Part shown: positions 1 to 64,000 of the stretch, piece by piece | Layout of the letters: the number at the start of each line of letters is the position of its first letter | How positions within the stretch are numbered: the stretch's first letter is position 1 | NCBI GenBank assembly: GCA_947464275.1 | Contig: CANHVU010000002.1 | Span: 124,001-188,000 of the forward strand | Reading direction: 5' to 3' | Origin: Bacteroidota bacterium | GTDB lineage: Bacteria > Bacteroidota > Bacteroidia > UKL13-3 | Length of the DNA: 64,000 nt | Made by a program: the position numbers and the translations under genes | Notes under the pieces: model-generated | Databases searched by the model: none | What the model saw: only the letters and a program-made list of their open reading frames with translations | Told to the model about the DNA's origin: nothing

Positions 1-1211
1 TTTAACGAACTAATTTTTAAACCTTTGTCCAAATCCAAATAACGAATATCCGCGCCTGAGCTAATGGGAGCGTAAGAATAAAATGTAATCGAATCGAAAT
101 TACTTTTTACTTGTTGTTCTAACTTAAAAAAATTGCGGTATTGCAAATTGGTATCTGCTATTACTTTACCCGGGTAATAAATTACATTTCCAATTCCTAA
201 ACTTAACAAAACTAAACTTGCAATCCATTTAAGTTGTTTTTTATTACTAACTTCAATTAATAAAATTATTAATAAGAATTGGCTAATCATAAAGTACCTA
301 TGTCCAATGGTATTATACAAGAACACTGCCATACAAAGGCTATTTACCAATAAAATAATAGCACTAAAAATAAACAGTTCCTTATTTAACTTTTGTTTAA
401 AAAACAAATAAATAAGCAAAACATAAACAGTTAACATGCCATTATCAACCAAACGCCAAATAATTAAAAATACACTTTGAACAAACTGTTTAATTCCTTT
501 TATGTCATTATGCTCAGTATAATTGGGTGATAAAAAAGCCCAACCAAAATGCTGTTGATGTATGTATAACCAAATACCTAAAACCGTTACAGCAGGTAAA
601 AAAAGCAATAATCCATTTTTAAAAAATTGTGCAATGGTTTCTTTATTTTTAAAAACTTGGTAACAATAAATAATTCCAAAGGCTAATAAGAAAAAATTGG
701 CTTGTAAATGGGTTAATTCCATTAATACAGTGCTCATTACAAAACCTAGTTTTTCTTCCTTTATTAAATAATAAAATGCCAATAAAACAAACAAGTAAAA
801 CAATGGTGTATTAAGTAATAAAGCTTCTTGAGCAACAAATATAGAATAACATCCTGCTAACAATGTGGCTATATTGGCTTTGGTTTCGTGGCAATAATGC
901 AAAGCAATTTTTCTAGTCACAAAAAGAATAAAAAAGGAAATAAGGATTATTATAAAATGACTTACCACTAACGACTTTCCGAAAATCATCCAACTGCAGG
1001 CTAATAAGAATGGAAACAATGTGGGGTGACCGGGATCAAAATTGGCAGGATACCAAATAGTTTGCAAATTATTGTTGTAAATATTAAGTGCTGCTCTAGC
1101 TGTAGATGTAACAGCATCGCCATGAAAAGGATCGTCTTTAATTACCAAAAACAACACCAATTGCAAAACTGCTATGATTGCTAAAATATACTTGTTAAAC
1201 GGCTTTTGCAT
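1..1211 (-). CDS. Polytopic membrane protein, probable GT-C family glycosyltransferase (3' end truncated by window)
   Basis: This frame is open from an ATG at 1211 down to base 1 (403 codons, no stop), so the C-terminus lies outside the window and the ORF track omitted it. The protein starts MQKPFNKYILAII with a membrane segment at once. It then has a soluble loop containing DDPFHGDAVT and FDPGHPTLFPF, followed by many hydrophobic segments. An acidic first loop followed by alternating helices resembles GT-C glycosyltransferases (PMT/ArnT-like), which move sugars from polyprenyl-phosphate donors at the outer face of the inner membrane. That family call is inferred from topology and the GHPxLxPF-like motif; no substrate can be named. 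It is divergent from the gene at 1328, with a 116-bp shared upstream region. Confidence 0.7.
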   Translation of the reverse strand, partial: MQKPFNKYILAIIAVLQLVLFLVIKDDPFHGDAVTSTARAALNIYNNNLQTIWYPANFDPGHPTLFPFLLACSWMIFGKSLVVSHFIIILISFFILFVTRKIALHYCHETKANIATLLAGCYSIFVAQEALLLNTPLFYLFVLLAFYYLIKEEKLGFVMSTVLMELTHLQANFFLLAFGIIYCYQVFKNKETIAQFFKNGLLLFLPAVTVLGIWLYIHQQHFGWAFLSPNYTEHNDIKGIKQFVQSVFLIIWRLVDNGMLTVYVLLIYLFFKQKLNKELFIFSAIILLVNSLCMAVFLYNTIGHRYFMISQFLLIILLIEVSNKKQLKWIASLVLLSLGIGNVIYYPGKVIADTNLQYRNFFKLEQQVKSNFDSITFYSYAPISSGADIRYLDLDKGLKISSL

Positions 1212-1327
1212 TAAATAAAAATTGTAATATTTAAATGTAAAATAATAATATTGCTTGGTAATAATACCACTACAACAATATTGATTTTAAGGCAGATTTT
1301 ATGCTTGTGTCAATTTAATATTTGTTT

Positions 1328-2200
1328 ATGATAGAAATAAATTCACCAATTGAACCTTTAAATTTTGAGCTTTTTGAACAAAAACAAATTTCGGTTTATA
1401 TTAAACGTGATGACAAAATCCATCCATTTATAAGTGGCAATAAGTGGCGCAAACTTAAGTATACTCTTTCCGATGCTAAACAAAAAAATAAAAACCATTT
1501 GGTTAGTTTTGGTGGTGCTTACAGCAATCATTTAAATGCTTTGGCTTGTGCCGGTGCTATGTTTGGTTTTAAAACTACTGCCTTTGTTAGGGGTGATGAA
1601 GGAGTGAGCAACCAAATGTTGGCTTTGAATAAGCTTTGGGGAATGGAGTTTATTTATACAGATAGAACTAGCTACAGAGATAAAGAAAGTTTATTTGAAA
1701 AATATTTTGGACAAAATGAAAATGCCTATTTTGTAAATGAAGGAGGAGCAGGAGTTTTAGGTGCTAAAGGTTGCCAAGAAATTGTAACTGAATTAACCGA
1801 AAATTACCAACATATATTTTGCGCAGTAGGCACTGCTACTACTTTACAAGGAATTGCGCAAGCTATAAAAAACCAACAATTAGCGACTAAAGCCGAAGGA
1901 ATTTGTGTTTTGAAAGGAGCTGAAAATATTGATGAAGAATTGCAAAAAAATCAATTGCAAGATTATTATAAAATCCATCATCAATTTCATGAAGGAGGTT
2001 ATGCCAAAAGCAATCCCCAAATAATGGACTTTATAACCCTATTTGCTAGTAAAACAGGTATTTTATTAGATCAAGTTTATACAGCGAAAATGATGATGGC
2101 CGTTTTTAATTTAGCTGAACAAGATTATTTTGAACCAAACTCCAAAATTCTTTGCGTTCATACCGGGGGAATTTTGGGATTGTTAGGGGTTTTGAAATAA
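1328..2200 (+). CDS. PLP-dependent ACC deaminase / D-cysteine desulfhydrase family protein
   Basis: A fold-type II PLP enzyme of about 290 residues. The N-terminal SGNKWRKLKYTL carries the Lys expected to bind PLP. It is followed by SFGGAYSNHLNALA, the Ser/Asn-rich loop that holds substrate in ACC deaminase and D-cysteine desulfhydrase. A glycine-rich phosphate-binding stretch (AVGTATTLQGIA) lies in the second half. The family deaminates D-cysteine or 1-aminocyclopropane-1-carboxylate in the cytoplasm; D-cysteine detoxification is more usual in non-plant-associated bacteria, but specificity is inferred. The ORF track begins at a TTG (1322); the ATG at 1328 gives the usual start MIEINSPIEPL and is preferred. 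Length is slightly short of the approximately 330-residue enterobacterial enzyme but normal for Bacteroidota homologues. Confidence 0.85.
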   Translation: MIEINSPIEPLNFELFEQKQISVYIKRDDKIHPFISGNKWRKLKYTLSDAKQKNKNHLVSFGGAYSNHLNALACAGAMFGFKTTAFVRGDEGVSNQMLALNKLWGMEFIYTDRTSYRDKESLFEKYFGQNENAYFVNEGGAGVLGAKGCQEIVTELTENYQHIFCAVGTATTLQGIAQAIKNQQLATKAEGICVLKGAENIDEELQKNQLQDYYKIHHQFHEGGYAKSNPQIMDFITLFASKTGILLDQVYTAKMMMAVFNLAEQDYFEPNSKILCVHTGGILGLLGVLK

Positions 2201-2238
2201 TAACATCAATATAAAATATTTATTTGCCTAAATTATAA

Positions 2239-3000
2239 ATGAAAAGTTTCGTAAGTATTTTGCTAATAATTACTTGTCTAATATCGTGTAACGAGAACAA
2301 TGGTCAAATGATAAATAATCAAATCTTTATAATCGAAACCAAATTATTTGATTCCATTTATTATCATCAACTTAACAAAGCATATAAAGATAATGATACT
2401 TCCATGATGAGGAAATTTTTCGAAATTTGGCATGACTCATCAGTTAATAAATCAAATATTGTAAATCAAACCTCTATCGAATTACAAAAAATATTCAATG
2501 AAGTTTATAATCCTTTTGAATTACAAAAATATGGTTGGTCACCTAGGCAACATTTTTCAAAATATAATTATGTAGTTTTACCGAGTGAAATTAAATTCAA
2601 GATTGTAAAAAATTTAGGTTCATATAAAAGTTTGAACAATTTGGATTTTCAGAAATTGGATCTGAATACTTTAAAACCATTTTTTGCAATACCTGGTTTA
2701 GGAAAAGCAAAAATTATTTATGACATTGAACCTTTTAAAACTTCAATGCAATTGTTTTTGAATGAATATGGCTTTCAAAAAATATTTTATTTTGATACCA
2801 CTAATTTTTTAATGAATCCAATTTCATTTGATGGAAAAAGTTATTTAACACCTCCTAAAATTTTAGGCGTTTTATTAAATGAACAGATGGATAGTTCAAT
2901 TGTTGACCAAAGGTTGATGAGTACCGGAATTAGAATAACTTTGAGAAAAGAAAGAGGTAATTGGAAGATGAAAGAAGTGAAAGAATTATGGATTGAATAA
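2239..3000 (+). CDS. Hypothetical lipoprotein
   Basis: A 253-residue protein with a lipoprotein signal: MKSFVSILLIITCLISC, with the lipobox LISC placing the lipidated Cys at residue 17. The rest is soluble and rich in Asn, Lys and aromatic residues, with no motif I recognise. The C-terminal GIRITLRKERGNWKMKEVKELWIE looks like a beta-hairpin of the kind found in NTF2-like or lumazine-type lipoproteins, but this is not strong enough for a family call. It lies 38 bp after the PLP enzyme on the same strand and may be co-transcribed. Expected location is the periplasmic face of the inner or outer membrane. Confidence 0.7.
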   Translation: MKSFVSILLIITCLISCNENNGQMINNQIFIIETKLFDSIYYHQLNKAYKDNDTSMMRKFFEIWHDSSVNKSNIVNQTSIELQKIFNEVYNPFELQKYGWSPRQHFSKYNYVVLPSEIKFKIVKNLGSYKSLNNLDFQKLDLNTLKPFFAIPGLGKAKIIYDIEPFKTSMQLFLNEYGFQKIFYFDTTNFLMNPISFDGKSYLTPPKILGVLLNEQMDSSIVDQRLMSTGIRITLRKERGNWKMKEVKELWIE

Positions 3001-3068
3001 TCAAAAATCGCACTATATAACTTGAAATTGCTATCAATATTATTCGAATAAAGTATTTAAAAAATTTA

Positions 3069-3316
3069 TGGCTAGGAATAACATAAATTACTTGAAAGTA
3101 AAAAAGTTAGAAGCCATTGGGAGCTAAAAAAGAAACATGGTTTTTTTCTGTGATTGATGTAATTGAAATTTTAACTGGAAGTAGCATTCCCAAAAGATAT
3201 TGGAGTGATTAAAAAACAAACTAACCAAAGAGGGAAGTCAGTTGTACGAAAAAATCGTACGGCTGAAAATGCAAGCAGAATATGACAAAATTAGAGAAAC
3301 AGAAATAAATAATTAA
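3069..3316 (+). pseudogene. Decayed BRO-N (phage antirepressor-like) gene fragment
   Basis: Reading across frames recovers a recognisable BRO-N domain. First comes KKVRSHWELKK at 3100-3131. A frame change leads into ETWFFSVIDVIEILTGSSIP and KRYWSD at 3132-3209, then a TAA. A further one-base shift gives LTKEGSQLYEKIVRLKMQAEYDKIRETE from 3221 to a TAA at 3314-3316. The segment ETWFFSVIDVIEILT matches ETWYFSIVDIVEALT of the intact gene just downstream, and the RYWSDLK..LTKEG..LYEKIVRLK pattern is typical of prophage antirepressor BRO-N domains. At least two frameshifts and the lack of a C-terminal half mark it as a pseudogene. Confidence 0.75.
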
Positions 3317-3322
3317 TATAAA

Positions 3323-4150
3323 ATGAGCAATCAAAACGTAATTTTATTTGAAAACAGACAAGTACGTAGGTATTATGATACAGAAAAAGAAACATGGTAT
3401 TTTTCTATTGTAGATATTGTAGAAGCTCTTACTGAGTCAGTTAATCCAACTGATTATTTAAAAAAACTTAGGAAAAGAGATTTTGAACTTGGAGCCTACT
3501 TAGGGACAAATTGTCCCCAGATAGAAATGCTTTCAAATGGAAAAAAGCGTAAAATATTGGCAGGAAATGCACAAGATATTTTCCGACTCATCCAATCCAT
3601 TCCATCACCAAAGGCAGAACCATTTAAACAATGGTTGGCAAAAGTTGGATATGAACGCATGCAAGAAATAGCAGACCCAAGTCAGAGTATAGATAGGGCA
3701 AGGGAAAATTGGCAAAAACTAGGTCGTTCTGAAAAGTGGATTCAGCAAAGAATGACTGGGCAAGAAACTCGGAATAAACTTACTGATTACTGGAAAGAAA
3801 GTGGTGTAGAAAAATCAGATGAATTTGCATTGCTCACCAATATTATTCATGAGGAATGGACAGGCTTAACAGTTAAAAATCACAAAGATTTAAAAGGATT
3901 AAAGACTCAAAACCTACGTGATCACATGAGCGAAGCTGAGTTGATTTTTACTGCTTTGGCTGAATTATCTACACGCCAAATAGCCGAAACCGATGATGCA
4001 AAAGGTTTACACGAAAATGCAAAAGCGAGCAAAAAAGGTGGCAAAATTGCTAAAAATGCGCGATTGCAATTAGAAGAACAAACAGGTAAAAAGGTAGTTA
4101 CAGGTGAGAATTTTTTACCTCCAAAAGCCAACAAAAAGAAATTGAAATAA
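3323..4150 (+). CDS. BRO-N domain protein with DinD-like C-terminal region
   Basis: A 275-residue protein. Residues 1-110 form a BRO-N domain (QVRRYYDTEKETWYFSIVDIVEALT, then KAEPFKQWLAKVGYERMQE), a DNA-binding module of phage antirepressors. Residues about 165-265 (FALLTNIIHEEWTGLTVKNHKDLKGLK, LRDHMSEAEL, then KNARLQLEEQTGKKVVTGENFLPP) match the C-terminal region of DNA damage-inducible protein D. E. coli DinD is LexA-regulated and acts against RecA filaments, but function here is inferred only. It starts 6 bp after a decayed BRO-N relative, which suggests phage or mobile ancestry with one surviving copy. A clear hairpin terminator follows. Confidence 0.8.
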   Translation: MSNQNVILFENRQVRRYYDTEKETWYFSIVDIVEALTESVNPTDYLKKLRKRDFELGAYLGTNCPQIEMLSNGKKRKILAGNAQDIFRLIQSIPSPKAEPFKQWLAKVGYERMQEIADPSQSIDRARENWQKLGRSEKWIQQRMTGQETRNKLTDYWKESGVEKSDEFALLTNIIHEEWTGLTVKNHKDLKGLKTQNLRDHMSEAELIFTALAELSTRQIAETDDAKGLHENAKASKKGGKIAKNARLQLEEQTGKKVVTGENFLPPKANKKKLK

Positions 4151-4161
4151 TAAAGATATTT

Positions 4162-4207
4162 ACCAATGGCTTTACTCAATTGAAGGCCATTGGTTAGTTT
4201 TTTACTC
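4162..4207 (+). terminator. Rho-independent terminator after the BRO-N/DinD-like gene
   Basis: A 9-bp perfect stem ACCAATGGC / GCCATTGGT with a 15-nt loop is followed by TAGTTTTTT. It lies 11 bp after the stop of the plus-strand gene and just before the convergent 3' end at 4202. Confidence 0.7.
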
Positions 4208-6478
4208 AATCACCAAACGCTTTACCAATTGTTTGCCAGTTTCAGTTTGGATTTTTACAAAATATACACCCGCATTTAGATTTATCAAATCAATAGTTGC
4301 AGATTGAGTTGCGCGAGCCATTGGTTGATTAATAACTGTTGCACCTAAAATATTGATGATACTTACTTGCGCTTTTTCATTCAATAAATCGGTTTCAATA
4401 GTTAATTTATTTTTGGCTGGATTAGGATAAATTTTGGCTTCAAATGTTTGTTCTGTTAAATCATTGGTAGTTGATAAACTTATTTTCCCTAAAATAGTAC
4501 TTTTATAAAATTTAAATCCACCACGTTGGTTTCCAATTAACACCTCAGGGCTAGCATCAGCATCAATATTTGCAATGGTAACACTGGTATAAACCCCTTG
4601 AGAAATACTATCAGCAGCCATGATTGCATCATCTTTAAATATATTAGCAATTCTACGTGCTTTTATTGCAGGATTAGCACTGATATCAGTAAATAAAACT
4701 ACACTTTTGCTATAACTTCCAATTAAAGCTTCGTAAATACCATCATTATCCAAATCAAATACAAATGGATATGCATTTCCATAACTTTCGTTTCTTGATC
4801 GAACACTTAATTTCCCTAATGAATCTATAGTGGGGGTAGAATTAAATGCAGGTTCTGAAATTGTTCCAGTGTTTTGATAATAAGCCATGGTTCCGTTGTA
4901 TTTTCCAATAACTAAATCAAGTTTTCCATCAGCATTTAAGTCAATTAACTGCGGAGCTGTTTGTGTGCCAGCATTTATATTAAAGTAATTGCTATCTCTT
5001 TTTGCAAAGGTAATATTAGCAGTAGTTGAAGTATTTTCATAATAGTTTAAATAACCATTATACCAACCCAAAATCATATCTTTTTTGCCATCATTATTTA
5101 AGTCGCCAAAGGTTGGAATTACATTGGTTAGTGGTAAACGTACATCCGCTTGAATATTGGCAAAATTGGTGTCTAACAAACTAAATACAGGATTGGTTTT
5201 AGTTCCAATATTTTTGTATAAATACAATTGGTCAAAATTATTTTTGGTACTTGAATAATTCCCCTGCGTTGCAACAATTAAATCTTGGTCATTATCATTG
5301 TCAATATCAACAAAAACAGGCTTGGAGTTTCCTCCTAAATCAATCATTTCATCTATTAAAAAATTCTCTTTCACAAATTGAAATTTGGCAGCAGTATTAT
5401 TACTAGTTGCAGTGTTTTTATATAAATTTACATGGTTAGTATTTTTAACAGCCGCAGGTTCATTAGTTGTGATGATTAGGTCAGTGATTCCATCATTATC
5501 ATAATCTTGAAAATAGGGGGTAGGCCACGATAAATCTAATGGACGATAAGTGTTTCTTGGGAAAATGGTGTCTTCGGTTACGAAGGAGTCTCTTAACAAA
5601 GAATTTGTCTCTCTACCGTTTTTAGCAAAAATCAAAGTATTGAAAAATCCATCACCATAAATAAGGTCTTTATCGCCATCCGCGTCAGTGTCAAAAACAG
5701 CAAAGGAATTGCTTACATGCTTTCCACCCTTGCCTAAATAATAGGCATCTAATCCAAAGTTAAATCCATGAGTGTTTACTTTATAACCTACATGTCCCCA
5801 AAAATTAACACCAAATCCGAAATTAATTGAATCGCAATTATTTTTTGGTCTTCTATTTCTATACAAATCAAAATAATTTGATCCTGAAGGCATATACACT
5901 ACATCGGGGTCGCCATCATTATCCATGTCCTCTATTGCTCCTATATCAGTTGGGGTGAATTCCAAGCAATCTTCAAAATCGGCACTGTTTAAGTAGGTTA
6001 AACAATTACTTCTTTGTTTAAATTTCAGATTATTGGTTGTTGAAATATTTTGCAGATATCTTATTGAGTTTGATTTTACAAATTCTCCAGGATTTAATAC
6101 ATATGCTGGTCCAGATGCTGTTAGTAAATCGTCCTTTCCATCGCAATTGAAATCAGTTATTTTTAACCATTGCGAAATATTAGGTAAGAATTTTTCGTAA
6201 GAAGGTTCATAAACCCAACTATTATTTTTCCAAAGGTAGGTAAATACTTTGTCGCCAATACCGTCAAACACTACTAAATCTTTTTGTCCATCATTATCTA
6301 AATCTATCTTATTGAATTGTGGTTTTTGAAAACCACCAACAAAAGGGTATTTCAAAGTATCTGTGCTGTTTCTTTTTAAAAACTTTGCGGTATTAGCTAA
6401 AGTAAAATATACATTTTGAGCATTCATTATTGAGTTTATAAACAATATTGAAATAATAGCAAGTATGAATTTACGCAT
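4202..6478 (-). CDS. FG-GAP/VCBS repeat secreted protein with T9SS type A sorting domain
   Basis: A 758-residue exported protein. A signal peptide (MRKFILAIISILFINSIMNAQ) is followed by many calcium-loop repeats of the DxDxDGxxDL type, such as DLDNDGQKDLVVFDG, DFNCDGKDDLL, DMDNDGDPDVVY, DTDADGDKDLIYGDG, DNDNDQDLIVAT and DLNADGKLDLVIGKYNG. These are FG-GAP/VCBS blades expected to fold as a beta-propeller. The C-terminus (EAKIYPNPAKNKLTIET to GVYFVKIQTETGKQLVKRLVIE) is a textbook T9SS type A sorting domain, so the product should cross the outer membrane by T9SS and be anchored or released at the surface. The ligand is unknown. It is convergent with the BRO-N gene and divergent from murF. Confidence 0.92.
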   Translation of the reverse strand: MRKFILAIISILFINSIMNAQNVYFTLANTAKFLKRNSTDTLKYPFVGGFQKPQFNKIDLDNDGQKDLVVFDGIGDKVFTYLWKNNSWVYEPSYEKFLPNISQWLKITDFNCDGKDDLLTASGPAYVLNPGEFVKSNSIRYLQNISTTNNLKFKQRSNCLTYLNSADFEDCLEFTPTDIGAIEDMDNDGDPDVVYMPSGSNYFDLYRNRRPKNNCDSINFGFGVNFWGHVGYKVNTHGFNFGLDAYYLGKGGKHVSNSFAVFDTDADGDKDLIYGDGFFNTLIFAKNGRETNSLLRDSFVTEDTIFPRNTYRPLDLSWPTPYFQDYDNDGITDLIITTNEPAAVKNTNHVNLYKNTATSNNTAAKFQFVKENFLIDEMIDLGGNSKPVFVDIDNDNDQDLIVATQGNYSSTKNNFDQLYLYKNIGTKTNPVFSLLDTNFANIQADVRLPLTNVIPTFGDLNNDGKKDMILGWYNGYLNYYENTSTTANITFAKRDSNYFNINAGTQTAPQLIDLNADGKLDLVIGKYNGTMAYYQNTGTISEPAFNSTPTIDSLGKLSVRSRNESYGNAYPFVFDLDNDGIYEALIGSYSKSVVLFTDISANPAIKARRIANIFKDDAIMAADSISQGVYTSVTIANIDADASPEVLIGNQRGGFKFYKSTILGKISLSTTNDLTEQTFEAKIYPNPAKNKLTIETDLLNEKAQVSIINILGATVINQPMARATQSATIDLINLNAGVYFVKIQTETGKQLVKRLVIE

Positions 6479-6548
6479 AAATTATGGTTATTTGTTGATT
6501 CAAATTTATTAATTAAAGTTTGAAGTAGTTTCATAATTTTTTATTAAA

Positions 6549-7847
6549 ATGGATATAGCCAGTTTACAACAATTATTTTTAAAACATCCTATTGTTTGCA
6601 CCGACACGCGTAAGATTGCAGCTAATAGTTTGTTTTTTGCATTAAAGGGAGAAAAATTTAATGCAAATCAATTTGCTAGCAAAGCATTAAGCCAAGGAGC
6701 AGCTTATGCCATAATTGATGAAGCACAATATAAAATTAGTGAGCAATTTATTTTAGTAGATGATGTATTAACCACCTTACAACAGCTTGCTGCTTTTCAT
6801 AGGCATACTTTGAAGATTCCAGTTATAGCCATTGTAGGAAGCAATGGAAAAACAACTACCAAAGAATTAATCACATCGGTTTTAAAACAAAAATTTACAG
6901 TTTTGGCCACACCAGGTAATTTTAATAACCATATTGGCTTGCCTTTAACCATTTTACAAATAACAAGCGGTCATGAAATAGCAGTTATAGAAATGGGTGC
7001 TAATCATATTGGTGAAAATGAGTTTTTATGCAAAATAGCCAAACCAAGCCATGGAATTGTTACCAATAATGGTAAAGACCATCTTGAGGGTTTTGGCGAT
7101 ATGGAAGGTGTTGCAAAATCAAACTCTGAGCTTTATTATTATTTACTAAAAAATAATGGAATTGCATTTGTAAACATGCACGATGAATGGTTGATGCGCA
7201 TGGCAAGGCAATTAGAAAATAAAGTTACTTTTGCTGCTAATTTTGAAGGTAGGATTAAGGAAGCATCTCACACTTGTTACGCTAGTCATTTACAGCCAAC
7301 TATTAATTTTAAAATTGATAATTCACCAATTGAAATAAATAGCAATTTAAGTGGTGATTACAATTTTGATAATATTACAGCAGCAGTGTCCATGGGATTG
7401 TATTTTGGATTAAGTATTTCTCAAATTGCTAAAGGAATTGAGAGCTACAAACCGAGCAATAATCGTTCGGAAGTAATAAAAAAAGAGTCAAACACCATTT
7501 ATTTAGATGCATACAATGCCAATCCAAGTAGCATGGAAGTATCAATTAATAATTTTGCAGCAATGCCATTTGGCAATAAAGTACTCATACTTGGCGATAT
7601 GTTTGAATTAGGAAAATATGCTGAAGAAGAACATCAAAACCTAGTTCATTTTTGCGAAGCACTTGGATTAACAAATGTATTTTTATGTGGTGATTTATTT
7701 AAAAATACCAAAAACAATTATGTGTGTTTTGCAACTACTGAGGAATGTAAAGAGTATTTATCAGAAAATAAATTAATGGATTCAAATGTGTTTATGAAGG
7801 GCTCCAGAGGAATGAAATTGGAGACATTGATGGAGGTTATTGTTTAA
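6549..7847 (+). CDS. murF: UDP-N-acetylmuramoyl-tripeptide--D-alanyl-D-alanine ligase
   Basis: A 432-residue Mur ligase that adds D-Ala-D-Ala to UDP-MurNAc-tripeptide, the last cytoplasmic step of peptidoglycan precursor assembly. The N-terminal substrate domain contains CTDTRKIAANSLFFALKG. The central ATPase domain has the P-loop GSNGKTTTKE at residues 97-106, then GNFNNHIGLPLTIL and EMGANHIGE, which are diagnostic of MurF. The C-terminal domain contains YLDAYNANPSSMEVSI and ILGDMFELGKYAEEEH. The length is normal. It stands alone here rather than in the mra/dcw cluster, as is common in Bacteroidota. Confidence 0.96.
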   Translation: MDIASLQQLFLKHPIVCTDTRKIAANSLFFALKGEKFNANQFASKALSQGAAYAIIDEAQYKISEQFILVDDVLTTLQQLAAFHRHTLKIPVIAIVGSNGKTTTKELITSVLKQKFTVLATPGNFNNHIGLPLTILQITSGHEIAVIEMGANHIGENEFLCKIAKPSHGIVTNNGKDHLEGFGDMEGVAKSNSELYYYLLKNNGIAFVNMHDEWLMRMARQLENKVTFAANFEGRIKEASHTCYASHLQPTINFKIDNSPIEINSNLSGDYNFDNITAAVSMGLYFGLSISQIAKGIESYKPSNNRSEVIKKESNTIYLDAYNANPSSMEVSINNFAAMPFGNKVLILGDMFELGKYAEEEHQNLVHFCEALGLTNVFLCGDLFKNTKNNYVCFATTEECKEYLSENKLMDSNVFMKGSRGMKLETLMEVIV

Positions 7848-7851
7848 TATA

Positions 7852-8046
7852 TTACAAGCCTAGCTTACTTTTTATGTAAAAATACAAATCATCAAAAGGA
7901 AAGTTAACTCCTTTAATTACATCAATAGCATACCTGCGTTTAACTTCAAACATAACAATATGCACCAAAATAAAGGCTATTGCAGCCTTAGTCATAAATC
8001 GTTTGTTGTATAATAAATACTTGTATGCTAAAATTTTTTGTAACAC
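7852..8046 (-). CDS. Small hypothetical protein with one membrane segment
   Basis: A 64-residue ORF with a basic N-terminus (MLQKILAYKYLLYNKRFMTK), one hydrophobic segment (AAIAFILVHIVMFEV) and a positively charged tail ending YFYIKSKLGL. Composition and codon use look coding, and it fits between the murF stop (4 bp away, convergent) and a terminator at 8088. No family is recognised. The second Met (residue 18, MTKAAIAF) is an alternative start. Moderate confidence because of its size. Confidence 0.5.
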   Translation of the reverse strand: MLQKILAYKYLLYNKRFMTKAAIAFILVHIVMFEVKRRYAIDVIKGVNFPFDDLYFYIKSKLGL

Positions 8047-8087
8047 ACATTTTATAACTTTTTAAATAAAAAAATGTTTTATCAAAC

Positions 8088-8120
8088 AAAAAAGGCTGCT
8101 TTATAAAAGCAGCCTTTTTA
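8088..8120. terminator. Bidirectional hairpin terminator
   Basis: AAAAAGGCTGCTTT-ATA-AAAGCAGCCTTTTT is a near-perfect stem with A and T runs on either side. It lies 4 bp after the kup stop on the minus strand and should terminate kup transcription. Confidence 0.85.
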
Positions 8121-8123
8121 TAT

Positions 8124-10088
8124 TTAGTAAATTCGTTTTAACTTAAACTCTTTTAAAGGAGTTATAACCAATGGTACTTTTTCAATCAATACCGAACTGG
8201 TATCTAATCCAAAAGCTTTTGCTTCCGATAAACTCAACCTATCGAGTGTAAAGTACACATCCATAATCCATTGTTCGTAAGCCGATAGTTCATTTTCGTT
8301 TGAAAGATGGCGTTGTAAAACCACAAATTTAAAATCACCTGTAATATTTTGTCCGCGTAACGAAGCATAACGACTGGTAACATCTACCTCGCCATTTAAA
8401 ACTAACTCTTCTACAACTTTTCTAAAGTAATAATTAATTTTTTGCTCTACCCTAAAGCCTAACTTAAACTCTACTTTTATAATATCGTTAGGAACTATGT
8501 GGTCAACTTTATACTGCATGGTATATGGTTGATCGTCTACATGAATATGTACAAACCAATAAATATCGGCACGTTTAGGCTGTTTTTGTAAAATAGAATA
8601 CATAATTTTTGATTCTATTTCGTTTTGTAAGTCAGCACTGGTTAGATAAACCAAATGTGTGGCAAACTTAGAAACCGATTCGTCTTTACTTAATTGCTCT
8701 AAAATAGGAATATATGATTTTAATTGAACAAACTCAGTCAATCTGTTTTTGATTTTGCGGCCTTTATACCAAATCCACATCACAAAAATAAACACACTAC
8801 TAATTACTAAACTTACCCAACCTCCGTGTGTAAATTTCAATAAATTAGCAGCTAAAAACGACCCTTCAATGGCTACATAAATTAATAACAATAATGCAAT
8901 TAGCCATTTATTTACCTTTATATGGCTAAGGTAATTAACCAGTAATAAAGTGGTCATTAACATAGCAATGGTAATAGCCAAACCATAAGCGGCTTCCATA
9001 GCTCCTGCTTCTTTAAAATACAATACTATTCCAATACAGCCAGCCCATAAAATTAAATTTGCACTAGGCACATAAAGCTGACCTTTCATTTCGCTTGGAT
9101 ACTTTAAAGCAACTTTTGGCCAAACATTCAACCTAATTGCTTCTGAAATTAAAGTAAACGAACCACTGATTAAAGCCTGACTGGCAATAATAGTAGCCAT
9201 AGTAGCAATGGCAATACCGTATGGTAAAAACTCGGTCGACATAATGCTATAAAAAGGATTAATAGCAGCTTGAGCTAATGTTTCGCCCTCGTGGCTTAAT
9301 AAATTTGCACCTTGTCCAAAATAGTTTAATAATAAGGCTGACTTTACAAAAATCCAACTTACACGAATATTGTTTTTTCCGCAATGGCCTAAGTCAGAAT
9401 ATAAAGCTTCAGCTCCTGTAGTACAAAGAAAAACTGCACCTAAAATCCAGAAACCCTCATGGTAATTAACCAACAAATTATAAGCATAATATGGGTTTAA
9501 GCAGTTTAATACATCTAAATGAGAGCCAATTTTAGCAACACCTAAAACAGCTAACATACCAAACCATAAAAACATAATTGGACCAAAAGCTTTACCAACT
9601 ATAGATGTACCAACACGTTGAATTAAAAACAATAAACTAATAATAGCAATTACTATAGGTACAGTTGGAATTTCAGAAAAATTAATGGTATCTGATTTTA
9701 ACAATCGCAAACCTTCAATGGCTGATGAAACCGAAATAGGTGGAGTAATTACCCCATCGGCTAATAAAGCACAACCACCAATAATGGCAGGGAAAATTAA
9801 GTATGGCCTGCGCCTGCGAACCAATGCATATAATGAAAAAATTCCACCCTCACCGTTATTATCAGCATTTAGTGTAATCAATACATATTTGATGGTAGTT
9901 TGTAAGGTTAATGTCCAAACAATACAAGAAAGGCCGCCATAAATTAATTCTTTCGAAATGATTTTATCGCCTACTATGGCATTTAATACATAAAGTGGTG
10001 ATGTTCCAATATCGCCAAAAATAATTCCAAGTGTAACTAAAAGTCCAGCTACTGATAGCTTATTATGATTACTGTGATGCTCTCCCAC
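8124..10088 (-). CDS. kup: KUP-family potassium uptake permease
   Basis: A 654-residue K+/H+ symporter. The N-terminus LLVTLGIIFGDIGTSPLYVLNAIVG carries the hallmark GDIGTSPLY of TM1. It is followed by NNGEGGIFSLYALVRRR, the family signature after TM2, and ADGVITPPISVSSAIEGLRLL. About 12 membrane segments fill residues 1-440, and the final approximately 200 residues form the cytoplasmic C-terminal domain of the Kup/HAK family. It mediates K+ import at the inner membrane. It is a single-gene unit with its own terminator. Confidence 0.95.
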   Translation of the reverse strand: MGEHHSNHNKLSVAGLLVTLGIIFGDIGTSPLYVLNAIVGDKIISKELIYGGLSCIVWTLTLQTTIKYVLITLNADNNGEGGIFSLYALVRRRRPYLIFPAIIGGCALLADGVITPPISVSSAIEGLRLLKSDTINFSEIPTVPIVIAIISLLFLIQRVGTSIVGKAFGPIMFLWFGMLAVLGVAKIGSHLDVLNCLNPYYAYNLLVNYHEGFWILGAVFLCTTGAEALYSDLGHCGKNNIRVSWIFVKSALLLNYFGQGANLLSHEGETLAQAAINPFYSIMSTEFLPYGIAIATMATIIASQALISGSFTLISEAIRLNVWPKVALKYPSEMKGQLYVPSANLILWAGCIGIVLYFKEAGAMEAAYGLAITIAMLMTTLLLVNYLSHIKVNKWLIALLLLIYVAIEGSFLAANLLKFTHGGWVSLVISSVFIFVMWIWYKGRKIKNRLTEFVQLKSYIPILEQLSKDESVSKFATHLVYLTSADLQNEIESKIMYSILQKQPKRADIYWFVHIHVDDQPYTMQYKVDHIVPNDIIKVEFKLGFRVEQKINYYFRKVVEELVLNGEVDVTSRYASLRGQNITGDFKFVVLQRHLSNENELSAYEQWIMDVYFTLDRLSLSEAKAFGLDTSSVLIEKVPLVITPLKEFKLKRIY

Positions 10089-10199
10089 GTTTCTGTTTTT
10101 TTGAAATAAGGTTGCAAATGTATAGGTTCATTTATATTCCGCAAATTTTTTATTTAACTATTATTTAGGTGGGTATTAAATAATTAAAAAGAATACTTA

Positions 10200-10874
10200 G
10201 TGGTTTTTGCAAGTAATTATTATTTTGCCAACTTTAATACACCAAAAACTATTTTGATTCAAACTATTTTAAAAGGGTATGGAACTGGGCTAATACTTTC
10301 GCTATCATTTGGCGCAGGTTTTTTTTCATTACTACATACTAGTATTGATAGAGGTTATAAAAAAGGATTATTAATTGCCTTGGGTATGGTTATTAGCGAT
10401 TTGCTGTTTATTGCACTCTGCGTATTTGCTGCAAGTTTCGTGGAAAATCAATTACGCCAGCTCGATTCTGAAATACGTTTGGTAGGTTTTGTGGCATTAC
10501 TTATATTAGGCATAAGTACTTACCTTAAAAAACCAAACGATCCAAATGAAATACAACCACCCGCAAGCGGTAATTTTATTTATATAATGAAAGGCATAAT
10601 GTTGAATAGCATAAATCCATTAACACTTTTGTTTTGGTTGGGTTTAGCAGCATTTATAAAAAGTAGCCTACCTACCTTATTAGAAGTAGTGGTTTTTTTT
10701 AGTGTAACCTTAGGAGCCATGTTTTTCCATCAATTTATTATTTGCTATTCGGCTAATAAAGTGAAACACTTATTATCTATAAAAAAACAACAATTACTGA
10801 ACCATATTATTGGGATTGTATTTGTAGTAGTGGCTTTTGTTTTGGTATGGCCAGTGGTGCAAAAAATCATTTAA
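10200..10874 (+). CDS. LysE/RhtB-type amino-acid exporter-like membrane protein
   Basis: The ORF opens at a GTG (10200) with no in-frame ATG near the N-terminus. The family normally begins within a few residues of the first helix, so the in-frame TTG at 10254 (IQTILKGYGTGLILSLSFGAGFF) is a good alternative start. The helix SLSFGAGFFSLLHTSIDRGYKKGLLIALGMVISDLLFI matches the LysE pattern LSxGPxxxxxxxxSxxxGxxxGxxxxxGxxxxD, with the usual Pro of the GP pair replaced by Ala. Six membrane segments can be seen. Members export amino acids or related small molecules; the substrate is unknown. It lies 51 bp before glyA. Confidence 0.8.
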   Translation: MVFASNYYFANFNTPKTILIQTILKGYGTGLILSLSFGAGFFSLLHTSIDRGYKKGLLIALGMVISDLLFIALCVFAASFVENQLRQLDSEIRLVGFVALLILGISTYLKKPNDPNEIQPPASGNFIYIMKGIMLNSINPLTLLFWLGLAAFIKSSLPTLLEVVVFFSVTLGAMFFHQFIICYSANKVKHLLSIKKQQLLNHIIGIVFVVVAFVLVWPVVQKII

Positions 10875-10924
10875 GTTATTAGGTTTGAAAATATACTTTC
10901 GTAAAAATATTATTTAGAAAAACT

Positions 10925-12196
10925 ATGCAAAGAGATACCGTTATATTTGATTTAATTAATCAAGAAAAAAGCCGCCAAGAACATGGCATTGAGTTAATTG
11001 CCTCAGAAAATTTTACTAGCCCGCAAGTAATGGAAGCTATGGGAAGCGTATTGACCAATAAATATGCTGAAGGCTTACCAGGTAAACGTTATTATGGTGG
11101 TTGCGAAGTGGTAGACGTAGTTGAAAATTTAGCAATTGATAGATTAAAACAAATGTTTGGTGCTACTTGGGCCAATGTTCAGCCTCATTCAGGAGCGCAA
11201 GCCAATGCAGCAGTGATGTTAGGTTGCTTAAACCCAGGAGATAAAATTTTAGGTTTCGATCTTTCGCACGGTGGACATTTAACGCATGGTTCGCCTGTTA
11301 ATTTTTCGGGTAAATTATATGTTCCTTCGTTTTATGGTGTGGAGCAAGAAACTGGTTTAATTGATTGGAATAAAGTAGAAGCAAAAGCACATGCTGAAAA
11401 ACCTAAAATGATCATTTGTGGTGCTTCGGCTTATAGCCGCGATTGGGATTATGCCCGTTTACGCGCTATTGCTGATAGTGTTGGTGCTATTTTATTAGCC
11501 GATATTTCTCACCCAGCAGGTTTAATTGTTGGAAAATTATTGAACGATCCAATTCAACATTGCCATATTGTTACTTCTACTACTCATAAAACTTTACGTG
11601 GACCTCGCGGTGGTATTGTGATGATGGGTAACGATTTTGAGAATCCATTTGGACAAAAAACTTTGAAAGGTGAATTGAAAATGATGAGTGCTGTTTTGGA
11701 TGGTGCTGTTTTCCCTGGAACTCAAGGTGGACCTTTAGAGCATGTTATTGCTGCTAAGGCTGTAGCCTTTGGAGAATGCTTAACCGATGACTACAAAACT
11801 TATGTAAAACAAGTGGCAGTTAATGCGCAAGCTATGGCCAATGCATTTGTAAGCCGTGGTTATAAAATTATTTCTGGTGGAACCGATAACCACTTAATGT
11901 TAATTGATTTGCGTAGCAAAAATTTAACAGGAAAATTAGCTGAGGCTGTTTTAGGAAAAGCTGATATTACAATTAACAAAAACATGGTTCCTTTCGATGA
12001 TAAATCGCCATTTGTAACAAGCGGAATGCGCGTAGGAACTGCTGCCATTACTACTCGAGGTATGATGGAAGTGGATATGGAACAAATAGTTGATTATATT
12101 GACACCGCGTTAATGAACAACGATAATGAAAGCACCCTTGCCGATATTAGAAAAAATATCAATACTTGGATGGCTAAGTTTCCATTGTACAAATAA
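10925..12196 (+). CDS. glyA: Serine hydroxymethyltransferase
   Basis: A 423-residue PLP enzyme that converts serine plus tetrahydrofolate to glycine plus 5,10-methylene-THF, the main one-carbon source. Visible motifs are [13 protein letters not shown] near residue 20, [15 protein letters not shown] at 46-60, [12 protein letters not shown] at 86-97, DISHPAGL at 193-200, and the Schiff-base Lys222 in [14 protein letters not shown]. The C-terminal [17 protein letters not shown] is also typical. Length and motif spacing are normal. It follows a LysE-type exporter and is followed by a tandem repeat and a terminator. Confidence 0.97.
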
Positions 12197-12256
12197 GTTG
12201 AATTGTTAAATTGATAGATTGTTGAATTGTTAAATTGATAGATTGTTGAATTGTTA
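12197..12256. repeat. 24-bp perfect tandem repeat, 2.5 copies
   Basis: The unit GTTGAATTGTTAAATTGATA plus GATT occurs twice exactly (12197-12220 and 12221-12244), followed by a 12-base partial copy. It begins just after the glyA stop, ahead of the terminator. Similar TTGTTAAATTG text recurs near 28715. Confidence 0.9.
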
Positions 12257-12272
12257 TTATATCAACTAAAAA

Positions 12273-12312
12273 TAAAAAATCCCTTTCAAGTAATGTTGAA
12301 AGGGGTTTTTTT
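12273..12312 (+). terminator. Terminator after glyA
   Basis: The hairpin AAATCCCTTTCA-AGTAATGT-TGAAAGGGGTTTTTTTT has a strong stem followed by a T run. It is almost identical to the hairpin at 12918-12953. Confidence 0.85.
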
Positions 12313-12355
12313 TATTGAATTGATCAAGTTAATATTGTGTTGAAACAATAATCAA

Positions 12356-12895
12356 ATGAAAAAATTAATATTCTTAGGGTTTATAACAGTAATTTCAATA
12401 TTTTTTTATGGCTGTTGTGGCGGTTTTGGAGCAAGTGGTATTGACTGCACAAATTATAATGCAAGTACTACGATTTTTATTAAAATGAATATGGATTCTT
12501 CTAACTTGGGATTTAAAATTATGGAATTGGACTCAACTTATTTAATAAAGTACAAATCAAGCAAAACTAACCTTTTTGATAAAGTAATTGATACAACATA
12601 TTTTTTTTATAAGAAAAATATCAGATTTATTGATTCTAATTATTTAAAAAACAGTGAGATTGGTATACAAATTTACGATGAGTCACAAGAAGGAAAAAGT
12701 TTATCAGATTATAGTTATAAGGTGATAAACTCAAATTCTCAAATTATAAATGACATTACATTGATACAAATTGAAACTTTAAACCATGAAAATAAATGCT
12801 GTACAGATAAATATAGAACCTCACCTAACATAACTGGATACAAGCTAAATGGCGTTCAAAAAACAGACAAAATAATTGTGATTAATAAAAAATAA
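12356..12895 (+). CDS. Hypothetical lipoprotein
   Basis: A 179-residue protein with a lipoprotein signal: MKKLIFLGFITVISIFFYGCCGGFG, lipobox FYGC, Cys20. The mature part has a Cys cluster (CC near the N-terminus and NKCCTDKY near the C-terminus) that could form disulfides in the periplasm. It contains two Asp/Ser/Thr-rich beta-strand-like stretches. No domain is recognised. The gene sits alone between two near-identical terminators, which suggests an insertion or local duplication at this site. Confidence 0.65.
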   Translation: MKKLIFLGFITVISIFFYGCCGGFGASGIDCTNYNASTTIFIKMNMDSSNLGFKIMELDSTYLIKYKSSKTNLFDKVIDTTYFFYKKNIRFIDSNYLKNSEIGIQIYDESQEGKSLSDYSYKVINSNSQIINDITLIQIETLNHENKCCTDKYRTSPNITGYKLNGVQKTDKIIVINKK

Positions 12896-12917
12896 TTGGT
12901 GTTCCTAAACTATTTAA

Positions 12918-12953
12918 AATCCCTTTCAAGTAATATTGAAAGGGATTTTTTTA
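12918..12953. terminator. Terminator after the lipoprotein gene
   Basis: The stem AATCCCTTTCA / TGAAAGGGATT with loop AGTAATAT is followed by TTTTTT. Apart from two bases it repeats the terminator at 12273. It lies between convergent genes and may also serve the minus-strand protease gene. Confidence 0.85.
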
Positions 12954-12964
12954 TGTAAGAAATA

Positions 12965-14158
12965 TTATAAATATGGAGGCTGCTTGAACAAAACAAATTC
13001 TTTCATTTTTTTACCAATTAATAAGGCAACTCTTAATTCATTTTTAGATTGTAACGACTTCTTTAAGTCACAAAGTTCAGCATAACTTAATTTTCCTATT
13101 TCGTTACTATCAATTTTTAAAACCTGCTGCCCAATTTTAAAACCTGCTTTTTTAGTTTCTTTATTTTCCCAAACAAAATTTATTACCAATTGATTGGAGT
13201 CGTTTAGGCCAAATCCAATATCAAAAATACTGTTTAATGTAGTATCATAGTTTACGGGAGTTAGTATCATTTTCTTTTCCAAAAAATTATATACAAATAC
13301 ATTTCTTTTTAACAACGCAGAACCAACAGTTGGTTTACAACTACAAATGGTAGCAGGAATATTTGTAATAAACCCTGATTGCATTTTGAAAGAATCTATT
13401 TTCAAATTTGATACGAATGAGTTTTGGATAGAAAATGCTGCAAGTGCATACTGTCCAAATCCTTCCTTTCTTTTAAGTTTTTTGTACTTTTTCGATTTCC
13501 ATAAAACATCGTCATTCGATTGAAAATATCCAGAAAAGCCTGAATCAATCAATGCATAAAAAGCTATTTGATCATAACTTAATTGAACCAAAGGAAGGCG
13601 AGAATCCGTAAATTCAATATTAAACTCTGTGCTATTTATTTCCTTTTTAAATGCCGTTTTCGAAAATGAAATCATTTGATTAGTTGGGTTCAATTTCCAA
13701 TTACATAATTTAATCAAACTTGTTCCAATAATTCCATCAATTTTTACACAACCTAAATTTGCCAATCTTTCAGTATTTACCACTAAGCAAACTATATTGT
13801 TAAATGAACTTTTACCAATACTAATATTTTTAAAAACCACGTTTGCATTATTTTCTTTTCCACCGGCATCTTCAATTGGTAAACTACTTTCAATATTGGC
13901 CTTACCTGCAATTTCACTAGAAATAAAACATCCTGAGGCACCTGTATCAAATAAGAAAAGATATTTCTTACCATCAATAACCACTTCAACAAAAGGAACA
14001 TTGTCTCGTTGGTAAATAATTGGAACTGATTCTACACTATCATTTCCCATTGCTAAAACGCCTGAATTTAATAGCTGCTCCGTATTTTTATTTGCTGTTT
14101 GAGCAAATAGATTTAAACTAAACAATGGTAAAAAAAATAATACGCTGCATACTTTCAT
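12965..14158 (-). CDS. Retropepsin-like aspartyl protease with C-terminal PDZ-like domain
   Basis: A signal peptide (MKVCSVLFFLPLFSLNLFAQ) begins at the ATG at 14158. The longer track ORF (start 14230) adds 24 residues in front of the signal and is less likely. The mature protein has two aspartyl-protease half-sites, LFLFDTGASGCFIS (Asp71) and FYALIDSGFSGYF, each the DTG/DSG motif of retropepsin-like families. Each is followed by a hydrophobic-Gly strand (IDGIIGTSLI, PTVGSALLKRNVF). Residues from about 310 on (GFGLNDSNQLVINFVWE, AGFKIGQQVLKIDSNEIG) look like a PDZ domain that binds peptide termini. A role in periplasmic proteolysis is inferred. It is the last gene downstream of the efflux operon, 87 bp after the DUF2490 gene. 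Confidence 0.82.
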   Translation of the reverse strand: MKVCSVLFFLPLFSLNLFAQTANKNTEQLLNSGVLAMGNDSVESVPIIYQRDNVPFVEVVIDGKKYLFLFDTGASGCFISSEIAGKANIESSLPIEDAGGKENNANVVFKNISIGKSSFNNIVCLVVNTERLANLGCVKIDGIIGTSLIKLCNWKLNPTNQMISFSKTAFKKEINSTEFNIEFTDSRLPLVQLSYDQIAFYALIDSGFSGYFQSNDDVLWKSKKYKKLKRKEGFGQYALAAFSIQNSFVSNLKIDSFKMQSGFITNIPATICSCKPTVGSALLKRNVFVYNFLEKKMILTPVNYDTTLNSIFDIGFGLNDSNQLVINFVWENKETKKAGFKIGQQVLKIDSNEIGKLSYAELCDLKKSLQSKNELRVALLIGKKMKEFVLFKQPPYL

Positions 14159-14245
14159 AAATAATATATTTAATTGGTTGATGCCTTGCTCGTGTAAAAT
14201 GTTCCTTTGAATGATGTATTTATTTTTCATTTAGCTAAATTGGTT

Positions 14246-14920
14246 TTAAAATATTTCTATAAAATACCCAATTTGCAAAAAATCTCTTCCAGTTTCATCA
14301 TTAATTTTATAGTCGAATTGGTGTAAATAACCAACCTGCAAAGTGGTTGATTTTGAAGGCTTATAATTAAATGCAAATTGCATTCTGTTTCTTTCAAAAT
14401 AGGGCTCATTATCGGTAAAGAAAATTTCGTTGCTTGTACTAACTTGATAAGGTTTATAATTATTTTTTTCTTTACCAAATGGGTAAGACAAACCTAATCT
14501 ATACCTAAACCTATTTCTATAACCATTGGAAGTAAACCTTAATTCTGTGCGATATCGTTGCTCAATTTTTAATTTTCCTAACGATTGAAATAAAACAATT
14601 TGCGGCCAAATTCTGAATTCATTGTTATTTTTTGGAGTTACAAAATCTCCACCTTCTCCATAGGTTTGATAACTTCCTGCACCTAAGGTAAATGTGGCAT
14701 TATTATGAATCTTATAATTAAACCCTGCTTTGTACTCGTAATAGTGGAAATTATTATAGAATTTTAAGGAACGCAATTGCGATTCTCCAAATAAACTCCA
14801 TTTGTTATTTACATTCAATTTTAAATTTACAATATTCCAACTACCTAAATCAAAGTTTTGAGCTATGATTATTGGAGTGGACAAAATGAGTATTAAGGTT
14901 ACTAGTGAAACTCGTTTCAT
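14246..14920 (-). CDS. DUF2490 outer-membrane beta-barrel-like protein
   Basis: Starts at the ATG at 14920 (MKRVSLVTLILILSTPIIIAQ, signal peptide); the track start 11 codons upstream breaks the signal pattern. The mature part (about 204 residues) is a series of amphipathic strands ending in aromatic residues (NNKWSLFGESQLRSLKFYNNFHYYEYKAGFNYKI, QRYRTELRFTSNGYRNRFRYRLGLSYPF) and closes in FLQIGYFIEIF. These are hallmarks of DUF2490 and of small outer-membrane barrels. Function is unknown in the family. It follows the MscS-like gene by 19 bp and is the final cistron of the RND operon. Confidence 0.85.
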   Translation of the reverse strand: MKRVSLVTLILILSTPIIIAQNFDLGSWNIVNLKLNVNNKWSLFGESQLRSLKFYNNFHYYEYKAGFNYKIHNNATFTLGAGSYQTYGEGGDFVTPKNNNEFRIWPQIVLFQSLGKLKIEQRYRTELRFTSNGYRNRFRYRLGLSYPFGKEKNNYKPYQVSTSNEIFFTDNEPYFERNRMQFAFNYKPSKSTTLQVGYLHQFDYKINDETGRDFLQIGYFIEIF

Positions 14921-14939
14921 ATTTAATTTATAAAATAGT

Positions 14940-15437
14940 TTACTTCTTTTCAATCATTGAAATTGATTTTTGAAATATATGTGAATTTGGAATAGTAATT
15001 AGTTCGCCACTAGTTGTTTTTAAATGAACAAAGAAATAAGTTAAGTCAATTACTTCGCCCTCAAAAGGGCAGTCTTTATCTAGTACTTTAATGGTATCGC
15101 CTATTTTTACTGGGTGATTAAAAAACAACAATAAGCTAGAAGTAATATTAGATAACAATGACCATTGTGCAAAAAAAGCAATACCTAAGGCCGTTAAAAG
15201 TGTTCCTACAAAAACAGCAATTTCGCTTTGTTTTAGCCCCCAAATAGCCGAAAGCAAAATGGTAGCAGTTAAGAAACTTAAAATATGAACCGACTTAATT
15301 ATCATTTTTCTTCTACCCCTCTGTAAGTGGGTATTCTTAAGTGAATTATTAACAAATGTTGTTGTAATATAATACACCAAAAAGTAGCTGATTATAACTA
15401 AACTGCTCTCAATAAGTTGAATTTTGAATGGCTCCAT
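14940..15437 (-). CDS. Small-conductance mechanosensitive channel (MscS)-like protein
   Basis: Start ATG at 15437 (MEPFKIQLIESSLVIISYFLV) rather than the track start, which overlaps the upstream gene. The protein has about 165 residues with three membrane segments. The pore-lining helix AVFVGTLLTALGIAFFAQWSLLSNITSSLLLFFNHPVKIGDTIKV has the MscS pattern of Ala/Gly-rich TM3 followed by N-x-x-x-G/S and the start of the beta domain. The rest of the beta domain (GEVIDLTYFFVHLKTTSGELITIPNSHIF) is also classical. The C-terminal alpha/beta cage domain of MscS is absent, so this is a short-form channel. It lies 41 bp after the outer membrane factor. Confidence 0.88.
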   Translation of the reverse strand: MEPFKIQLIESSLVIISYFLVYYITTTFVNNSLKNTHLQRGRRKMIIKSVHILSFLTATILLSAIWGLKQSEIAVFVGTLLTALGIAFFAQWSLLSNITSSLLLFFNHPVKIGDTIKVLDKDCPFEGEVIDLTYFFVHLKTTSGELITIPNSHIFQKSISMIEKK

Positions 15438-15478
15438 TATTTTATTTAAAATGAAATATTTATAAAAAACAAATTTAA

Positions 15479-16930
15479 TTATTTCCAACCTCCACCCAAA
15501 GCTTTGTAAATATTAACACCTGCTAGTTTTAAATTCTTATTATTTATAATTAACTCCAATTCGGCTTGCAATGAACCTTGTTGAGCAATTAACACCTCTA
15601 AATAAGTGGCCTTTCCAACCATAAATAATTGATTGGATACTTCAACTGATTGATTCAAAATTTGCGATTTTTGTTTTTTCAAATTATTCATTTCTTTCAA
15701 ATTTTGAATATTTGAAAGCTCGTTTGTTACTTCTACAAATCCATTTAGAATTGTTTTTTGATATTCGAATATGGCATTAAGTTGTGATGCTTTTGCTGTA
15801 TTAAAATGTGCCTTTAAAGCATTTCTATTTACAACAGGAGCAACTAAATTTCCAAGTGTATTGTAGGCCAAAGATGCAGGTGCTTGAAATAAATACTGTG
15901 GGTCGAATGCTTGAAAACCAAAGCCTGCCGTAATATTTAAATTTGGATAAAAAGCGGCTTTAGCCGATTTTAAATCAAAATTACTAGCCTGAACCATTAA
16001 CTCCGATTTACGAATATCAGGCCTGTTTTTCAATAATTGCGAAGGAATACCTGCATTAAAATCTTGCGCAATTTCAGTTGAAAGTAGTTCTTTATTTCTA
16101 TTAATGGTTTGAGGAAATCTACCAATTAAAAAATTTATTTTATTTTCAAATAATACAATTTGTTGTAACGTTTCTTTTTCTAAAATTTTTGATTGCAACA
16201 AATTAGCTGAAAACTGCTGCAATGCCAGTTCATTTGCTAATCCAGCTTCCTTTTGGGCATTCACAGTTTGCAGCGCATCTTGCTGTTTTAAAATGGTTTT
16301 TTGCACCAAATCCAATTCATTATCTAATGCAAGAAGTTCGTAATATGCAGTAGCAACCTCTGCTATTAAATTTGAAATAATAAAATTGGTTCCTTCAATG
16401 GTTGCTAAATAATTGGAAACGGCCGATTTACGTTGGTTTCTTAATTTACCCCAAATATCTAGCTCCCATGAAGCTTGCAAACCAATATTCATATCGGGTA
16501 AATCGATTGGAACAATTTGACCTGGAGTAATTTGGGTAGAGATATTTCCAGCTCCATCCATGGTGTATAAACCAAATTTACGCACTCCACCACCAATATT
16601 TAAACCAACTTGTGGCAACAAAGCGCCTTTAGCTAATTTAACACCCGCACGCGAAATTTCAATTTTTTGAAGTGCCATTTGCAAGTCCAAATTATTGATT
16701 AAAGCCGAGTCAATAAGTTGTTCTAATGTAGGGTCTGAAAAATATTTTTTCCAATTAATATTAGAAATATTTAAACTATCGGTTGAAGTATTATAACTTT
16801 TGGGTAAAACCTTTTCTTTAACAGTGGCAGCCTTGTATTTGGGGGCACAACCTGCAAAAAAAATTACCACCAAATAAAAGGCCAACCTCAATTTATTGAA
16901 TAATAAATATTGCACTCTTTTCTCTATCAT
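15479..16930 (-). CDS. Outer membrane efflux lipoprotein, TolC/NodT type
   Basis: A 483-residue outer membrane factor with a lipoprotein signal (LAFYLVVIFFAGC). The mature part has the NodT pattern: INWKKYFSDPTLEQLIDSALINNLDLQMALQKIEISRAGVKLAKGALLPQVGLN, then WELDIWGKLRNQRKSAVSNYLAT, and in the second half GIPSQLLKNRPDIRKSELMVQASNFDLKSAKAAFYPNLNITAGFG. Such proteins trimerise into the outer-membrane exit duct of tripartite RND pumps. The gene lies 20 bp after the RND permease, with which it should assemble. Confidence 0.95.
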   Translation of the reverse strand: MIEKRVQYLLFNKLRLAFYLVVIFFAGCAPKYKAATVKEKVLPKSYNTSTDSLNISNINWKKYFSDPTLEQLIDSALINNLDLQMALQKIEISRAGVKLAKGALLPQVGLNIGGGVRKFGLYTMDGAGNISTQITPGQIVPIDLPDMNIGLQASWELDIWGKLRNQRKSAVSNYLATIEGTNFIISNLIAEVATAYYELLALDNELDLVQKTILKQQDALQTVNAQKEAGLANELALQQFSANLLQSKILEKETLQQIVLFENKINFLIGRFPQTINRNKELLSTEIAQDFNAGIPSQLLKNRPDIRKSELMVQASNFDLKSAKAAFYPNLNITAGFGFQAFDPQYLFQAPASLAYNTLGNLVAPVVNRNALKAHFNTAKASQLNAIFEYQKTILNGFVEVTNELSNIQNLKEMNNLKKQKSQILNQSVEVSNQLFMVGKATYLEVLIAQQGSLQAELELIINNKNLKLAGVNIYKALGGGWK

Positions 16931-16950
16931 CTTTATGATTGTTTTTTTTA

Positions 16951-19900
16951 TTAATAATTGTATTTATGGGCAACATTTTTTTTATTCAATTTATCTTGAA
17001 TGGTGGCAAATACCACATACAAACCAGGAATGATGATAATTCCAAAAATGGTTCCAAATAGCATACCTCCTGCCGATGCAGAACCAATGGTTTTATTTCC
17101 AATAGCCCCAGCTCCACTAGCTAGCATTAATGGAATTAGTCCTGCCACAAATGCAAACGAGGTCATTAAAATAGGTCTTAACCTTAAGGTAGCTCCTTCA
17201 ATTGCAGCTTGCAAAGGAGTGTATCCTTCGCTGTGTTTTTGTGAAGCAAATTCCACAATCAAAATAGCATTTTTTGCCAATAACCCAATCAACATAATCA
17301 TGGCAATTTGGGCGTAAATATTATTTTCTAAACCCATCATGAATAAAAACAAAAAGGCTCCAAAAATTCCGGTTGGCAGCGATATAAGCACAGGTAAAGG
17401 CAAGATAAAACTTTCATATTGAGCCGATAACAATAGGTAAACGAATAACAAGCAAACTGCAAAAATAATAATGGATTCATTCCCTGCATTGGCTTGATCT
17501 CTTGATGAACCTGCCCAATCAAAATCAAATCCTTTTGGCAACTTTTCTTTAGCTGTTCTTTTAATGGCTGCTATGGCATCACCGCTACTAAAACCTTTGG
17601 CAGGCTCGCCTGTTAACATGGCGGAAGTATACATGTTGTAACGAGTAACTTGTTCTGGCCCGTAGGTTTTGGTTATGCTTACAAATTCGGAAATAGGAAC
17701 CATTTCACCTTCCTTATTTTTTACAAACATTTTTAAAATATCTTCTGGCATAGCTCTATACTCAGGAGATGATTGAACCATAACCCTATACAACTGTCCA
17801 AATCGAATAAAATTTGTGGCATACTCACTACCTAAATAAGTTTGTAAAGTACTTAATACATCCTCAATTACAACCTTTTTCTGTGCTGCTTTTAAGTAAT
17901 CAATATTCACCATTAATTGAGGAAAACTAGCATTAAATGTAGTAAATGCATTCACAATTTCAGGCTGTTTATTCAATTCTTGTACAAATTCATTGGTTAC
18001 CTTTTCAAGTGCCTTTAAATCGCCTTTACCCGATTTATCAAGTAACCTTAATTCAAATCCACTTGAATTACCATAACCAGGAACTGGTGGAGGTGTAAAA
18101 AATTCAATTTTTGCATCTTTTATATAATTTGTTTTTTCATTTAACTGTTGTATGATTTCTTTGTCTGACAATTTGCGTTCTTTCCAAGTTTTTAAACCAA
18201 TTAAATTCATACCATAAGTGGCTCCAACACCCTCCGAAAGCACACTAAATCCGGCTAGTGTAGAAACAGAAGCTACTCCTTCAATACTTGCAGCTACTTT
18301 TTGAATTTCATCTGCAATTTTTTCTGTACGTTCAAGTGTTGCACCTTCGGGTGTTAAAATATTTGCATAAATGGTTCCTTGGTCTTCGTTTGGAATAAAA
18401 CCAGTAGCCATAATTTTTCCGAGTATTCCAGTGCCTAAAATAAACACAAGTAAAATACCAAAAGTTACCACACGCCTATTAGCCACTAATGAAACAAGCC
18501 TTTGGTATTTACCCTCTAAGGCCGAATATTTCTTATTGAAACCATCAAAAAATTTGGTTAACCAATTTTTACTTTTTTCATCATTATGATGATGGTTATT
18601 TTTTAGCATAATGGCACACAAAGCTGGCGTTAATGTTAATGCTATTACTCCAGAAAGTACAATAGATACAGCCATGGTTAATGAAAACTCACGATAAAAA
18701 ACACCCGTTGGGCCAGATATAAATGAAACAGGAATAAACACAGCCGACATTACCAAGGTAATGGCAATAATGGCTGCACTTATTTCTTGCATAGCAAGTT
18801 CAGTTGCTTTTTTTGCTCCAATTCCTTGATTTACCATTTTATAATGAACTGCTTCTACCACTACAATGGCGTTGTCAACTACAATTCCAATGGCCAATAC
18901 TAAAGCAAAAAGGGTAATAAGGTTCAAAGAAAAACCCATTAATTGCATAAAAAAGAAAGTTCCTACCAATGAAACAGGAACCGTTAATATTGGTATGAGG
19001 GTTGAACGCCAATCTTGCAGAAAAATAAACACCACAAGAGAAACCAAAATAAAAGCTTCAATTAAAGTTTTAATTACTTCATGAATGGAGGCATCTAAAA
19101 ATGAAGAAACATCGTAACTAACAGTATAATCCATGCCTGCGGGGAAGTTTACTTTTAGTTCATCCATACGCTTTTTAATATTTTGAATTACTTCAGTTGC
19201 ATTGCTACCTGGTCTTTGTTTTATTAGAATAGCAGCCGATGGTTTTCCATTTTCTTTCGAAATTACATCATACTCCTGTGAACCAAATTCTACAGTAGCT
19301 ATATCTTTTAGTTTTAAAACTTCACCATGTTCATTGCTTTTTATAATAATGTTTTCGTACTCTTGAGGGGTGTTAAATTTACCTGTATATTTTAGTACAT
19401 ATTGAAGCTGTTGGGCTTGTCTGCCTGAACTTTCACCTACTTTGCCCGGTGCGGCTTCAATGTTTTGTTGTTTTAAACATTTAATAACCTCATCGGTAGA
19501 AATGGAATAAGTGGTTAACTTAGCAGGATTTAACCAAATACGCATGGCATAATCTCGCGAACCCATAATATCGGCAAAACCAACACCATCAATTCTTTTT
19601 AACTCAGCTAGTAAATTGATATCAGTATAATTGTACAAAAATTTTTCATCCATTTGTTCATTATTACTTAAGATATTTAAGTATAACAACATACTATTTT
19701 GAACTTTTTCTACAATAACACCCGCTTTTATGGCTTCTTCGGGCAACTCATCTAAAGTTGAAGCTACCCTATTTTGAACATTTACTGCAGCAATTTCAGG
19801 GTCGGTTCCTGATTTAAAAATAATTTGAATAACACTGGTACCGTCATTTCCAGAAACTGACGACATATAAGCCATTCCCGGCACACCATTAATAGCACGT

Positions 19901-20097
19901 TCCAACTGTGTTACCACAGCTTTAACACATGCTTCAGCATTGGCACCAGTATATTTGGTTGTTACATTTACCTCGGGTGGCGCAATATCAGGAAATTGGG
20001 TCATGGGTAATTGAGTTAATCCCAAACCTCCTAACAACAAAATAAATAATGAAATAACAATTGATAAAACAGGACGATGTATGAACTTTGAAACCAT
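16951..20097 (-). CDS. RND efflux permease, HAE1/AcrB family
   Basis: A 1048-residue proton-driven inner-membrane pump, normal AcrB length. It starts MVSKFIHRPVLSIVISLFILLLGGLGL (TM1), followed by the porter region (PDIAPPEVNVTTKYTGANAEACVKAVVTQLERAINGVPGM). TM4 has GIVVDNAIVVVEAVHYKM, where the second Asp of the AcrB DD pair is Asn. TM10 has the conserved Lys in LLAKNAILIVEFA. This VDN variant is common in Bacteroidota HAE1 pumps and is probably functional. Likely substrates are hydrophobic drugs, dyes or bile-type compounds, but these are not determined. Central gene of the adaptor-pump-duct operon. Confidence 0.96.
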   Translation of the reverse strand: MVSKFIHRPVLSIVISLFILLLGGLGLTQLPMTQFPDIAPPEVNVTTKYTGANAEACVKAVVTQLERAINGVPGMAYMSSVSGNDGTSVIQIIFKSGTDPEIAAVNVQNRVASTLDELPEEAIKAGVIVEKVQNSMLLYLNILSNNEQMDEKFLYNYTDINLLAELKRIDGVGFADIMGSRDYAMRIWLNPAKLTTYSISTDEVIKCLKQQNIEAAPGKVGESSGRQAQQLQYVLKYTGKFNTPQEYENIIIKSNEHGEVLKLKDIATVEFGSQEYDVISKENGKPSAAILIKQRPGSNATEVIQNIKKRMDELKVNFPAGMDYTVSYDVSSFLDASIHEVIKTLIEAFILVSLVVFIFLQDWRSTLIPILTVPVSLVGTFFFMQLMGFSLNLITLFALVLAIGIVVDNAIVVVEAVHYKMVNQGIGAKKATELAMQEISAAIIAITLVMSAVFIPVSFISGPTGVFYREFSLTMAVSIVLSGVIALTLTPALCAIMLKNNHHHNDEKSKNWLTKFFDGFNKKYSALEGKYQRLVSLVANRRVVTFGILLVFILGTGILGKIMATGFIPNEDQGTIYANILTPEGATLERTEKIADEIQKVAASIEGVASVSTLAGFSVLSEGVGATYGMNLIGLKTWKERKLSDKEIIQQLNEKTNYIKDAKIEFFTPPPVPGYGNSSGFELRLLDKSGKGDLKALEKVTNEFVQELNKQPEIVNAFTTFNASFPQLMVNIDYLKAAQKKVVIEDVLSTLQTYLGSEYATNFIRFGQLYRVMVQSSPEYRAMPEDILKMFVKNKEGEMVPISEFVSITKTYGPEQVTRYNMYTSAMLTGEPAKGFSSGDAIAAIKRTAKEKLPKGFDFDWAGSSRDQANAGNESIIIFAVCLLFVYLLLSAQYESFILPLPVLISLPTGIFGAFLFLFMMGLENNIYAQIAMIMLIGLLAKNAILIVEFASQKHSEGYTPLQAAIEGATLRLRPILMTSFAFVAGLIPLMLASGAGAIGNKTIGSASAGGMLFGTIFGIIIIPGLYVVFATIQDKLNKKNVAHKYNY

Positions 20098-20120
20098 TTA
20101 AGTTGTTTTTTATTTAATAA

Positions 20121-21230
20121 TTAATTGATGCTTTTAATAGCTTGTCTTGAAGGAATTAGTTGTGTTAGGATTTTTTCACCTTCTTTTACTAACTGAATTC
20201 CTTCTAATAATATTTTTTCGTTTGGATTTAAGCCTGATTCCACAACGTAAACATTCTTCATGCGTAGTTTTGGTATAATTCTTTTCATGTGAACTATATT
20301 GTCGCTATCAACCACAAAAACATAAATATTATCTTGAATTTCGAAGGTAGATTTTTGAGGTATTAGCATGGCTTTTTTCAGTGCTTGTTTAATAATAATT
20401 TTACCACTTGAACCTTGCTTCAATATTCCGTTAGGGTTATAAAATCTAGCTCTAAAAGCTACATTACCTGTTTCTTTATCAATTTCACTTTCTACTGTTT
20501 CTATTTTTCCTTTGCCCGGAAAAAGTTGGTTATTTGCCATCACCAATTCCACTTCATTGCTGTGTGAATTTTTGTTGGTAGCTGTCATGTTTAGGTATTC
20601 GCTTTCCGATACATGGAAATAGGCAAAAATTTCTTTGTTGTTCGAAAATTCAGTTAGCAAAGTACCTTCGTCAATCAAACTTCCAATTTTATTTGGAATA
20701 CGATTAATAACCCCATCAAAAGGTGCAGTAATTTTAGTAAGTGATAAGTTTAATTGAGCGGTAGCCATATTGGCTTTTGCTTCATCAATCCTGGCTTTAG
20801 CAGCTTCTAATTTTATTTCCGCTACTTGCAATTCGGTTTTAGAAATAATTTTTTTTGCTAACAAAGTTTGCATGTTTTTAACTTCAAGTTCAGCTCCTTT
20901 GGCTTCGGCTTGGGCGTTTTTAAGCATAGCATTCGATTTACTCAACTCTTCTTTGTAATGATTATTGCTCATAGCAAATAATAGCTGACCAGCTTTTACT
21001 GGCTTTCCTTCATCTACATAAATATTTTCAATAAAACCTTTTACACGAGCGCGTATATCAACATTATGCATGGCGTGTATATCGGCCACATATTCTTTGC
21101 TAAATGAGGTATCAACCACCAATGGTTGAGCAATAGGAAATTTTTCTTCTTTTTCTTTGGTTTCTGTAGTAGAGCAGGCTGCTATAAATAATAACGCAGC
21201 CGAACTCAATTGCAATGCAATTTTATTCAT
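20121..21230 (-). CDS. RND efflux periplasmic adaptor (HlyD/AcrA family) lipoprotein
   Basis: A 369-residue membrane fusion protein. Lipoprotein signal MNKIALQLSSAALLFIAAC. The barrel/lipoyl half-motifs are visible: VDIRARVKGFIENIYVDEGKPVKAGQLLFAMSNNHYKEEL at 55-95 and LTKITAPFDGVINRIPNKIGSLIDEGTLL at about 165-195. They are separated by an Ala/Lys/Glu-rich alpha hairpin (coiled coil, about 95-160). It links the inner-membrane pump to the outer-membrane duct. First gene of the operon; the 368 bp upstream contains two inverted repeats that could be regulator sites. Confidence 0.95.
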   Translation of the reverse strand: MNKIALQLSSAALLFIAACSTTETKEKEEKFPIAQPLVVDTSFSKEYVADIHAMHNVDIRARVKGFIENIYVDEGKPVKAGQLLFAMSNNHYKEELSKSNAMLKNAQAEAKGAELEVKNMQTLLAKKIISKTELQVAEIKLEAAKARIDEAKANMATAQLNLSLTKITAPFDGVINRIPNKIGSLIDEGTLLTEFSNNKEIFAYFHVSESEYLNMTATNKNSHSNEVELVMANNQLFPGKGKIETVESEIDKETGNVAFRARFYNPNGILKQGSSGKIIIKQALKKAMLIPQKSTFEIQDNIYVFVVDSDNIVHMKRIIPKLRMKNVYVVESGLNPNEKILLEGIQLVKEGEKILTQLIPSRQAIKSIN

Positions 21231-21598
21231 TTATTGGATGAGATTGTAAGTTAGTTTGTGATAAAGGATAAAGACTAAGCCAAAAGTATATTGGCTTCTT
21301 TTTGTTAATTTAATGAGTGTAATCTTTCAATTACAACTTTGTTTTCACATCATTTCATAATAGAAAATTAATACAAACAAATCCCATTAGTGAAGCATTA
21401 TTTATTTATATAATCCAATGTAAAATGATTATTAAATCATTTATTAAATTGGTAATTACGCTATAAAACTATGAAAGTGGGATGAATCTAAAAACCTATC
21501 TATTGTTTAAAAATACTAATAACCAATTTTGATTTAAATCAAAATGGAAACCATATTCAATAACGAATTTTGAAAGTGGTGATTGTAATTTGTAAAAA
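21231..21598. promoter_or_regulatory. Intergenic region with two inverted repeats upstream of the efflux operon
   Basis: No gene is seen in this 368-bp stretch. It holds two clean dyads. AAGCCAA-N7-TTGGCTT (21277-21297) is followed on the plus strand by CTTTTTG. AAATGATT-atta-AATCATTT (21423-21442) is the second. The first lies 47-67 bp upstream of the adaptor start, so it may be an operator or leader hairpin. No regulator gene lies next to it. The role is inference. Confidence 0.4.
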
Positions 21599-22000
21599 TT
21601 AACAAAAAGACTCGAAGGAGTTTATTTTAGGTGGGGGAACAGTTAATTCAGGATGGAAATGTTCTATAAACTTTTCTTCGTTAATTACTTTATTTAAATG
21701 ATTTGGTAATACCACAAAACAGAATACTTCGGGATAAAATTGGGCAGTAAAAAGGTCGTCCTCTTCTTCTAAATTGACACTTGGAATTTCTGTTTTTTCA
21801 CTTGTGTCATCAATAGGAATATTTTGATGATGATCATGTTGAATATTAAAACAATAAGTATTATTTTTACTCTTAATGGACTTAAATGCGTTTGCTTTGC
21901 TATCGAAATTAATTAAGTTTAAGCCAATACAAAATAATATAACATACACCTGTAAAGGCAAAAATAAATTAATTATAAAATTATTATTTGTATGTTTCAT
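21599..22000 (-). CDS. Hypothetical exported or membrane-anchored protein
   Basis: A 133-residue ORF with a hydrophobic N-terminal segment (NFIINLFLPLQVYVILFCIGLNLINF), a His-rich patch (NIQHDHHQNIPIDD), an acidic stretch (EEEDDLF) and a Pro-rich end (TVPPPKINSFESFC). It lies upstream of the efflux operon on the same strand, separated by 368 bp. No family is recognised. The His patch might bind metal, but nothing else supports this. Confidence 0.5.
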   Translation of the reverse strand: MKHTNNNFIINLFLPLQVYVILFCIGLNLINFDSKANAFKSIKSKNNTYCFNIQHDHHQNIPIDDTSEKTEIPSVNLEEEDDLFTAQFYPEVFCFVVLPNHLNKVINEEKFIEHFHPELTVPPPKINSFESFC

Positions 22001-22213
22001 TATGGCCGCAAAAGTAGCCCCTTTAAAGCTATATTATTGTCAAAGAATAGTAAAAATGTGATGTAATAATTTAGTATTTATTGATAAAACAAAATCATTT
22101 TTTTTTAATCAACAACTTTTTAGTCCTTTTATAAGAGAGAATTGCCATGTATGGAGTTTTATTTTGAAGGTAGAAAAAGAGACAATAAAATTGTATTCAA
22201 TAATTTAAAAAAA

Positions 22214-22456
22214 ATGAAAACACCTTTTAACAAGTTTCTTTACATTGGTTTTATTATCATGGGATTATACCAAACTTTTTTTACCAAAGATTATATGCAA
22301 GCTGCCGCATCTATGGGAATTGGCTTAGCCTTTGACCCATTTGATACTGAACAAAAATGGAACGATAGACCTACTTGGCAAAAAGCAGTATTAATTATTC
22401 ATTTGGCAGCAGTAGCAGCTTTGTTTGGTTATGGAGTTGGTTTGAATGATAAATAA
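22214..22456 (+). CDS. Small two-helix membrane protein
   Basis: Start ATG at 22214 (MKTPFNKFLYIGFIIMGLYQ), directly behind an A-rich leader. The track start 24 codons earlier adds a hydrophilic extension before the first membrane helix. The 80-residue product has two membrane segments (FLYIGFIIMGLYQTFF and AVLIIHLAAVAALFGYGVGL) around a loop with AFDPFDTEQKWNDRPTWQK. The pattern looks like a conserved small membrane protein of Bacteroidota, function unknown. Confidence 0.7.
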   Translation: MKTPFNKFLYIGFIIMGLYQTFFTKDYMQAAASMGIGLAFDPFDTEQKWNDRPTWQKAVLIIHLAAVAALFGYGVGLNDK

Positions 22457-22465
22457 AACCAAACA

Positions 22466-22975
22466 CTAATTACCCGAAGGTTCCCAAAGTTCAATTTTAT
22501 TGCCTTCATTGTCCATAATATGAACAAACTTTCCGTAATCAAAAGTTTCAATCGAATCTAAAACATTTACACCATTTGCTTTTAATTGAGCCACCAAGCC
22601 TTCTATATTTTGCACACGGTAATTAATCATAAACTCCTTTTTTGAAGGCGCAAAATATTCGCTTCCTTTTTTAAATGGGCTCCATTGCAAAGTGTTTATT
22701 TCATCAGGTTTATCTAGGCATCTCGATTCAAAGCTAGCGCCATAATCGTTGGCATTAATGCCTAAGTTTTTTTTGTACCATTCTCTTATTTCCTTTGGGT
22801 TTTCAGAGAAAAAGAAAATACCACCCACACCAGTTACTTTTGGTGTGGTATCGTTAGTTTGGGCTGTGGTGGGTTTTTGTTCCATGTTTTGTTTTACTTT
22901 ATATTCAAAGTTGCAACTTACAAAAGTTCCATTCAATACAAATAAAACTGTTATTAATATGACTGAGTTTTTCAT
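22466..22975 (-). CDS. VOC (glyoxalase-like) domain lipoprotein
   Basis: Starts at the ATG at 22975 (MKNSVILITVLFVLNGTFVSC), which gives a lipoprotein signal with lipobox FVSC; the track start lies 24 codons upstream. After a linker, residues about 45-169 form a vicinal-oxygen-chelate fold: GVGGIFFFSENPKEIREWYKKNLGI, FMINYRVQNIEGLVAQLKANGVNVL, and DYGKFVHIMDNEGNKIELWEP, where the final Glu is a usual metal ligand. VOC proteins include glyoxalases, dioxygenases and drug-binding proteins. Export of such a domain is unusual, and activity is unknown. Confidence 0.8.
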   Translation of the reverse strand: MKNSVILITVLFVLNGTFVSCNFEYKVKQNMEQKPTTAQTNDTTPKVTGVGGIFFFSENPKEIREWYKKNLGINANDYGASFESRCLDKPDEINTLQWSPFKKGSEYFAPSKKEFMINYRVQNIEGLVAQLKANGVNVLDSIETFDYGKFVHIMDNEGNKIELWEPSGN

Positions 22976-23090
22976 TGGTTTATTGGATTTAACAAAAAAC
23001 AATGATAATAAAATTGAAAATTGATTTCTAATTAAATCCAACTCCACATTTACCGCTTTTAAATCACAAATAATGAAACATCAAAAATAA

Positions 23091-23171
23091 TTATTTGATT
23101 GTACAGAAAGCTGTGGCTGAAAGAACAATAATGGCAGTAATACTAAGAAGTATTTTATAAAATTTGTTCAA
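23091..23171 (-). CDS. Possible entericidin-like micro-lipoprotein
   Basis: A 26-codon minus-strand ORF that opens with TTG (23171) and reads NKFYKILLSITAIIVLSATAFCTIK after the first residue. It is a basic N-terminus, a hydrophobic core and a possible lipobox (TAFC) near the end, as in entericidin-type micro-lipoproteins. No ATG is available and the size is minimal, so this is only a candidate. Confidence 0.2.
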   Translation of the reverse strand: MNKFYKILLSITAIIVLSATAFCTIK

Positions 23172-23255
23172 GATTTTTTGAATTAATTACCTTCATACTT
23201 TTTTATTGTATCAAAAACATAAAAATCTATTAAAGTATTTGGTGTATTTCGTTTA

Positions 23256-24140
23256 TTATTTTGAGGCTATTGCAATTTTGGTAGGAGCAACTGTGCCTGA
23301 ATATGTTTTAGCATAAATAAAGGTAAACTCTGCACCAAAAAACATAATTATAGAGGAATAAGAAACCCATAACAACATTAATATAACTGAACCAGCAGCG
23401 CCATACACCGAGGCTGGATTTGCTTTTCCAAAGTAATAAGCAAGCGCTGTTTTACCTATAGTAAATAATATTCCGGTTATTAATGAGCCTAACCAAACTT
23501 GCTTCCATTTTATTTCTGCATCGGGTAAAACTTTAAACATCAATGCAAACAAAAACGAAATGACTGCAAGCGACAATAAAAAGTTAATGATGCTAAAAAC
23601 TGAAATCATAAAAGGCGAAGTATCCACTTTTATCCAATTACTCATGGCAGCTATAGCGGTAGAAATAACCAACGAAATAGTTAACAAAAAAGCAATAGCC
23701 AATATCAATCCAAACGAAAACAACCTTGCTTTTAAAATAGGCAAAATACCTTTTTGAGCCACTGTTTTAACTTGCCAAATTACATTGAGTGTTTTTTGTA
23801 ATTCAACAAAAACACCTGTGGCGCCAATTAATAGAATAATTACACCCACTATGGAGCCCCAAAGTGTAGCCTTTGATTCGTTGGCTTTTTCTAATATCTG
23901 GCTAATTTGAGCCGCAGTGCTTGCTCCCATGCTTTTCGATATTTCATGAATGAGGTCATTATTTACAGTTTCATTCCCGAAAAAATAGCCCATAATAGTA
24001 ACTATTAAAAGTAATAAACCTGGAATGCTAAAAATGGCGTAGTAGGCTATAATTGCGCTTTCTCTAAATGGATCTATATTAATCCAAGCTTCAAAACTAT
24101 CTTTAAAAAGTTTACCCAAATGTTTAATTTTAAATGCCAT
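23256..24140 (-). CDS. YihY/BrkB family membrane protein
   Basis: A 294-residue inner-membrane protein with six membrane segments. Family signatures are ESAIIAYYAIFSIPGLLLLIVTIMGYFFG near the N-terminus, GVFVELQKTLNVIWQV in the middle, and VLPDAEIKWKQVWLGSLITGILFTIGKTALAYYFGKANPASVYGAAGSVILMLLWVSYSSIIMFFGAEFTFIYAK at the C-terminus. Formerly annotated as ribonuclease BN, these are now regarded as transporters or channels of unknown substrate. Its start codon overlaps the stop of the preceding small gene by one base, so the pair is probably translationally coupled. Confidence 0.92.
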   Translation of the reverse strand: MAFKIKHLGKLFKDSFEAWINIDPFRESAIIAYYAIFSIPGLLLLIVTIMGYFFGNETVNNDLIHEISKSMGASTAAQISQILEKANESKATLWGSIVGVIILLIGATGVFVELQKTLNVIWQVKTVAQKGILPILKARLFSFGLILAIAFLLTISLVISTAIAAMSNWIKVDTSPFMISVFSIINFLLSLAVISFLFALMFKVLPDAEIKWKQVWLGSLITGILFTIGKTALAYYFGKANPASVYGAAGSVILMLLWVSYSSIIMFFGAEFTFIYAKTYSGTVAPTKIAIASK

Positions 24141-24325
24141 TATTTAACCTTGGTGTTCTTTTTATTTAACTGAATACCTGCTTTGGTAATTTTTTGGGGT
24201 GAACCTGCTACTTGATTTGGATCATTTGCATTGGGTTTTTCTCCGTTAAAATCTTGGTATGTTTTTTTCTCTAACAAGTTAATTGTTTCAATGGCGTTAA
24301 TGGTTTTCGAGGTGTTCTTTTTCAT
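24140..24325 (-). CDS. Small hydrophilic hypothetical protein, coupled to YihY/BrkB gene
   Basis: A 61-residue, Lys/Asn-rich soluble protein (MKKNTSKTINAIETINLLEKKTYQDFNGEKPNANDPNQVAGSPQKITKAG...). It lacks a signal peptide or membrane segment. The stop overlaps the start of the YihY/BrkB gene, which supports it as a real cistron. No family is recognised. Confidence 0.6.
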   Translation of the reverse strand: MKKNTSKTINAIETINLLEKKTYQDFNGEKPNANDPNQVAGSPQKITKAGIQLNKKNTKVK

Positions 24326-24358
24326 TTTGATAGGTTGTTAAATTTATGCCCCATTAAT

Positions 24359-24529
24359 TTAGTTAGATTTACTTACTATTTTTGAACCTATAACATACCG
24401 AGCTATTAAGGAGGCTGCTACTAAAATGAGCAACAAATGAATGACAGCACCTGCGCCAAATAAAAAGAAACCCAAACCCCAAATAACCAATAAAACTTTT
24501 GCTGAAATATGTAAAAATTGCGTTGCCAT
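24359..24529 (-). CDS. Small membrane protein resembling the lmo0937/DUF5670 family
   Basis: Below the ORF-track cutoff: ATG at 24529, TAA at 24359-24361, 56 residues. It reads MATQFLHISAKVLLVIWGLG, then FFLFGAGAVIHLLLILVAAS, then LIARYVIGSKIVSKSN: two hydrophobic segments with the LLxIWGLGFF...GAxxHLLLILVxxxLI pattern of the lmo0937 family of stress-associated small membrane proteins. It lies 33 bp upstream of the 61-residue gene and is probably the first cistron of the YihY/BrkB operon. The family call rests on pattern memory. Confidence 0.65.
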   Translation of the reverse strand: MATQFLHISAKVLLVIWGLGFFLFGAGAVIHLLLILVAASLIARYVIGSKIVSKSN

Positions 24530-24782
24530 GCTGTTTATGTTTGTTACAAAAGTGGCTTAAAGAAGCATATAACTTATTACATAATTATTTAAAGTGTTGC
24601 ATAAATCACACCTTAAAAGGGTATCATTTTAGGAATTTAGGAGTAAAAAACTTTGCTAGTGAGTATTAAAAAAACCCTATGACTTAAATAAAAAACCAAA
24701 ATAGCTTTAGCTAAAACCGAAAGAGGTTTCTCCACTTAAAACCTATCCCACATTTCCCGCTTTTAAAATCCTTTACAAACAA

Positions 24783-24790
24783 TATATTTG
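24783..24790 (+). promoter_or_regulatory. Candidate -7 box (TATATTTG) for the M28 peptidase gene
   Basis: It matches the Bacteroidota TAnnTTTG -7 consensus 24 bp before the ATG. No clear TTTG -33 box is seen at the expected spacing, so support is limited. Confidence 0.3.
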
Positions 24791-24814
24791 AATGCATAAA
24801 ATATATTATTGGTA

Positions 24815-26179
24815 ATGAACAAATTTTTTATACTCTTATTTTCTCTTTATTGCTTTCAACTAACGGCTCAAACCAACGATACTGCTGTTATTAAACAAAT
24901 TACTGACGAAGTTTTGCTTAACGGAAAAGCTTATTCTGACCTTCGCGATTTATGTAAAAAAGTAGGTAACCGAATCAGTGGTAGTCCGCAGGCCGAAAAA
25001 GCCGTAGAGTTAATGTATAACAAAATGAAAGGTTATGGTTTTGATAGTGTATGGCTTCAACCTGTTATGGTTCCGCGTTGGGTAAGAGGCAGCAAACAAA
25101 CCGAAATTGGAAAAATTATCAATGAAAATAAACCTTACAAAGTAAATATTTTAGCTTTAGGTGGTTCAGTATCTACTCCTAAAAATGGCATAACAGCCAA
25201 TGTAATTGAAGTAAAAAACTTTGAAGAATTAAAAAGTTTAGGTAAAGAAAAAATTGCTGGTAAAATTGTGTTTTTTAATCGCCCAATGGACCCAACTCAT
25301 ATTAGTACTGGAAGTGCTTATGGAGGTGCTGTGAACCAACGTGGGCGCGGAGCTACCGAAGCTGCCAAATATGGTGCCATTGGTGTGGTGGTGCGCAGTA
25401 TGACTTTAGCTCACGATGAATTTGCACATACAGGCGCTATGTATTACAACGATTCGTTTCCAAAAATTCCTGCGTGTGCCATTAGCAGTAACCATGCCGA
25501 TGCATTGAGTAGATCAATCAAACAAAATAATCAAACTCAATTTTACTTTAATTTAAATTGCCAAAACACCATAGATAGTGTATTGAGCTATAACGTAATT
25601 GGGCAAATAAACGGAACAACCAAAGCCAAGGAAATTATATTGGTTGGCGGCCATTTAGATAGTTGGGATGTGGGCGAAGGTGCTCACGATGATGGTGCAG
25701 GTTGTGTGCAAAGTATAGAAGTATTGCGTTTGTTTAAAACCTTAAATTTAAAACCTCAACGTACATTGCGCGCAGTACTTTTTATGAACGAAGAAAATGG
25801 TTTGCGTGGTGGCATAAAATATGCTGAGTTAGCAGCTTTGAATAAAGAAAATCATTATGCAGCTATTGAAACAGATGCTGGAGGTTTTGTTCCGCGTGGT
25901 TTTGGCATTAGCGATTCTACCGTTTATAAAAACATGGCCGCCAAAGCATATTTGTTTAGAAACTATGGTTGGGATAAAATAGACCTTGGTGGCGGTGGTG
26001 CCGATATTGGCCCTTTAAAAAACAATTGCAAAGCATTGATTGGTTATGTACCTGATTCGCAACGTTATTTTGATTACCACCATACTGAAAATGATGTATT
26101 TGAAGCGGTAAATGAACGCGAGTTACATTTAGGTGCTGCCGCAATTGGCAGTTTGGTTTGGCTGCTTTGTAACGATTAA
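24815..26179 (+). CDS. Secreted M28 family metallopeptidase (carboxypeptidase Q-like)
   Basis: The ORF track starts at a TTG; the ATG at 24815 gives a signal peptide MNKFFILLFSLYCFQLTAQ and 454 residues. A protease-associated (PA) insert lies around residues 110-230 (GKIVFFNRPMDPTHISTGSAYGGAVNQRGRGATEAAKYGAIGVVVRSM). The di-zinc peptidase core shows VGGHLDSWDVGEGAHDDGAGCVQSIEVLR (His and Asp ligands) and FMNEENGLRGGIKYAE (catalytic Glu). A late YFDYHHTENDVF supplies another His ligand. This order matches carboxypeptidase Q/PGCP-type dipeptidases. It should digest peptides in the periplasm. Confidence 0.92.
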   Translation: MNKFFILLFSLYCFQLTAQTNDTAVIKQITDEVLLNGKAYSDLRDLCKKVGNRISGSPQAEKAVELMYNKMKGYGFDSVWLQPVMVPRWVRGSKQTEIGKIINENKPYKVNILALGGSVSTPKNGITANVIEVKNFEELKSLGKEKIAGKIVFFNRPMDPTHISTGSAYGGAVNQRGRGATEAAKYGAIGVVVRSMTLAHDEFAHTGAMYYNDSFPKIPACAISSNHADALSRSIKQNNQTQFYFNLNCQNTIDSVLSYNVIGQINGTTKAKEIILVGGHLDSWDVGEGAHDDGAGCVQSIEVLRLFKTLNLKPQRTLRAVLFMNEENGLRGGIKYAELAALNKENHYAAIETDAGGFVPRGFGISDSTVYKNMAAKAYLFRNYGWDKIDLGGGGADIGPLKNNCKALIGYVPDSQRYFDYHHTENDVFEAVNERELHLGAAAIGSLVWLLCND

Positions 26180-26215
26180 TTTACAATAGCTAAATACAAA
26201 ACATAAACTAAAATA

Positions 26216-26223
26216 TACATTTG
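26216..26223 (+). promoter_or_regulatory. Candidate -7 box (TACATTTG) for the universal stress gene
   Basis: Exact TAnnTTTG match 40 bp before the ATG at 26264. No convincing -33 element is visible. Confidence 0.3.
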
Positions 26224-26263
26224 CAAACCTAGAAAAAGAAAAACTATTAATTAATTAAATAAG

Positions 26264-27124
26264 ATGAGTGCAGAGAACAAAGAATTAATTTTTAAAAAAA
26301 TTGGAATAGCCATTGCTTTTTCGCCAAGGCTTGAAGCTATTATAGCCGAAGCTTCTAAAATGCAAAAAGGATTTGTATCCAACTTGTTTTTTATACATGT
26401 TGGAAAACAAAGTGCTGATGATGAAAAGACTTTAAAAGACCTTTTTGATAAATACAATTTAAGCAACTCTCAGTTAATTTGGCGCGAAGGCGAACCTGTT
26501 GAAACTATTTTACAAATATGCGAAGATGAGCAGTTTGATTTATTGGTGGCAGGTGCTTTAGAAAAAGAAAGTTTAATAAAATATTTTATGGGCAGTGTGG
26601 CTCGTAAATTAAGTCGTAGGGTAAAATGCAGCATGCTTATGCTTACCGAACCTATGATAGAATCGAACCCTTTAAAACGCATAGTAGTTGAAGGTTCTGA
26701 TAATCCAAAAACAGTTAACACCATTGCCAAAGCCATTGAAATAGCCAAAGCTTTTGATGTGAAATATGTAGATGTTATTCAAGAAACTGATTTAAGCAAA
26801 GCCGCCTTAATACGTAGCGATGAGTTTAAAGAAAACGAAATGGCCCATCACAAAGAGCAGTTAATTAGCGAGGAAAATAAAAAGTTAGAATACATTTTAA
26901 GTTGTAACGATTGTGGTGGTTTAAAAGTAAATGTAGAACGTATAGAAGGCAAGCCGGGTTATGTAATTACTAAATATGCCCGCGAAAATGAATCGGATTT
27001 ATTGGTACTAAACTCACCCGACAGAAAACTAAATTTGATTGACCGTGTTTTTCCAACTGATATTGAATTTGCCTTAGCTGATTTGCCTTGTAATTTATTA
27101 TTGGTAAATGAAGATGGGGTTTAG
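26264..27124 (+). CDS. Universal stress protein with two Usp domains
   Basis: A 286-residue cytoplasmic protein. The first Usp unit (about 1-135) runs from IGIAFSPRLEAIIAEASKMQKGF to MGSVARKLSRRVKCSMLML, which resembles the G-x9-G-S/T nucleotide-binding segment. The second, more divergent unit (about 140-286) starts RIVVEGSDNPKTVNTIAKAIEIAKAF and ends NLIDRVFPTDIEFALADLPCNLLLV. Tandem Usp proteins often sit next to transporters. Here the next gene is a cation:proton antiporter, so a link to ion or pH stress is plausible but inferred. Confidence 0.88.
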   Translation: MSAENKELIFKKIGIAIAFSPRLEAIIAEASKMQKGFVSNLFFIHVGKQSADDEKTLKDLFDKYNLSNSQLIWREGEPVETILQICEDEQFDLLVAGALEKESLIKYFMGSVARKLSRRVKCSMLMLTEPMIESNPLKRIVVEGSDNPKTVNTIAKAIEIAKAFDVKYVDVIQETDLSKAALIRSDEFKENEMAHHKEQLISEENKKLEYILSCNDCGGLKVNVERIEGKPGYVITKYARENESDLLVLNSPDRKLNLIDRVFPTDIEFALADLPCNLLLVNEDGV

Positions 27125-27360
27125 TTGGCAGTTGATAGACCATAGGCCATGGTTAATAAACAATTAGCAATAAGCAATAGATAATGAGCAATTGGCAATA
27201 GGCAATTAGCAATAGACAATAGGCAATAGAAAATGGGCAATAAGCAATAGACGGTAGTTAATAGACAATTTAACAAATAACAATTTAACAATACAACAAT
27301 CAAACAATTCCTTAAATCTCCAAATCAATAAATCAATAAGTCAAAAATCAATAAATCCTC
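27125..27360. repeat. Degenerate simple-sequence patch (GCAATAG-type heptamers)
   Basis: Between the Usp and antiporter genes lies a run of imperfect GCAATAG / ACAATAG / GCAATTA heptamers (about 27160-27250). AACAATTTAACAATAC-type and AAATCAATAA-type repeats follow. No gene is credible here; the 60-residue minus-strand ORF in the track is a by-product of the repeat. Confidence 0.75.
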
Positions 27361-27363
27361 CCA

Positions 27364-28656
27364 ATGAAAACCTTAAATCACCACGAAACAATAAGTTTAA
27401 TATTAAGCTTAGGCATTCTGCTTATTGTGGCAAGGCTTGTGGGTGAGTTTTTTAGGAAATTTAAAATGCCATTGGTAGTTGGAGAGTTGGTGGCGGGTAT
27501 TTGTTTAGGACCAAGTTTGTTAGGTCAATATTTTCCGCAGGTAAGTAATTTGGTTTTGAATAAAGAAAGTAATTCGGCCATTGCATTTAATGGTATTACT
27601 TCTATATCTGTTATTATGTTATTGTTTGTTGCAGGTATGGAAGTTGATTTATCCATCATTCGTCAGCAAGGCAAAACTGCTTTAAAAACAAGTTTTTTAG
27701 GATTAGTCATTCCACTAGGATTAGGATTTTTAGTAGCTTATTACCAATTTCCATTATTTGGCGAAAACTACAATTCGCACACTCAATTAATTTTATTCAG
27801 CTTATTTTTTGGAACAGCCATGGCTGTTTCTGCATTACCAATTATAGCGCGTACTTTAATGGACTTAGGTTTATTTAGAACCAAAGTAGGCATGATAATT
27901 ATAGCAGCTGCCATGTTTGATGATATCATCGGGTGGTTATTGTTTTCGGTAATTTTAGGTATGATGAAACCTGATACAGGCGCTCATGGTTTTATTTACA
28001 CTTTGGGTTTAACCATATTGTATTCCGTTGCCATGCTGACAGTTGGCCGTATAATTATTAATAAATCATTGCCATGGGCACAAAAAAACTTTAGCTGGCC
28101 AGGAGGATTTTTAAGTATTTCGTTAGGTTTGGCATTTTTAGGTGCTGCCTTTACCGAGTTTATTGGCATTCATGCTATTTTTGGTGCTTTTATAGTAGGT
28201 ATTGCTTTTGGCGATAGCGTACATTTAACCGAAAAAACCCGCGAAATAGTGAATCAGTTTGTAACCAATATTTTCGCACCATTGTTTTTTGTGTCTATTG
28301 GTTTTAAAGTAAACTTTTTTGCCAACTTCGATTTCCAAGTGACTGCTTTGGTATTAATTATTGCGGTAATTTGTAAACTATTAGGAGCAGGATTAGGTGC
28401 TTTATGGGGTGGTTTAACCAAAAAAGAAAGTTTAGCAGTAGGTTTTGGAATGAATGCCCGTGGTGCTATGGAAATTATATTAGCTTTATTGGCTTTGCAA
28501 GCAGGATTAATCAATCAAAAACTGTTTGTGGCTATAGTTATTATGGCGGTAGTAACTTCGGTTATGGCTGGCCCTGCTTTGCAACTTTTGGTAAAACGTC
28601 AATTAGATCAAGACAAAGAAGATTTAGACAAAGAACAAGAAGAGATGTTTGTGTAG
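27364..28656 (+). CDS. Cation:proton antiporter, CPA2 (Kef/NapA-like) family
   Basis: A 430-residue, 12-13 helix membrane protein of the Na+/H+ exchanger fold. Visible features are FRKFKMPLVVGELVAGICLGPSLLGQYFP near residue 30-60, LLFVAGMEVDLSIIRQQGK (MEVD motif typical of CPA2), AAAMFDDIIGWLLFSVILG (the paired-Asp core), FGAFIVGIAFGDSVHLTEKTREIVNQFVTNIFAPLFFVSIGFKVNF and VGFGMNARGAMEIILALLALQAGLI. It lacks a C-terminal TrkA-N domain and ends in a charged tail. It exchanges Na+ or K+ for protons at the inner membrane; the ion is not determinable. Confidence 0.92.
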   Translation: MKTLNHHETISLILSLGILLIVARLVGEFFRKFKMPLVVGELVAGICLGPSLLGQYFPQVSNLVLNKESNSAIAFNGITSISVIMLLFVAGMEVDLSIIRQQGKTALKTSFLGLVIPLGLGFLVAYYQFPLFGENYNSHTQLILFSLFFGTAMAVSALPIIARTLMDLGLFRTKVGMIIIAAAMFDDIIGWLLFSVILGMMKPDTGAHGFIYTLGLTILYSVAMLTVGRIIINKSLPWAQKNFSWPGGFLSISLGLAFLGAAFTEFIGIHAIFGAFIVGIAFGDSVHLTEKTREIVNQFVTNIFAPLFFVSIGFKVNFFANFDFQVTALVLIIAVICKLLGAGLGALWGGLTKKESLAVGFGMNARGAMEIILALLALQAGLINQKLFVAIVIMAVVTSVMAGPALQLLVKRQLDQDKEDLDKEQEEMFV

Positions 28657-28955
28657 GTTTTGGATTTGGAGTCACGCAAGGCGTGATTGATTTGGAGATT
28701 TAATTGTTGGATGGTTGGATTGTTAAATTGTTGGTTTTTGAATTGTAAGCAATACGCCTTACAAATCGCCTATTACAAATTTTTTTCTCCCATCTCAGTG
28801 CTCATTTCTCTTCTCTCAAATCTCTCATCTCATTTCTCCCATCTCAACTCTCAAAACTCAGTGCTCAAATTCACTTCTTTAACAAATAAACAATAAATAG
28901 TTAGAGTTTTAAAACAAAACCTTATTTTCGCCCCCATTAAAAATTATAACAATAA
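28657..28955. repeat. Low-complexity intergenic stretch with hairpin and CTCA-rich repeat
   Basis: There is no gene in these 299 bases. They contain a perfect hairpin TCACGC-AAG-GCGTGA (28672-28686) just after the antiporter. A TTGTTGGATGGTTGGATTG run follows near 28705. An 85-base pyrimidine-rich stretch (28787-28873) is built from TCTCATCTCA / CTCAAAACTCA-like units. A TATTTTCGC sequence near 28923 could be the -7 box of the next gene. Confidence 0.7.
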
Positions 28956-29309
28956 ATGAAGCAATTGATAGATGCCATTAAAGCAACTTTGGCAAAAGAA
29001 GGATTTGAAGGCGAAAAATTAGTGAATCAGTTAAAGGAATTACGCCAACATTTTATTGAAAACTTAAACCAACCTGGCTATGTACGCATGATTAGATTGG
29101 CATACGAAAACATTCAAGAAAATGGCGATTACACCTTTGAATATACCGAAGATGACGGAAAAGCTAACCTTGATTATTTGTTAGATTTATTGAGCGATTA
29201 TAGCAACAAATACAACAAAGAAGAGTTGGTAGAATACCGCAAAATGATGGAAGGCGAAGAGTGGACCAGTCCTGACCAAGAGTGGGAAGGCGAAGAGGAT
29301 GACGAGTAA
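28956..29309 (+). CDS. Acidic hypothetical protein upstream of cyanophycinase
   Basis: A 117-residue soluble, strongly acidic protein that appears helical (MKQLIDAIKATLAKEGFEGEKLVNQLKELRQHFIENLNQPGYVRMIRLAYENI). It ends in a Glu/Asp-rich tail (WTSPDQEWEGEEDDE). No signal peptide and no family recognised. It lies 61 bp upstream of the cyanophycinase gene on the same strand and may be co-expressed with it. Confidence 0.75.
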   Translation: MKQLIDAIKATLAKEGFEGEKLVNQLKELRQHFIENLNQPGYVRMIRLAYENIQENGDYTFEYTEDDGKANLDYLLDLLSDYSNKYNKEELVEYRKMMEGEEWTSPDQEWEGEEDDE

Positions 29310-29370
29310 GAAGTAGCTTAGTTAAAAACAATCGGGGGGATTTTAGTTTTCTCACTTAAAAATTGTACAA

Positions 29371-30252
29371 TTGAATACACCAAAAGGAAAACTTATATCT
29401 ATTGGAGGTGCCGAGGATAAAGGCACTGAACCAGAAAATGGATATGGGCACTCAGTAAAAAGTTTAAACTTTTTTAGCTTAGCTATTTTAAAAAGATTTG
29501 TTGAAGAAGTTGGCGGATCGGATAAAAAAATTGAAGTAATTACTACTGCTTCTTCTATTCCGCAAGAAGTAGGGCAAAATTATATAGATGCATTTGGCAA
29601 AATAGGTTGCAAAAAAGCAGGCGTTATGAATATTCGTAACCGCGAAGACGTGCAAAACCCTGAATACATTCAACGCGTAAAAGATTGCGATGGTATTTTG
29701 TTTTCGGGTGGAGATCAATTGCGCCTAACCAGTATTTTTGGTGGAACCGAAATTTACCAAGTATTGCACGATAGGTATTATGCAGAAAAAAGTTTTGTAA
29801 TAGCAGGTACTAGTGCAGGTGCCATGGCTATGAGTAATACCATGATTTACAGTGGAAAAAGCGAATTAGCGCATTTAAAAGGTGAAGTTAAAATTACTAC
29901 TGGTTTAGCTTTTATTCCAAATGTTATTATTGATTCACATTTTGATAAACGTGGACGTTTTAACCGATTGGCACAAGCTGTAGCAAGCAATCCGCAATGC
30001 ACAGGAATTGGACTTGGTGAAGATACTGGAGTAATTGTTATAGATAATAATTATTTAGAAGTAATAGGAAGCGGTGCTGTTGTTATTGTAGATGGACGAG
30101 ATATTAAATTCTCCAACATTACCGATGTAAGCGAAAGTTCACCAATTTGCATTGAAAATATTAAAGTAAATATTTTGGTAAAAGGAAATGGCTATCTGCT
30201 TAAAGAACGTAAGTTTTTACCTAATGCAAATGAGGCACATGCCCAAGCATAA
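29371..30252 (+). CDS. cphB: Cyanophycinase (peptidase family S51)
   Basis: A 293-residue serine peptidase that splits the Asp-Arg polymer cyanophycin into beta-Asp-Arg dipeptides. Seen here: GKLISIGGAEDKG at the N-terminus, ILFSGGDQLRLTSIFGGTE, the nucleophile Ser148 in IAGTSAGAMAMS, a His in IIDSHFDKRGRFNRL, and GIGLGEDTGVIV. These match the S51 arrangement. There is no nearby ATG, so the TTG at 29371 is taken as start (reads NTPKGKLISIGG). The usual neighbour, cyanophycin synthetase, is not in this window. A terminator follows immediately. Confidence 0.92.
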   Translation: MNTPKGKLISIGGAEDKGTEPENGYGHSVKSLNFFSLAILKRFVEEVGGSDKKIEVITTASSIPQEVGQNYIDAFGKIGCKKAGVMNIRNREDVQNPEYIQRVKDCDGILFSGGDQLRLTSIFGGTEIYQVLHDRYYAEKSFVIAGTSAGAMAMSNTMIYSGKSELAHLKGEVKITTGLAFIPNVIIDSHFDKRGRFNRLAQAVASNPQCTGIGLGEDTGVIVIDNNYLEVIGSGAVVIVDGRDIKFSNITDVSESSPICIENIKVNILVKGNGYLLKERKFLPNANEAHAQA

Positions 30253-30272
30253 TATTAAAAATCAAATAATTA

Positions 30273-30307
30273 AAAGTCTTCTAAACTTAAATTTAGAAGG
30301 CTTTTTT
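30273..30307 (+). terminator. Terminator after cyanophycinase
   Basis: The stem AAGTCTTCTAAA / TTTAGAAGGCTTTT with a short CTTAAA loop is followed by TTTTGTTTTT, 20 bp after the stop. Confidence 0.85.
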
Positions 30308-30712
30308 GTTTTTATCCAAACTTGAAATATTATAAATAACATCATCTTTAATGTTGGGAAATAGAAAGTTTTTTTAACATTAATATGAAGGAACAAACTC
30401 CGCCTCCTGTAGATAGGAGTATTTGACATTTAGATTTAATCATTTAATAAAAGGGAGTAATACCAATAAACGTTTGTATGTTGATTTTTTTCTAAAAGGT
30501 TAGAAAGTAATAGTGTGGTGGCCCAGCAAAAATGCGGGCCCAAATAATGGACCTTCGAGGAGTATCAACGGTCACTGAGCCTGTCGAAGTGTTGTCTAGC
30601 TTTTTTGCATACTTTTTTAGCAATGAAAAAAGTATGAAGTAAATAAGTAGAATGCTTAAGTAAAGTGAGATTTGTTTTTCTGAAAATTATTGATGTAATT
30701 TTTAAGAAAATT
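30308..30712. repeat. Non-coding region with clustered hairpins and a REP-like repeat
   Basis: No gene is visible. Three structured elements stand out. CTCCT-gtagat-AGGAG lies near 30407. The GC-rich hairpin GGCCCaGC-aaaaat-GCGGGCC is at 30520-30540. The sequence GGTCACTGAGCCTGTCGAAGTG (30570-30591) is preceded by CCTTCGAGG; TTCGACAGGCTCAGTG-type text is a widely dispersed bacterial repeat. Confidence 0.6.
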
Positions 30713-33223
30713 CTATTTTTTAGGTAAACTCAACAAATTAGCAAATAACCTATAAGCTCCTGGAACACCTGCCGGTAATTCTCTAAAGAAAGCTAAACCT
30801 GTGTAAACATAATTTCCTTTGCCATATTTGGCAATAATTAAACTGCCTTTGTTTGGTTTTTCTCCTGGGTCGTTCATATTTAACGGACATTCAAAACTGC
30901 TATCCATATCAGTTGCAAAGTAAATTCCACGCTCTTGAATCCAACCATCAAAATCTGTATTGGTAATTTTATTCGGAAAGTTTAAAACTGGGTGTTCTGG
31001 CAATAAGAACGTAACAGGGGCTTCTTCAATGGTAACTCTATCGCGGCTTAGTTTAAATGGAACAGGAGATATTTGATCTTTCAATGGTCCAAAAAAACTA
31101 TTGGTATTGTACTGAACAATTAAGTTTCCGCCATCTTTTACATAATCAAACACACGTTGTTTGTATTGTTGTAATTTTTCGTTGGTGTTAAATGCACGCA
31201 CTCCAAGAACAATGGCAGGGAATTCATTCAAGTTTCCATTTTGTAATTGTTCATCGGTAATCATTATTACTTTATAACCCATTTGCTCCAAGCTTGCTGG
31301 CACTTCATCGCCCGCACCTTGAATATAACCAACTGTGTTAAAAGTTTTCTTAACATCTACTTTTACCAATTTGGCTTCAGCCTCTGGAAACCAAGTTTGC
31401 ACTGGAATATGGTCGTACTTAATTTCTTTGATTCCTTTGGTGTATGAAATGCCATCTATTTCGGCTGAGAAGTTGATGGTTGACCCTTCGACTACGCTCA
31501 GGGTGACAGGTGGTTTTATTGAAAAAGAGATAATCTGTTCATCACCTTTTTTAGGTAAATTTACATTTGCAAATGCTGGTTCTATAGTCCAACCTTGAGG
31601 TAAGTTTGCTGTTACTTTAGCTTTAATATTGTCCTTTCCGGCCTTTACTATTACCTTGATTTCTTTTGGTTTTTCATCGGTAAATACAAAACTTTTTTGT
31701 GTTAAGTTAAGCATTACTGGAGGCGTAATAACCAATGGACGGTACAATTCACCTTTTTCAGGATCCACCCATTTGTATTGTATTGGTTGAAAAATGAGTG
31801 AACCAAAATTATTAAATTTCAAACCCATAACAATTTTGAAAAATCCAGTTCTGTATGATTCACCAATTAGAGTTCTGTCAATATTGAAAATGTTTTTCTC
31901 AATAGGCTTTTCAACCCAAAATGTATTGTTAAAATAGATTCTCGAACTACGATAATTGTTTAAATTATAAAATTGTTTGTTTCTAAATAATTTGTTTTCA
32001 AAAAGTAGTTTTCTATTATTTGAATCATTTTCAAAATCTATTATTTGATTAATATTAATACTATTCTTTGATCTATTTATGACTGAATATTCAAAAAATA
32101 AAGAATCATCAAAACTAACGTAAGGTGAATTGCTATAAGCATCAATTTGAACTCCATTTATTACTGAAAAAATAGCATTTAAGTTGTTAAAAATTTCAAG
32201 ATTTTCTGAATATTCTGGAGGGTAAATTTTACTCCATAAATTTGATAATTCTTTATATAAATTTACTAATTGAGTTGAAGAATTATTTGGTGAGTTATTA
32301 TCAAAATCCTTCATAATTTTTGTAATCAGTTTCCCAATTTTCTCGCCACCTTTCACTCTTTTCCAACTAAAATCTATTCCTTCAAAAATATCTTTTAAGC
32401 CTGTGGTATCGCCTTTTAAAGGTTTAAAAAACTCTAAGCTTTCACCCCGTTGTTTTGCACTTCCAAAGCCTTGGCTTTTGTGCATGCTGCGGCTTTCGGC
32501 TGCTATTTCGCCATAACTTTTACCCAATAAAGGATTGTATCCGCCTACATCTAATTTAATATGCGGACTCATATCGGCATTTGGGTTGGCAAAACGAGTG
32601 CTAACATTCCAAAACATCCTGCGGGTTTTCCAAACCGAAACATATTGTAATTGCTCAGGAAAACGAGTTGGATCAGCTGCTGCATCAAAAGCTTCTTCAG
32701 CTAACATGGCCGATGCTGTATGATGTCCATGTCCGCCACTGCCATCAGTAGCAAAACGAGTAATGATAATATCTGGTCTAAAATTACGGATTACCCAAAC
32801 CATATCACTTAAAATAGAATCGTGGCTCCATTTGGTAAAAGTTTCTTCCGGATTTTTGCTAAAACCAAAATCGTAAGCACGGGTAAAAAACTGCTCGCCA
32901 CCATCAATTCTGCGTGCTGCCAATAACTCTTGCGTACGAATCATTCCTAACTCAATTCCTTGTTCAGAACCAATTAAATTTTGTCCACCATCGCCACGTG
33001 TTAAACTTAAATAGCCGGTGCGTAAACATTTTTCATTGGCCAAATAAGCTATCAAACGCGTGTTTTCATCATCAGGATGCGCAGCAATGTATAACACAGA
33101 GCCAACTGTATTTAACTTTTTTAATTGTAAAAGTATTTCCGATGAAGTGTATGATTTGGGTGCTTGCGCATTTGCCAAAACTGTTACACATATAGAAAGG
33201 ATGAATAAGGATATTTTTTTCAT
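30713..33223 (-). CDS. Secreted PIG-L/LmbE-type deacetylase with C-terminal GATase-like domain
   Basis: The ATG at 33223 gives a signal peptide (MKKISLFILSICVTVLANAQ) and an 836-residue protein. The track ORF extends 39 codons upstream through intergenic palindromic DNA and is rejected. The PIG-L deacetylase domain (about 30-270) has the zinc motif YIAAHPDDENTRLIAYLANE and GSGGHGHHTASAMLAEEAF. A central beta-rich region includes an NEW3-like domain (VTANLPQGWTIEPAFANVNLPKKGDEQIISFSI). The last 250 residues (GYIQGAGDEVPASLEQMGYKV...IVLGVRAFNTNEKL...DGGNLIVQYNT) look like a class-I GATase/ThuA-like fold. It probably deacetylates N-acetyl sugars outside the cytoplasm. A repeat encodes VTLSVVEGS inside it. 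Confidence 0.87.
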   Translation of the reverse strand: MKKISLFILSICVTVLANAQAPKSYTSSEILLQLKKLNTVGSVLYIAAHPDDENTRLIAYLANEKCLRTGYLSLTRGDGGQNLIGSEQGIELGMIRTQELLAARRIDGGEQFFTRAYDFGFSKNPEETFTKWSHDSILSDMVWVIRNFRPDIIITRFATDGSGGHGHHTASAMLAEEAFDAAADPTRFPEQLQYVSVWKTRRMFWNVSTRFANPNADMSPHIKLDVGGYNPLLGKSYGEIAAESRSMHKSQGFGSAKQRGESLEFFKPLKGDTTGLKDIFEGIDFSWKRVKGGEKIGKLITKIMKDFDNNSPNNSSTQLVNLYKELSNLWSKIYPPEYSENLEIFNNLNAIFSVINGVQIDAYSNSPYVSFDDSLFFEYSVINRSKNSININQIIDFENDSNNRKLLFENKLFRNKQFYNLNNYRSSRIYFNNTFWVEKPIEKNIFNIDRTLIGESYRTGFFKIVMGLKFNNFGSLIFQPIQYKWVDPEKGELYRPLVITPPVMLNLTQKSFVFTDEKPKEIKVIVKAGKDNIKAKVTANLPQGWTIEPAFANVNLPKKGDEQIISFSIKPPVTLSVVEGSTINFSAEIDGISYTKGIKEIKYDHIPVQTWFPEAEAKLVKVDVKKTFNTVGYIQGAGDEVPASLEQMGYKVIMITDEQLQNGNLNEFPAIVLGVRAFNTNEKLQQYKQRVFDYVKDGGNLIVQYNTNSFFGPLKDQISPVPFKLSRDRVTIEEAPVTFLLPEHPVLNFPNKITNTDFDGWIQERGIYFATDMDSSFECPLNMNDPGEKPNKGSLIIAKYGKGNYVYTGLAFFRELPAGVPGAYRLFANLLSLPKK
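31482..31510. repeat. REP-like repeat embedded in the PIG-L deacetylase gene
   Basis: GACCCTTCGACTACGCTCAG plus GGTGACAGG, with an ACCCT/AGGGT stem. It is the CTTCGACTACGCTCAGG-type repeat known from many bacterial genomes. On the coding strand it reads in frame as PVTLSVVEGS. Confidence 0.8.
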
Positions 33224-33250
33224 TATATTTTTTAAGTTCCGTTGGCTAAT

Positions 33251-33266
33251 CCCGAAAGCTTTCGGG
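33251..33266. repeat. Perfect 16-bp palindrome CCCGAAAGCTTTCGGG
   Basis: A fully self-complementary 16-mer, 28 bp upstream of the deacetylase ATG, between that gene and cysS. It is GC-rich in an AT-rich setting. It may be a dispersed repeat or a protein-binding site. Confidence 0.85.
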
Positions 33267-33370
33267 AGAACGGCAATTGATGCTTTTGTTCTGTTGTGTT
33301 TTTCTGAGTAATCAGTGGAATCAGTGGCTATTTTTCTCACTGCCAGTTGCTAGCTGCCAGAAGCCAGCCG

Positions 33371-34837
33371 CTAATTTATCACACTATAACTCGTTCCTTC
33401 TTTGCCATCTTTTATTTCAAAACCAATGTCTTTTAGTTTGTTTCTTATGGCATCGCTTGTGGCAAAATCTTTGTTTAACTTAGCATGATTTCTTTGTTCA
33501 ATTATCATGTTCATCAATCCATCCACTTTGCTATTATCAGTATTATTTTCTTCTTGTAATCCCAATACATCAAAAACTATTTCTGTCATTAGTTTTTTCA
33601 AACTAGTTTTATCAGTTTCGGTAATGGTTTCTTTGCCATCATTAATAGAATTAATCATTCGCACCGCTTCAAAAATACTTGCTATGGCGATTGGTGTATT
33701 GAAATCATCGTTTAAAGCATTGTAAATATCATCAGTTGTTTGTTGAAAGTTGACAGTTGATTGGCTTGAAACTTTCAAACCATCAATCAATTTAATGGCA
33801 TTCATTAATCGAGCAAAACCTTTTTCAGCAGCTTGCAATGCTTCGTTGCTAAAATCTAAGGTGCTGCGGTAATGTGCTTGCAACATAAAAAAGCGCACTG
33901 TCATTGGGCTGTAACCTTTATCTAACAGCTTATGATTACCTGTAACTAATTCGTTTGGTAAAAAAGAATTGCCTAAACTTTTGCTCATTTTTTGGCCATT
34001 TACAGTCAACATATTGGTATGAATCCAATAACGAGCAGGTTGCGTTTTGTGGCAAGCCAAATTTTGCGCAATTTCGTTGGTATGATGGGTTGGAATTAAA
34101 TCCATTCCACCGCCATGAATATCAAATTCATTTCCCAAATATTTACTGCTCATGGCTGAACACTCTAAGTGCCAGCCTGGAAAACCAACTCCCCAAGGAC
34201 TTGGCCATTTCATAATATGTTCAGGTTTTGCTTTTATCCAAAGTGCAAAATCTAAACGTCCACGTTTATCATCTTGTCCATCCAAATCGCGGGTGTTGTT
34301 CAGTAAATCGTCTAAATTTCTGTTAGATAAAATGGTGTAATTATATTCTTTGGTAAATTTTTCTACATCAAAATAAATAGAACCATTTACCTCATAAGCA
34401 TAACCATTGGCAATAATTTGTTTGGTCATTTCTATTTGCTCAATAATATGGCCAGTGGCAGTTGGTTCAATGCTTGGCGGCAAGGTATTGAACATGCGCA
34501 TGGTTTCTCTAAAATCAATGGTGTAGCGTTGCACAATCTCCATTGGTTCTAGTTGTTCTAATTTTGCTTTTTTCGCAATTTTATCTTCACCTTCATCAGC
34601 ATCACTTTCCAAATGACCAGCATCGGTAATATTGCGCACATAACGCACTTTAAAACCCAAATGTAAAAAGTAACGAAAAATTACATCAAACGAAATAAAG
34701 GTACGTGCATTGCCTAAATGCGCATTGCTATAAACTGTTGGTCCACAAACGTACATGCCTACATGGCCTTCGTGAATGGGTTTAAAATCTTCGGTAGTTC
34801 GGGTTAAAGTATTGTATATTTTTAAAGTAGAATCCAT
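33371..34837 (-). CDS. cysS: Cysteine--tRNA ligase
   Basis: A 488-residue class I aminoacyl-tRNA synthetase. The N-terminus has [22 protein letters not shown], with the zinc-binding Cys31 and the HIGH-type motif HLGN at 40-43. WHLECSAMS and [20 protein letters not shown] carry the other zinc ligands, and KMSKSLGN is the KMSKS loop. The C-terminal DALR/anticodon-binding region ends with [39 protein letters not shown]. Length and order are normal. Essential for charging tRNA-Cys. Confidence 0.97.
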
Positions 34838-34853
34838 AATATAAAATGTGTGG

Positions 34854-34861
34854 CAAATATA
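34854..34861 (-). promoter_or_regulatory. Candidate -7 box (TATATTTG) for cysS
   Basis: Reading the minus strand, TATATTTG matches TAnnTTTG 16 bp before the cysS ATG. No -33 element is clear. Confidence 0.3.
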
Positions 34862-34974
34862 GCTGTTTAAAGTTTGAATTTTGGTTTCCTACTATTGAAT
34901 TTTAGGAAAGATTTTAGAGTATGATTGTACAATTAATTGGTTGTTATAGAAGTAAAATCAACCATTTTTAATTT

Positions 34975-35997
34975 TTATAAATCATGCAAAAAAGAGTTAC
35001 ACACTTCTTTAATAGTTTGTTCTACAGGTTTAAACTTAAAATTTAGCGATTTAATTATTTTATTATTGTCATAATAAAATTGTTTCTGCGATGCTCTTGC
35101 AGTTTCTTTTGTTAAGCTAAATTTTGATAATTTTAAAAAGCGAACTATGGCAAATATGCGCCACGCCACTTCACTTAGAAATGGAGTTATGGCTATTCTT
35201 GGCGGCTTTACATCCAAGTATTTGGCAATATTGAAAAATAAACTTTTAATACTTATGCTTTCACTTACCAAAATATAGCGTTCACCAAAAATATTTTGTT
35301 CCATTAATTGAAGACAAACTTTAGTAATATCTTGAACGTCAATATAGCCGTTTACACCATTGGTATAAAATGGCATTCCTTTGTATACAGAATTAAAAAG
35401 AACCACTGAACCTTTTGTAAAATCGCCATAGCCTAATATAACACCAGGATTAACAATACATACATTCAAACCTTCTTCTTTGGCTCTCCAAACTTCCATC
35501 TCGGCTTTGTACTTGCTAATGGCATAATTGCTATTTAATTTTCCATTTTCCCATTTGCAATTTTCGTTGATGGTTTTACCATTCAAACTACGACCAATAG
35601 CTGCTATAGAACTGATATAGCAAAACTTTTCAACCTTATTAATGAGAGCTAGGTTTACCATATTGGCTGTTCCTTCAATATTGGTTTTGTCCATTTTAGT
35701 TTTATCGGCTTGGGCAAAACTTACCATAGCTGCGCAATGATATACTTCAGTAACACCTAAAAATGCTTCTTGAAGTTGTGGCAAATTTAAAATATCGGCT
35801 TCTACCCAATTTAAAGATTGGAATAATGCATTTTTTGCATCAATACTAAAATGGTTGAAATAGTAATTAAATATTTTATTAAACTCTACCAAACTAGCTG
35901 TACTTCGCCTAATTAGCTTTATTTTTTTACCTTGTAAAATTAAATAACAAGCCATGTGGGCACCTAAAAAACCTGTTGAACCGGTAACTAAAATCAC
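34975..35997 (-). CDS. NAD(P)-dependent epimerase/dehydratase-like SDR protein
   Basis: A 340-residue extended short-chain dehydrogenase. It has the Rossmann motif VTGSTGFLGAHMACYLILQGKKIKLIRRS at the N-terminus and the catalytic Tyr/Lys in SNYAISKYKAEMEVWRA. VYHCAAMVSFAQADKTKMDKTNIEGTANMVNLAL is the usual strand-4/5 region, and CIVNPGVILGYGDFTKGS and GYIDVQDITKVCLQLM follow. The overall pattern is like dihydroflavonol reductase / 3-beta-HSD-type sugar or lipid oxidoreductases. The substrate is unknown. It is divergent from the arginase-like gene. Confidence 0.9.
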   Translation of the reverse strand: MILVTGSTGFLGAHMACYLILQGKKIKLIRRSTASLVEFNKIFNYYFNHFSIDAKNALFQSLNWVEADILNLPQLQEAFLGVTEVYHCAAMVSFAQADKTKMDKTNIEGTANMVNLALINKVEKFCYISSIAAIGRSLNGKTINENCKWENGKLNSNYAISKYKAEMEVWRAKEEGLNVCIVNPGVILGYGDFTKGSVVLFNSVYKGMPFYTNGVNGYIDVQDITKVCLQLMEQNIFGERYILVSESISIKSLFFNIAKYLDVKPPRIAITPFLSEVAWRIFAIVRFLKLSKFSLTKETARASQKQFYYDNNKIIKSLNFKFKPVEQTIKEVCNSFLHDL

Positions 35998-36107
35998 TGT
36001 TTGTGGATATGTTTATTTTATATGCCAACAAATTAATGAGTTTTGAAGCAAATAGCTACTATGAATTAAACGATTGTTTAAAATTAAAAGTAGAAAAAAT
36101 AATAAAC

Positions 36108-37262
36108 ATGGAATTTTTAAAACCTATACCTAAAAGTACTATCGATTTTTTAGCGTCAAACTGTAGCCAAAAGAGTATTTTTTATAGCACCACATTTACC
36201 AATAATACAGAAAACATGGAAAATTTTGATATTGCTATTGTTGGAGTTTGCGATGATAGATTAAGACCCGAATTTAGTGGTTCGGCATTGGCTGCTAATG
36301 CTGTTAGAAAGGAATTTTATCAGTTAATTAAGCATAGAAATGATTTTCGCATAGTTGATTTAGGAAATATAGAGGCTGGTAACACTTTAAGCGACACTTA
36401 TTTTGCACTTAAACAAACTGTTGGCACACTTTTGAAAAAGAATATTATGTGTTTAATAATAGGTGCCAGCGAAGATTTTGTTTATGCTCAATATGCTGCT
36501 TACGAGGAAACACATTTTAATATGAATGTATTGTTTGTAGATGCAAGAGTGGCCTTGAAATTTGATGACGATAATGCAGAAAACAACGGATACATCAGTA
36601 AAATAATTGCACATCCGAAAAATTATTTGTTCAATATTGCGCATATTGGGCATCAAAGTTATTTTGTAGAACCTGAAAACTACGATGCGTTTGAGCGAAT
36701 GAACTTTGATATGCTTCGATTAGGAAATTTCCGAAATAAAATTCAAGATATTGAACCTTTTTGCAGAAATGCAGATATGATGGCATTTAATATGTCGGCA
36801 ATAAAAGCAGCCGATGCGCATGGTCAAAATATGCCATCAGCCAATGGTTTTATGGGCGAAGAGGCTTGTCAGATTGCTCGTTATGCAGGAATGAGTAATG
36901 ATTTGAAATCATTTGGTATTTATAATATAAATCCTACACATGATTTGAATAATTTAACTAGTCAATTAGCAGCTCAGATGCTTTGGTATTTTATAGATGG
37001 ATTTGGTAATAGAAAAGTAGAATACCCAACCAAAGAAAGTAATGACTTTATGGTTTATTATACCAGTATTCAAGAAACTTATGAAATTACTTTTTATAAA
37101 AATATATTGAGTGAAAGATGGTGGATGGAAGTGCCGTATCCTAAGGATAGAAGCGATAATAAGGGTTCATTTATGGTGCCATGCAGTTATGCTGATTACC
37201 AAATTGCTCTTTCGAATGAAATACCTGACAGATGGATAAAAGCATTTCAAAAATTAATTTAA
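36108..37262 (+). CDS. Arginase/formiminoglutamase-fold protein lacking metal ligands
   Basis: The track begins at a GTG (36003), only 5 bp from the divergent SDR start. The ATG at 36108 gives MEFLKPIPKSTIDFLASNC, leaves room for promoters and is preferred (384 residues). Fold markers are FDIAIVGVCDDRLRPEFSGSALAANAVRKEFYQL, IMCLIIGASEDFVYAQYAAYE, MNVLFVDARVALKF and ADMMAFNMSAIKAADA. Compared with arginase GGDHS, DAHxD and DxD, nearly all manganese ligands are replaced (H to E, DAH to DAR, DxD to NMS). It is probably a non-catalytic or redirected relative; such forms are widespread in Bacteroidota. It abuts the next gene with no gap. Confidence 0.8.
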   Translation: MEFLKPIPKSTIDFLASNCSQKSIFYSTTFTNNTENMENFDIAIVGVCDDRLRPEFSGSALAANAVRKEFYQLIKHRNDFRIVDLGNIEAGNTLSDTYFALKQTVGTLLKKNIMCLIIGASEDFVYAQYAAYEETHFNMNVLFVDARVALKFDDDNAENNGYISKIIAHPKNYLFNIAHIGHQSYFVEPENYDAFERMNFDMLRLGNFRNKIQDIEPFCRNADMMAFNMSAIKAADAHGQNMPSANGFMGEEACQIARYAGMSNDLKSFGIYNINPTHDLNNLTSQLAAQMLWYFIDGFGNRKVEYPTKESNDFMVYYTSIQETYEITFYKNILSERWWMEVPYPKDRSDNKGSFMVPCSYADYQIALSNEIPDRWIKAFQKLI

Positions 37263-37595
37263 TTGGATAAGTACACCTTTTTTGACAATGTATTTGATGT
37301 GGTAAGGCAAATTCCTTATGGAAGGGCAACTAGTTATGGCGCTATAGCTAAGTACTTAGGTAGTGCCAAAAGTAGCCGAATGGTTGGTTATGCTATGAAC
37401 GCAAGCCATCAATTAATCCCATCAATTCCTGCTCATAGAGTAGTGAACAGAAATGGTTTGCTAACAGGAAAACATCATTTTGGTGGAAATACTATGCAAG
37501 AAATGTTAGAAACCGAAGGTTTTGTAATTGAAAATGACCAAATAAAAGATTTTGAAAAACACTTTTGGGATCCGAATGTGGAGTTGGTTTTGTAA
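37263..37595 (+). CDS. Alkyltransferase-like protein (MGMT family, no active-site Cys)
   Basis: A 110-residue protein of the O6-alkylguanine-DNA alkyltransferase C-terminal fold. It has VVRQIPYGRATSYGAIAKYLGSAKSSRMVGYAMNAS (DNA-binding helix-turn-helix and Arg finger) followed by IPAHRVVNRNGLLTGKHHFGG. The acceptor Cys of the PCHRV motif is Ala57 here, so it should be an ATL protein. ATLs bind alkylated guanine and hand it to nucleotide-excision repair instead of reversing the damage. The start is TTG directly after the TAA of the upstream gene, implying coupled translation. Confidence 0.9.
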   Translation: MDKYTFFDNVFDVVRQIPYGRATSYGAIAKYLGSAKSSRMVGYAMNASHQLIPSIPAHRVVNRNGLLTGKHHFGGNTMQEMLETEGFVIENDQIKDFEKHFWDPNVELVL

Positions 37596-37622
37596 CTGCT
37601 AATTTATCGGATACAATATAAA

Positions 37623-37907
37623 CTATAATTCTAGTTTATGGATTCTTTCAATTGGTATTACTAATCCTTGTTTTAAAATAACTCGTTCTTCTGTTAAGCC
37701 CCAAATAGTAGTATCAACCATGCGCTTTTTGATAGTATCTTCAAAATATATTTTTATTTTGAAATGTTCCAAATTCCCTAGCGAAAGCGCTTTGTTTAAA
37801 TTGTCAGTTCTATCTTTAATTTTCTCAGCGTCTGTTAAAACCTCTTCATGAGGAAATTTTAATGTTTCGATTGCTTCTTTTTCAATAATTTCAAATGTAG
37901 TATCCAT
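37623..37907 (-). CDS. Hypothetical small soluble protein
   Basis: A 94-residue protein, MDTTFEIIEKEAIETLKFPHEEVLTDAEKIKDRTDNLNKALSLGNLEHFKIKIYFEDTIKKRMVDTTIWGLTEERVILKQGLVIPIERIHKLEL (quoted in part: helical N-half, beta-strand C-half). The C-terminal pattern TTIWGLTEERVILKQGLVIPIERIHKLEL suggests a small beta-barrel. No family name is available to me. It is convergent with the ATL gene. Confidence 0.7.
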   Translation of the reverse strand: MDTTFEIIEKEAIETLKFPHEEVLTDAEKIKDRTDNLNKALSLGNLEHFKIKIYFEDTIKKRMVDTTIWGLTEERVILKQGLVIPIERIHKLEL

Positions 37908-38115
37908 AATTGATTGCTTTTTTTTGTTTAGTTCAAATGTAGAATTTGTGTTGGTATTAACTAATTATATTTAAAATATATGCCTTAAAAATTTTATTGA
38001 TAAATGAATCAAATATTTAAAATTTAAATAGCGTATTTTTCATAAAAACTTATTTGTTTGCGTAATGTTTTAAATTATACCTAAGTAAAGGTATTAATTA
38101 AGTAAAATTTTTGTC

Positions 38116-38763
38116 TTGAGTTTCCATAAAAACATATCGTTTCCACATGTAATGCATCTAATAAGTAGGGGCGAGGGTGAACAATTGGATTTTAAAAAAA
38201 CCATTTCTTCGGCCAATAAAATTGCTAAAACCATGGCTGCTTTTGCTAACCACAAAGGAGGAACTTTACTAGTTGGAGTTAACGATAATAAAACCATTTC
38301 AGGCGTAAAAAGTGAAGACGAAAAATACATGCTTGATTTGGCCGCAAGTTTTTACTGCAAACCCGAAATAAAAATAACTTTGGTAGAGTGGGAGATAGGC
38401 GGTAAAACGGTTATTGAGTGCATTATTCCTGAAGGAAACGATAAACCTTATTATGCCAAAGATGAAGATGGTAAATGGTGGGCACATATTCGTGTAGCTG
38501 ATAAAACTTTATTGGCTAGTAAAATTGTATTAGATGTATTAAAACGACAAGCCAATAATACCAATACTTTTATAGCTTACAGTAAGCACGAGCAAGGTTT
38601 ATTGCAATATTTAAACACCAATAATAAAATTACTTTAAAAGAAGTATCAAAATTACTCAATATTGGCCGTTGGCGAGCACAAAAAATGCTGATTAATTTA
38701 GTAAGTGCAGGTATTTTACGCTCGCATACCACCGAAAAAACAGAATTTTTTACTTTAAGTTAA
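38116..38763 (+). CDS. AlbA_2 (Schlafen-type) DNA-binding domain protein
   Basis: A 215-residue protein. The N-terminal approximately 125 residues form an AlbA_2 domain: HLISRGEGEQLDFKKTISSANKIAKTMAAFANHKGGTLLVGVNDNKTISGV, with the E-x-x-x-x-D-F-K and GGTLLxGVxD signatures, then KPYYAKDEDGKWWAHIRVADKTLLAS. The C-terminal region (LLQYLNTNNKITLKEVSKLLNIGRWRAQKMLINLVSAGILRSHT) is a winged-helix/HTH. Both halves suggest a nucleic-acid-binding regulator. The ORF starts at TTG (38116); the ATG at 38152 (MHLISRGEG) is an alternative that keeps the domain whole. It is a single gene after a 208-bp intergenic space. Confidence 0.85.
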   Translation: MSFHKNISFPHVMHLISRGEGEQLDFKKTISSANKIAKTMAAFANHKGGTLLVGVNDNKTISGVKSEDEKYMLDLAASFYCKPEIKITLVEWEIGGKTVIECIIPEGNDKPYYAKDEDGKWWAHIRVADKTLLASKIVLDVLKRQANNTNTFIAYSKHEQGLLQYLNTNNKITLKEVSKLLNIGRWRAQKMLINLVSAGILRSHTTEKTEFFTLS

Positions 38764-38859
38764 TTTTTTAAATTAAATTCCTAAAGTCAATTCACTTTTA
38801 GATGCTTTCGTAATTGTAAAAAATAATAAGTATGTTAGCACCAAATTTTGAAATCGTAG

Positions 38860-39981
38860 GTGAAACAATTACTGTGTGTAATTTATATCGTTTTTGGTAT
38901 TTGCTTTATTAATAAAATTAAGGCACAACCTACTGTGCTTGGCACCAATGCAAAAAGGTATAATTTTTACGATAGATTTAACCTAAATAATTTTGGAAAA
39001 TTAAGACAATATAGATTTCAAGCCGATAACAATGCAAGTAGTGGAAGTGCTATTTGGGAGTTTCCAACTGGGGATTCTATCTCTCCTAACTACAATATTG
39101 TATGGCGGCCATATGCTACTAATCAAACTATCTTCTCTTTCGACTCCATCATTTCTCCAAACTCAACTCCTACGGTCGGAGCCATGTATAATAACACAGC
39201 AGGAGGCCTTGGTAATGGAAACTCAGGTAAACTACCTGCTGTTGTAGCAAATAGGTATTATACTTTTAATATTGGTGACTCAACGGGGAATAATTATATG
39301 GCCGTTTGGGAAACTAATTTTAACCCAACAGCCATTTCAGTTAGTTCTCAATCGCCAAATACAGTATGTACCAATGGTGATTCGGTAAGTATTTTATTAA
39401 CGGCTAATCAGCTTTTAAATGGCACGGAAAATGTATATCTACGCTATTCTTCAAGTGCAAATTTTGCCTCTTCTAGTCTTGTTCAGGCTCAGTTTGTGGG
39501 GTTAAATGGCTATGCTAAAATTCCAACACCAAATGTTATTGGAACGGTATATTTTTATGTATTTACTTCAAAATATAATATCAATAAATTAGCGCCTAAT
39601 GGTGTGGTCAATCAAACTTACTGCGATTTAAGTTCATTAAGCATAAATAATAATTTTAATAATAATTATAGTTATTCTGTAATCAGTGGTACTGTTCCAA
39701 ATGTTGATTTTTCTACCGCAAATTTTTGTTTGGGCGGTTCTACTCTATTTACTAATAACACCACCATTTCGAGTGGAAGTATATCAAACTATAATTGGGC
39801 ATTTGGAGATGGCATCACCAACACTAATTCAGCATCCTCATTTACCAAAATTTATAGTAGTGCAAATAATTATACCATTAGCTTAACAGCCACAAGTAAT
39901 TTAGGTTGTACCAAAACTATTTATAAAACAAATACCATTAATCAACCCCCAATTACTAGTCAAATTATATCAGTTTATTAA
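38860..39981 (+). CDS. Secreted protein with C-terminal PKD domain
   Basis: A 373-residue protein starting at GTG with a signal peptide (KQLLCVIYIVFGICFINKIKAQ). The first 170 residues are beta-rich and of unknown family. The middle (NTVCTNGDSVSILLTANQLLNGTENVYLRYSSS) looks Ig-like. The end is a PKD domain (NYNWAFGDGITNTNSASSFTKIYSSANNYTISLTATSNLGC). It stops soon after the PKD and shows no T9SS sorting domain. The next gene starts 13 bp later and carries one, so the two may be a split or paired secretion unit. Confidence 0.75.
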   Translation: MKQLLCVIYIVFGICFINKIKAQPTVLGTNAKRYNFYDRFNLNNFGKLRQYRFQADNNASSGSAIWEFPTGDSISPNYNIVWRPYATNQTIFSFDSIISPNSTPTVGAMYNNTAGGLGNGNSGKLPAVVANRYYTFNIGDSTGNNYMAVWETNFNPTAISVSSQSPNTVCTNGDSVSILLTANQLLNGTENVYLRYSSSANFASSSLVQAQFVGLNGYAKIPTPNVIGTVYFYVFTSKYNINKLAPNGVVNQTYCDLSSLSINNNFNNNYSYSVISGTVPNVDFSTANFCLGGSTLFTNNTTISSGSISNYNWAFGDGITNTNSASSFTKIYSSANNYTISLTATSNLGCTKTIYKTNTINQPPITSQIISVY

Positions 39982-39993
39982 TTAAAAAAATAT

Positions 39994-41022
39994 TTGAAAA
40001 AATACATTTACATATCATTATTATTTGTGTTAGCCTTTAATTATAAAGGCTATACGCAGTATTTTGATACAGTTTGTGTAAATGAAAATAATGTTCGTTA
40101 CAAGGTAAATGAAACCATAGGGTCTTCATATAACTGGCAAGTTACAGGAGGTGCAATAATTGGAGGCCAGGGCACCAGTAATATCCTTGTCAATTGGGGT
40201 AGTTTAGCGGGTGTTTTTACCCTTTCTGTTACTGAAACAAACGGTGCAAGTTGTTTAGGTGAAATGGTAACAGATAGTATTCTAATTCAGAGTAAACCTC
40301 AAGTTGTAATTATTGGTCCAGATTTAGTTTGTGCCGATTCATTAATTGCAGTCCAGGCTTCTGGAAGTATTAATTATGTTTGGAGCAATGGAAGTACTGG
40401 AAATGCCATTGTTGAAAAAATTAAAAACACAAAAACCTATTATGTAATTGGCGAAAACAATGGCTGTAGTAGTGATACTGTTTTTAAAACAGTTACTGTT
40501 ATAAGTAAGCCAAATGCTACTTTTACTGCTAACCAAATTAATGATTGGATAATTGGCGATGAAATTCAATTTACGGCCACCGATTTAACTATAAATAAAT
40601 GGGTTTGGGATATCAATAATATTCCAATGAATCAAAATCAACCAACAATTAATTTCATTCTCAATTTAATTGGATTGAACACTATTAAACTAACTGCATA
40701 TAATAGTTTTAATTGTAGCGATACGTTTTCAATTACCAATAATGTGGTGAATAAACTTGACCTCTATATTCCTACTGCTTTTTCACCAAACAATGATAAT
40801 TTAAACGATATTTTTGAGCCTACTGGTTCTCATTATTCTGATTACTATATGCAGATTTTTGATGCCTTTGGTGGACTTATTTATGAAGGGACAAATAAAG
40901 GCTGGGATGGTACCTATAATGGACAATTAAGTGCATTGGGAAATTACACATACAAAATAACAGTTACCACTGCTAGCGGAAGAAAAAAAGCAGTTGATGG
41001 TAACGTGATTTTGGTAAGATAA
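39994..41022 (+). CDS. PKD-type secreted protein with T9SS type B (gliding-associated) C-terminal domain
   Basis: A 342-residue protein, TTG start, signal peptide KKYIYISLLFVLAFNYKGYTQ. The middle contains Ig/PKD-like beta domains (ADSLIAVQASGSINYVWSNGSTGNA; KWVWDINNIPMNQNQP...NTIKLTAYNSFNCSDTF). The last 85 residues (LDLYIPTAFSPNNDNLNDIFEPTGS...YYMQIFDAFGGLIYEGTNKGWDGTYNG...GNYTYKITVTTASGRKKAVDGNVILVR) are the classical gliding-motility-associated C-terminal domain, i.e. a T9SS type B signal. The protein should be delivered to the cell surface. Type B cargo often needs a PorP/SprF partner, which is not in this window. Confidence 0.9.
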   Translation: MKKYIYISLLFVLAFNYKGYTQYFDTVCVNENNVRYKVNETIGSSYNWQVTGGAIIGGQGTSNILVNWGSLAGVFTLSVTETNGASCLGEMVTDSILIQSKPQVVIIGPDLVCADSLIAVQASGSINYVWSNGSTGNAIVEKIKNTKTYYVIGENNGCSSDTVFKTVTVISKPNATFTANQINDWIIGDEIQFTATDLTINKWVWDINNIPMNQNQPTINFILNLIGLNTIKLTAYNSFNCSDTFSITNNVVNKLDLYIPTAFSPNNDNLNDIFEPTGSHYSDYYMQIFDAFGGLIYEGTNKGWDGTYNGQLSALGNYTYKITVTTASGRKKAVDGNVILVR

Positions 41023-41030
41023 TTTTTAAA

Positions 41031-42383
41031 TTAATCTACTACTTCAATCACTTTTTCAGGATTAGCCAAAGCAAATAATTCTATTTGTTTCAGAATAAAA
41101 AAATTCTCTTTATATTTCTTAATAAAATGAATGATTTCATCAAGATTGTCTCTTGGAACTTCAACCGGTATATAGCCCATGCCAATAAATTTACCCTTGC
41201 TCACATAAATAGCTGAAAACTCATTTTTAGTTCGTCCTTTGTCAATAATTAAGTAACTTTCTTTATTACTTAATTGAACTATTAAATCATTTACTTTTGC
41301 ATTGTATTCAAATAGGGAGATGAGTTTTTTGCAATCGCAGTTTGGGTTTATACAAATTTGTTGAACACCACAAAATTGGGGGCATAATTCAAATACCTCT
41401 ACCATTTGTTGAATGTGTTCAATAGCTTCTGTTTTAGAACTATATTCAATTAACGGTTTGGTATGTCTGTGTTTTCCAATAATTTCAATTCCCAACCTAA
41501 TTATGCCACTTCTATCTGTGTAGTCGTACAAACCATATTTGGCATCATATTTTTTTTGTGCTTTATTAAAGGCTGGCCAATGAGCTTTAATTTCGTGCGA
41601 TTCGAGTATAAGAGCCAAAAGCTCTGTGGAGGTTTCCTCAAATGAAAGACTGTGTATTTCTCTTAAAAAATCTTGCTTCTGTTTATTGGTTGAATTGTTA
41701 GAAAAGTGGCTGCTTACTCTACTTTTTATATTAATAGCCTTGCCTATATAAACCACTTTCCCTTCTTGATTATGAAAATAGTATATACCAGGTTTTGAAG
41801 GTAATTTTTCAAATTGCTGTTTAGGTAAATTTGGAGGTAATGATTGCTCCTTTGAACCTTTTTTAAGCATTTTTTCAATATCTCCATTGCTGTCTTGCTC
41901 AAGTAAAATTTCAAAAAGTTTTACTGTGGCCGCGGCATCACCTTTAGCTCTATGTCTATCAAACATTGGTATATTCAAATACCCACATAAATTACCAAGA
42001 CTATAGCTAGCATAACCTGGAATAATTTTTCGGCTAAGCCTAACTGTACAAAGTTTGCTGGTATTAAGTTGAAAGCCACATAACCCAAGCGAATGTTTGA
42101 TAAATGAGTAATCAAAATTAACATTATGTGCTACAAAAATATTGTCTTTTAGCAGGGTGTAAATTTGATGAGCCACTTCGTTAAAATAGGGAGCAGTGGC
42201 TACCATTTCGTTGCTAATACCTGTTAGCGATTCAATAAAACGGGGTATTTCCATTCCCGGATTTATTAAAGTTTGGTATTCGTTAATTACTTTTTCACCA
42301 TCAAAAATAAAAATACAGATTTCGGTTATACCATTGGTTGAAGCGTGCCCGCCTGTAGTTTCAATATCAACTATTGCATACAT
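41031..42383 (-). CDS. DnaQ-like exonuclease fused to UvrC-type GIY-YIG nuclease domain
   Basis: A 450-residue fusion. Residues 1-165 are a DEDDh 3'-5' exonuclease as in the polymerase III epsilon subunit: YAIVDIETTGGHASTNGITEICIFIFDG, FVAHNVNFDYSFIKHSL and MFDRHRAKGDAAATVKLFEILL. Residues about 197-275 are a GIY-YIG endonuclease of UvrC/Cho type: KPGIYYFHNQEGKVVYIGKAINIKSRVSSHFS. The rest resembles the Cho-like tail, with a Cys cluster CPQFCGVQQICINPNCDC that could bind metal. Such fusions probably act in repair; the biological role here is not established. It is divergent from the dioxygenase gene. Confidence 0.9.
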   Translation of the reverse strand: MYAIVDIETTGGHASTNGITEICIFIFDGEKVINEYQTLINPGMEIPRFIESLTGISNEMVATAPYFNEVAHQIYTLLKDNIFVAHNVNFDYSFIKHSLGLCGFQLNTSKLCTVRLSRKIIPGYASYSLGNLCGYLNIPMFDRHRAKGDAAATVKLFEILLEQDSNGDIEKMLKKGSKEQSLPPNLPKQQFEKLPSKPGIYYFHNQEGKVVYIGKAINIKSRVSSHFSNNSTNKQKQDFLREIHSLSFEETSTELLALILESHEIKAHWPAFNKAQKKYDAKYGLYDYTDRSGIIRLGIEIIGKHRHTKPLIEYSSKTEAIEHIQQMVEVFELCPQFCGVQQICINPNCDCKKLISLFEYNAKVNDLIVQLSNKESYLIIDKGRTKNEFSAIYVSKGKFIGMGYIPVEVPRDNLDEIIHFIKKYKENFFILKQIELFALANPEKVIEVVD

Positions 42384-42453
42384 ATTAGGCTGTAATATTA
42401 ATCAAATATATTTTAAATTAAATATCGCACTTAAAATTTATTACGGTTTTAAA

Positions 42454-43134
42454 ATGCATGATTTTGTGAAAATGAAAATATTGCCATTTAATAAGTTACC
42501 TTGTGAAAATACCAACAAAATAGGGTATAGTGGCGTAATGGATGATGTGTTTGAAGCCTTAATTGGTAGTTATATTGAAAACAGGATTGGTATTGTATCA
42601 AATTTTTTAACCAATAACTTGGCTAATAAATTAAAAGACAGCCTTGTTTTACTTAACAAAAATAGTTTGTTAATAGCCGCTGGCACAGGTAACTCTCAAA
42701 ATCCAAATCAAAATTCAGCTATAAGAGGTGATGCCATTTATTGGTTAGATAAAAATAATAATAACCAAGCTGAAGATGAGTTTTTTATACAAATAGAAAA
42801 TTTTATTAAATACCTAAACATGAGTTGCTATGCAGGTATTACAGATTACGAATTTCATTATACACTTTATGTAAAAGGAAGTTTTTATATCAAACACATT
42901 GATCAGTTTAAAAACGATACAAGCAGAGCTTATTCTTTAATAAGCTATTTAAATTTAGATTGGCAACCACATGATGGCGGTGAACTTTTGGTTTACAACA
43001 ATCAAAACAATAACGCACAAATCATTGAGCCCAAACAAGGAACAACTGTATTATTTAAAAGCAATGAAATGCCTCATGAAGTATTAGTTACTCAAAAACC
43101 ACGCATGAGTATTACGGGTTGGTTAAAGAAATAA
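42454..43134 (+). CDS. 2OG-Fe(II) oxygenase, prolyl-4-hydroxylase-like
   Basis: The track ORF (from 42196) runs antisense through the neighbouring exonuclease gene. The ATG at 42454 (MHDFVKMKILPFNKL) or 42472 is the real start. The protein has about 226 residues and the double-stranded beta-helix core: DYEFHYTLYVKGSFYIKHIDQFKNDTSRAYSLISYLNLDWQPHDGGELLVYN, with the iron-binding H-x-D. It ends with TTVLFKSNEMPHEVLVTQKPRMSITGWLKK, with the second His and the Arg that binds 2-oxoglutarate. It resembles bacterial EGLN/prolyl-hydroxylase relatives, some of which hydroxylate elongation factor Tu. The substrate here is unknown. Confidence 0.85.
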   Translation: MHDFVKMKILPFNKLPCENTNKIGYSGVMDDVFEALIGSYIENRIGIVSNFLTNNLANKLKDSLVLLNKNSLLIAAGTGNSQNPNQNSAIRGDAIYWLDKNNNNQAEDEFFIQIENFIKYLNMSCYAGITDYEFHYTLYVKGSFYIKHIDQFKNDTSRAYSLISYLNLDWQPHDGGELLVYNNQNNNAQIIEPKQGTTVLFKSNEMPHEVLVTQKPRMSITGWLKK

Positions 43135-43251
43135 TAGTTAGTCATCATTCATTTATACCTTTTATCTTTTTGCTACCTCGTTCCAACAATAATTTGGGCT
43201 GTTATTTTATTATTAAGCTATATTAGCTGCGCAATTAATCAATAAAAATTT

Positions 43252-45021
43252 ATGAAGCAGTTTTTCAAATTTATGTTTGCCAGTATGTTAGGATTTATAA
43301 TAAGTGGCGTGGTGTTGTTTTTTATCCTAATAGCAACTATAGCTGGCTTGGCATCAAGTGGCAATAAGGAAGAAGTTAAAGTACCCAATAATTCCATTTT
43401 AAAATTGGATCTTAACTATTTGATTCCAGAAAGAACAACTGAGAATATTTTAAAAAACTTTAATTTTCAAACTTTTGAAAGTAAAGAAGATGCTGGCTTA
43501 GATGATATTTTAGCTAATATTAAAAAGGCTGCTGCCGATGATAATATTAAAGGAATTTATTTGGTAATGGGCATTAACATGAACAGCTTTGCTACTTTAG
43601 AAGAAATAAGAAATGAACTGATTGAATTTAAAAAAACCAAAAAATTCATTTTAGCGTATGGCGAATTAGCCGACCAAAAATCATACTATTTAAGTTCAGT
43701 TGCCAATAAAGTATATTTGAATCCTGCAGGCGAGTTAATATTAAATGGTTTATCAAGCAGTGTAGTTTATTTAAAAACCATGTTCGAAAAAGTAGGAGTA
43801 AATCCTGAGTTGATTCGTCATGGTAAGTTTAAATCGGCAGGCGAGCCTTTAATTGCTGATAAAATGAGCGCTGCAAACAGAGAACAAATTAGCTCTTATT
43901 TGGGTAGCCTTTATTATACCATGGTAAATGGAATTGCCTCCGCACGAAAAAAATCAAGTACTGAAATAGAAAATATTATTAACCAATTATTGATTCAACA
44001 CCCTCAAGATGCAGTAAATCTTGGAATAGCTGATGGTTTAAAATATGATGATGAAATAGAAACTGAACTTAAAAAACTAGCGAATACTCCAAATGAAGAA
44101 AAAGTGAATATTGTTACTTTTGGAAAATACAGTAAAACGCCTAAAATAAATATCTCAACTAGCGAAGATAAAATAGCCATCATTTACTGTGATGGAGAGA
44201 TAATTAGTGGCGAAAGTACAGACGATGCAATGGGTAGCGAAACTATTGCTAAAGCCATTAAAAAAGTAAGATTGGATAATAATTATAAAGCCATTGTTTT
44301 ACGCATCAATTCGCCTGGAGGAAGTGCCATGGCTAGTGATGTAATTTGGCGTGAGGTAATTTTAGCTAAAAAAGTAAAGCCAATTGTGGTAAGTATGGCA
44401 AGTGTAGCTGCTAGTGGTGGATATTATATAGCTGCTCCTGCCGATGTAATAGTAGCTGAACCAAATACCATAACTGGTTCTATTGGTGTATTTGGGTTAA
44501 TGATAAATGCAAAAGAACTTTTAAATAATAAAATTGGGGTAAATGTAGAAACTGTAAAGTTTGGTGAATATGCTGATTTAGGTTCTATTGATAGGCCTTT
44601 AACAACTGCCGAAAGAGCCATTATTCAGAAGGGTGTTGATAGAATTTACGATGATTTTATTACCAAAGTAGCTGAAGGAAGAAAGCTAAAAAAAGAACAA
44701 GTAGATAGTATTGCACAGGGAAGAGTTTGGGTAGGATTAGATGCTAAAAAGATTGGTTTAGTAGATGAATTTGGTGGTTTAGATAAAGCACTTGAAATAG
44801 CTAAAAACAAAGCAAAACTTACGGATTACAGAACAGTAAGTTTCCCAGAATTAAAAAACCCTCTTCAAAATTTATTTTCAGATGTATCGGAACAAGCAAA
44901 TATGTATTTTGCTAAAAAAAGTTTAACACCTGAGCAATTTAAGTTAATTAACAGTATTGAAAAACTTATGCATTACCGCGGTGTACAAGCCCGAATGAGT
45001 TTTGATATCAACGTACAATAG
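43252..45021 (+). CDS. sppA: Signal peptide peptidase SppA, long (67K) form
   Basis: A 589-residue inner-membrane serine protease that degrades cleaved signal peptides. One N-terminal membrane helix (MLGFIISGVVLFFILIATIAGLAS) is followed by two tandem S49 domains, as in the E. coli enzyme. The N-terminal domain supplies the catalytic Lys (LADQKSYYLSSVANKVYLNPAGEL). The C-terminal domain supplies the Ser (VSMASVAASGGYYIAAPADVIVAEPNTITGSIGVFG). A clean terminator follows. Confidence 0.95.
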   Translation: MKQFFKFMFASMLGFIISGVVLFFILIATIAGLASSGNKEEVKVPNNSILKLDLNYLIPERTTENILKNFNFQTFESKEDAGLDDILANIKKAAADDNIKGIYLVMGINMNSFATLEEIRNELIEFKKTKKFILAYGELADQKSYYLSSVANKVYLNPAGELILNGLSSSVVYLKTMFEKVGVNPELIRHGKFKSAGEPLIADKMSAANREQISSYLGSLYYTMVNGIASARKKSSTEIENIINQLLIQHPQDAVNLGIADGLKYDDEIETELKKLANTPNEEKVNIVTFGKYSKTPKINISTSEDKIAIIYCDGEIISGESTDDAMGSETIAKAIKKVRLDNNYKAIVLRINSPGGSAMASDVIWREVILAKKVKPIVVSMASVAASGGYYIAAPADVIVAEPNTITGSIGVFGLMINAKELLNNKIGVNVETVKFGEYADLGSIDRPLTTAERAIIQKGVDRIYDDFITKVAEGRKLKKEQVDSIAQGRVWVGLDAKKIGLVDEFGGLDKALEIAKNKAKLTDYRTVSFPELKNPLQNLFSDVSEQANMYFAKKSLTPEQFKLINSIEKLMHYRGVQARMSFDINVQ

Positions 45022-45043
45022 TTGATTTGAAAATTAATAAAAC

Positions 45044-45079
45044 AAAAAAAGCTGCTTTAATAAAAAGCAGCTTTTTTTG
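45044..45079. terminator. Bidirectional terminator between sppA and the SlyD-like gene
   Basis: AAAAAAAGCTGCTTT-AATA-AAAAGCAGCTTTTTTT is a strong stem flanked by A and T runs, placed between two convergent stops. Confidence 0.9.
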
Positions 45080-45093
45080 TTTTGTTTAAAGTA

Positions 45094-45603
45094 TTAGTGA
45101 TGAGCGTGTCCATCAGCACCGTGTGCGTGGCCATGAGCTAATTCTTCGGTAGTAGCTTCTCTAATACCTACTATTTCACCTTCAAATTTTAAGTCAGTTC
45201 CCGCTAAAGGATGGTTAAAATCCATTTCTACGTAAGTATTGGTAATGGCCAATACAGTACCTGTAAGTTGGTTTCCTTCTTCATCGTTCATAGGAACAAC
45301 TGCGCCAACATACACATATTCAGTTTCCATGTTTCCATCTTCATCTAAAAATGCATCCACTGGAATTTGAACTATTTCGTTTGGATTAGGATTGCCATAA
45401 GCATTTGCCGATTCAATGGAGAATTCAAAAGTTTCGCCAATGTTTTTACCATGTAAGTTTATTTCAAACTCAGGAATTACAGCACCTGTGCCAAATAAAA
45501 ATACCATTGGATGTTCTGGAGAAGTTTCTTCAATTTTTTCTCCTGTTTTGTGGTTAGATAACTTGTAATTTAAAGTAACAACCTTATTTGCTTCTATTGC
45601 CAT
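45094..45603 (-). CDS. FKBP-type peptidyl-prolyl isomerase, SlyD-like
   Basis: The ATG at 45603 gives MAIEANKVVTLNYKLSNHKTGEKIEET, the typical SlyD start; the track start adds 14 residues without support. The 169-residue protein has the FKBP half-domain (HPMVFLFGTGAVIPEFEINLHGKNIGETFEF), the IF insert (NEIVQIPVDAFLDEDG...YVYVGAVVPMNDEEGNQLTGTVLAI) and the closing DFNHPLAGTDLKFEGEIVGIREAT. The C-terminal His-rich tail (HGHAHGADGHAHH) can bind nickel or other divalent metals in SlyD. A cytoplasmic folding catalyst and metal-binding chaperone. Confidence 0.93.
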   Translation of the reverse strand: MAIEANKVVTLNYKLSNHKTGEKIEETSPEHPMVFLFGTGAVIPEFEINLHGKNIGETFEFSIESANAYGNPNPNEIVQIPVDAFLDEDGNMETEYVYVGAVVPMNDEEGNQLTGTVLAITNTYVEMDFNHPLAGTDLKFEGEIVGIREATTEELAHGHAHGADGHAHH

Positions 45604-45882
45604 TTTATTTAAAATAAGGGCTGAAAGGTAGGTATTAAATAACACTTTCCTAAAATTATTGATTAGTAAGTTGTTATTTAATAAGTTTTGTGAAATAATT
45701 TAGGTCTTTAAAAAAAGTCGCTTTGGTTTTTAGGTCCAATTAATCGCATTTGTTTGAAGATATATAACACAGTTTTGTTATAAAACTTTAAAGTACTTTT
45801 CCAATAAAGTATCATACTTGTTTTTACTATTCAATATATTCAATTATAATATTAAATTCGATTAACTTTAATTCGAAAAACA

Positions 45883-46908
45883 ATGAAAAAACTTACCACA
45901 TTTTGGATATTATTAATATTATTTATTAGTATCCTAAAAGCGCAAACTAACGCACAAACAGAACGTACTTTTAGCAACATTAATATTAAGCCTGCTGATT
46001 TAATAGTGGAGGGGCTAATTACAAATATTTCTTATTTTAGAGATACTACCGAAGCCATAAAAAACTATGGACTAAGAAACCCATCACGAGACAATGACGA
46101 TGCTATTTGGTTTGTTAAATATACCATTGAAGTACAAAAAATTTTTAAAGGGCAAAAAATTACTACTGTTACCGTAATTGATCAAAATAGAGATAGGGAA
46201 ATTTACTTAAATAATAGAGAAATTACATTAAAAATAGGAAGACAATTACATGGTGGTAATTTAAGTAATTTTCCATTAAACTCGTTAAGTATATTTTTTC
46301 TAAAAAAAGATTTTGTTCCTAATTTAAATGCCATAAAAAATGAAAATATTTATAGTTTTACTGAAATAAGATGTGTTGGTGATTATAATTCTTTACGTGA
46401 AACTAGAATTAGTATAAGAGAAAAAGGTTTTTTTGATGAGGATAAAGAGTTTGAAAACTTAGAAGAATTTTATAAATACTTAGAAAAAGAAACTAAAACT
46501 AAAAAAATAGATATTACTCACAAGCATTTTTTTGTAAATAATACCCTAGAAAAAGAAAGAAATTATATTGGCACCCATTTTGGCGATAGCAGCAACTCAG
46601 AATCATTTATGAAAAAAATTAGAAATGGTACTATTAACCAATTAAACGCAGATAGTTTTTTAGTAAAACAAAAACCACCTCTAACTAAAAAAGAACTACG
46701 ATTACAGAAAAGAGAAAGAATACGCAAAGGCGAAGAGGCTAAAATAAAATTTAAAAAAGCACAGGATAAAATTAAAGAAGATTTAAACTATTACAAAAAA
46801 ACAGGTAGTTTAAACAAGTTAGACGAAACATTAACTTATCGTAAAATTTGTTTGTCTTGTATTTTGGCGACTATAAATACAGAACATATTGCACCAATAG
46901 TAGCATAA
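45883..46908 (+). CDS. Hypothetical secreted protein
   Basis: A 341-residue protein with signal peptide MKKLTTFWILLILFISILKAQ. The N-terminal half (NINIKPADLIVEGLITNISYF..., WFVKYTIEVQKIFKGQKITTVTVID..., LSIFFLKKDFVP) resembles the beta-domain at the start of many Bacteroidota surface proteins that normally end in a T9SS signal. The second half is a charged, probably coiled-coil Lys/Glu stretch (TKKELRLQKRERIRKGEEAKIKFKKAQDKIKEDLNYYKK). The last 24 codons overlap the convergent DUF2238 gene antisense by 73 bp and lack a sorting domain, so the gene may be 3'-truncated and read through. Confidence 0.7.
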   Translation: MKKLTTFWILLILFISILKAQTNAQTERTFSNINIKPADLIVEGLITNISYFRDTTEAIKNYGLRNPSRDNDDAIWFVKYTIEVQKIFKGQKITTVTVIDQNRDREIYLNNREITLKIGRQLHGGNLSNFPLNSLSIFFLKKDFVPNLNAIKNENIYSFTEIRCVGDYNSLRETRISIREKGFFDEDKEFENLEEFYKYLEKETKTKKIDITHKHFFVNNTLEKERNYIGTHFGDSSNSESFMKKIRNGTINQLNADSFLVKQKPPLTKKELRLQKRERIRKGEEAKIKFKKAQDKIKEDLNYYKKTGSLNKLDETLTYRKICLSCILATINTEHIAPIVA

Positions 46909-47429
46909 AGCATATCCGATTGAGTATCCCAAACATAACCTTGAGTTCCTAAAAATGCATCTCCCGATTCTCCTGAAAATAGGGCTACAAACCATTCTAA
47001 AAATTCGTAAAAAACACTTATTGAAACACAAATACAAACTATTATAAATGGTTGCCAACTTTTTACTTCAATAATATTTTTCCTTACAAATATTTCTCTA
47101 ATAATGAGTGCAGGAACAAAACCTTGGGCAAAATGTCCAACTTTATCATAATTATTCCTGCTTTGGTCAAAAACCATTTTTATCCAATTAAATAAAGGAA
47201 CTTCGGCATAAGTATAATGTCCACCAATAAAAAGAATATAACAATGTACTAAAATAAAGGAGTAGGTAAAGTAGGTGAATTTAAATTTACGGTAGGTAAA
47301 TACAAGCACAACAAAGCCAATTATTGCAGGGAAAACTTCAAGTATCCAAGTAAAATAATCGTGTGGACGAATCCCGGAAATTATTAATCCTAAAAAGAAT
47401 AAAGCAATTAATAGATAGTGTTTTTTCAT
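46836..47429 (-). CDS. DUF2238 (YjdF-like) membrane protein
   Basis: A 197-residue inner-membrane protein with about six membrane segments. The family core is clear: NYDKVGHFAQGFVPALIIREIFVRKN, then VSISVFYEFLEWFVALFSGESGDAFLGTQGYVWDTQSDMLYATIGA. The conserved His, Glu and Asp residues within membrane segments are typical of DUF2238. Function is unknown. Its 3' end overlaps the convergent plus-strand gene. Confidence 0.9.
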   Translation of the reverse strand: MKKHYLLIALFFLGLIISGIRPHDYFTWILEVFPAIIGFVVLVFTYRKFKFTYFTYSFILVHCYILFIGGHYTYAEVPLFNWIKMVFDQSRNNYDKVGHFAQGFVPALIIREIFVRKNIIEVKSWQPFIIVCICVSISVFYEFLEWFVALFSGESGDAFLGTQGYVWDTQSDMLYATIGAICSVFIVAKIQDKQILR

Positions 47430-47487
47430 TTATAAAAAATTTAAACAAAGCCTAAAAACCTATCAACTAACAACCGTTAACCATCAA

Positions 47488-49836
47488 CTAGTCTTCTGGT
47501 TCTACCTCCACAAAAGTGGTGTCAAACTCTTTTTTGTTATTGATTGATTTTTCTAATGAAAGCAATAAAGAAGGAAGTAATAACAAATTCATCAACATAC
47601 CAAAAATTAATGATAATGATGTTAATACACCTAAGGCTATGGTTCCTCCAAATGAACTTGCTGCAAAAATAATGAAGCCACCAAAAAGTGCTACTGCAGT
47701 ATAGATAATACTTGGACCAGCTTCAGTTAAACTTTCAGGAATGGCAATTTTCATATCCCAATTATTCTTTTTTAAACTATGCCTATATTTAGCCAAATAA
47801 TGTATGGTAAAGTCAACCACAATTCCATAAGCAATACTAAAAATAATAATGGTAGATGGTTTTAACCTAATATGGAAAAAGCCCATAATACCTAAAGTAA
47901 CAATTAAAGGAATGATGTTTGGCAATAACGAAATAAGCATCATACGCCATGAAGCAAATAAAAATATCATCATAAACGAATTAAGTAACAATGCCCAAAA
48001 TACAGAACTTAACAAGTTATTGATAAGGTAATCGTTTCCTTTTAAAAATATAGCGCTGGTTCCAGTAAGTTTTACCGAGTATTTATCTTTATCAAAAATA
48101 GAATCTACTTTTTGTTGCACCATTTGATGGATTCGCTTAATATCGGTTGAACCTACATCGGCCATTTGAATACTAACCCTAGCCGTTTGAAAAGTGCTAT
48201 CCACCATTGATTTTAACAAATTAGGCTTACCTGCTTGTTGTTTGGGTAAATAATTCACTATTTCGCTAATAGCCAATACATCTGGTAATTGGTAGTAACG
48301 TACATCGCCATTATTCATGCCTTGGTTGGCAAATTTTAAGAAATCAACTACAGAAGTAGCTTTGCTAAACTCAGGAATTTTAGCCAATTCTTTTTCTAAT
48401 CTGTTAATTTTTTGAAGCGTTGCATAATCCTTAATGCCATTTGGACGTTTGGTATCAATGGCTATTTCGTAAGGTAAAATACCTTTCAAGTTCTTTTCAA
48501 AAAACTTCAAGTCTTTGTAAACCTTATTTTCTTCAGGCATATCATCAACCACATAACCAGTTCCATCAACCATTAAAGCACCTCCAACACTAGCCAACAC
48601 CAATAAAATGGTTGATATGTAAATAGCCTTACGTTTGTTATACACCAAGTAATTACAAAACGCTAATACTTTATTTAAACGCTTAGCTTCTAAATGTTTG
48701 GTATGTTTAACTTTAGGAGGCGGTAAATAACTGTAAACTATTGGAATAAATACCAAACTGATTACATAAATAAGCATGATATTGATACCTGAAACTACCG
48801 AAAACTGGTCTAGTACGGCACTTCCCGAAAAACTAAATACACAAAAACCAATGGCAGTAGTAATATTGGTTAAAAATAAAGCCAAACCATTTTTGGCAAT
48901 TAATTCTTTAATGGCCTTTATTTTATCGTTGTGTTTTAAAAACTCTTGATGGTACACATTGAGCAAATAAATACAATTTTGCACCCCAACTATTACCATT
49001 AAAGGCGGAATAATACCTGTAAGTAAACTAATTTTATAACCAAACAATGCTATGGTACCAACAGTACAAATTACACCAACTATTACAACTACTAACGAAA
49101 GAATAACTGCACTAATAAACCTAAAGAATACAAAAATAAAAATGGCAGTTACTAAAATAGATAGGTAAATAAAAATTTTAATTTCATCGGCCACCTTGCT
49201 GCTCATAACGGTGCGCACATAAGGCAAACCTGAGTAATGCATTTCGCATCCATACTTTTTACCAAATTCATTAGCAGCTTGTTCTATACTGTTAACCAGC
49301 GGAATACGTTCTTTGCTATCTAACTTTTCCTTTTTTAAAGTAATAGCTAAAAGCGTAACATTACTTTCAGGGTTGTATAAAAATCCGTTATAAAATTTTA
49401 AATCGGCTACTTGATTTTTAAAACTATCAAGTTGGCTTTGGTTTTCTATTTTGCTTTTAAGTAATGGTTGTAAACTAAGCGTTTGTAAGCTATCGTTTCT
49501 GTTAATGGTTTGAATATTGCTTAACGATACTACTTTTTCAATGCCATCAATTCCTTCTATTTGCTTGGTTAAATTACTCCAATCGTTAAAAAAATTGTAT
49601 TCAAAAATTTTGACTGATTGAACACCAATTACCAAAACATTTCCATCTTCGCCAAAAGTATTTTTAAACTTGATGTAATCAATATAATCGGGGTCATCGG
49701 CCGGAATTATCTTAGCAAAATCGTAAGTGAGTTGAACTTTACCAGCATAGTATCCAAAAAATACGGTAGTAATTGCAATGGCTAAAAGACTTTGCCATCT
49801 ATATCTTAAAATAAAATCAGCTAATTTGCTCCACAT
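47488..49836 (-). CDS. RND/MMPL-type transporter with sterol-sensing-like domains
   Basis: A 782-residue membrane protein with two halves, each with one helix, a large periplasmic loop and five more helices (12 TM in all). First half: RYRWQSLLAIAITTVFFGYYAGKVQLTYDFAKIIPADDPDYIDYIKFKNTFG, then RFISAVILSLVVVIVGVICTVGTIALFGYKISLLTGIIPPLMVIVGVQNCIYLLNVYHQE. Second half: LLPNIIPLIVTLGIMGFFHIRLKPSTIIIFSIAYGIVVDFTIHYLAKYRHSL, with the TM10-type Asp. Members move lipids or hydrophobic compounds (hopanoid transporters, MmpL). The substrate is not determinable. It stands alone here without adaptor or duct genes. Confidence 0.9.
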   Translation of the reverse strand: MWSKLADFILRYRWQSLLAIAITTVFFGYYAGKVQLTYDFAKIIPADDPDYIDYIKFKNTFGEDGNVLVIGVQSVKIFEYNFFNDWSNLTKQIEGIDGIEKVVSLSNIQTINRNDSLQTLSLQPLLKSKIENQSQLDSFKNQVADLKFYNGFLYNPESNVTLLAITLKKEKLDSKERIPLVNSIEQAANEFGKKYGCEMHYSGLPYVRTVMSSKVADEIKIFIYLSILVTAIFIFVFFRFISAVILSLVVVIVGVICTVGTIALFGYKISLLTGIIPPLMVIVGVQNCIYLLNVYHQEFLKHNDKIKAIKELIAKNGLALFLTNITTAIGFCVFSFSGSAVLDQFSVVSGINIMLIYVISLVFIPIVYSYLPPPKVKHTKHLEAKRLNKVLAFCNYLVYNKRKAIYISTILLVLASVGGALMVDGTGYVVDDMPEENKVYKDLKFFEKNLKGILPYEIAIDTKRPNGIKDYATLQKINRLEKELAKIPEFSKATSVVDFLKFANQGMNNGDVRYYQLPDVLAISEIVNYLPKQQAGKPNLLKSMVDSTFQTARVSIQMADVGSTDIKRIHQMVQQKVDSIFDKDKYSVKLTGTSAIFLKGNDYLINNLLSSVFWALLLNSFMMIFLFASWRMMLISLLPNIIPLIVTLGIMGFFHIRLKPSTIIIFSIAYGIVVDFTIHYLAKYRHSLKKNNWDMKIAIPESLTEAGPSIIYTAVALFGGFIIFAASSFGGTIALGVLTSLSLIFGMLMNLLLLPSLLLSLEKSINNKKEFDTTFVEVEPED

Positions 49837-49950
49837 AAAACTTGCGCAAAATAAACAAATAATTGAGGCTTACCATTTGATTTCATATAATTGTAAAATA
49901 ATTATTCAAATGAAACGTTTGAGAAATAGTTTTTATTAATTTGCCCTATA

Positions 49951-52233
49951 ATGATTAAAAAAATTTGCATCACGCTATATCTGTTTTTACCCATTTTTAT
50001 TTTAGCCCAACCTGCTGGTGGCCTTGGAACTTGGCGCGTCCATTTGCCATATTGGCAAAATAAAACCATAGCTGCTATTGGCAGCACAGTTTATGTTGGT
50101 TCATCAAGTTCAGTTTTTTCATACAATGAAGCCGATAAAGAATTAGAACGCATTTCAAAAGTTAATGGACTTTCAGATGTGGAAGTAAAGTTATTGCGCA
50201 GCAATCCTAATAATAATTTACTATTTATAGTTTATGAAAACGGAAATATTGATTTGCTCCAAAATGAGGTAATTACCAACATGCCACAGATTTTTCAACG
50301 TAATGTAATTGGCAAAAAATCTATTAATGATTTAACCTTTTACAACGGAAAAGCTTATTTGGCTTGCAGTTTTGGTATTGTTGTAATTGATATTAATAAA
50401 AAACAAATTGTTGATTCGTACCAAAATATTGGTGTTAATGGTAGTAATATTGAAATTTTAGACGTAGCCATTTTAGATAATTTTATATACGCATCAACTT
50501 ATAATGGTGTTTATAGGGCTAAGTTAAACAGTGGTAATTTGAGTGATTTTAACTTTTGGAGTCTAGTTAAATCATCTACAAAAAGTAATAAAATAGAAGC
50601 TTATAATGGAATGTTGTATGCCGAAATTGATAGTGTTTTAAATACTTTTAGCAATAATACTTGGACAGCAAGTAATGATTCTGATTTGAATAATGTACTT
50701 GATTTAGTTATTAGTAATAATAAATTAATTGTCACTACCTATCTTAATGTAAGTGAAATTGCTGCAAATAATGTAATAACTAAAACAGGGAAAGCACTTA
50801 AAAACTCCGCAATCCAATTACCTAACAACCGATTTGCTTGTGTAGATAATTTTGCGGGCATCCATCTTTTTCCGGGTGGAGAGTTTAATGGGTCTGACTT
50901 TATTTATCCAAATGGTCCATACAATAAAATTGCCACTGATTTTAAATTTATTAATGGAAAAATATATGCTGCAAGTGGTTATGCACCTTACTTTAACGAA
51001 AGTTTTAGTCACAATGGTTTATATATTTTTGATAATAATATTTGGACTAATACCAGTCAAGGAAATGCAATTACACCTGATTCCATAAGAGATATTTTGT
51101 CGATAGCTTACGATAATGTAAATGATAAACTTTTTGCAGCCTCTTATGGTTCAGGCTTGGTTAAAATGGATTTGACAGGCAAAGTAGAAGCGGTTTACAA
51201 TAAAAACAATAGCATTTTGCAAGAAGCATTTGGCGGAAGTTGTCGTGTTCCTGCATTGGCTTTTGATGCTGATAATAATTTATGGTTTACGAATCATTCT
51301 AGTGGTCAACCATTGTGCGCATTAAAGTCAGACGGTACGATGCAATGTTTTTCAGTAGGTAACGTTTTTGGCGGAAGTAATTATGTTACTGCAATTGCCA
51401 TTGACGATATGAATCAAAAATGGGTAGCTCATTCGCGTGAGGGAGGTTTACTTGTATATAATAATGGACTAGATATTAATAATGCAAATGATGACGCTTA
51501 TAAAGTATTGAATAAAGATATTGGAAATGGAGCCTTAGCGAGTAATCAGGTTAATTGTTTGGCAAAAGATAAAAATGGAGAAATTTGGGTTGGAACAAGC
51601 GAAGGTCTGAGTATTTTTAGTAGTCCTGAAAGTGTATTTGATGGTTCTGATAAAACATCATTCGATTCTCGCCAAATTGTAATAAAAACAGGCTTGGTGT
51701 ATTCCAATTTTTTAGGCGGAGAAAATGTAACTTGCATAACTGTTGATAAAGCCAATAGAAAGTGGATTGGAACTAATAATGGTGCTTGGTTAGTATCAAG
51801 CGATGGATATACTGTAATTCATAATTTTACTACCAAAAACAGTTCATTAATAGATAATAATATTTTGAGTATTGGTGTAAATGATAATACCGGAGAAGTT
51901 TTTTTTAGTACTTTAAAAGGTATGGTTAGCTTCATGGCTGATGCTACTGAAGCTAAGGAAGACTATAATGCTGTAGATATTTACCCAAATCCTGTTCGTC
52001 CTAATTTTATTGGAAATATTGCTATCAAGGGTTTAGCCGAAGCAAATGCAAACGTAAAAATTACTGATATAGCAGGCAATTTGGTGGCAGAAACGCAATC
52101 TTATGGAGGTTTTGCAACTTGGGATGGTAAAAATTTCGCAGGTTCAAGAGTTTCAACCGGAGTTTATTTAATTTTTTCTGCAAGTAAAGATGGTGCTAAA
52201 TCGTTTGTAGGTAAAATTGCATTTATCAATTAA
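49951..52233 (+). CDS. porZ: PorZ-like T9SS surface component (beta-propeller protein)
   Basis: A 760-residue exported protein. Signal peptide MIKKICITLYLFLPIFILAQ. The mature start GGLGTWRVHLPYWQNKTIAAIGSTVYVGSSSSVFSYNEADKELERISKVNGLSDVEVKLLRSNPNNNLLFIVYENGNIDLL is the characteristic PorZ propeller opening. A second propeller with two-component-regulator-type blades follows (NLWFTNHSSGQPL, KWVAHSREGGLLVYNNG, EIWVGTSEGLSIFSS, KWIGTNNGAWLVSSDG). The C-terminal sandwich (VDIYPNPVRPNFIGNIAIKG...GVYLIFSASKDGAKSFVGKIAFIN) is T9SS-CTD-like. In Porphyromonas gingivalis PorZ works with the sortase PorU to deliver anionic LPS to cargo. Length matches (about 776 there). Confidence 0.9.
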   Translation: MIKKICITLYLFLPIFILAQPAGGLGTWRVHLPYWQNKTIAAIGSTVYVGSSSSVFSYNEADKELERISKVNGLSDVEVKLLRSNPNNNLLFIVYENGNIDLLQNEVITNMPQIFQRNVIGKKSINDLTFYNGKAYLACSFGIVVIDINKKQIVDSYQNIGVNGSNIEILDVAILDNFIYASTYNGVYRAKLNSGNLSDFNFWSLVKSSTKSNKIEAYNGMLYAEIDSVLNTFSNNTWTASNDSDLNNVLDLVISNNKLIVTTYLNVSEIAANNVITKTGKALKNSAIQLPNNRFACVDNFAGIHLFPGGEFNGSDFIYPNGPYNKIATDFKFINGKIYAASGYAPYFNESFSHNGLYIFDNNIWTNTSQGNAITPDSIRDILSIAYDNVNDKLFAASYGSGLVKMDLTGKVEAVYNKNNSILQEAFGGSCRVPALAFDADNNLWFTNHSSGQPLCALKSDGTMQCFSVGNVFGGSNYVTAIAIDDMNQKWVAHSREGGLLVYNNGLDINNANDDAYKVLNKDIGNGALASNQVNCLAKDKNGEIWVGTSEGLSIFSSPESVFDGSDKTSFDSRQIVIKTGLVYSNFLGGENVTCITVDKANRKWIGTNNGAWLVSSDGYTVIHNFTTKNSSLIDNNILSIGVNDNTGEVFFSTLKGMVSFMADATEAKEDYNAVDIYPNPVRPNFIGNIAIKGLAEANANVKITDIAGNLVAETQSYGGFATWDGKNFAGSRVSTGVYLIFSASKDGAKSFVGKIAFIN

Positions 52234-52337
52234 TTATTTTCAATTTTTAAAATATTCATAAATTAATTTTTAGCAAATTGGTTTTTTGCCATTTTGTAAA
52301 TCAATCTTATATATTCGTACTTCATAAATTTTAGAAA

Positions 52338-53366
52338 ATGCAAATTAGTGTAGCGCAATTAGCGCAATTGTTAAACGGGACAGTAGTTGGAAACCCTGAT
52401 ATATTGCTTCATACGGTAGCAAAAATTGAAGATGGCAAAGAAGGAGCTTTGTCGTTTTTAGCTAATATGAAATATGAATCGCATATTTACGATACCAAAT
52501 CAAGTGTGGTTTTGGTAAATAACGATTTTATCCCTAGTCAAGAAATAAAAGCTACTTTAATAAAAGTAGAAAATGCTTATGCTTCGTTCACCTTATTGTT
52601 AGAACAATTTGCAGCTTATGCCAATAAAAAAGAAGGAATTGAAGAAGGCGCGGTTATAAATAAATCGGCCGAGTTAGGTACAAATCTATACATAGGAGCG
52701 TTGGCTTATATTGCTAAAGGCGTAAAAATTGGAAACAATTCACAAATTTACCCAACAACATATATCGGTGATAATGTAACTATTGGCGAAAATTGTATCA
52801 TTTATGCAGGTGTGAAAATTTACAATGACTGTTCAATTGGCAATAATGTAATTATTCATTCGGGCACTGTAATTGGTAGTGATGGTTTTGGTTTTGCTCC
52901 ATTGGCCGATAGGTCGTATAAAAAAATTCCGCAAATTGGTAATGTAATTATTGAAGATGATGTTGAAATTGGCAGTAATTGCAGTATTGACAGGGCAACA
53001 ATGGGTAGCACCATTTTAAGGAAAGGTGTAAAATTAGATAATTTAAACCAAGTGGCTCATAATGTGGAAATAGGTGAGCATACTGTGATGGCTGGGCAAA
53101 GTGCCATTGCTGGAAGTACCAAAATAGGTAAATATTGTATTTTGGCTGGTCAAGTAGGAATAGGAGGGCATTTAACCATAGCCGATGGAACTGTACTTGG
53201 TGCTAAAAGTGGCGTAAACAGTAATGTTAAAAAGGAAAATCAAAGATTATTTGGTGCACCTGCTTTTGAGTATGCAGAGTCAATTAAAGCATCAATTGTT
53301 TATAAAAAATTACCACAATTGTATAAAACGGTAAATGAGTTAGAAAGAAAAATAAATGAAAAATAA
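52338..53366 (+). CDS. lpxD: UDP-3-O-(3-hydroxyacyl)glucosamine N-acyltransferase
   Basis: A 342-residue lipid A enzyme that adds the second hydroxyacyl chain from acyl-ACP. The N-terminal uridine-binding domain has [45 protein letters not shown]. The left-handed beta-helix of hexapeptide repeats runs from about residue 105 to 290 ([43 protein letters not shown]). It includes the catalytic His in [22 protein letters not shown] and [31 protein letters not shown] sequence about 20 bp before the ATG may be its -7 box. Length is normal. Confidence 0.96.
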
Positions 53367-53437
53367 TTTTAGACGGCTGTAACTTTTTTTATTTACAAAT
53401 CGTTTCAGTTGTAATTTTAACCCAATAGGCTTATTGA

Positions 53438-53923
53438 ATGACTATTACTGAGTACAATACATGCGTTAAAAATTATGCTGATGCGGTTTACCGATTCATT
53501 TATAAAAATATAAAAGATGAGGATAAGGCTAAGGATATAGTGCAAGACACGTTTGAAAAAATGTGGCTAAAGGTGGATAATATTATAGCTGAAAAGGCTA
53601 AATCGTATTTATTTACCGCTGCCTATAATACCATGATTGACTCTATAAGAAAAGACAAACACAAAGCAACCTATGAGGAACATTACGATGACTACTTAAC
53701 TACCAATAATAATTACAACGATTTGAAAAAAGTGATTAATTTAGCTTTTAGTAAATTGAATGAAATTCAAAAAAGTGTAATAATGTTAAGAGATTACGAA
53801 GGTTACTCGTATGAGGAAATTGGAAAAATTACTGGGCTTAACGAAAGCCAGGTTAAAGTTTATATTTATAGAGCTAGGCTAAATTTAAAAGAATACATTG
53901 GTTCGCTAGAAAATGTGGTATAA
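53438..53923 (+). CDS. RNA polymerase ECF sigma factor
   Basis: A 161-residue sigma-70 family protein with only regions 2 and 4. Region 2: YADAVYRFIYKNIKDEDKAKDIVQDTFEKMWLKVDNI, and KAKSYLFTAAYNTMIDSIRKDKH (the -10-recognition helix). Region 4: LNEIQKSVIMLRDYEGYSYEEIGKITGLNESQVKVYIYRARLNLKEYI, a helix-turn-helix for -35 recognition. It lies 24 bp before a probable anti-sigma gene, the usual arrangement, and about 1.5 kb upstream of the giant surface-protein gene, a candidate target. Confidence 0.94.
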   Translation: MTITEYNTCVKNYADAVYRFIYKNIKDEDKAKDIVQDTFEKMWLKVDNIIAEKAKSYLFTAAYNTMIDSIRKDKHKATYEEHYDDYLTTNNNYNDLKKVINLAFSKLNEIQKSVIMLRDYEGYSYEEIGKITGLNESQVKVYIYRARLNLKEYIGSLENVV

Positions 53924-53947
53924 AGCGGTTTTAAACAAATAAGGAAC

Positions 53948-55129
53948 ATGGAAATAAATATTAATAATTACGAAGAGATTATAATTGACTTTTTGGATGG
54001 AAAGTTGGATGATAATACTGTGGCTAAACTATTTGTATTTTTAGACCAAAACCCTGCTATTAAAGCAGAGTTTGATTTGCTTAACGCTAATCAAGCTACT
54101 TTACCAGCCGAACCAATAGCTTTTGATTTTTCGGATTTGCTTAAGCAAGAAAAAATAAATGTAGCCGATTATTCCAATAAATTAATAGCGCTTTTAGAAA
54201 ACGATTTAACTCTAGAAGAAACCAAATCATTAGAAGCTGAAATTAGCACTTACCCTGAGCTAGCTGCTGAATTTGAATTATTTAAGAAAACAAAATTAGT
54301 TCATGAAAATGAAATTGTTTTTGCTAATAAACAACTTTTAACTAAAAAAGGTGGTTTTACTATCATTCCTATATTTAACCGTTATTCAGCCATTGCTGCT
54401 GTTTTTATTGCTGTAGTTATGGGCATTTATTTCTTTACCAATAATAAAGGTGAGCAAATGGCCGATAAAGTAGATGCTACCATTGCTAAATCAAAACAAG
54501 ATTCAATAAGTGAAATACTTAAATCTAAAAATAACGTACAAAATCAGTTAGAAAAAGAAACTGAACGAAAAATGTTGGCATTTGGAGGAGTTAATGTAGC
54601 CAGTGTTCAAAAACAAAACAAAAAAGCAGTTTTGCCAGCAAATAAAAACCCACAAAACAAAAAACCAGTTAAAGAAAATCCATTAAATGGAGGTGCCAAT
54701 CAATCTGTTGTGCCCAATAATAATGCGCCTAAAAAAGTGGTGGCTGAAAATGGTGGTGGAATGGGTAATTTCGCAAGTGCTGATTTGCCTATAGTTAACA
54801 ATGATTTTAAAGTTCAACCTAAAATAGTTGAGAATGCTATTGGAAACAATAATAATGAACAAATTATTGCTTCTAATCCTATTGATAACAATAAAAATGT
54901 AGATTTAAGAGATTATGTTAAACAACAGCTAAAAATTACTGCTCAATCTGAAGTAATTGCGGTAAATAGACCAACTAATTCAAACGAAAATATTTCATTG
55001 GCAGAGTCAATTGGTTTGAATGTACTTTCTCTTCTTAATAAAGTTTCCAATCGTGATGTGAAAATTAAAAAAACATACAATAACGATGGTGAAGTAGAAA
55101 AAGTAAGATTGGTAGCTAGTGGCTGGTAA
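53948..55129 (+). CDS. Probable anti-sigma factor with duplicated N-terminal repeat and one TM helix
   Basis: A 393-residue protein with no signal peptide but one membrane helix at about 144-166 (YSAIAAVFIAVVMGIYFF). The cytoplasmic part has two related approximately 48-residue units: YEEIIIDFLDGKLDDNTVAKLFVFLDQNPAIKAEFDLL (8-45) and YSNKLIALLENDLTLEETKSLEAEISTYPELAAEFELF (75-113), each resembling the N-terminal helices of Bacteroidota anti-sigma proteins. The periplasmic part is a long Asn/Lys/Pro-rich, probably disordered stretch, then a small C-terminal domain (ISLAESIGLNVLSLLNKVSNRDVKIKKTYNNDGEVEKVRLVASGW). The anti-sigma role is inferred from position and topology. Confidence 0.78.
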   Translation: MEININNYEEIIIDFLDGKLDDNTVAKLFVFLDQNPAIKAEFDLLNANQATLPAEPIAFDFSDLLKQEKINVADYSNKLIALLENDLTLEETKSLEAEISTYPELAAEFELFKKTKLVHENEIVFANKQLLTKKGGFTIIPIFNRYSAIAAVFIAVVMGIYFFTNNKGEQMADKVDATIAKSKQDSISEILKSKNNVQNQLEKETERKMLAFGGVNVASVQKQNKKAVLPANKNPQNKKPVKENPLNGGANQSVVPNNNAPKKVVAENGGGMGNFASADLPIVNNDFKVQPKIVENAIGNNNNEQIIASNPIDNNKNVDLRDYVKQQLKITAQSEVIAVNRPTNSNENISLAESIGLNVLSLLNKVSNRDVKIKKTYNNDGEVEKVRLVASGW

Positions 55130-55462
55130 TTAAAGTGATTAAAAAACACAGCTTTTTTATTATATCTTTAAAAAAGTAAACGTAATTCTTTTAAACTTTA
55201 GGCCGTTTTTCAAGTATTAATTTATTATTACTTATTCTATTACTTCCCTCTTTTATTGATTTTTTTTGTCAAAAATGGATTTTTATCCATATTTCTTCTT
55301 CATAATTAGTTCATAATTACATTAATAATTTTTAATACTAGCGTCTAATTATCTTATTATTAAAATTTTACTTTTTTTTGTGTATTTTACTTTGCATATT
55401 GAACCCGTAAAATTACTACTTTTTGTGTAGTTTAAATTGAAACCAATAATCAAATAATAAAT
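55130..55462. promoter_or_regulatory. Upstream region of the giant surface-protein gene with inverted and direct repeats
   Basis: There is no gene in these 333 bases. An imperfect TAAAAAA/TTTTTTA hairpin just after the anti-sigma stop (near 55138-55157) is a weak terminator. ATGGAT-tttt-ATCCAT (55275-55290) is an inverted repeat. TTCATAATTA occurs twice with an 11-bp period (55299-55308, 55310-55319). Nearer the gene, TTTTACTTTGCA and TACTTTTTGTG resemble imperfect -7 boxes. Functional meaning is inferred. Confidence 0.4.
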
Positions 55463-58400
55463 ATGAACAAATCTACAAAACAAGAGTCCTTTGTGAAAAG
55501 GTGTTTAGGTTCAGCAAAAGTCACGCTTTTGCTCTTTCTATTAATGTTTGGAGTGATGCAAGTTCAAGCGCAGCTTACGGTTAGTGTAACTAACCCAAGC
55601 AATGCTACACCCGCATTATCAGCTTCCTACTCTTCACTTGCTTCTGCTATTACTGCTTTGAACTCATCAACTGCATTTAGTGGCCAAGTGATTTTAACTT
55701 GTTCAGGTACTTCTGAAACAGCACCAGTTGGTGGTTTTAGAATAGCCTTTACAGGAACTACTACAGGAACTAACAATGTAATTATTGATGGTTCTTCTAC
55801 TACAGTAACTGCAGCTAACTTATCTGCAACTACTGCAGGTGTTAGAACAGATGCCATTTTTAAAATTGTAGGTAGTGATTATGTTACTATCCAAAATTTT
55901 ACAATGACAGAAAATGCTGCTAACACTACAGGTGGTGCAATTGGTGTGCAAAAAATGACTGAGTTTGGTGTAGCATTATTTGCTTCATCTAATACCAATG
56001 GTGCTCAAAACAACACCATTAAAAACAATACCATTACTTTAAGCTCTGCTACCAAGTATCAAAATGCAATTGGTATTTTTTCTAGTACAGCTTCATCTGA
56101 AACAAACTCAGCGCAAGCAGCAGCTTCAGTGGCAGGTACCAACTCATTTAACATGATTTATGGTAACACTATTTCTGGAGTTGCCACAGGTATTTATTTT
56201 GTAAGTCCTGCTCAAACAGCTACTGTTTTTGAATCAGGTAATGATATTGGAGGTACTTCATTGAGTACTGGTAATACTATTACTTACGGTTGTTCAAATA
56301 CAGCTGGAGATTTAGGTTATACATCATATTCAGGAACTACAGCTGCAGGTGTTTATTTTAGAAACGTAGTTGGAAATAGTGTTAGATACAATACTATTAC
56401 AAACGTATCTACTTTAACTTTAACAAGTGGTGGTATTTTTTCAGCAAACGGTACAGCCCCTGTTTCAGTTCCTGTTTATACCTCTAATTTTAGTAATAAT
56501 ACCATTACCATTACACAAACTGCTTCAGTAGCCATTACAGGTATTGATTTTGGTTCAGGCACTGCCAATGGAACTATCACTTGTGATAATAATAAAATTA
56601 CAATTAACCATACCATAATTGCAGCAAACTCAGCAGCAGATAATGGTATCAAAGCCAATTATACTTGTGCTGGTGCATCTTTAAGTTATAACACAGTAAA
56701 TATTAACCAAGCAATTACAGCTACCGCTTCAATAGCATACGCAGGAACGCATTATGGTATTTGGATTCCTGGCGGATCTACTGCCAATATAACTGTTTAT
56801 GGTGATTCAGTAAATATTATCAAATCGGCCAATGCTTCTGCTACTTTTACTGCTACTCATAGTGGTACTGTTTATGGATTTAGTACATCAACCGCAGCTA
56901 GTTCTATGATTATAGGTAACTCAACTCCTGGAAATGGAAACGTTTTTATCATTAACGACAATCCTTCTGGTGCTGGTACTTATGCAGCAAGTTATATAAT
57001 TTACGGTTTTGATGGTAATGCATTGGCACACAATACCTATAGATGTGAGTATAACTATGTAGGAACAGGTAGAGGAAACTCTAGAAGTTCGAGTACTACT
57101 TATGGTTATTATTTACCTTCAGGAGGAAATAATACCATGTTTATTACTAATAATACGCTTTCTTTAGACAAAACAGGTGTAGCCACTGCGGGTGGAACTA
57201 CTTATGGCGTTTATGCAGGTGGTGCGGCTACCAATTGTCCAAATTACCGAATTGGCAACAATAACTTAACTTATAATAACCAAACAGCAGGAACAGCTAC
57301 TGGTACTTTTTATGGTATTTATACTTTTGATCAAAACAGTATGTTAACCAAAAAATACCAAACCAATAATGTTGTTTCAGGTAGTGGTTTGTTTACAACT
57401 TGTGTTGGTATATACCATTATTATGGAGATAATGTAGATTCTAATAATACAATTACTCTTACATCATCATCACCTACTACAAGCCCCGCACTGACTGGTA
57501 TTAGCTGTATCAATACTACACCAGCAGCATACAATGTGTATAATAATACCATCAGTTTAACTGCCACTGCAGGTAGTACCTCTGCTACCAGTCCAACTTT
57601 AATAGCAATTAACATGGCAGGTACCACTACAGCTAATTACTGCCACGATAATATCATTACCAATTTATCTACAGGAGCTACTACAGGTAATGCTACTGTT
57701 TCGGGTATCATTGTATCGGGTGGTGTTGAAAATAATGTTTATAGAAATAAAATATACAATTTATCAGCAAGCACCACCGGTGCAACCACTAGTATAGCCG
57801 GGATGAGAATTTCTGGTGGTACTTTGGTTAAAGTGTATAATAATTTAATATCACAAACCAATGCATTAACTGGTATCAATAATCCTAATGCAGTATTTGG
57901 TATTAATATTACTTCTACTTTAGCTCTTTCGGATATTAGAGTATATTACAATACAATCTATTTATCAAGCACCAATTCAGGTGGTACCAACTTTGGTGCA
58001 ACAGGTATTTTTCATACTTCAAATGCAACAGGAACGACTGCTAATTTAGACTTAAGAAACAATATTATTGTTAATAATATTACCCCTTCTGGAACTGGTC
58101 TTTCCATAGCATTTAGAAGAAGTTTAGCTACATTAGCCAACTATGCTACTACTTCAAATAATAACTTGTTTTATTGTACAAGTGGTTTATATGCTGATGG
58201 TGCGACAATCGATTCTACAGCATCAGCTATGATTTCGAGAGTTTCGCCAAGGGAAGGCAATTCTGTTAGTGAATCTTTATCTTTTTTAAACACAAGCTCA
58301 CCTTTAGGAGCTAATTTCTTAATGTTAGATCCATCAATTGCTACGCAAGTAGAAAGCGGTGGTTCATCAATTTCAGGTTACAATGATGATTATTTAACCA

Positions 58401-61400
58401 ATGGTGCACGTGCATCATATCCATTAACTGGTCAAGTATATGGTGGTGGAACTGCCCCTGATAGAGGAGCACAAGAAATGGATTTAACTCCAGCCGATTT
58501 ATCGGGTCCTGCTATTTCTTATACATTAGTGCCAAATACTACAAACACAAGTACAGTTTCATTAAATGCAACTATAACAGATGCAAGTGGTATACCTACT
58601 ACAGGTGCAGGCTTACCAACTTTATACTGGAGAGTGGGAACAACAGCTCCTTACACTGCGGTAACAGGTACTTATGTAAGTGGTTCAACTTATAATTTTG
58701 TATTTGGTGGTGGTGCAGTTAATGACTTGATTAGCTATTACATAGTAGCACAAGATAATGCAGCAACTCCAAATGTAACAGTATCACCTGCAACAGGTTC
58801 TGCAACACCAACCATTAATCCTCCTGCAGTAGGTACTGCTCCAACATCTCCAAATACTTATACTATTTTGGATGCATGGAATGGAACTTATGTAATAGGT
58901 GGTAACGGTGCTGGTTTGGCAGTAGGTGCTAACTATGTTTCTTTAACAGAAGCAGTAGGTGAAGCTTTACCAAATAGAATTAAATCAGTATATGTCACTG
59001 CAGGAGGAACAGGTTACACTTCTGCCCCTACTATCAGTTTTACTGGTGGTGGTGGAACAGGTGCAGCTGCAACTGCTGTTGTATCGGGTGGTGTAATTAC
59101 TAGAATTAACATGACAGCTTATGGAACAGGATACACATCTGCTCCAACTGTAGTTATTACCGGTGCTGGAACAGGTGCTACTGCTACAGCTAATTTATCA
59201 GGTGGTAGAGCATTGTCAGGCCCAGTTACTTTCTTATTATCATCTAATTACGATGGAACATTATATGAGTCAATTTTCCCTATTACCATTGGTGATATTG
59301 GACAAACTGCTACCAACACAGTAACCATTAAACCAGCTACTGGTGTTAATGCTACTATTAGTGGTTCATCGCTTACAAGTATCATTGATTTATATGGTGC
59401 TGATTATACTACTATTGATGGTTCAAATAATGGAACTGCATCAAAAAATTTAACCATTACTAATACTAATACATCTGCGAATACAGCGGTAATTAAAGTA
59501 ACTAGTTTAGGTGTTGGTTTGGGTGCTACTAACAACACTATTAAAAATTTGAATTTGTCTAATGGTTCAACTAGTGTAGTTAATTTTGGAGTTTTTGTAG
59601 GTGGAACAACTATCATTTCATCAGGTGCAGATAATGATAATACAACGATTCAAAACAATAATATTACTAATGCGACCACTGGCATATATGCAATAGGAAC
59701 TACAGCAACAAGTTCAGGTGGACTTGATAACTTAATGATTGTTGGAAATAATATTTCTTTTACAGCATCTGTTACCGGGGTATATGGAATTAGGGCAGGA
59801 TTTGCATTAAATGCTTCAATTAGTCAAAATACAATTGATATTGAAACATCAACAGCCAGTCTTGCTGCCATCTCACTTGAAACAGGCTTTGTTTCTTCCG
59901 TAGTGAATGCAAATCGTATTACAAAGGTTAAAGCAACTGCTGCTGCCACTATACCTATCAATAGAGGAATAGTTATAGGTACGGGTCAAACAGGAAGTAA
60001 TGTTACCATTTCAAACAATGTCATTTACAATGTTATCTCAACATACGCAACTACAAATGTTGGATCAAATTGTACCGGTATTATGATTGGTGCAGTTGGT
60101 GTGGGTACTACCTATTCGATTGTAACAGGTGGTATTAATTTATACCATAATAGTATTAATCTTTATGGCAATGTTGATAGAAATGCAGCATGTTTTCAAC
60201 ATAATGTATTTATTGGATCAGCAGCTACTAGCCTTGACATCAGAAATAATGTTTTTACTAACTCAATTGAGAATACAAATGCTTCAGGAACGACATCAAA
60301 ATCATATACCATTTATTGTCAGTCTGCTAATACTGCTTTCTCAAATATCAACTATAACGACTATTATGTTTCTGGTTCGCAAGGTGCATTAGGTTTCCTA
60401 ACATCAGCTAGAACAACCCTTGCTGATTTAATAACTGGATTTGGTGGAAATGCGAACTCATTAAATGTTGACCCTGCTTTCAATGCTAATAATGTTTTGT
60501 TTCCTCAAACGGGAGCTCCCATATTGGGTGTTGGAACACCTATCTCGGGTTTAACTACTGATTTTTTAGGTACAACAAGAAGTTTAACAGCTCCTTCAAT
60601 AGGTGCCTACGAAAATGGTGGTGACGGTGCTGCACCGGTAATTACCTTTAGTTCCTTAACCAATAGGACAGCAAGTGCTGATAGTACTATAATTGCTACG
60701 ATTCAAGATTTAGGTACATTAGCTGCTGGAACTGATTCAACAGTTAATAAACCAAGATTATATTTCAAAAAATCAACTGATGCTAATACATTTGGTGTAG
60801 CAAATGATTCAACTGGTAACGGTTGGAAATATGTTACCACTTCTTCAGTTGGTTCTCCTTATACTTTAAGTATTGACTACTCATTATTACGTTCTAGCTT
60901 AAATAATGCTGATATAATTCAATACTTTGTGGTTGCTCAAGATTACGCAGGTAATATTGGTGCCAGTCCTTCAACAGGTTTTGATGGTACAACAGTTGGT
61001 AATATTGTTTCAGGTCCAACAAATCCAAACTCATATATTATTATTGGGCCTCCAATTTCAGCAGGAACCTATACTATTGGAACTTCGGTGGCTAGTAATT
61101 ACCCTACCATTACAGCAGCGGCAAATGATTTTACGCTGCGTGGAATTGCAGGTGCGGTTACATACGAATTAGTTGACCCTGCTTATAATTCAACCACAGG
61201 AGAAACTTTCCCTATCGTTTTTGGAAATACTGTGGGAGCAAGTGCTTCTAACACCATAACCATTAGACCAATTGCTGGTAACAATGGAGTGGTAGTTACT
61301 TCATCAAATGGTACTGCTACTTTCGACTTAAATGCTTCAAAATATTTAACTTTTGATGGAAGACCAGGAGGAACTGGTTCATTTACTAGTGGAACTAACC

Positions 61401-64000
61401 TAGTTATTAGTAACACTGCAACTACCGCTCCGGCTATCAGATTAATAAACGAAGCAAGTTATAACAATATTCTATATTGTGATTTACAAGCTAACAATAC
61501 AACTGCAACAACAGCTACAGCTGGAGGAGGGGTAGTTTGTATTGGAGGTACTACTGGTGCAAATGGAAATGATAATAATACAATTTCATATTGTGACATA
61601 CACAATGCAGTAGGAGGAAACCCGCTTATGGCTGTTTATGGTTATGGAAGTGCAACAAGCGTTGCTGCCAATAATGACAGTAACTATGTAACTAATTGTA
61701 ATATTTATGATTTCTTTAGTGCTGCCACTGCCACCGCGGGTGTTTATGTTGGTGTAAATAATGGTTATTGGAGAATTAATAACAATCGTTTCTACCAAAC
61801 CACAAGTAGAACTTTGACTGGTGCAGTTGTTCATCGTGCCATTTGGTGTACTCCTAATACAGGAACTTTAACATCAGCAAGTGGATTTACAATTAATAAC
61901 AATTTTATTGGTGGTAACAGTGCTGCTGGTACTGGTATGTATACATCAACTTCAGCAGTTGCTTCTTCTTTCTTAGGAATGGATGTTTCAGTTGGTCAAG
62001 GTGCTTATACTGAAATACAAAATAATACCATTACTAACATTAACCAAACTTCAGCAAATACTAACTCTGCTGTTTTAGTAGGTATTAAGATTGCAAATGG
62101 AAATGTGAATGTAGGTACCACTAGTGGTAACACCATTGGTTCGACTACAGCAAATAGTGCGATTATCTTAAACACATCTGTTGCTGGTGGTGGATTTATT
62201 GGTATTCAAACAACTGCCGGACCAAACATCAATATTTCAAATAACCGAATTTCTGGTATTGAAATGACAGGTACAGTATCAACTGCTGCTTGTGAATTTT
62301 TTGGATTGGCTTTGTCTGGAGGTAGTAACCTTAATGTAACTAACAATGTTATTGGTGACTCTAGCTTAGCTAATAGTATTAACTCTTCATCTGCAGCATC
62401 TACTTCAACATTTGCACAAAGAATACAAGGTATAATTGTTAATCCATTATCTGGTACTCCTAATTATAATATTTCAAACAATTTGGTTGCAAATATTAAT
62501 AGCAATTACTCTGCAACTGGAACACAGGCAGCAAGTGTTATTGGTATAAACATGGCAGCTGCCTTTGCTGGTACTTATAATATTACCAACAATACTTTTA
62601 GAAATTTATCTTCTGCTACTCAAACAACTGGAACAGGTGCAAGTGCAGCAATTACAGGTATTTCTGTTAATACTGCTACTGCTAATTCAAACGCTACTGT
62701 GACAGGTAATACTGTCCATACTTTAATTGAAACTGGCGCTACAGCTAATTCAGTAAATGGTATTTATTTCTCAGGTGCCGCATCTGGAACCTATGCATTT
62801 ACTAAAAATTTCATTCACTCAATCAAAGTAAGTGGAATAGGTTCAAGCATAAGAGGATTTACAGCTGCAGCAGGTATTTCAAATATCAATAATAATATGG
62901 TTCGTATTGGTATTGATGAAACAGGGGCTGATATGACTACTTCGGCCGGTATTCAAGGTATGAGCATGACAGGTGGAACACACAATGTTTATTTTAATAC
63001 TGTTTTAGTTAATGGTTCAAATGTAGCTAGTGGATCGGATAGTACTTATGCTATCAGAAGTACAATAGCCTCTGGAACGAATATTTACAAAAACAATATT
63101 TTTGCTAATACTCGTCAAAATAGTGCTTCAACGGGTAAACATTATGCTATGTCGTTTGCAGGTACTACTGCGCTTCCTAGCGGCTTAACATTAAATAACA
63201 ATAATTATTACACAGTTTCTTCTCCTCTTGCTTTATACAATGGAGTAGATAGAAATGACCTGAATTCATGGAGAACAGCAGTTGGTTTAGATGCCAATAG
63301 TATGGTAGAAGCACCTGTTTTCGTATCAGCAAATGGAACAAATAGTACGGTTAACCTTCATGTAGTTCCAGGAACACAAAGTTTAATGGAATCAGGTGGA
63401 ACTGCTATCAGTGGATTAACTACTGACTTTGATGGTGATGCTAGACCAGGTCCTGTGGGTGCAGTGAATGGTGGAGGTTTAGCTTCTGATATAGGAGCTG
63501 ACGAATTCGATGGTTCTATGTTCCCAATCAATATGGGTGTTCAGATGCTGGTTTCACCTGTTGGAAGTTGTGCTATAGCTGGTAAAACAGTAACAGTTAG
63601 AATTAAAAATTACTCATTGACTCAAACTATCAATTTTGCTACAAATCCTGTTACCATAAACGGAAGTGTTTCAGGACCTAACCCTACTACTTTTGGAACT
63701 ATCACTTTAAACAGCGATACTTTAACAGTTGGTGGAACCTTAGACATTACATTTACCACAAACTATGATATGAGCAATTTAGGTACTTATACCTTTGATG
63801 CTTACACTAGTGTTACAGGAGATGCAAATAGTTCTAACGATGCTATGCCGTCAACAAACATTGTTATTACAAGTTTAACAGCAGGAACAGTTAGTGCAAA
63901 CGAAAATTCTTTCTGTAAATTAACTGGCCCTCCTACTTTAACTACTAATGCCTCTGGAGGAGATATTCAATGGATGTATTCAACTGTTAGTAATGCTGGT
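55463..64000 (+). CDS. Giant exported beta-helix repeat protein (3' end beyond window)
   Basis: The frame from the ATG at 55463 is open to the last base (2846 codons, no stop). I checked the reading frame at several points along its length, including the final line. The start is a long signal peptide, MNKSTKQESFVKRCLGSAKV plus TLLLFLLMFGVMQVQAQ. Three modules of right-handed beta-helix type follow (about residues 40-1010, 1136-1720, 1870-2680), full of N-N-T-I-x-N-type turns such as NNTIKNNTITL and NYVTNCNIYDF. They are separated by Ig-like spacers (PAISYTLVPNTTNTSTVSL...ISYYIVAQDN; PVITFSSLTNRTASADSTII...IQYFVVAQDY). Near the end CARDB/Ig-like domains begin (VSPVGSCAIAGKTVTVRIKNYS). It is rich in Thr, Ser, Asn, Gly and Ala. 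A T9SS sorting domain is expected but not seen. Probable adhesin or matrix protein. Confidence 0.9.
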   Translation, partial: MNKSTKQESFVKRCLGSAKVTLLLFLLMFGVMQVQAQLTVSVTNPSNATPALSASYSSLASAITALNSSTAFSGQVILTCSGTSETAPVGGFRIAFTGTTTGTNNVIIDGSSTTVTAANLSATTAGVRTDAIFKIVGSDYVTIQNFTMTENAANTTGGAIGVQKMTEFGVALFASSNTNGAQNNTIKNNTITLSSATKYQNAIGIFSSTASSETNSAQAAASVAGTNSFNMIYGNTISGVATGIYFVSPAQTATVFESGNDIGGTSLSTGNTITYGCSNTAGDLGYTSYSGTTAAGVYFRNVVGNSVRYNTITNVSTLTLTSGGIFSANGTAPVSVPVYTSNFSNNTITITQTASVAITGIDFGSGTANGTITCDNNKITINHTIIAANSAADNGIKANYTCAGASLSYNTVNINQAITATASIAYAGTHYGIWIPGGSTANITVYGDSVNIIKSANASATFTATHSGTVYGFSTSTAASSMIIGNSTPGNGNVFIINDNPSGAGTYAASYIIYGFDGNALAHNTYRCEYNYVGTGRGNSRSSSTTYGYYLPSGGNNTMFITNNTLSLDKTGVATAGGTTYGVYAGGAATNCPNYRIGNNNLTYNNQTAGTATGTFYGIYTFDQNSMLTKKYQTNNVVSGSGLFTTCVGIYHYYGDNVDSNNTITLTSSSPTTSPALTGISCINTTPAAYNVYNNTISLTATAGSTSATSPTLIAINMAGTTTANYCHDNIITNLSTGATTGNATVSGIIVSGGVENNVYRNKIYNLSASTTGATTSIAGMRISGGTLVKVYNNLISQTNALTGINNPNAVFGINITSTLALSDIRVYYNTIYLSSTNSGGTNFGATGIFHTSNATGTTANLDLRNNIIVNNITPSGTGLSIAFRRSLATLANYATTSNNNLFYCTSGLYADGATIDSTASAMISRVSPREGNSVSESLSFLNTSSPLGANFLMLDPSIATQVESGGSSISGYNDDYLTNGARASYPLTGQVYGGGTAPDRGAQEMDLTPADLSGPAISYTLVPNTTNTSTVSLNATITDASGIPTTGAGLPTLYWRVGTTAPYTAVTGTYVSGSTYNFVFGGGAVNDLISYYIVAQDNAATPNVTVSPATGSATPTINPPAVGTAPTSPNTYTILDAWNGTYVIGGNGAGLAVGANYVSLTEAVGEALPNRIKSVYVTAGGTGYTSAPTISFTGGGGTGAAATAVVSGGVITRINMTAYGTGYTSAPTVVITGAGTGATATANLSGGRALSGPVTFLLSSNYDGTLYESIFPITIGDIGQTATNTVTIKPATGVNATISGSSLTSIIDLYGADYTTIDGSNNGTASKNLTITNTNTSANTAVIKVTSLGVGLGATNNTIKNLNLSNGSTSVVNFGVFVGGTTIISSGADNDNTTIQNNNITNATTGIYAIGTTATSSGGLDNLMIVGNNISFTASVTGVYGIRAGFALNASISQNTIDIETSTASLAAISLETGFVSSVVNANRITKVKATAAATIPINRGIVIGTGQTGSNVTISNNVIYNVISTYATTNVGSNCTGIMIGAVGVGTTYSIVTGGINLYHNSINLYGNVDRNAACFQHNVFIGSAATSLDIRNNVFTNSIENTNASGTTSKSYTIYCQSANTAFSNINYNDYYVSGSQGALGFLTSARTTLADLITGFGGNANSLNVDPAFNANNVLFPQTGAPILGVGTPISGLTTDFLGTTRSLTAPSIGAYENGGDGAAPVITFSSLTNRTASADSTIIATIQDLGTLAAGTDSTVNKPRLYFKKSTDANTFGVANDSTGNGWKYVTTSSVGSPYTLSIDYSLLRSSLNNADIIQYFVVAQDYAGNIGASPSTGFDGTTVGNIVSGPTNPNSYIIIGPPISAGTYTIGTSVASNYPTITAAANDFTLRGIAGAVTYELVDPAYNSTTGETFPIVFGNTVGASASNTITIRPIAGNNGVVVTSSNGTATFDLNASKYLTFDGRPGGTGSFTSGTNLVISNTATTAPAIRLINEASYNNILYCDLQANNTTATTATAGGGVVCIGGTTGANGNDNNTISYCDIHNAVGGNPLMAVYGYGSATSVAANNDSNYVTNCNIYDFFSAATATAGVYVGVNNGYWRINNNRFYQTTSRTLTGAVVHRAIWCTPNTGTLTSASGFTINNNFIGGNSAAGTGMYTSTSAVASSFLGMDVSVGQGAYTEIQNNTITNINQTSANTNSAVLVGIKIANGNVNVGTTSGNTIGSTTANSAIILNTSVAGGGFIGIQTTAGPNINISNNRISGIEMTGTVSTAACEFFGLALSGGSNLNVTNNVIGDSSLANSINSSSAASTSTFAQRIQGIIVNPLSGTPNYNISNNLVANINSNYSATGTQAASVIGINMAAAFAGTYNITNNTFRNLSSATQTTGTGASAAITGISVNTATANSNATVTGNTVHTLIETGATANSVNGIYFSGAASGTYAFTKNFIHSIKVSGIGSSIRGFTAAAGISNINNNMVRIGIDETGADMTTSAGIQGMSMTGGTHNVYFNTVLVNGSNVASGSDSTYAIRSTIASGTNIYKNNIFANTRQNSASTGKHYAMSFAGTTALPSGLTLNNNNYYTVSSPLALYNGVDRNDLNSWRTAVGLDANSMVEAPVFVSANGTNSTVNLHVVPGTQSLMESGGTAISGLTTDFDGDARPGPVGAVNGGGLASDIGADEFDGSMFPINMGVQMLVSPVGSCAIAGKTVTVRIKNYSLTQTINFATNPVTINGSVSGPNPTTFGTITLNSDTLTVGGTLDITFTTNYDMSNLGTYTFDAYTSVTGDANSSNDAMPSTNIVITSLTAGTVSANENSFCKLTGPPTLTTNASGGDIQWMYSTVSNAG
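58994..59212 (+). repeat. Tandem Gly-rich repeat within the giant protein
   Basis: Two adjacent copies of an approximately 36-residue unit: GGTGYTSAPTISFTGGGGTG followed by AAATAVVSGGVI, then YGTGYTSAPTVVITGAGTGA followed by TATANLSGG. They interrupt the start of the second beta-helix module. Confidence 0.8.

Follow-up and report, generated by a model that had tools for sequence, protein, structure and literature searches.

Has a repeat in the middle of a bacterial gene for a secreted enzyme become part of the protein without breaking the gene, and how would it have got there? The question is raised by a stretch of 64,000 nucleotides (the window) from a 3.4-Mb draft genome of a Bacteroidota bacterium (68 contigs), whose closest named relatives are mainly uncultured 'Bacteroidetes bacterium' genomes. 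An earlier note on the window had described a dispersed REP translated inside a PIG-L deacetylase. Our reading, to which we give a probability of about 85%, is that a 24-nt hairpin element was inserted in frame in a loop of the beta-domain of this protein, that the gene was left unbroken and the loop later remodelled, and that the resulting peptide is in all likelihood tolerated and not selected. The features on which this reading relies are collected in Table 1.

Table 1. Positions, strands and supporting evidence of the features at the locus.
Feature	Position in window	Strand	Evidence
24-nt REP-like unit GTCA-CCCT-GAGCGTAGTCGA-AGGG, encoding VTLSVVEG	31484..31507	-	sequence, frame
Sister hairpin, short-loop subfamily, GGT-CACT-GAGCCTGTCGA-AGTG	30570..30591	+	sequence; related sites in genus
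Gene for secreted PIG-L family deacetylase holding the unit (ATG at 33223, stop 30713-30715)	30713..33223	-	open frame, translation, intact homologues
PIG-L catalytic domain, residues 45-179	32690..33094	-	PF02585, 58.4 bits against a cut-off of 28.2
Loop region, strands 563-571 and 583-590 flanking the repeat peptide	31457..31540	-	AlphaFold2 model; coordinates derived from residue numbers
AT-rich, hypervariable module in mid-gene (residues ~295-488 of the deacetylase), distinct from the repeat	31765..32344	-	DNA identity profile

The repeat unit and its host protein

The host gene encodes a protein of 837 residues with a signal-peptide-like start, which belongs to the PIG-L deacetylases by its PF02585 domain and by an HPDD motif (H50 P51 D52 D53) that is invariant across 34 homologues. 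An AlphaFold2 model built with 34 sequences had a mean pLDDT of 84.3, and of 70 in the block with the repeat peptide. The best fold matches, MshB and diacetylchitobiose deacetylases, concerned the catalytic part, and weaker ones were found with proteins containing beta-sandwich domains. The unit reads GTCACCCTGAGCGTAGTCGAAGGG on the minus strand; its 24 nucleotides are in frame and correspond to eight codons, residues 574-581. The reading ISFSIKP-PVTLSVVEGS-TINFSAEIDG given by the earlier note was recovered in the translation, where the peptide would be produced as VTLSVVEG within the open frame. Its predicted position between two strands (Table 1) makes a tolerated loop extension the simplest reading of the model.

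At the DNA level the 22-mer CTTCGACTACGCTCAGGGTGAC (31486-31507) had no match in shuffled sequences and occurs in a single exact copy in the host genome, with one further site carrying two mismatches when the whole genome was searched with up to three; the exact 24-nt unit likewise occurs once. What makes the window unit a repeat is its membership of a structural family, not its verbatim string, and it is in this sense that the proposed dispersal holds. The sister repeat that had been noticed 0.9 kb away does lie in non-coding DNA, where two convergent genes leave an intergenic space. It is, however, a member of a short-loop subfamily and carries another 22-mer. The pattern of this short-loop variant, CTGAGCNNGTCGAAG, was found at 13 sites in the host genome.

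A family of hairpins with a conserved loop and a variable stem

The core GAGCNNNGTCGA is present in 12 copies in the host genome and in 5 to 92 copies per genome across the genus (nine sister genomes), compared with 0 to 5 per genome for a reversed-pattern control, and the stricter core GAGCGNAGTCGA is scattered across the class, with counts in single genomes that range from 0 to 194. We compared 121 copies with their flanks from two genomes (G003 and G001), the core positions being set by the search pattern and the stem left free. The usual unit consists of GTCA, a 4-bp stem, the conserved 12-nt loop GAGCGNAGTCGA and the complement of the stem. The four stem positions form Watson-Crick pairs in 95, 97, 98 and 89% of the copies, compared with 48, 56, 31 and 33% in shuffles, while pairing at the next position outwards did not rise above the shuffle level. 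Stems are perfect in 101 of the 121 copies and fall into 13 types. As the folding energies of single units were not distinct from those of shuffles, the hairpin claim rests on this covariation.

The family has the general characters of REPs, i.e. short, dispersed palindromic hairpins in many copies, mostly extragenic and often arranged as inverted pairs: 10 of the 121 copies lie within ORFs of 100 aa or more (a count that excludes two more copies in the PIG-L gene of G001), and many plus and minus cores are separated by about 20-45 nt. Its tag at the 5' foot is GTCA (87 of 121 copies), and GTAG was absent among the common tags of these copies, which sets the family apart from the GTAG REP superfamily, defined by a GTAG or GT[AG]G at the 5' foot of the hairpin. 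Its 4-bp stem and 12-nt loop also depart from the CGTC REPs, most of which have a stem of 8-9 bp and a loop of 4-5 nt. The term REP is thus to be softened to a REP-like hairpin family, neither classical GTAG nor CGTC. The two papers in which the core sequence was met as text deal with unrelated subjects.

Empty and occupied loops in homologous deacetylases

We aligned homologous deacetylases from draft genomes, many of them metagenome-assembled, and measured the loop segment from KKGDE up to the residue preceding GIKEIKYDHIP. Unoccupied homologues have a segment of 36 residues in nearly all cases (35-41 in a few), and two species of the same genus, G004 and G009, have an empty loop. Three genomes (G008, G002 and the named relative L081) have 44 residues, which is exactly eight more, or one 24-nt unit. 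This constancy of the empty loops, together with the gain of exactly 24 nt, supports the idea of an in-frame insertion that did not break the gene: the segment behaves as an insertion absent in relatives. Beyond this genus and one related genus, the homologues are without the peptide and their loop length is nearly fixed, and we saw no distant genus carrying the same residues with diverged DNA. In no species did we find a pair of bare pre-insertion and occupied sequences that differ by the unit and nothing else.

The window's gene has 39 residues in this segment. The net gain over empty homologues is only three residues because part of the loop around the unit was lost, apparently by erosion; the aligned DNA would fit a deletion of 12 nt bounded by two GTCAC words, together with another 3 nt. 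The earlier note put the added peptide at about ten residues; the natural unit is of eight residues and the net gain at this place of three. Intermediate lengths were also found in G003 (41 residues) and in G018 and G059 of another genus (40 each), and G005 and G001 reach 62 and 63 residues (+26 and +27) with a double array, whose two units have the same orientation and are separated by a linker of equal length, 18 nt. Altogether the loop is occupied in nine genomes of two genera by units of three stem types; despite these differences, the four stem pairs are intact in every one of the 11 units found there. The CCCT/AGGG unit is common to G000, G008 and G002. The repeat DNA of G018 and G059 matches the second unit in the arrays of G005 and G001 at 23 of its 24 positions, the sole difference being at the loop tip, with flanks that are only ~68-80% identical; given this flank identity, the chance of such a match is about 0.001-0.03.

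In-frame copies in other genes

Copies read in frame were found in several other proteins. The isoleucyl-tRNA synthetase (IleRS) of G000 carries one at a place where solved IleRS proteins show an 11-residue gap, HsdM has one at a 4-residue gap relative to solved structures, and in SufS of G005 the alignment to a solved structure breaks over a pair of units. In G003 a fused isobutyryl-CoA mutase holds a copy in its linker, and an FAD oxidoreductase of G000 contains paired units and is 22 residues longer than in most sisters. Several reading frames are used by these genic copies. In IleRS (G000:C4:20237-20878 (L343), L344, L345, L347) the repeat-derived xERSRS is present in G000, G003, G004 and G009 and absent in G001, G005 and G008. 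G004 has kept ERSRS although four of its five codons differ, each by a synonymous change, and in the flanks 77 of 84 changed codons are likewise synonymous. This codon pattern, from one genome pair, gives no more than a hint of recruitment.

The DNA core was used for searching because short peptides are poorly detected. With this limit on sensitivity, no long ORF other than PIG-L held a convincing copy in a search with the double-array peptide; one ORF of 1808 aa matched at 42%, which was taken as chance. The CysS gene of the window (SQSTVNFQQ, ~33748), considered as a possible translated intergenic repeat, was ruled out by its gapless alignment to solved CysRS.

In the FAD oxidoreductase loop (L331-L342, G000:C19:12685-13347), G000 has a hairpin pair where sister species have differing tandem repeats of simple words (among them CAACATTCAACATTCAACATC and CGAAATTCGAAATTCG), as if this loop accepted various short repeats.

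Probable exchange of alleles at the PIG-L gene

Along most of the PIG-L gene, DNA identity between species of the genus is mostly 85-99%. Within the central module it is mostly 30-65%, even in species with flanks about 90% identical, and the GC content there is ~23% compared with 36-39% in the flanks. Identity dips again just upstream of the repeat in some pairs, and past the repeat is mostly 83-99%. G005 and G001 are 97-100% identical across the central part though their flanks differ. The module looks like the product of allele swapping. Judged from these profiles, allele-to-allele transfer is a process that also occurs at this gene. The segments directly to the left of the repeat differ between G005 and G001 and the double array is shared, so that any exchange would have been joined within the repeat or immediately to its left.

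Weighing the explanations

A single insertion in an ancestor of both genera, followed by vertical descent with deletions and drift producing the variety, would account for the use of one loop by all occupied genomes, for the double array with its equal 18-nt linker in G005 and G001, and for the unit shared by G000, G008 and G002. We nevertheless consider it rather unlikely. Trees from both ends of the gene place the other occupied genus (G018) far from this one, yet its unit is still nearly identical to that of G005 and G001; more than one insertion, or else copying from one repeat to another, is favoured. The stem of G003 is moreover of another type but keeps its pairing, the loops of G004 and G009 are empty, and the present sampling leans towards members intermediate between the genera having empty loops. 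That the peptide was recruited, its residues now helping the protein and being kept by selection, seems less probable still. It would fit the retention of the unit in six of the eight gene-bearing species of the genus, as well as the synonymous changes in IleRS of G004, but in PIG-L itself the variable loop-tip codon alters the residue (V, L, G or E), no synonymous change was found within the CCCT units, two sister species manage without the unit, and other genes use several frames. Chance resemblance or an assembly artefact might be suspected from the uniqueness of the exact 22-mer in the host genome and the draft state of the assemblies; with nine separate assemblies holding family members here in open frames, and no match in shuffles, we regard it as very improbable.

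We thus favour a history in which a 24-nt hairpin of a Bacteroidota REP-like family would have entered, in frame, the loop of the secreted PIG-L deacetylase. Since the element is exactly eight codons long with stop-free frames, a clean insertion would preserve the reading frame. The loop would then have been remodelled by the gain, in two species, of another unit next to the original one, by in-frame deletions between short direct repeats, and by transfer between alleles through recombination. The element may move as hairpin DNA, as is thought for REPs, and the peptide is probably neutral, tolerated rather than selected. A further and rather speculative extension is that the GTCA-tagged family is recognised through its loop and not its stem, is moved by some enzyme, repeatedly enters this one protein loop and serves there as a joint for allelic exchange.

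Search for a mobilising transposase

Y1_Tnp genes are present in all ten genomes searched, and a core lies within ~1.5 kb of 3 of their 30 loci, the other 27 having none nearby. Among these 30 loci no cognate RAYT transposase was found for the repeat family. The transposase L267 of G001 has cores ~0.8 kb upstream and 0.5 kb downstream; its candidacy as a REPtron was dropped as another palindrome (CCACGCCC...GGGCGTGG) lies nearer to the gene and 27 of the 30 Y1 loci are coreless. The Y1 gene at this locus (G001:C16) adjoins cas1/cas2-like ORFs and is bordered by a palindrome other than our repeat, TTGCCACGCCCTTTAGGGCGTGG.

Comparison with known systems

In-frame palindromic repeats are already known as Rickettsia palindromic elements (RPEs) and intragenic REPs; the PIG-L locus is a clear new case, in which one loop is recurrently occupied. 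RPEs (Ogata, Claverie), as cited in PMC3733652, are protein-coding palindromes found in frame in genes that are likely still working. The present element resembles them, on the account given there, in being a short palindrome in frame in a gene that is likely functional and whose homologues lack it. It differs from them, as far as their description allows a comparison, by its phylum, its length of 24 nt, its conserved 12-nt loop, its covarying 4-bp stem and its GTCA tag. Intragenic GTAG and CGTC REPs lie wholly inside ORFs and are commonly dimers, the families being elsewhere mostly extragenic (Di Nocera et al. 2013, PMC3733652); in recB of two Xanthomonas species REPs occur at about one site (PMC3733652). 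Intragenic copies, dimers and a mainly extragenic distribution are thus shared with our family, whereas the tag (GTCA, compared with the CGTC, TGTC or CCTC of CGTC REPs), the stem (4 bp, compared with 6-13 bp or 8-9 bp in most) and the longer loop (12 nt) are not (PMC3733652).

Two subclasses of TnpAREP, 2.4 and 2.6, occur in Bacteroidetes according to PMC6006769, which mentions in-frame REPs in subclass 2.4 genes and suggests that such insertions are tolerated in loops. For subclass 2.6 it mentions atypical structures, not of the GT[AG]G type, that recur at other places in the genome. The host group, the in-frame copies (2.4) and the non GT[AG]G repeat (2.6) are common to these systems and ours. 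Unlike what PMC6006769 describes, we saw no Y1 gene closely flanked by the repeat, the 2.6 structures being compared by description.

The locus provides a comparative series in Bacteroidota, with empty loop, one unit, two units and eroded unit, along the path from mobile-looking repeat to protein part. As the genus includes species with and without the unit, tolerance and recruitment are directly testable against each other. The conserved loop with its freely covarying stem offers a handle for finding what recognises and copies the repeat.

Other repeats in the window

Short imperfect tandem words (TTGAATTGTTAAATTG, GGCAATAG and CATCTCA types) are present in the intergenic segments 12198-12268, 27142-27251 and 28699-28870. 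Two inverted repeats at 12276-12312 and 12916-12952, 640 nt apart and 95% identical, are followed by T runs (AAAATCCCTTTCAAGTAATGTTGAAAGGGGTTTTTTT) and look like related terminators.
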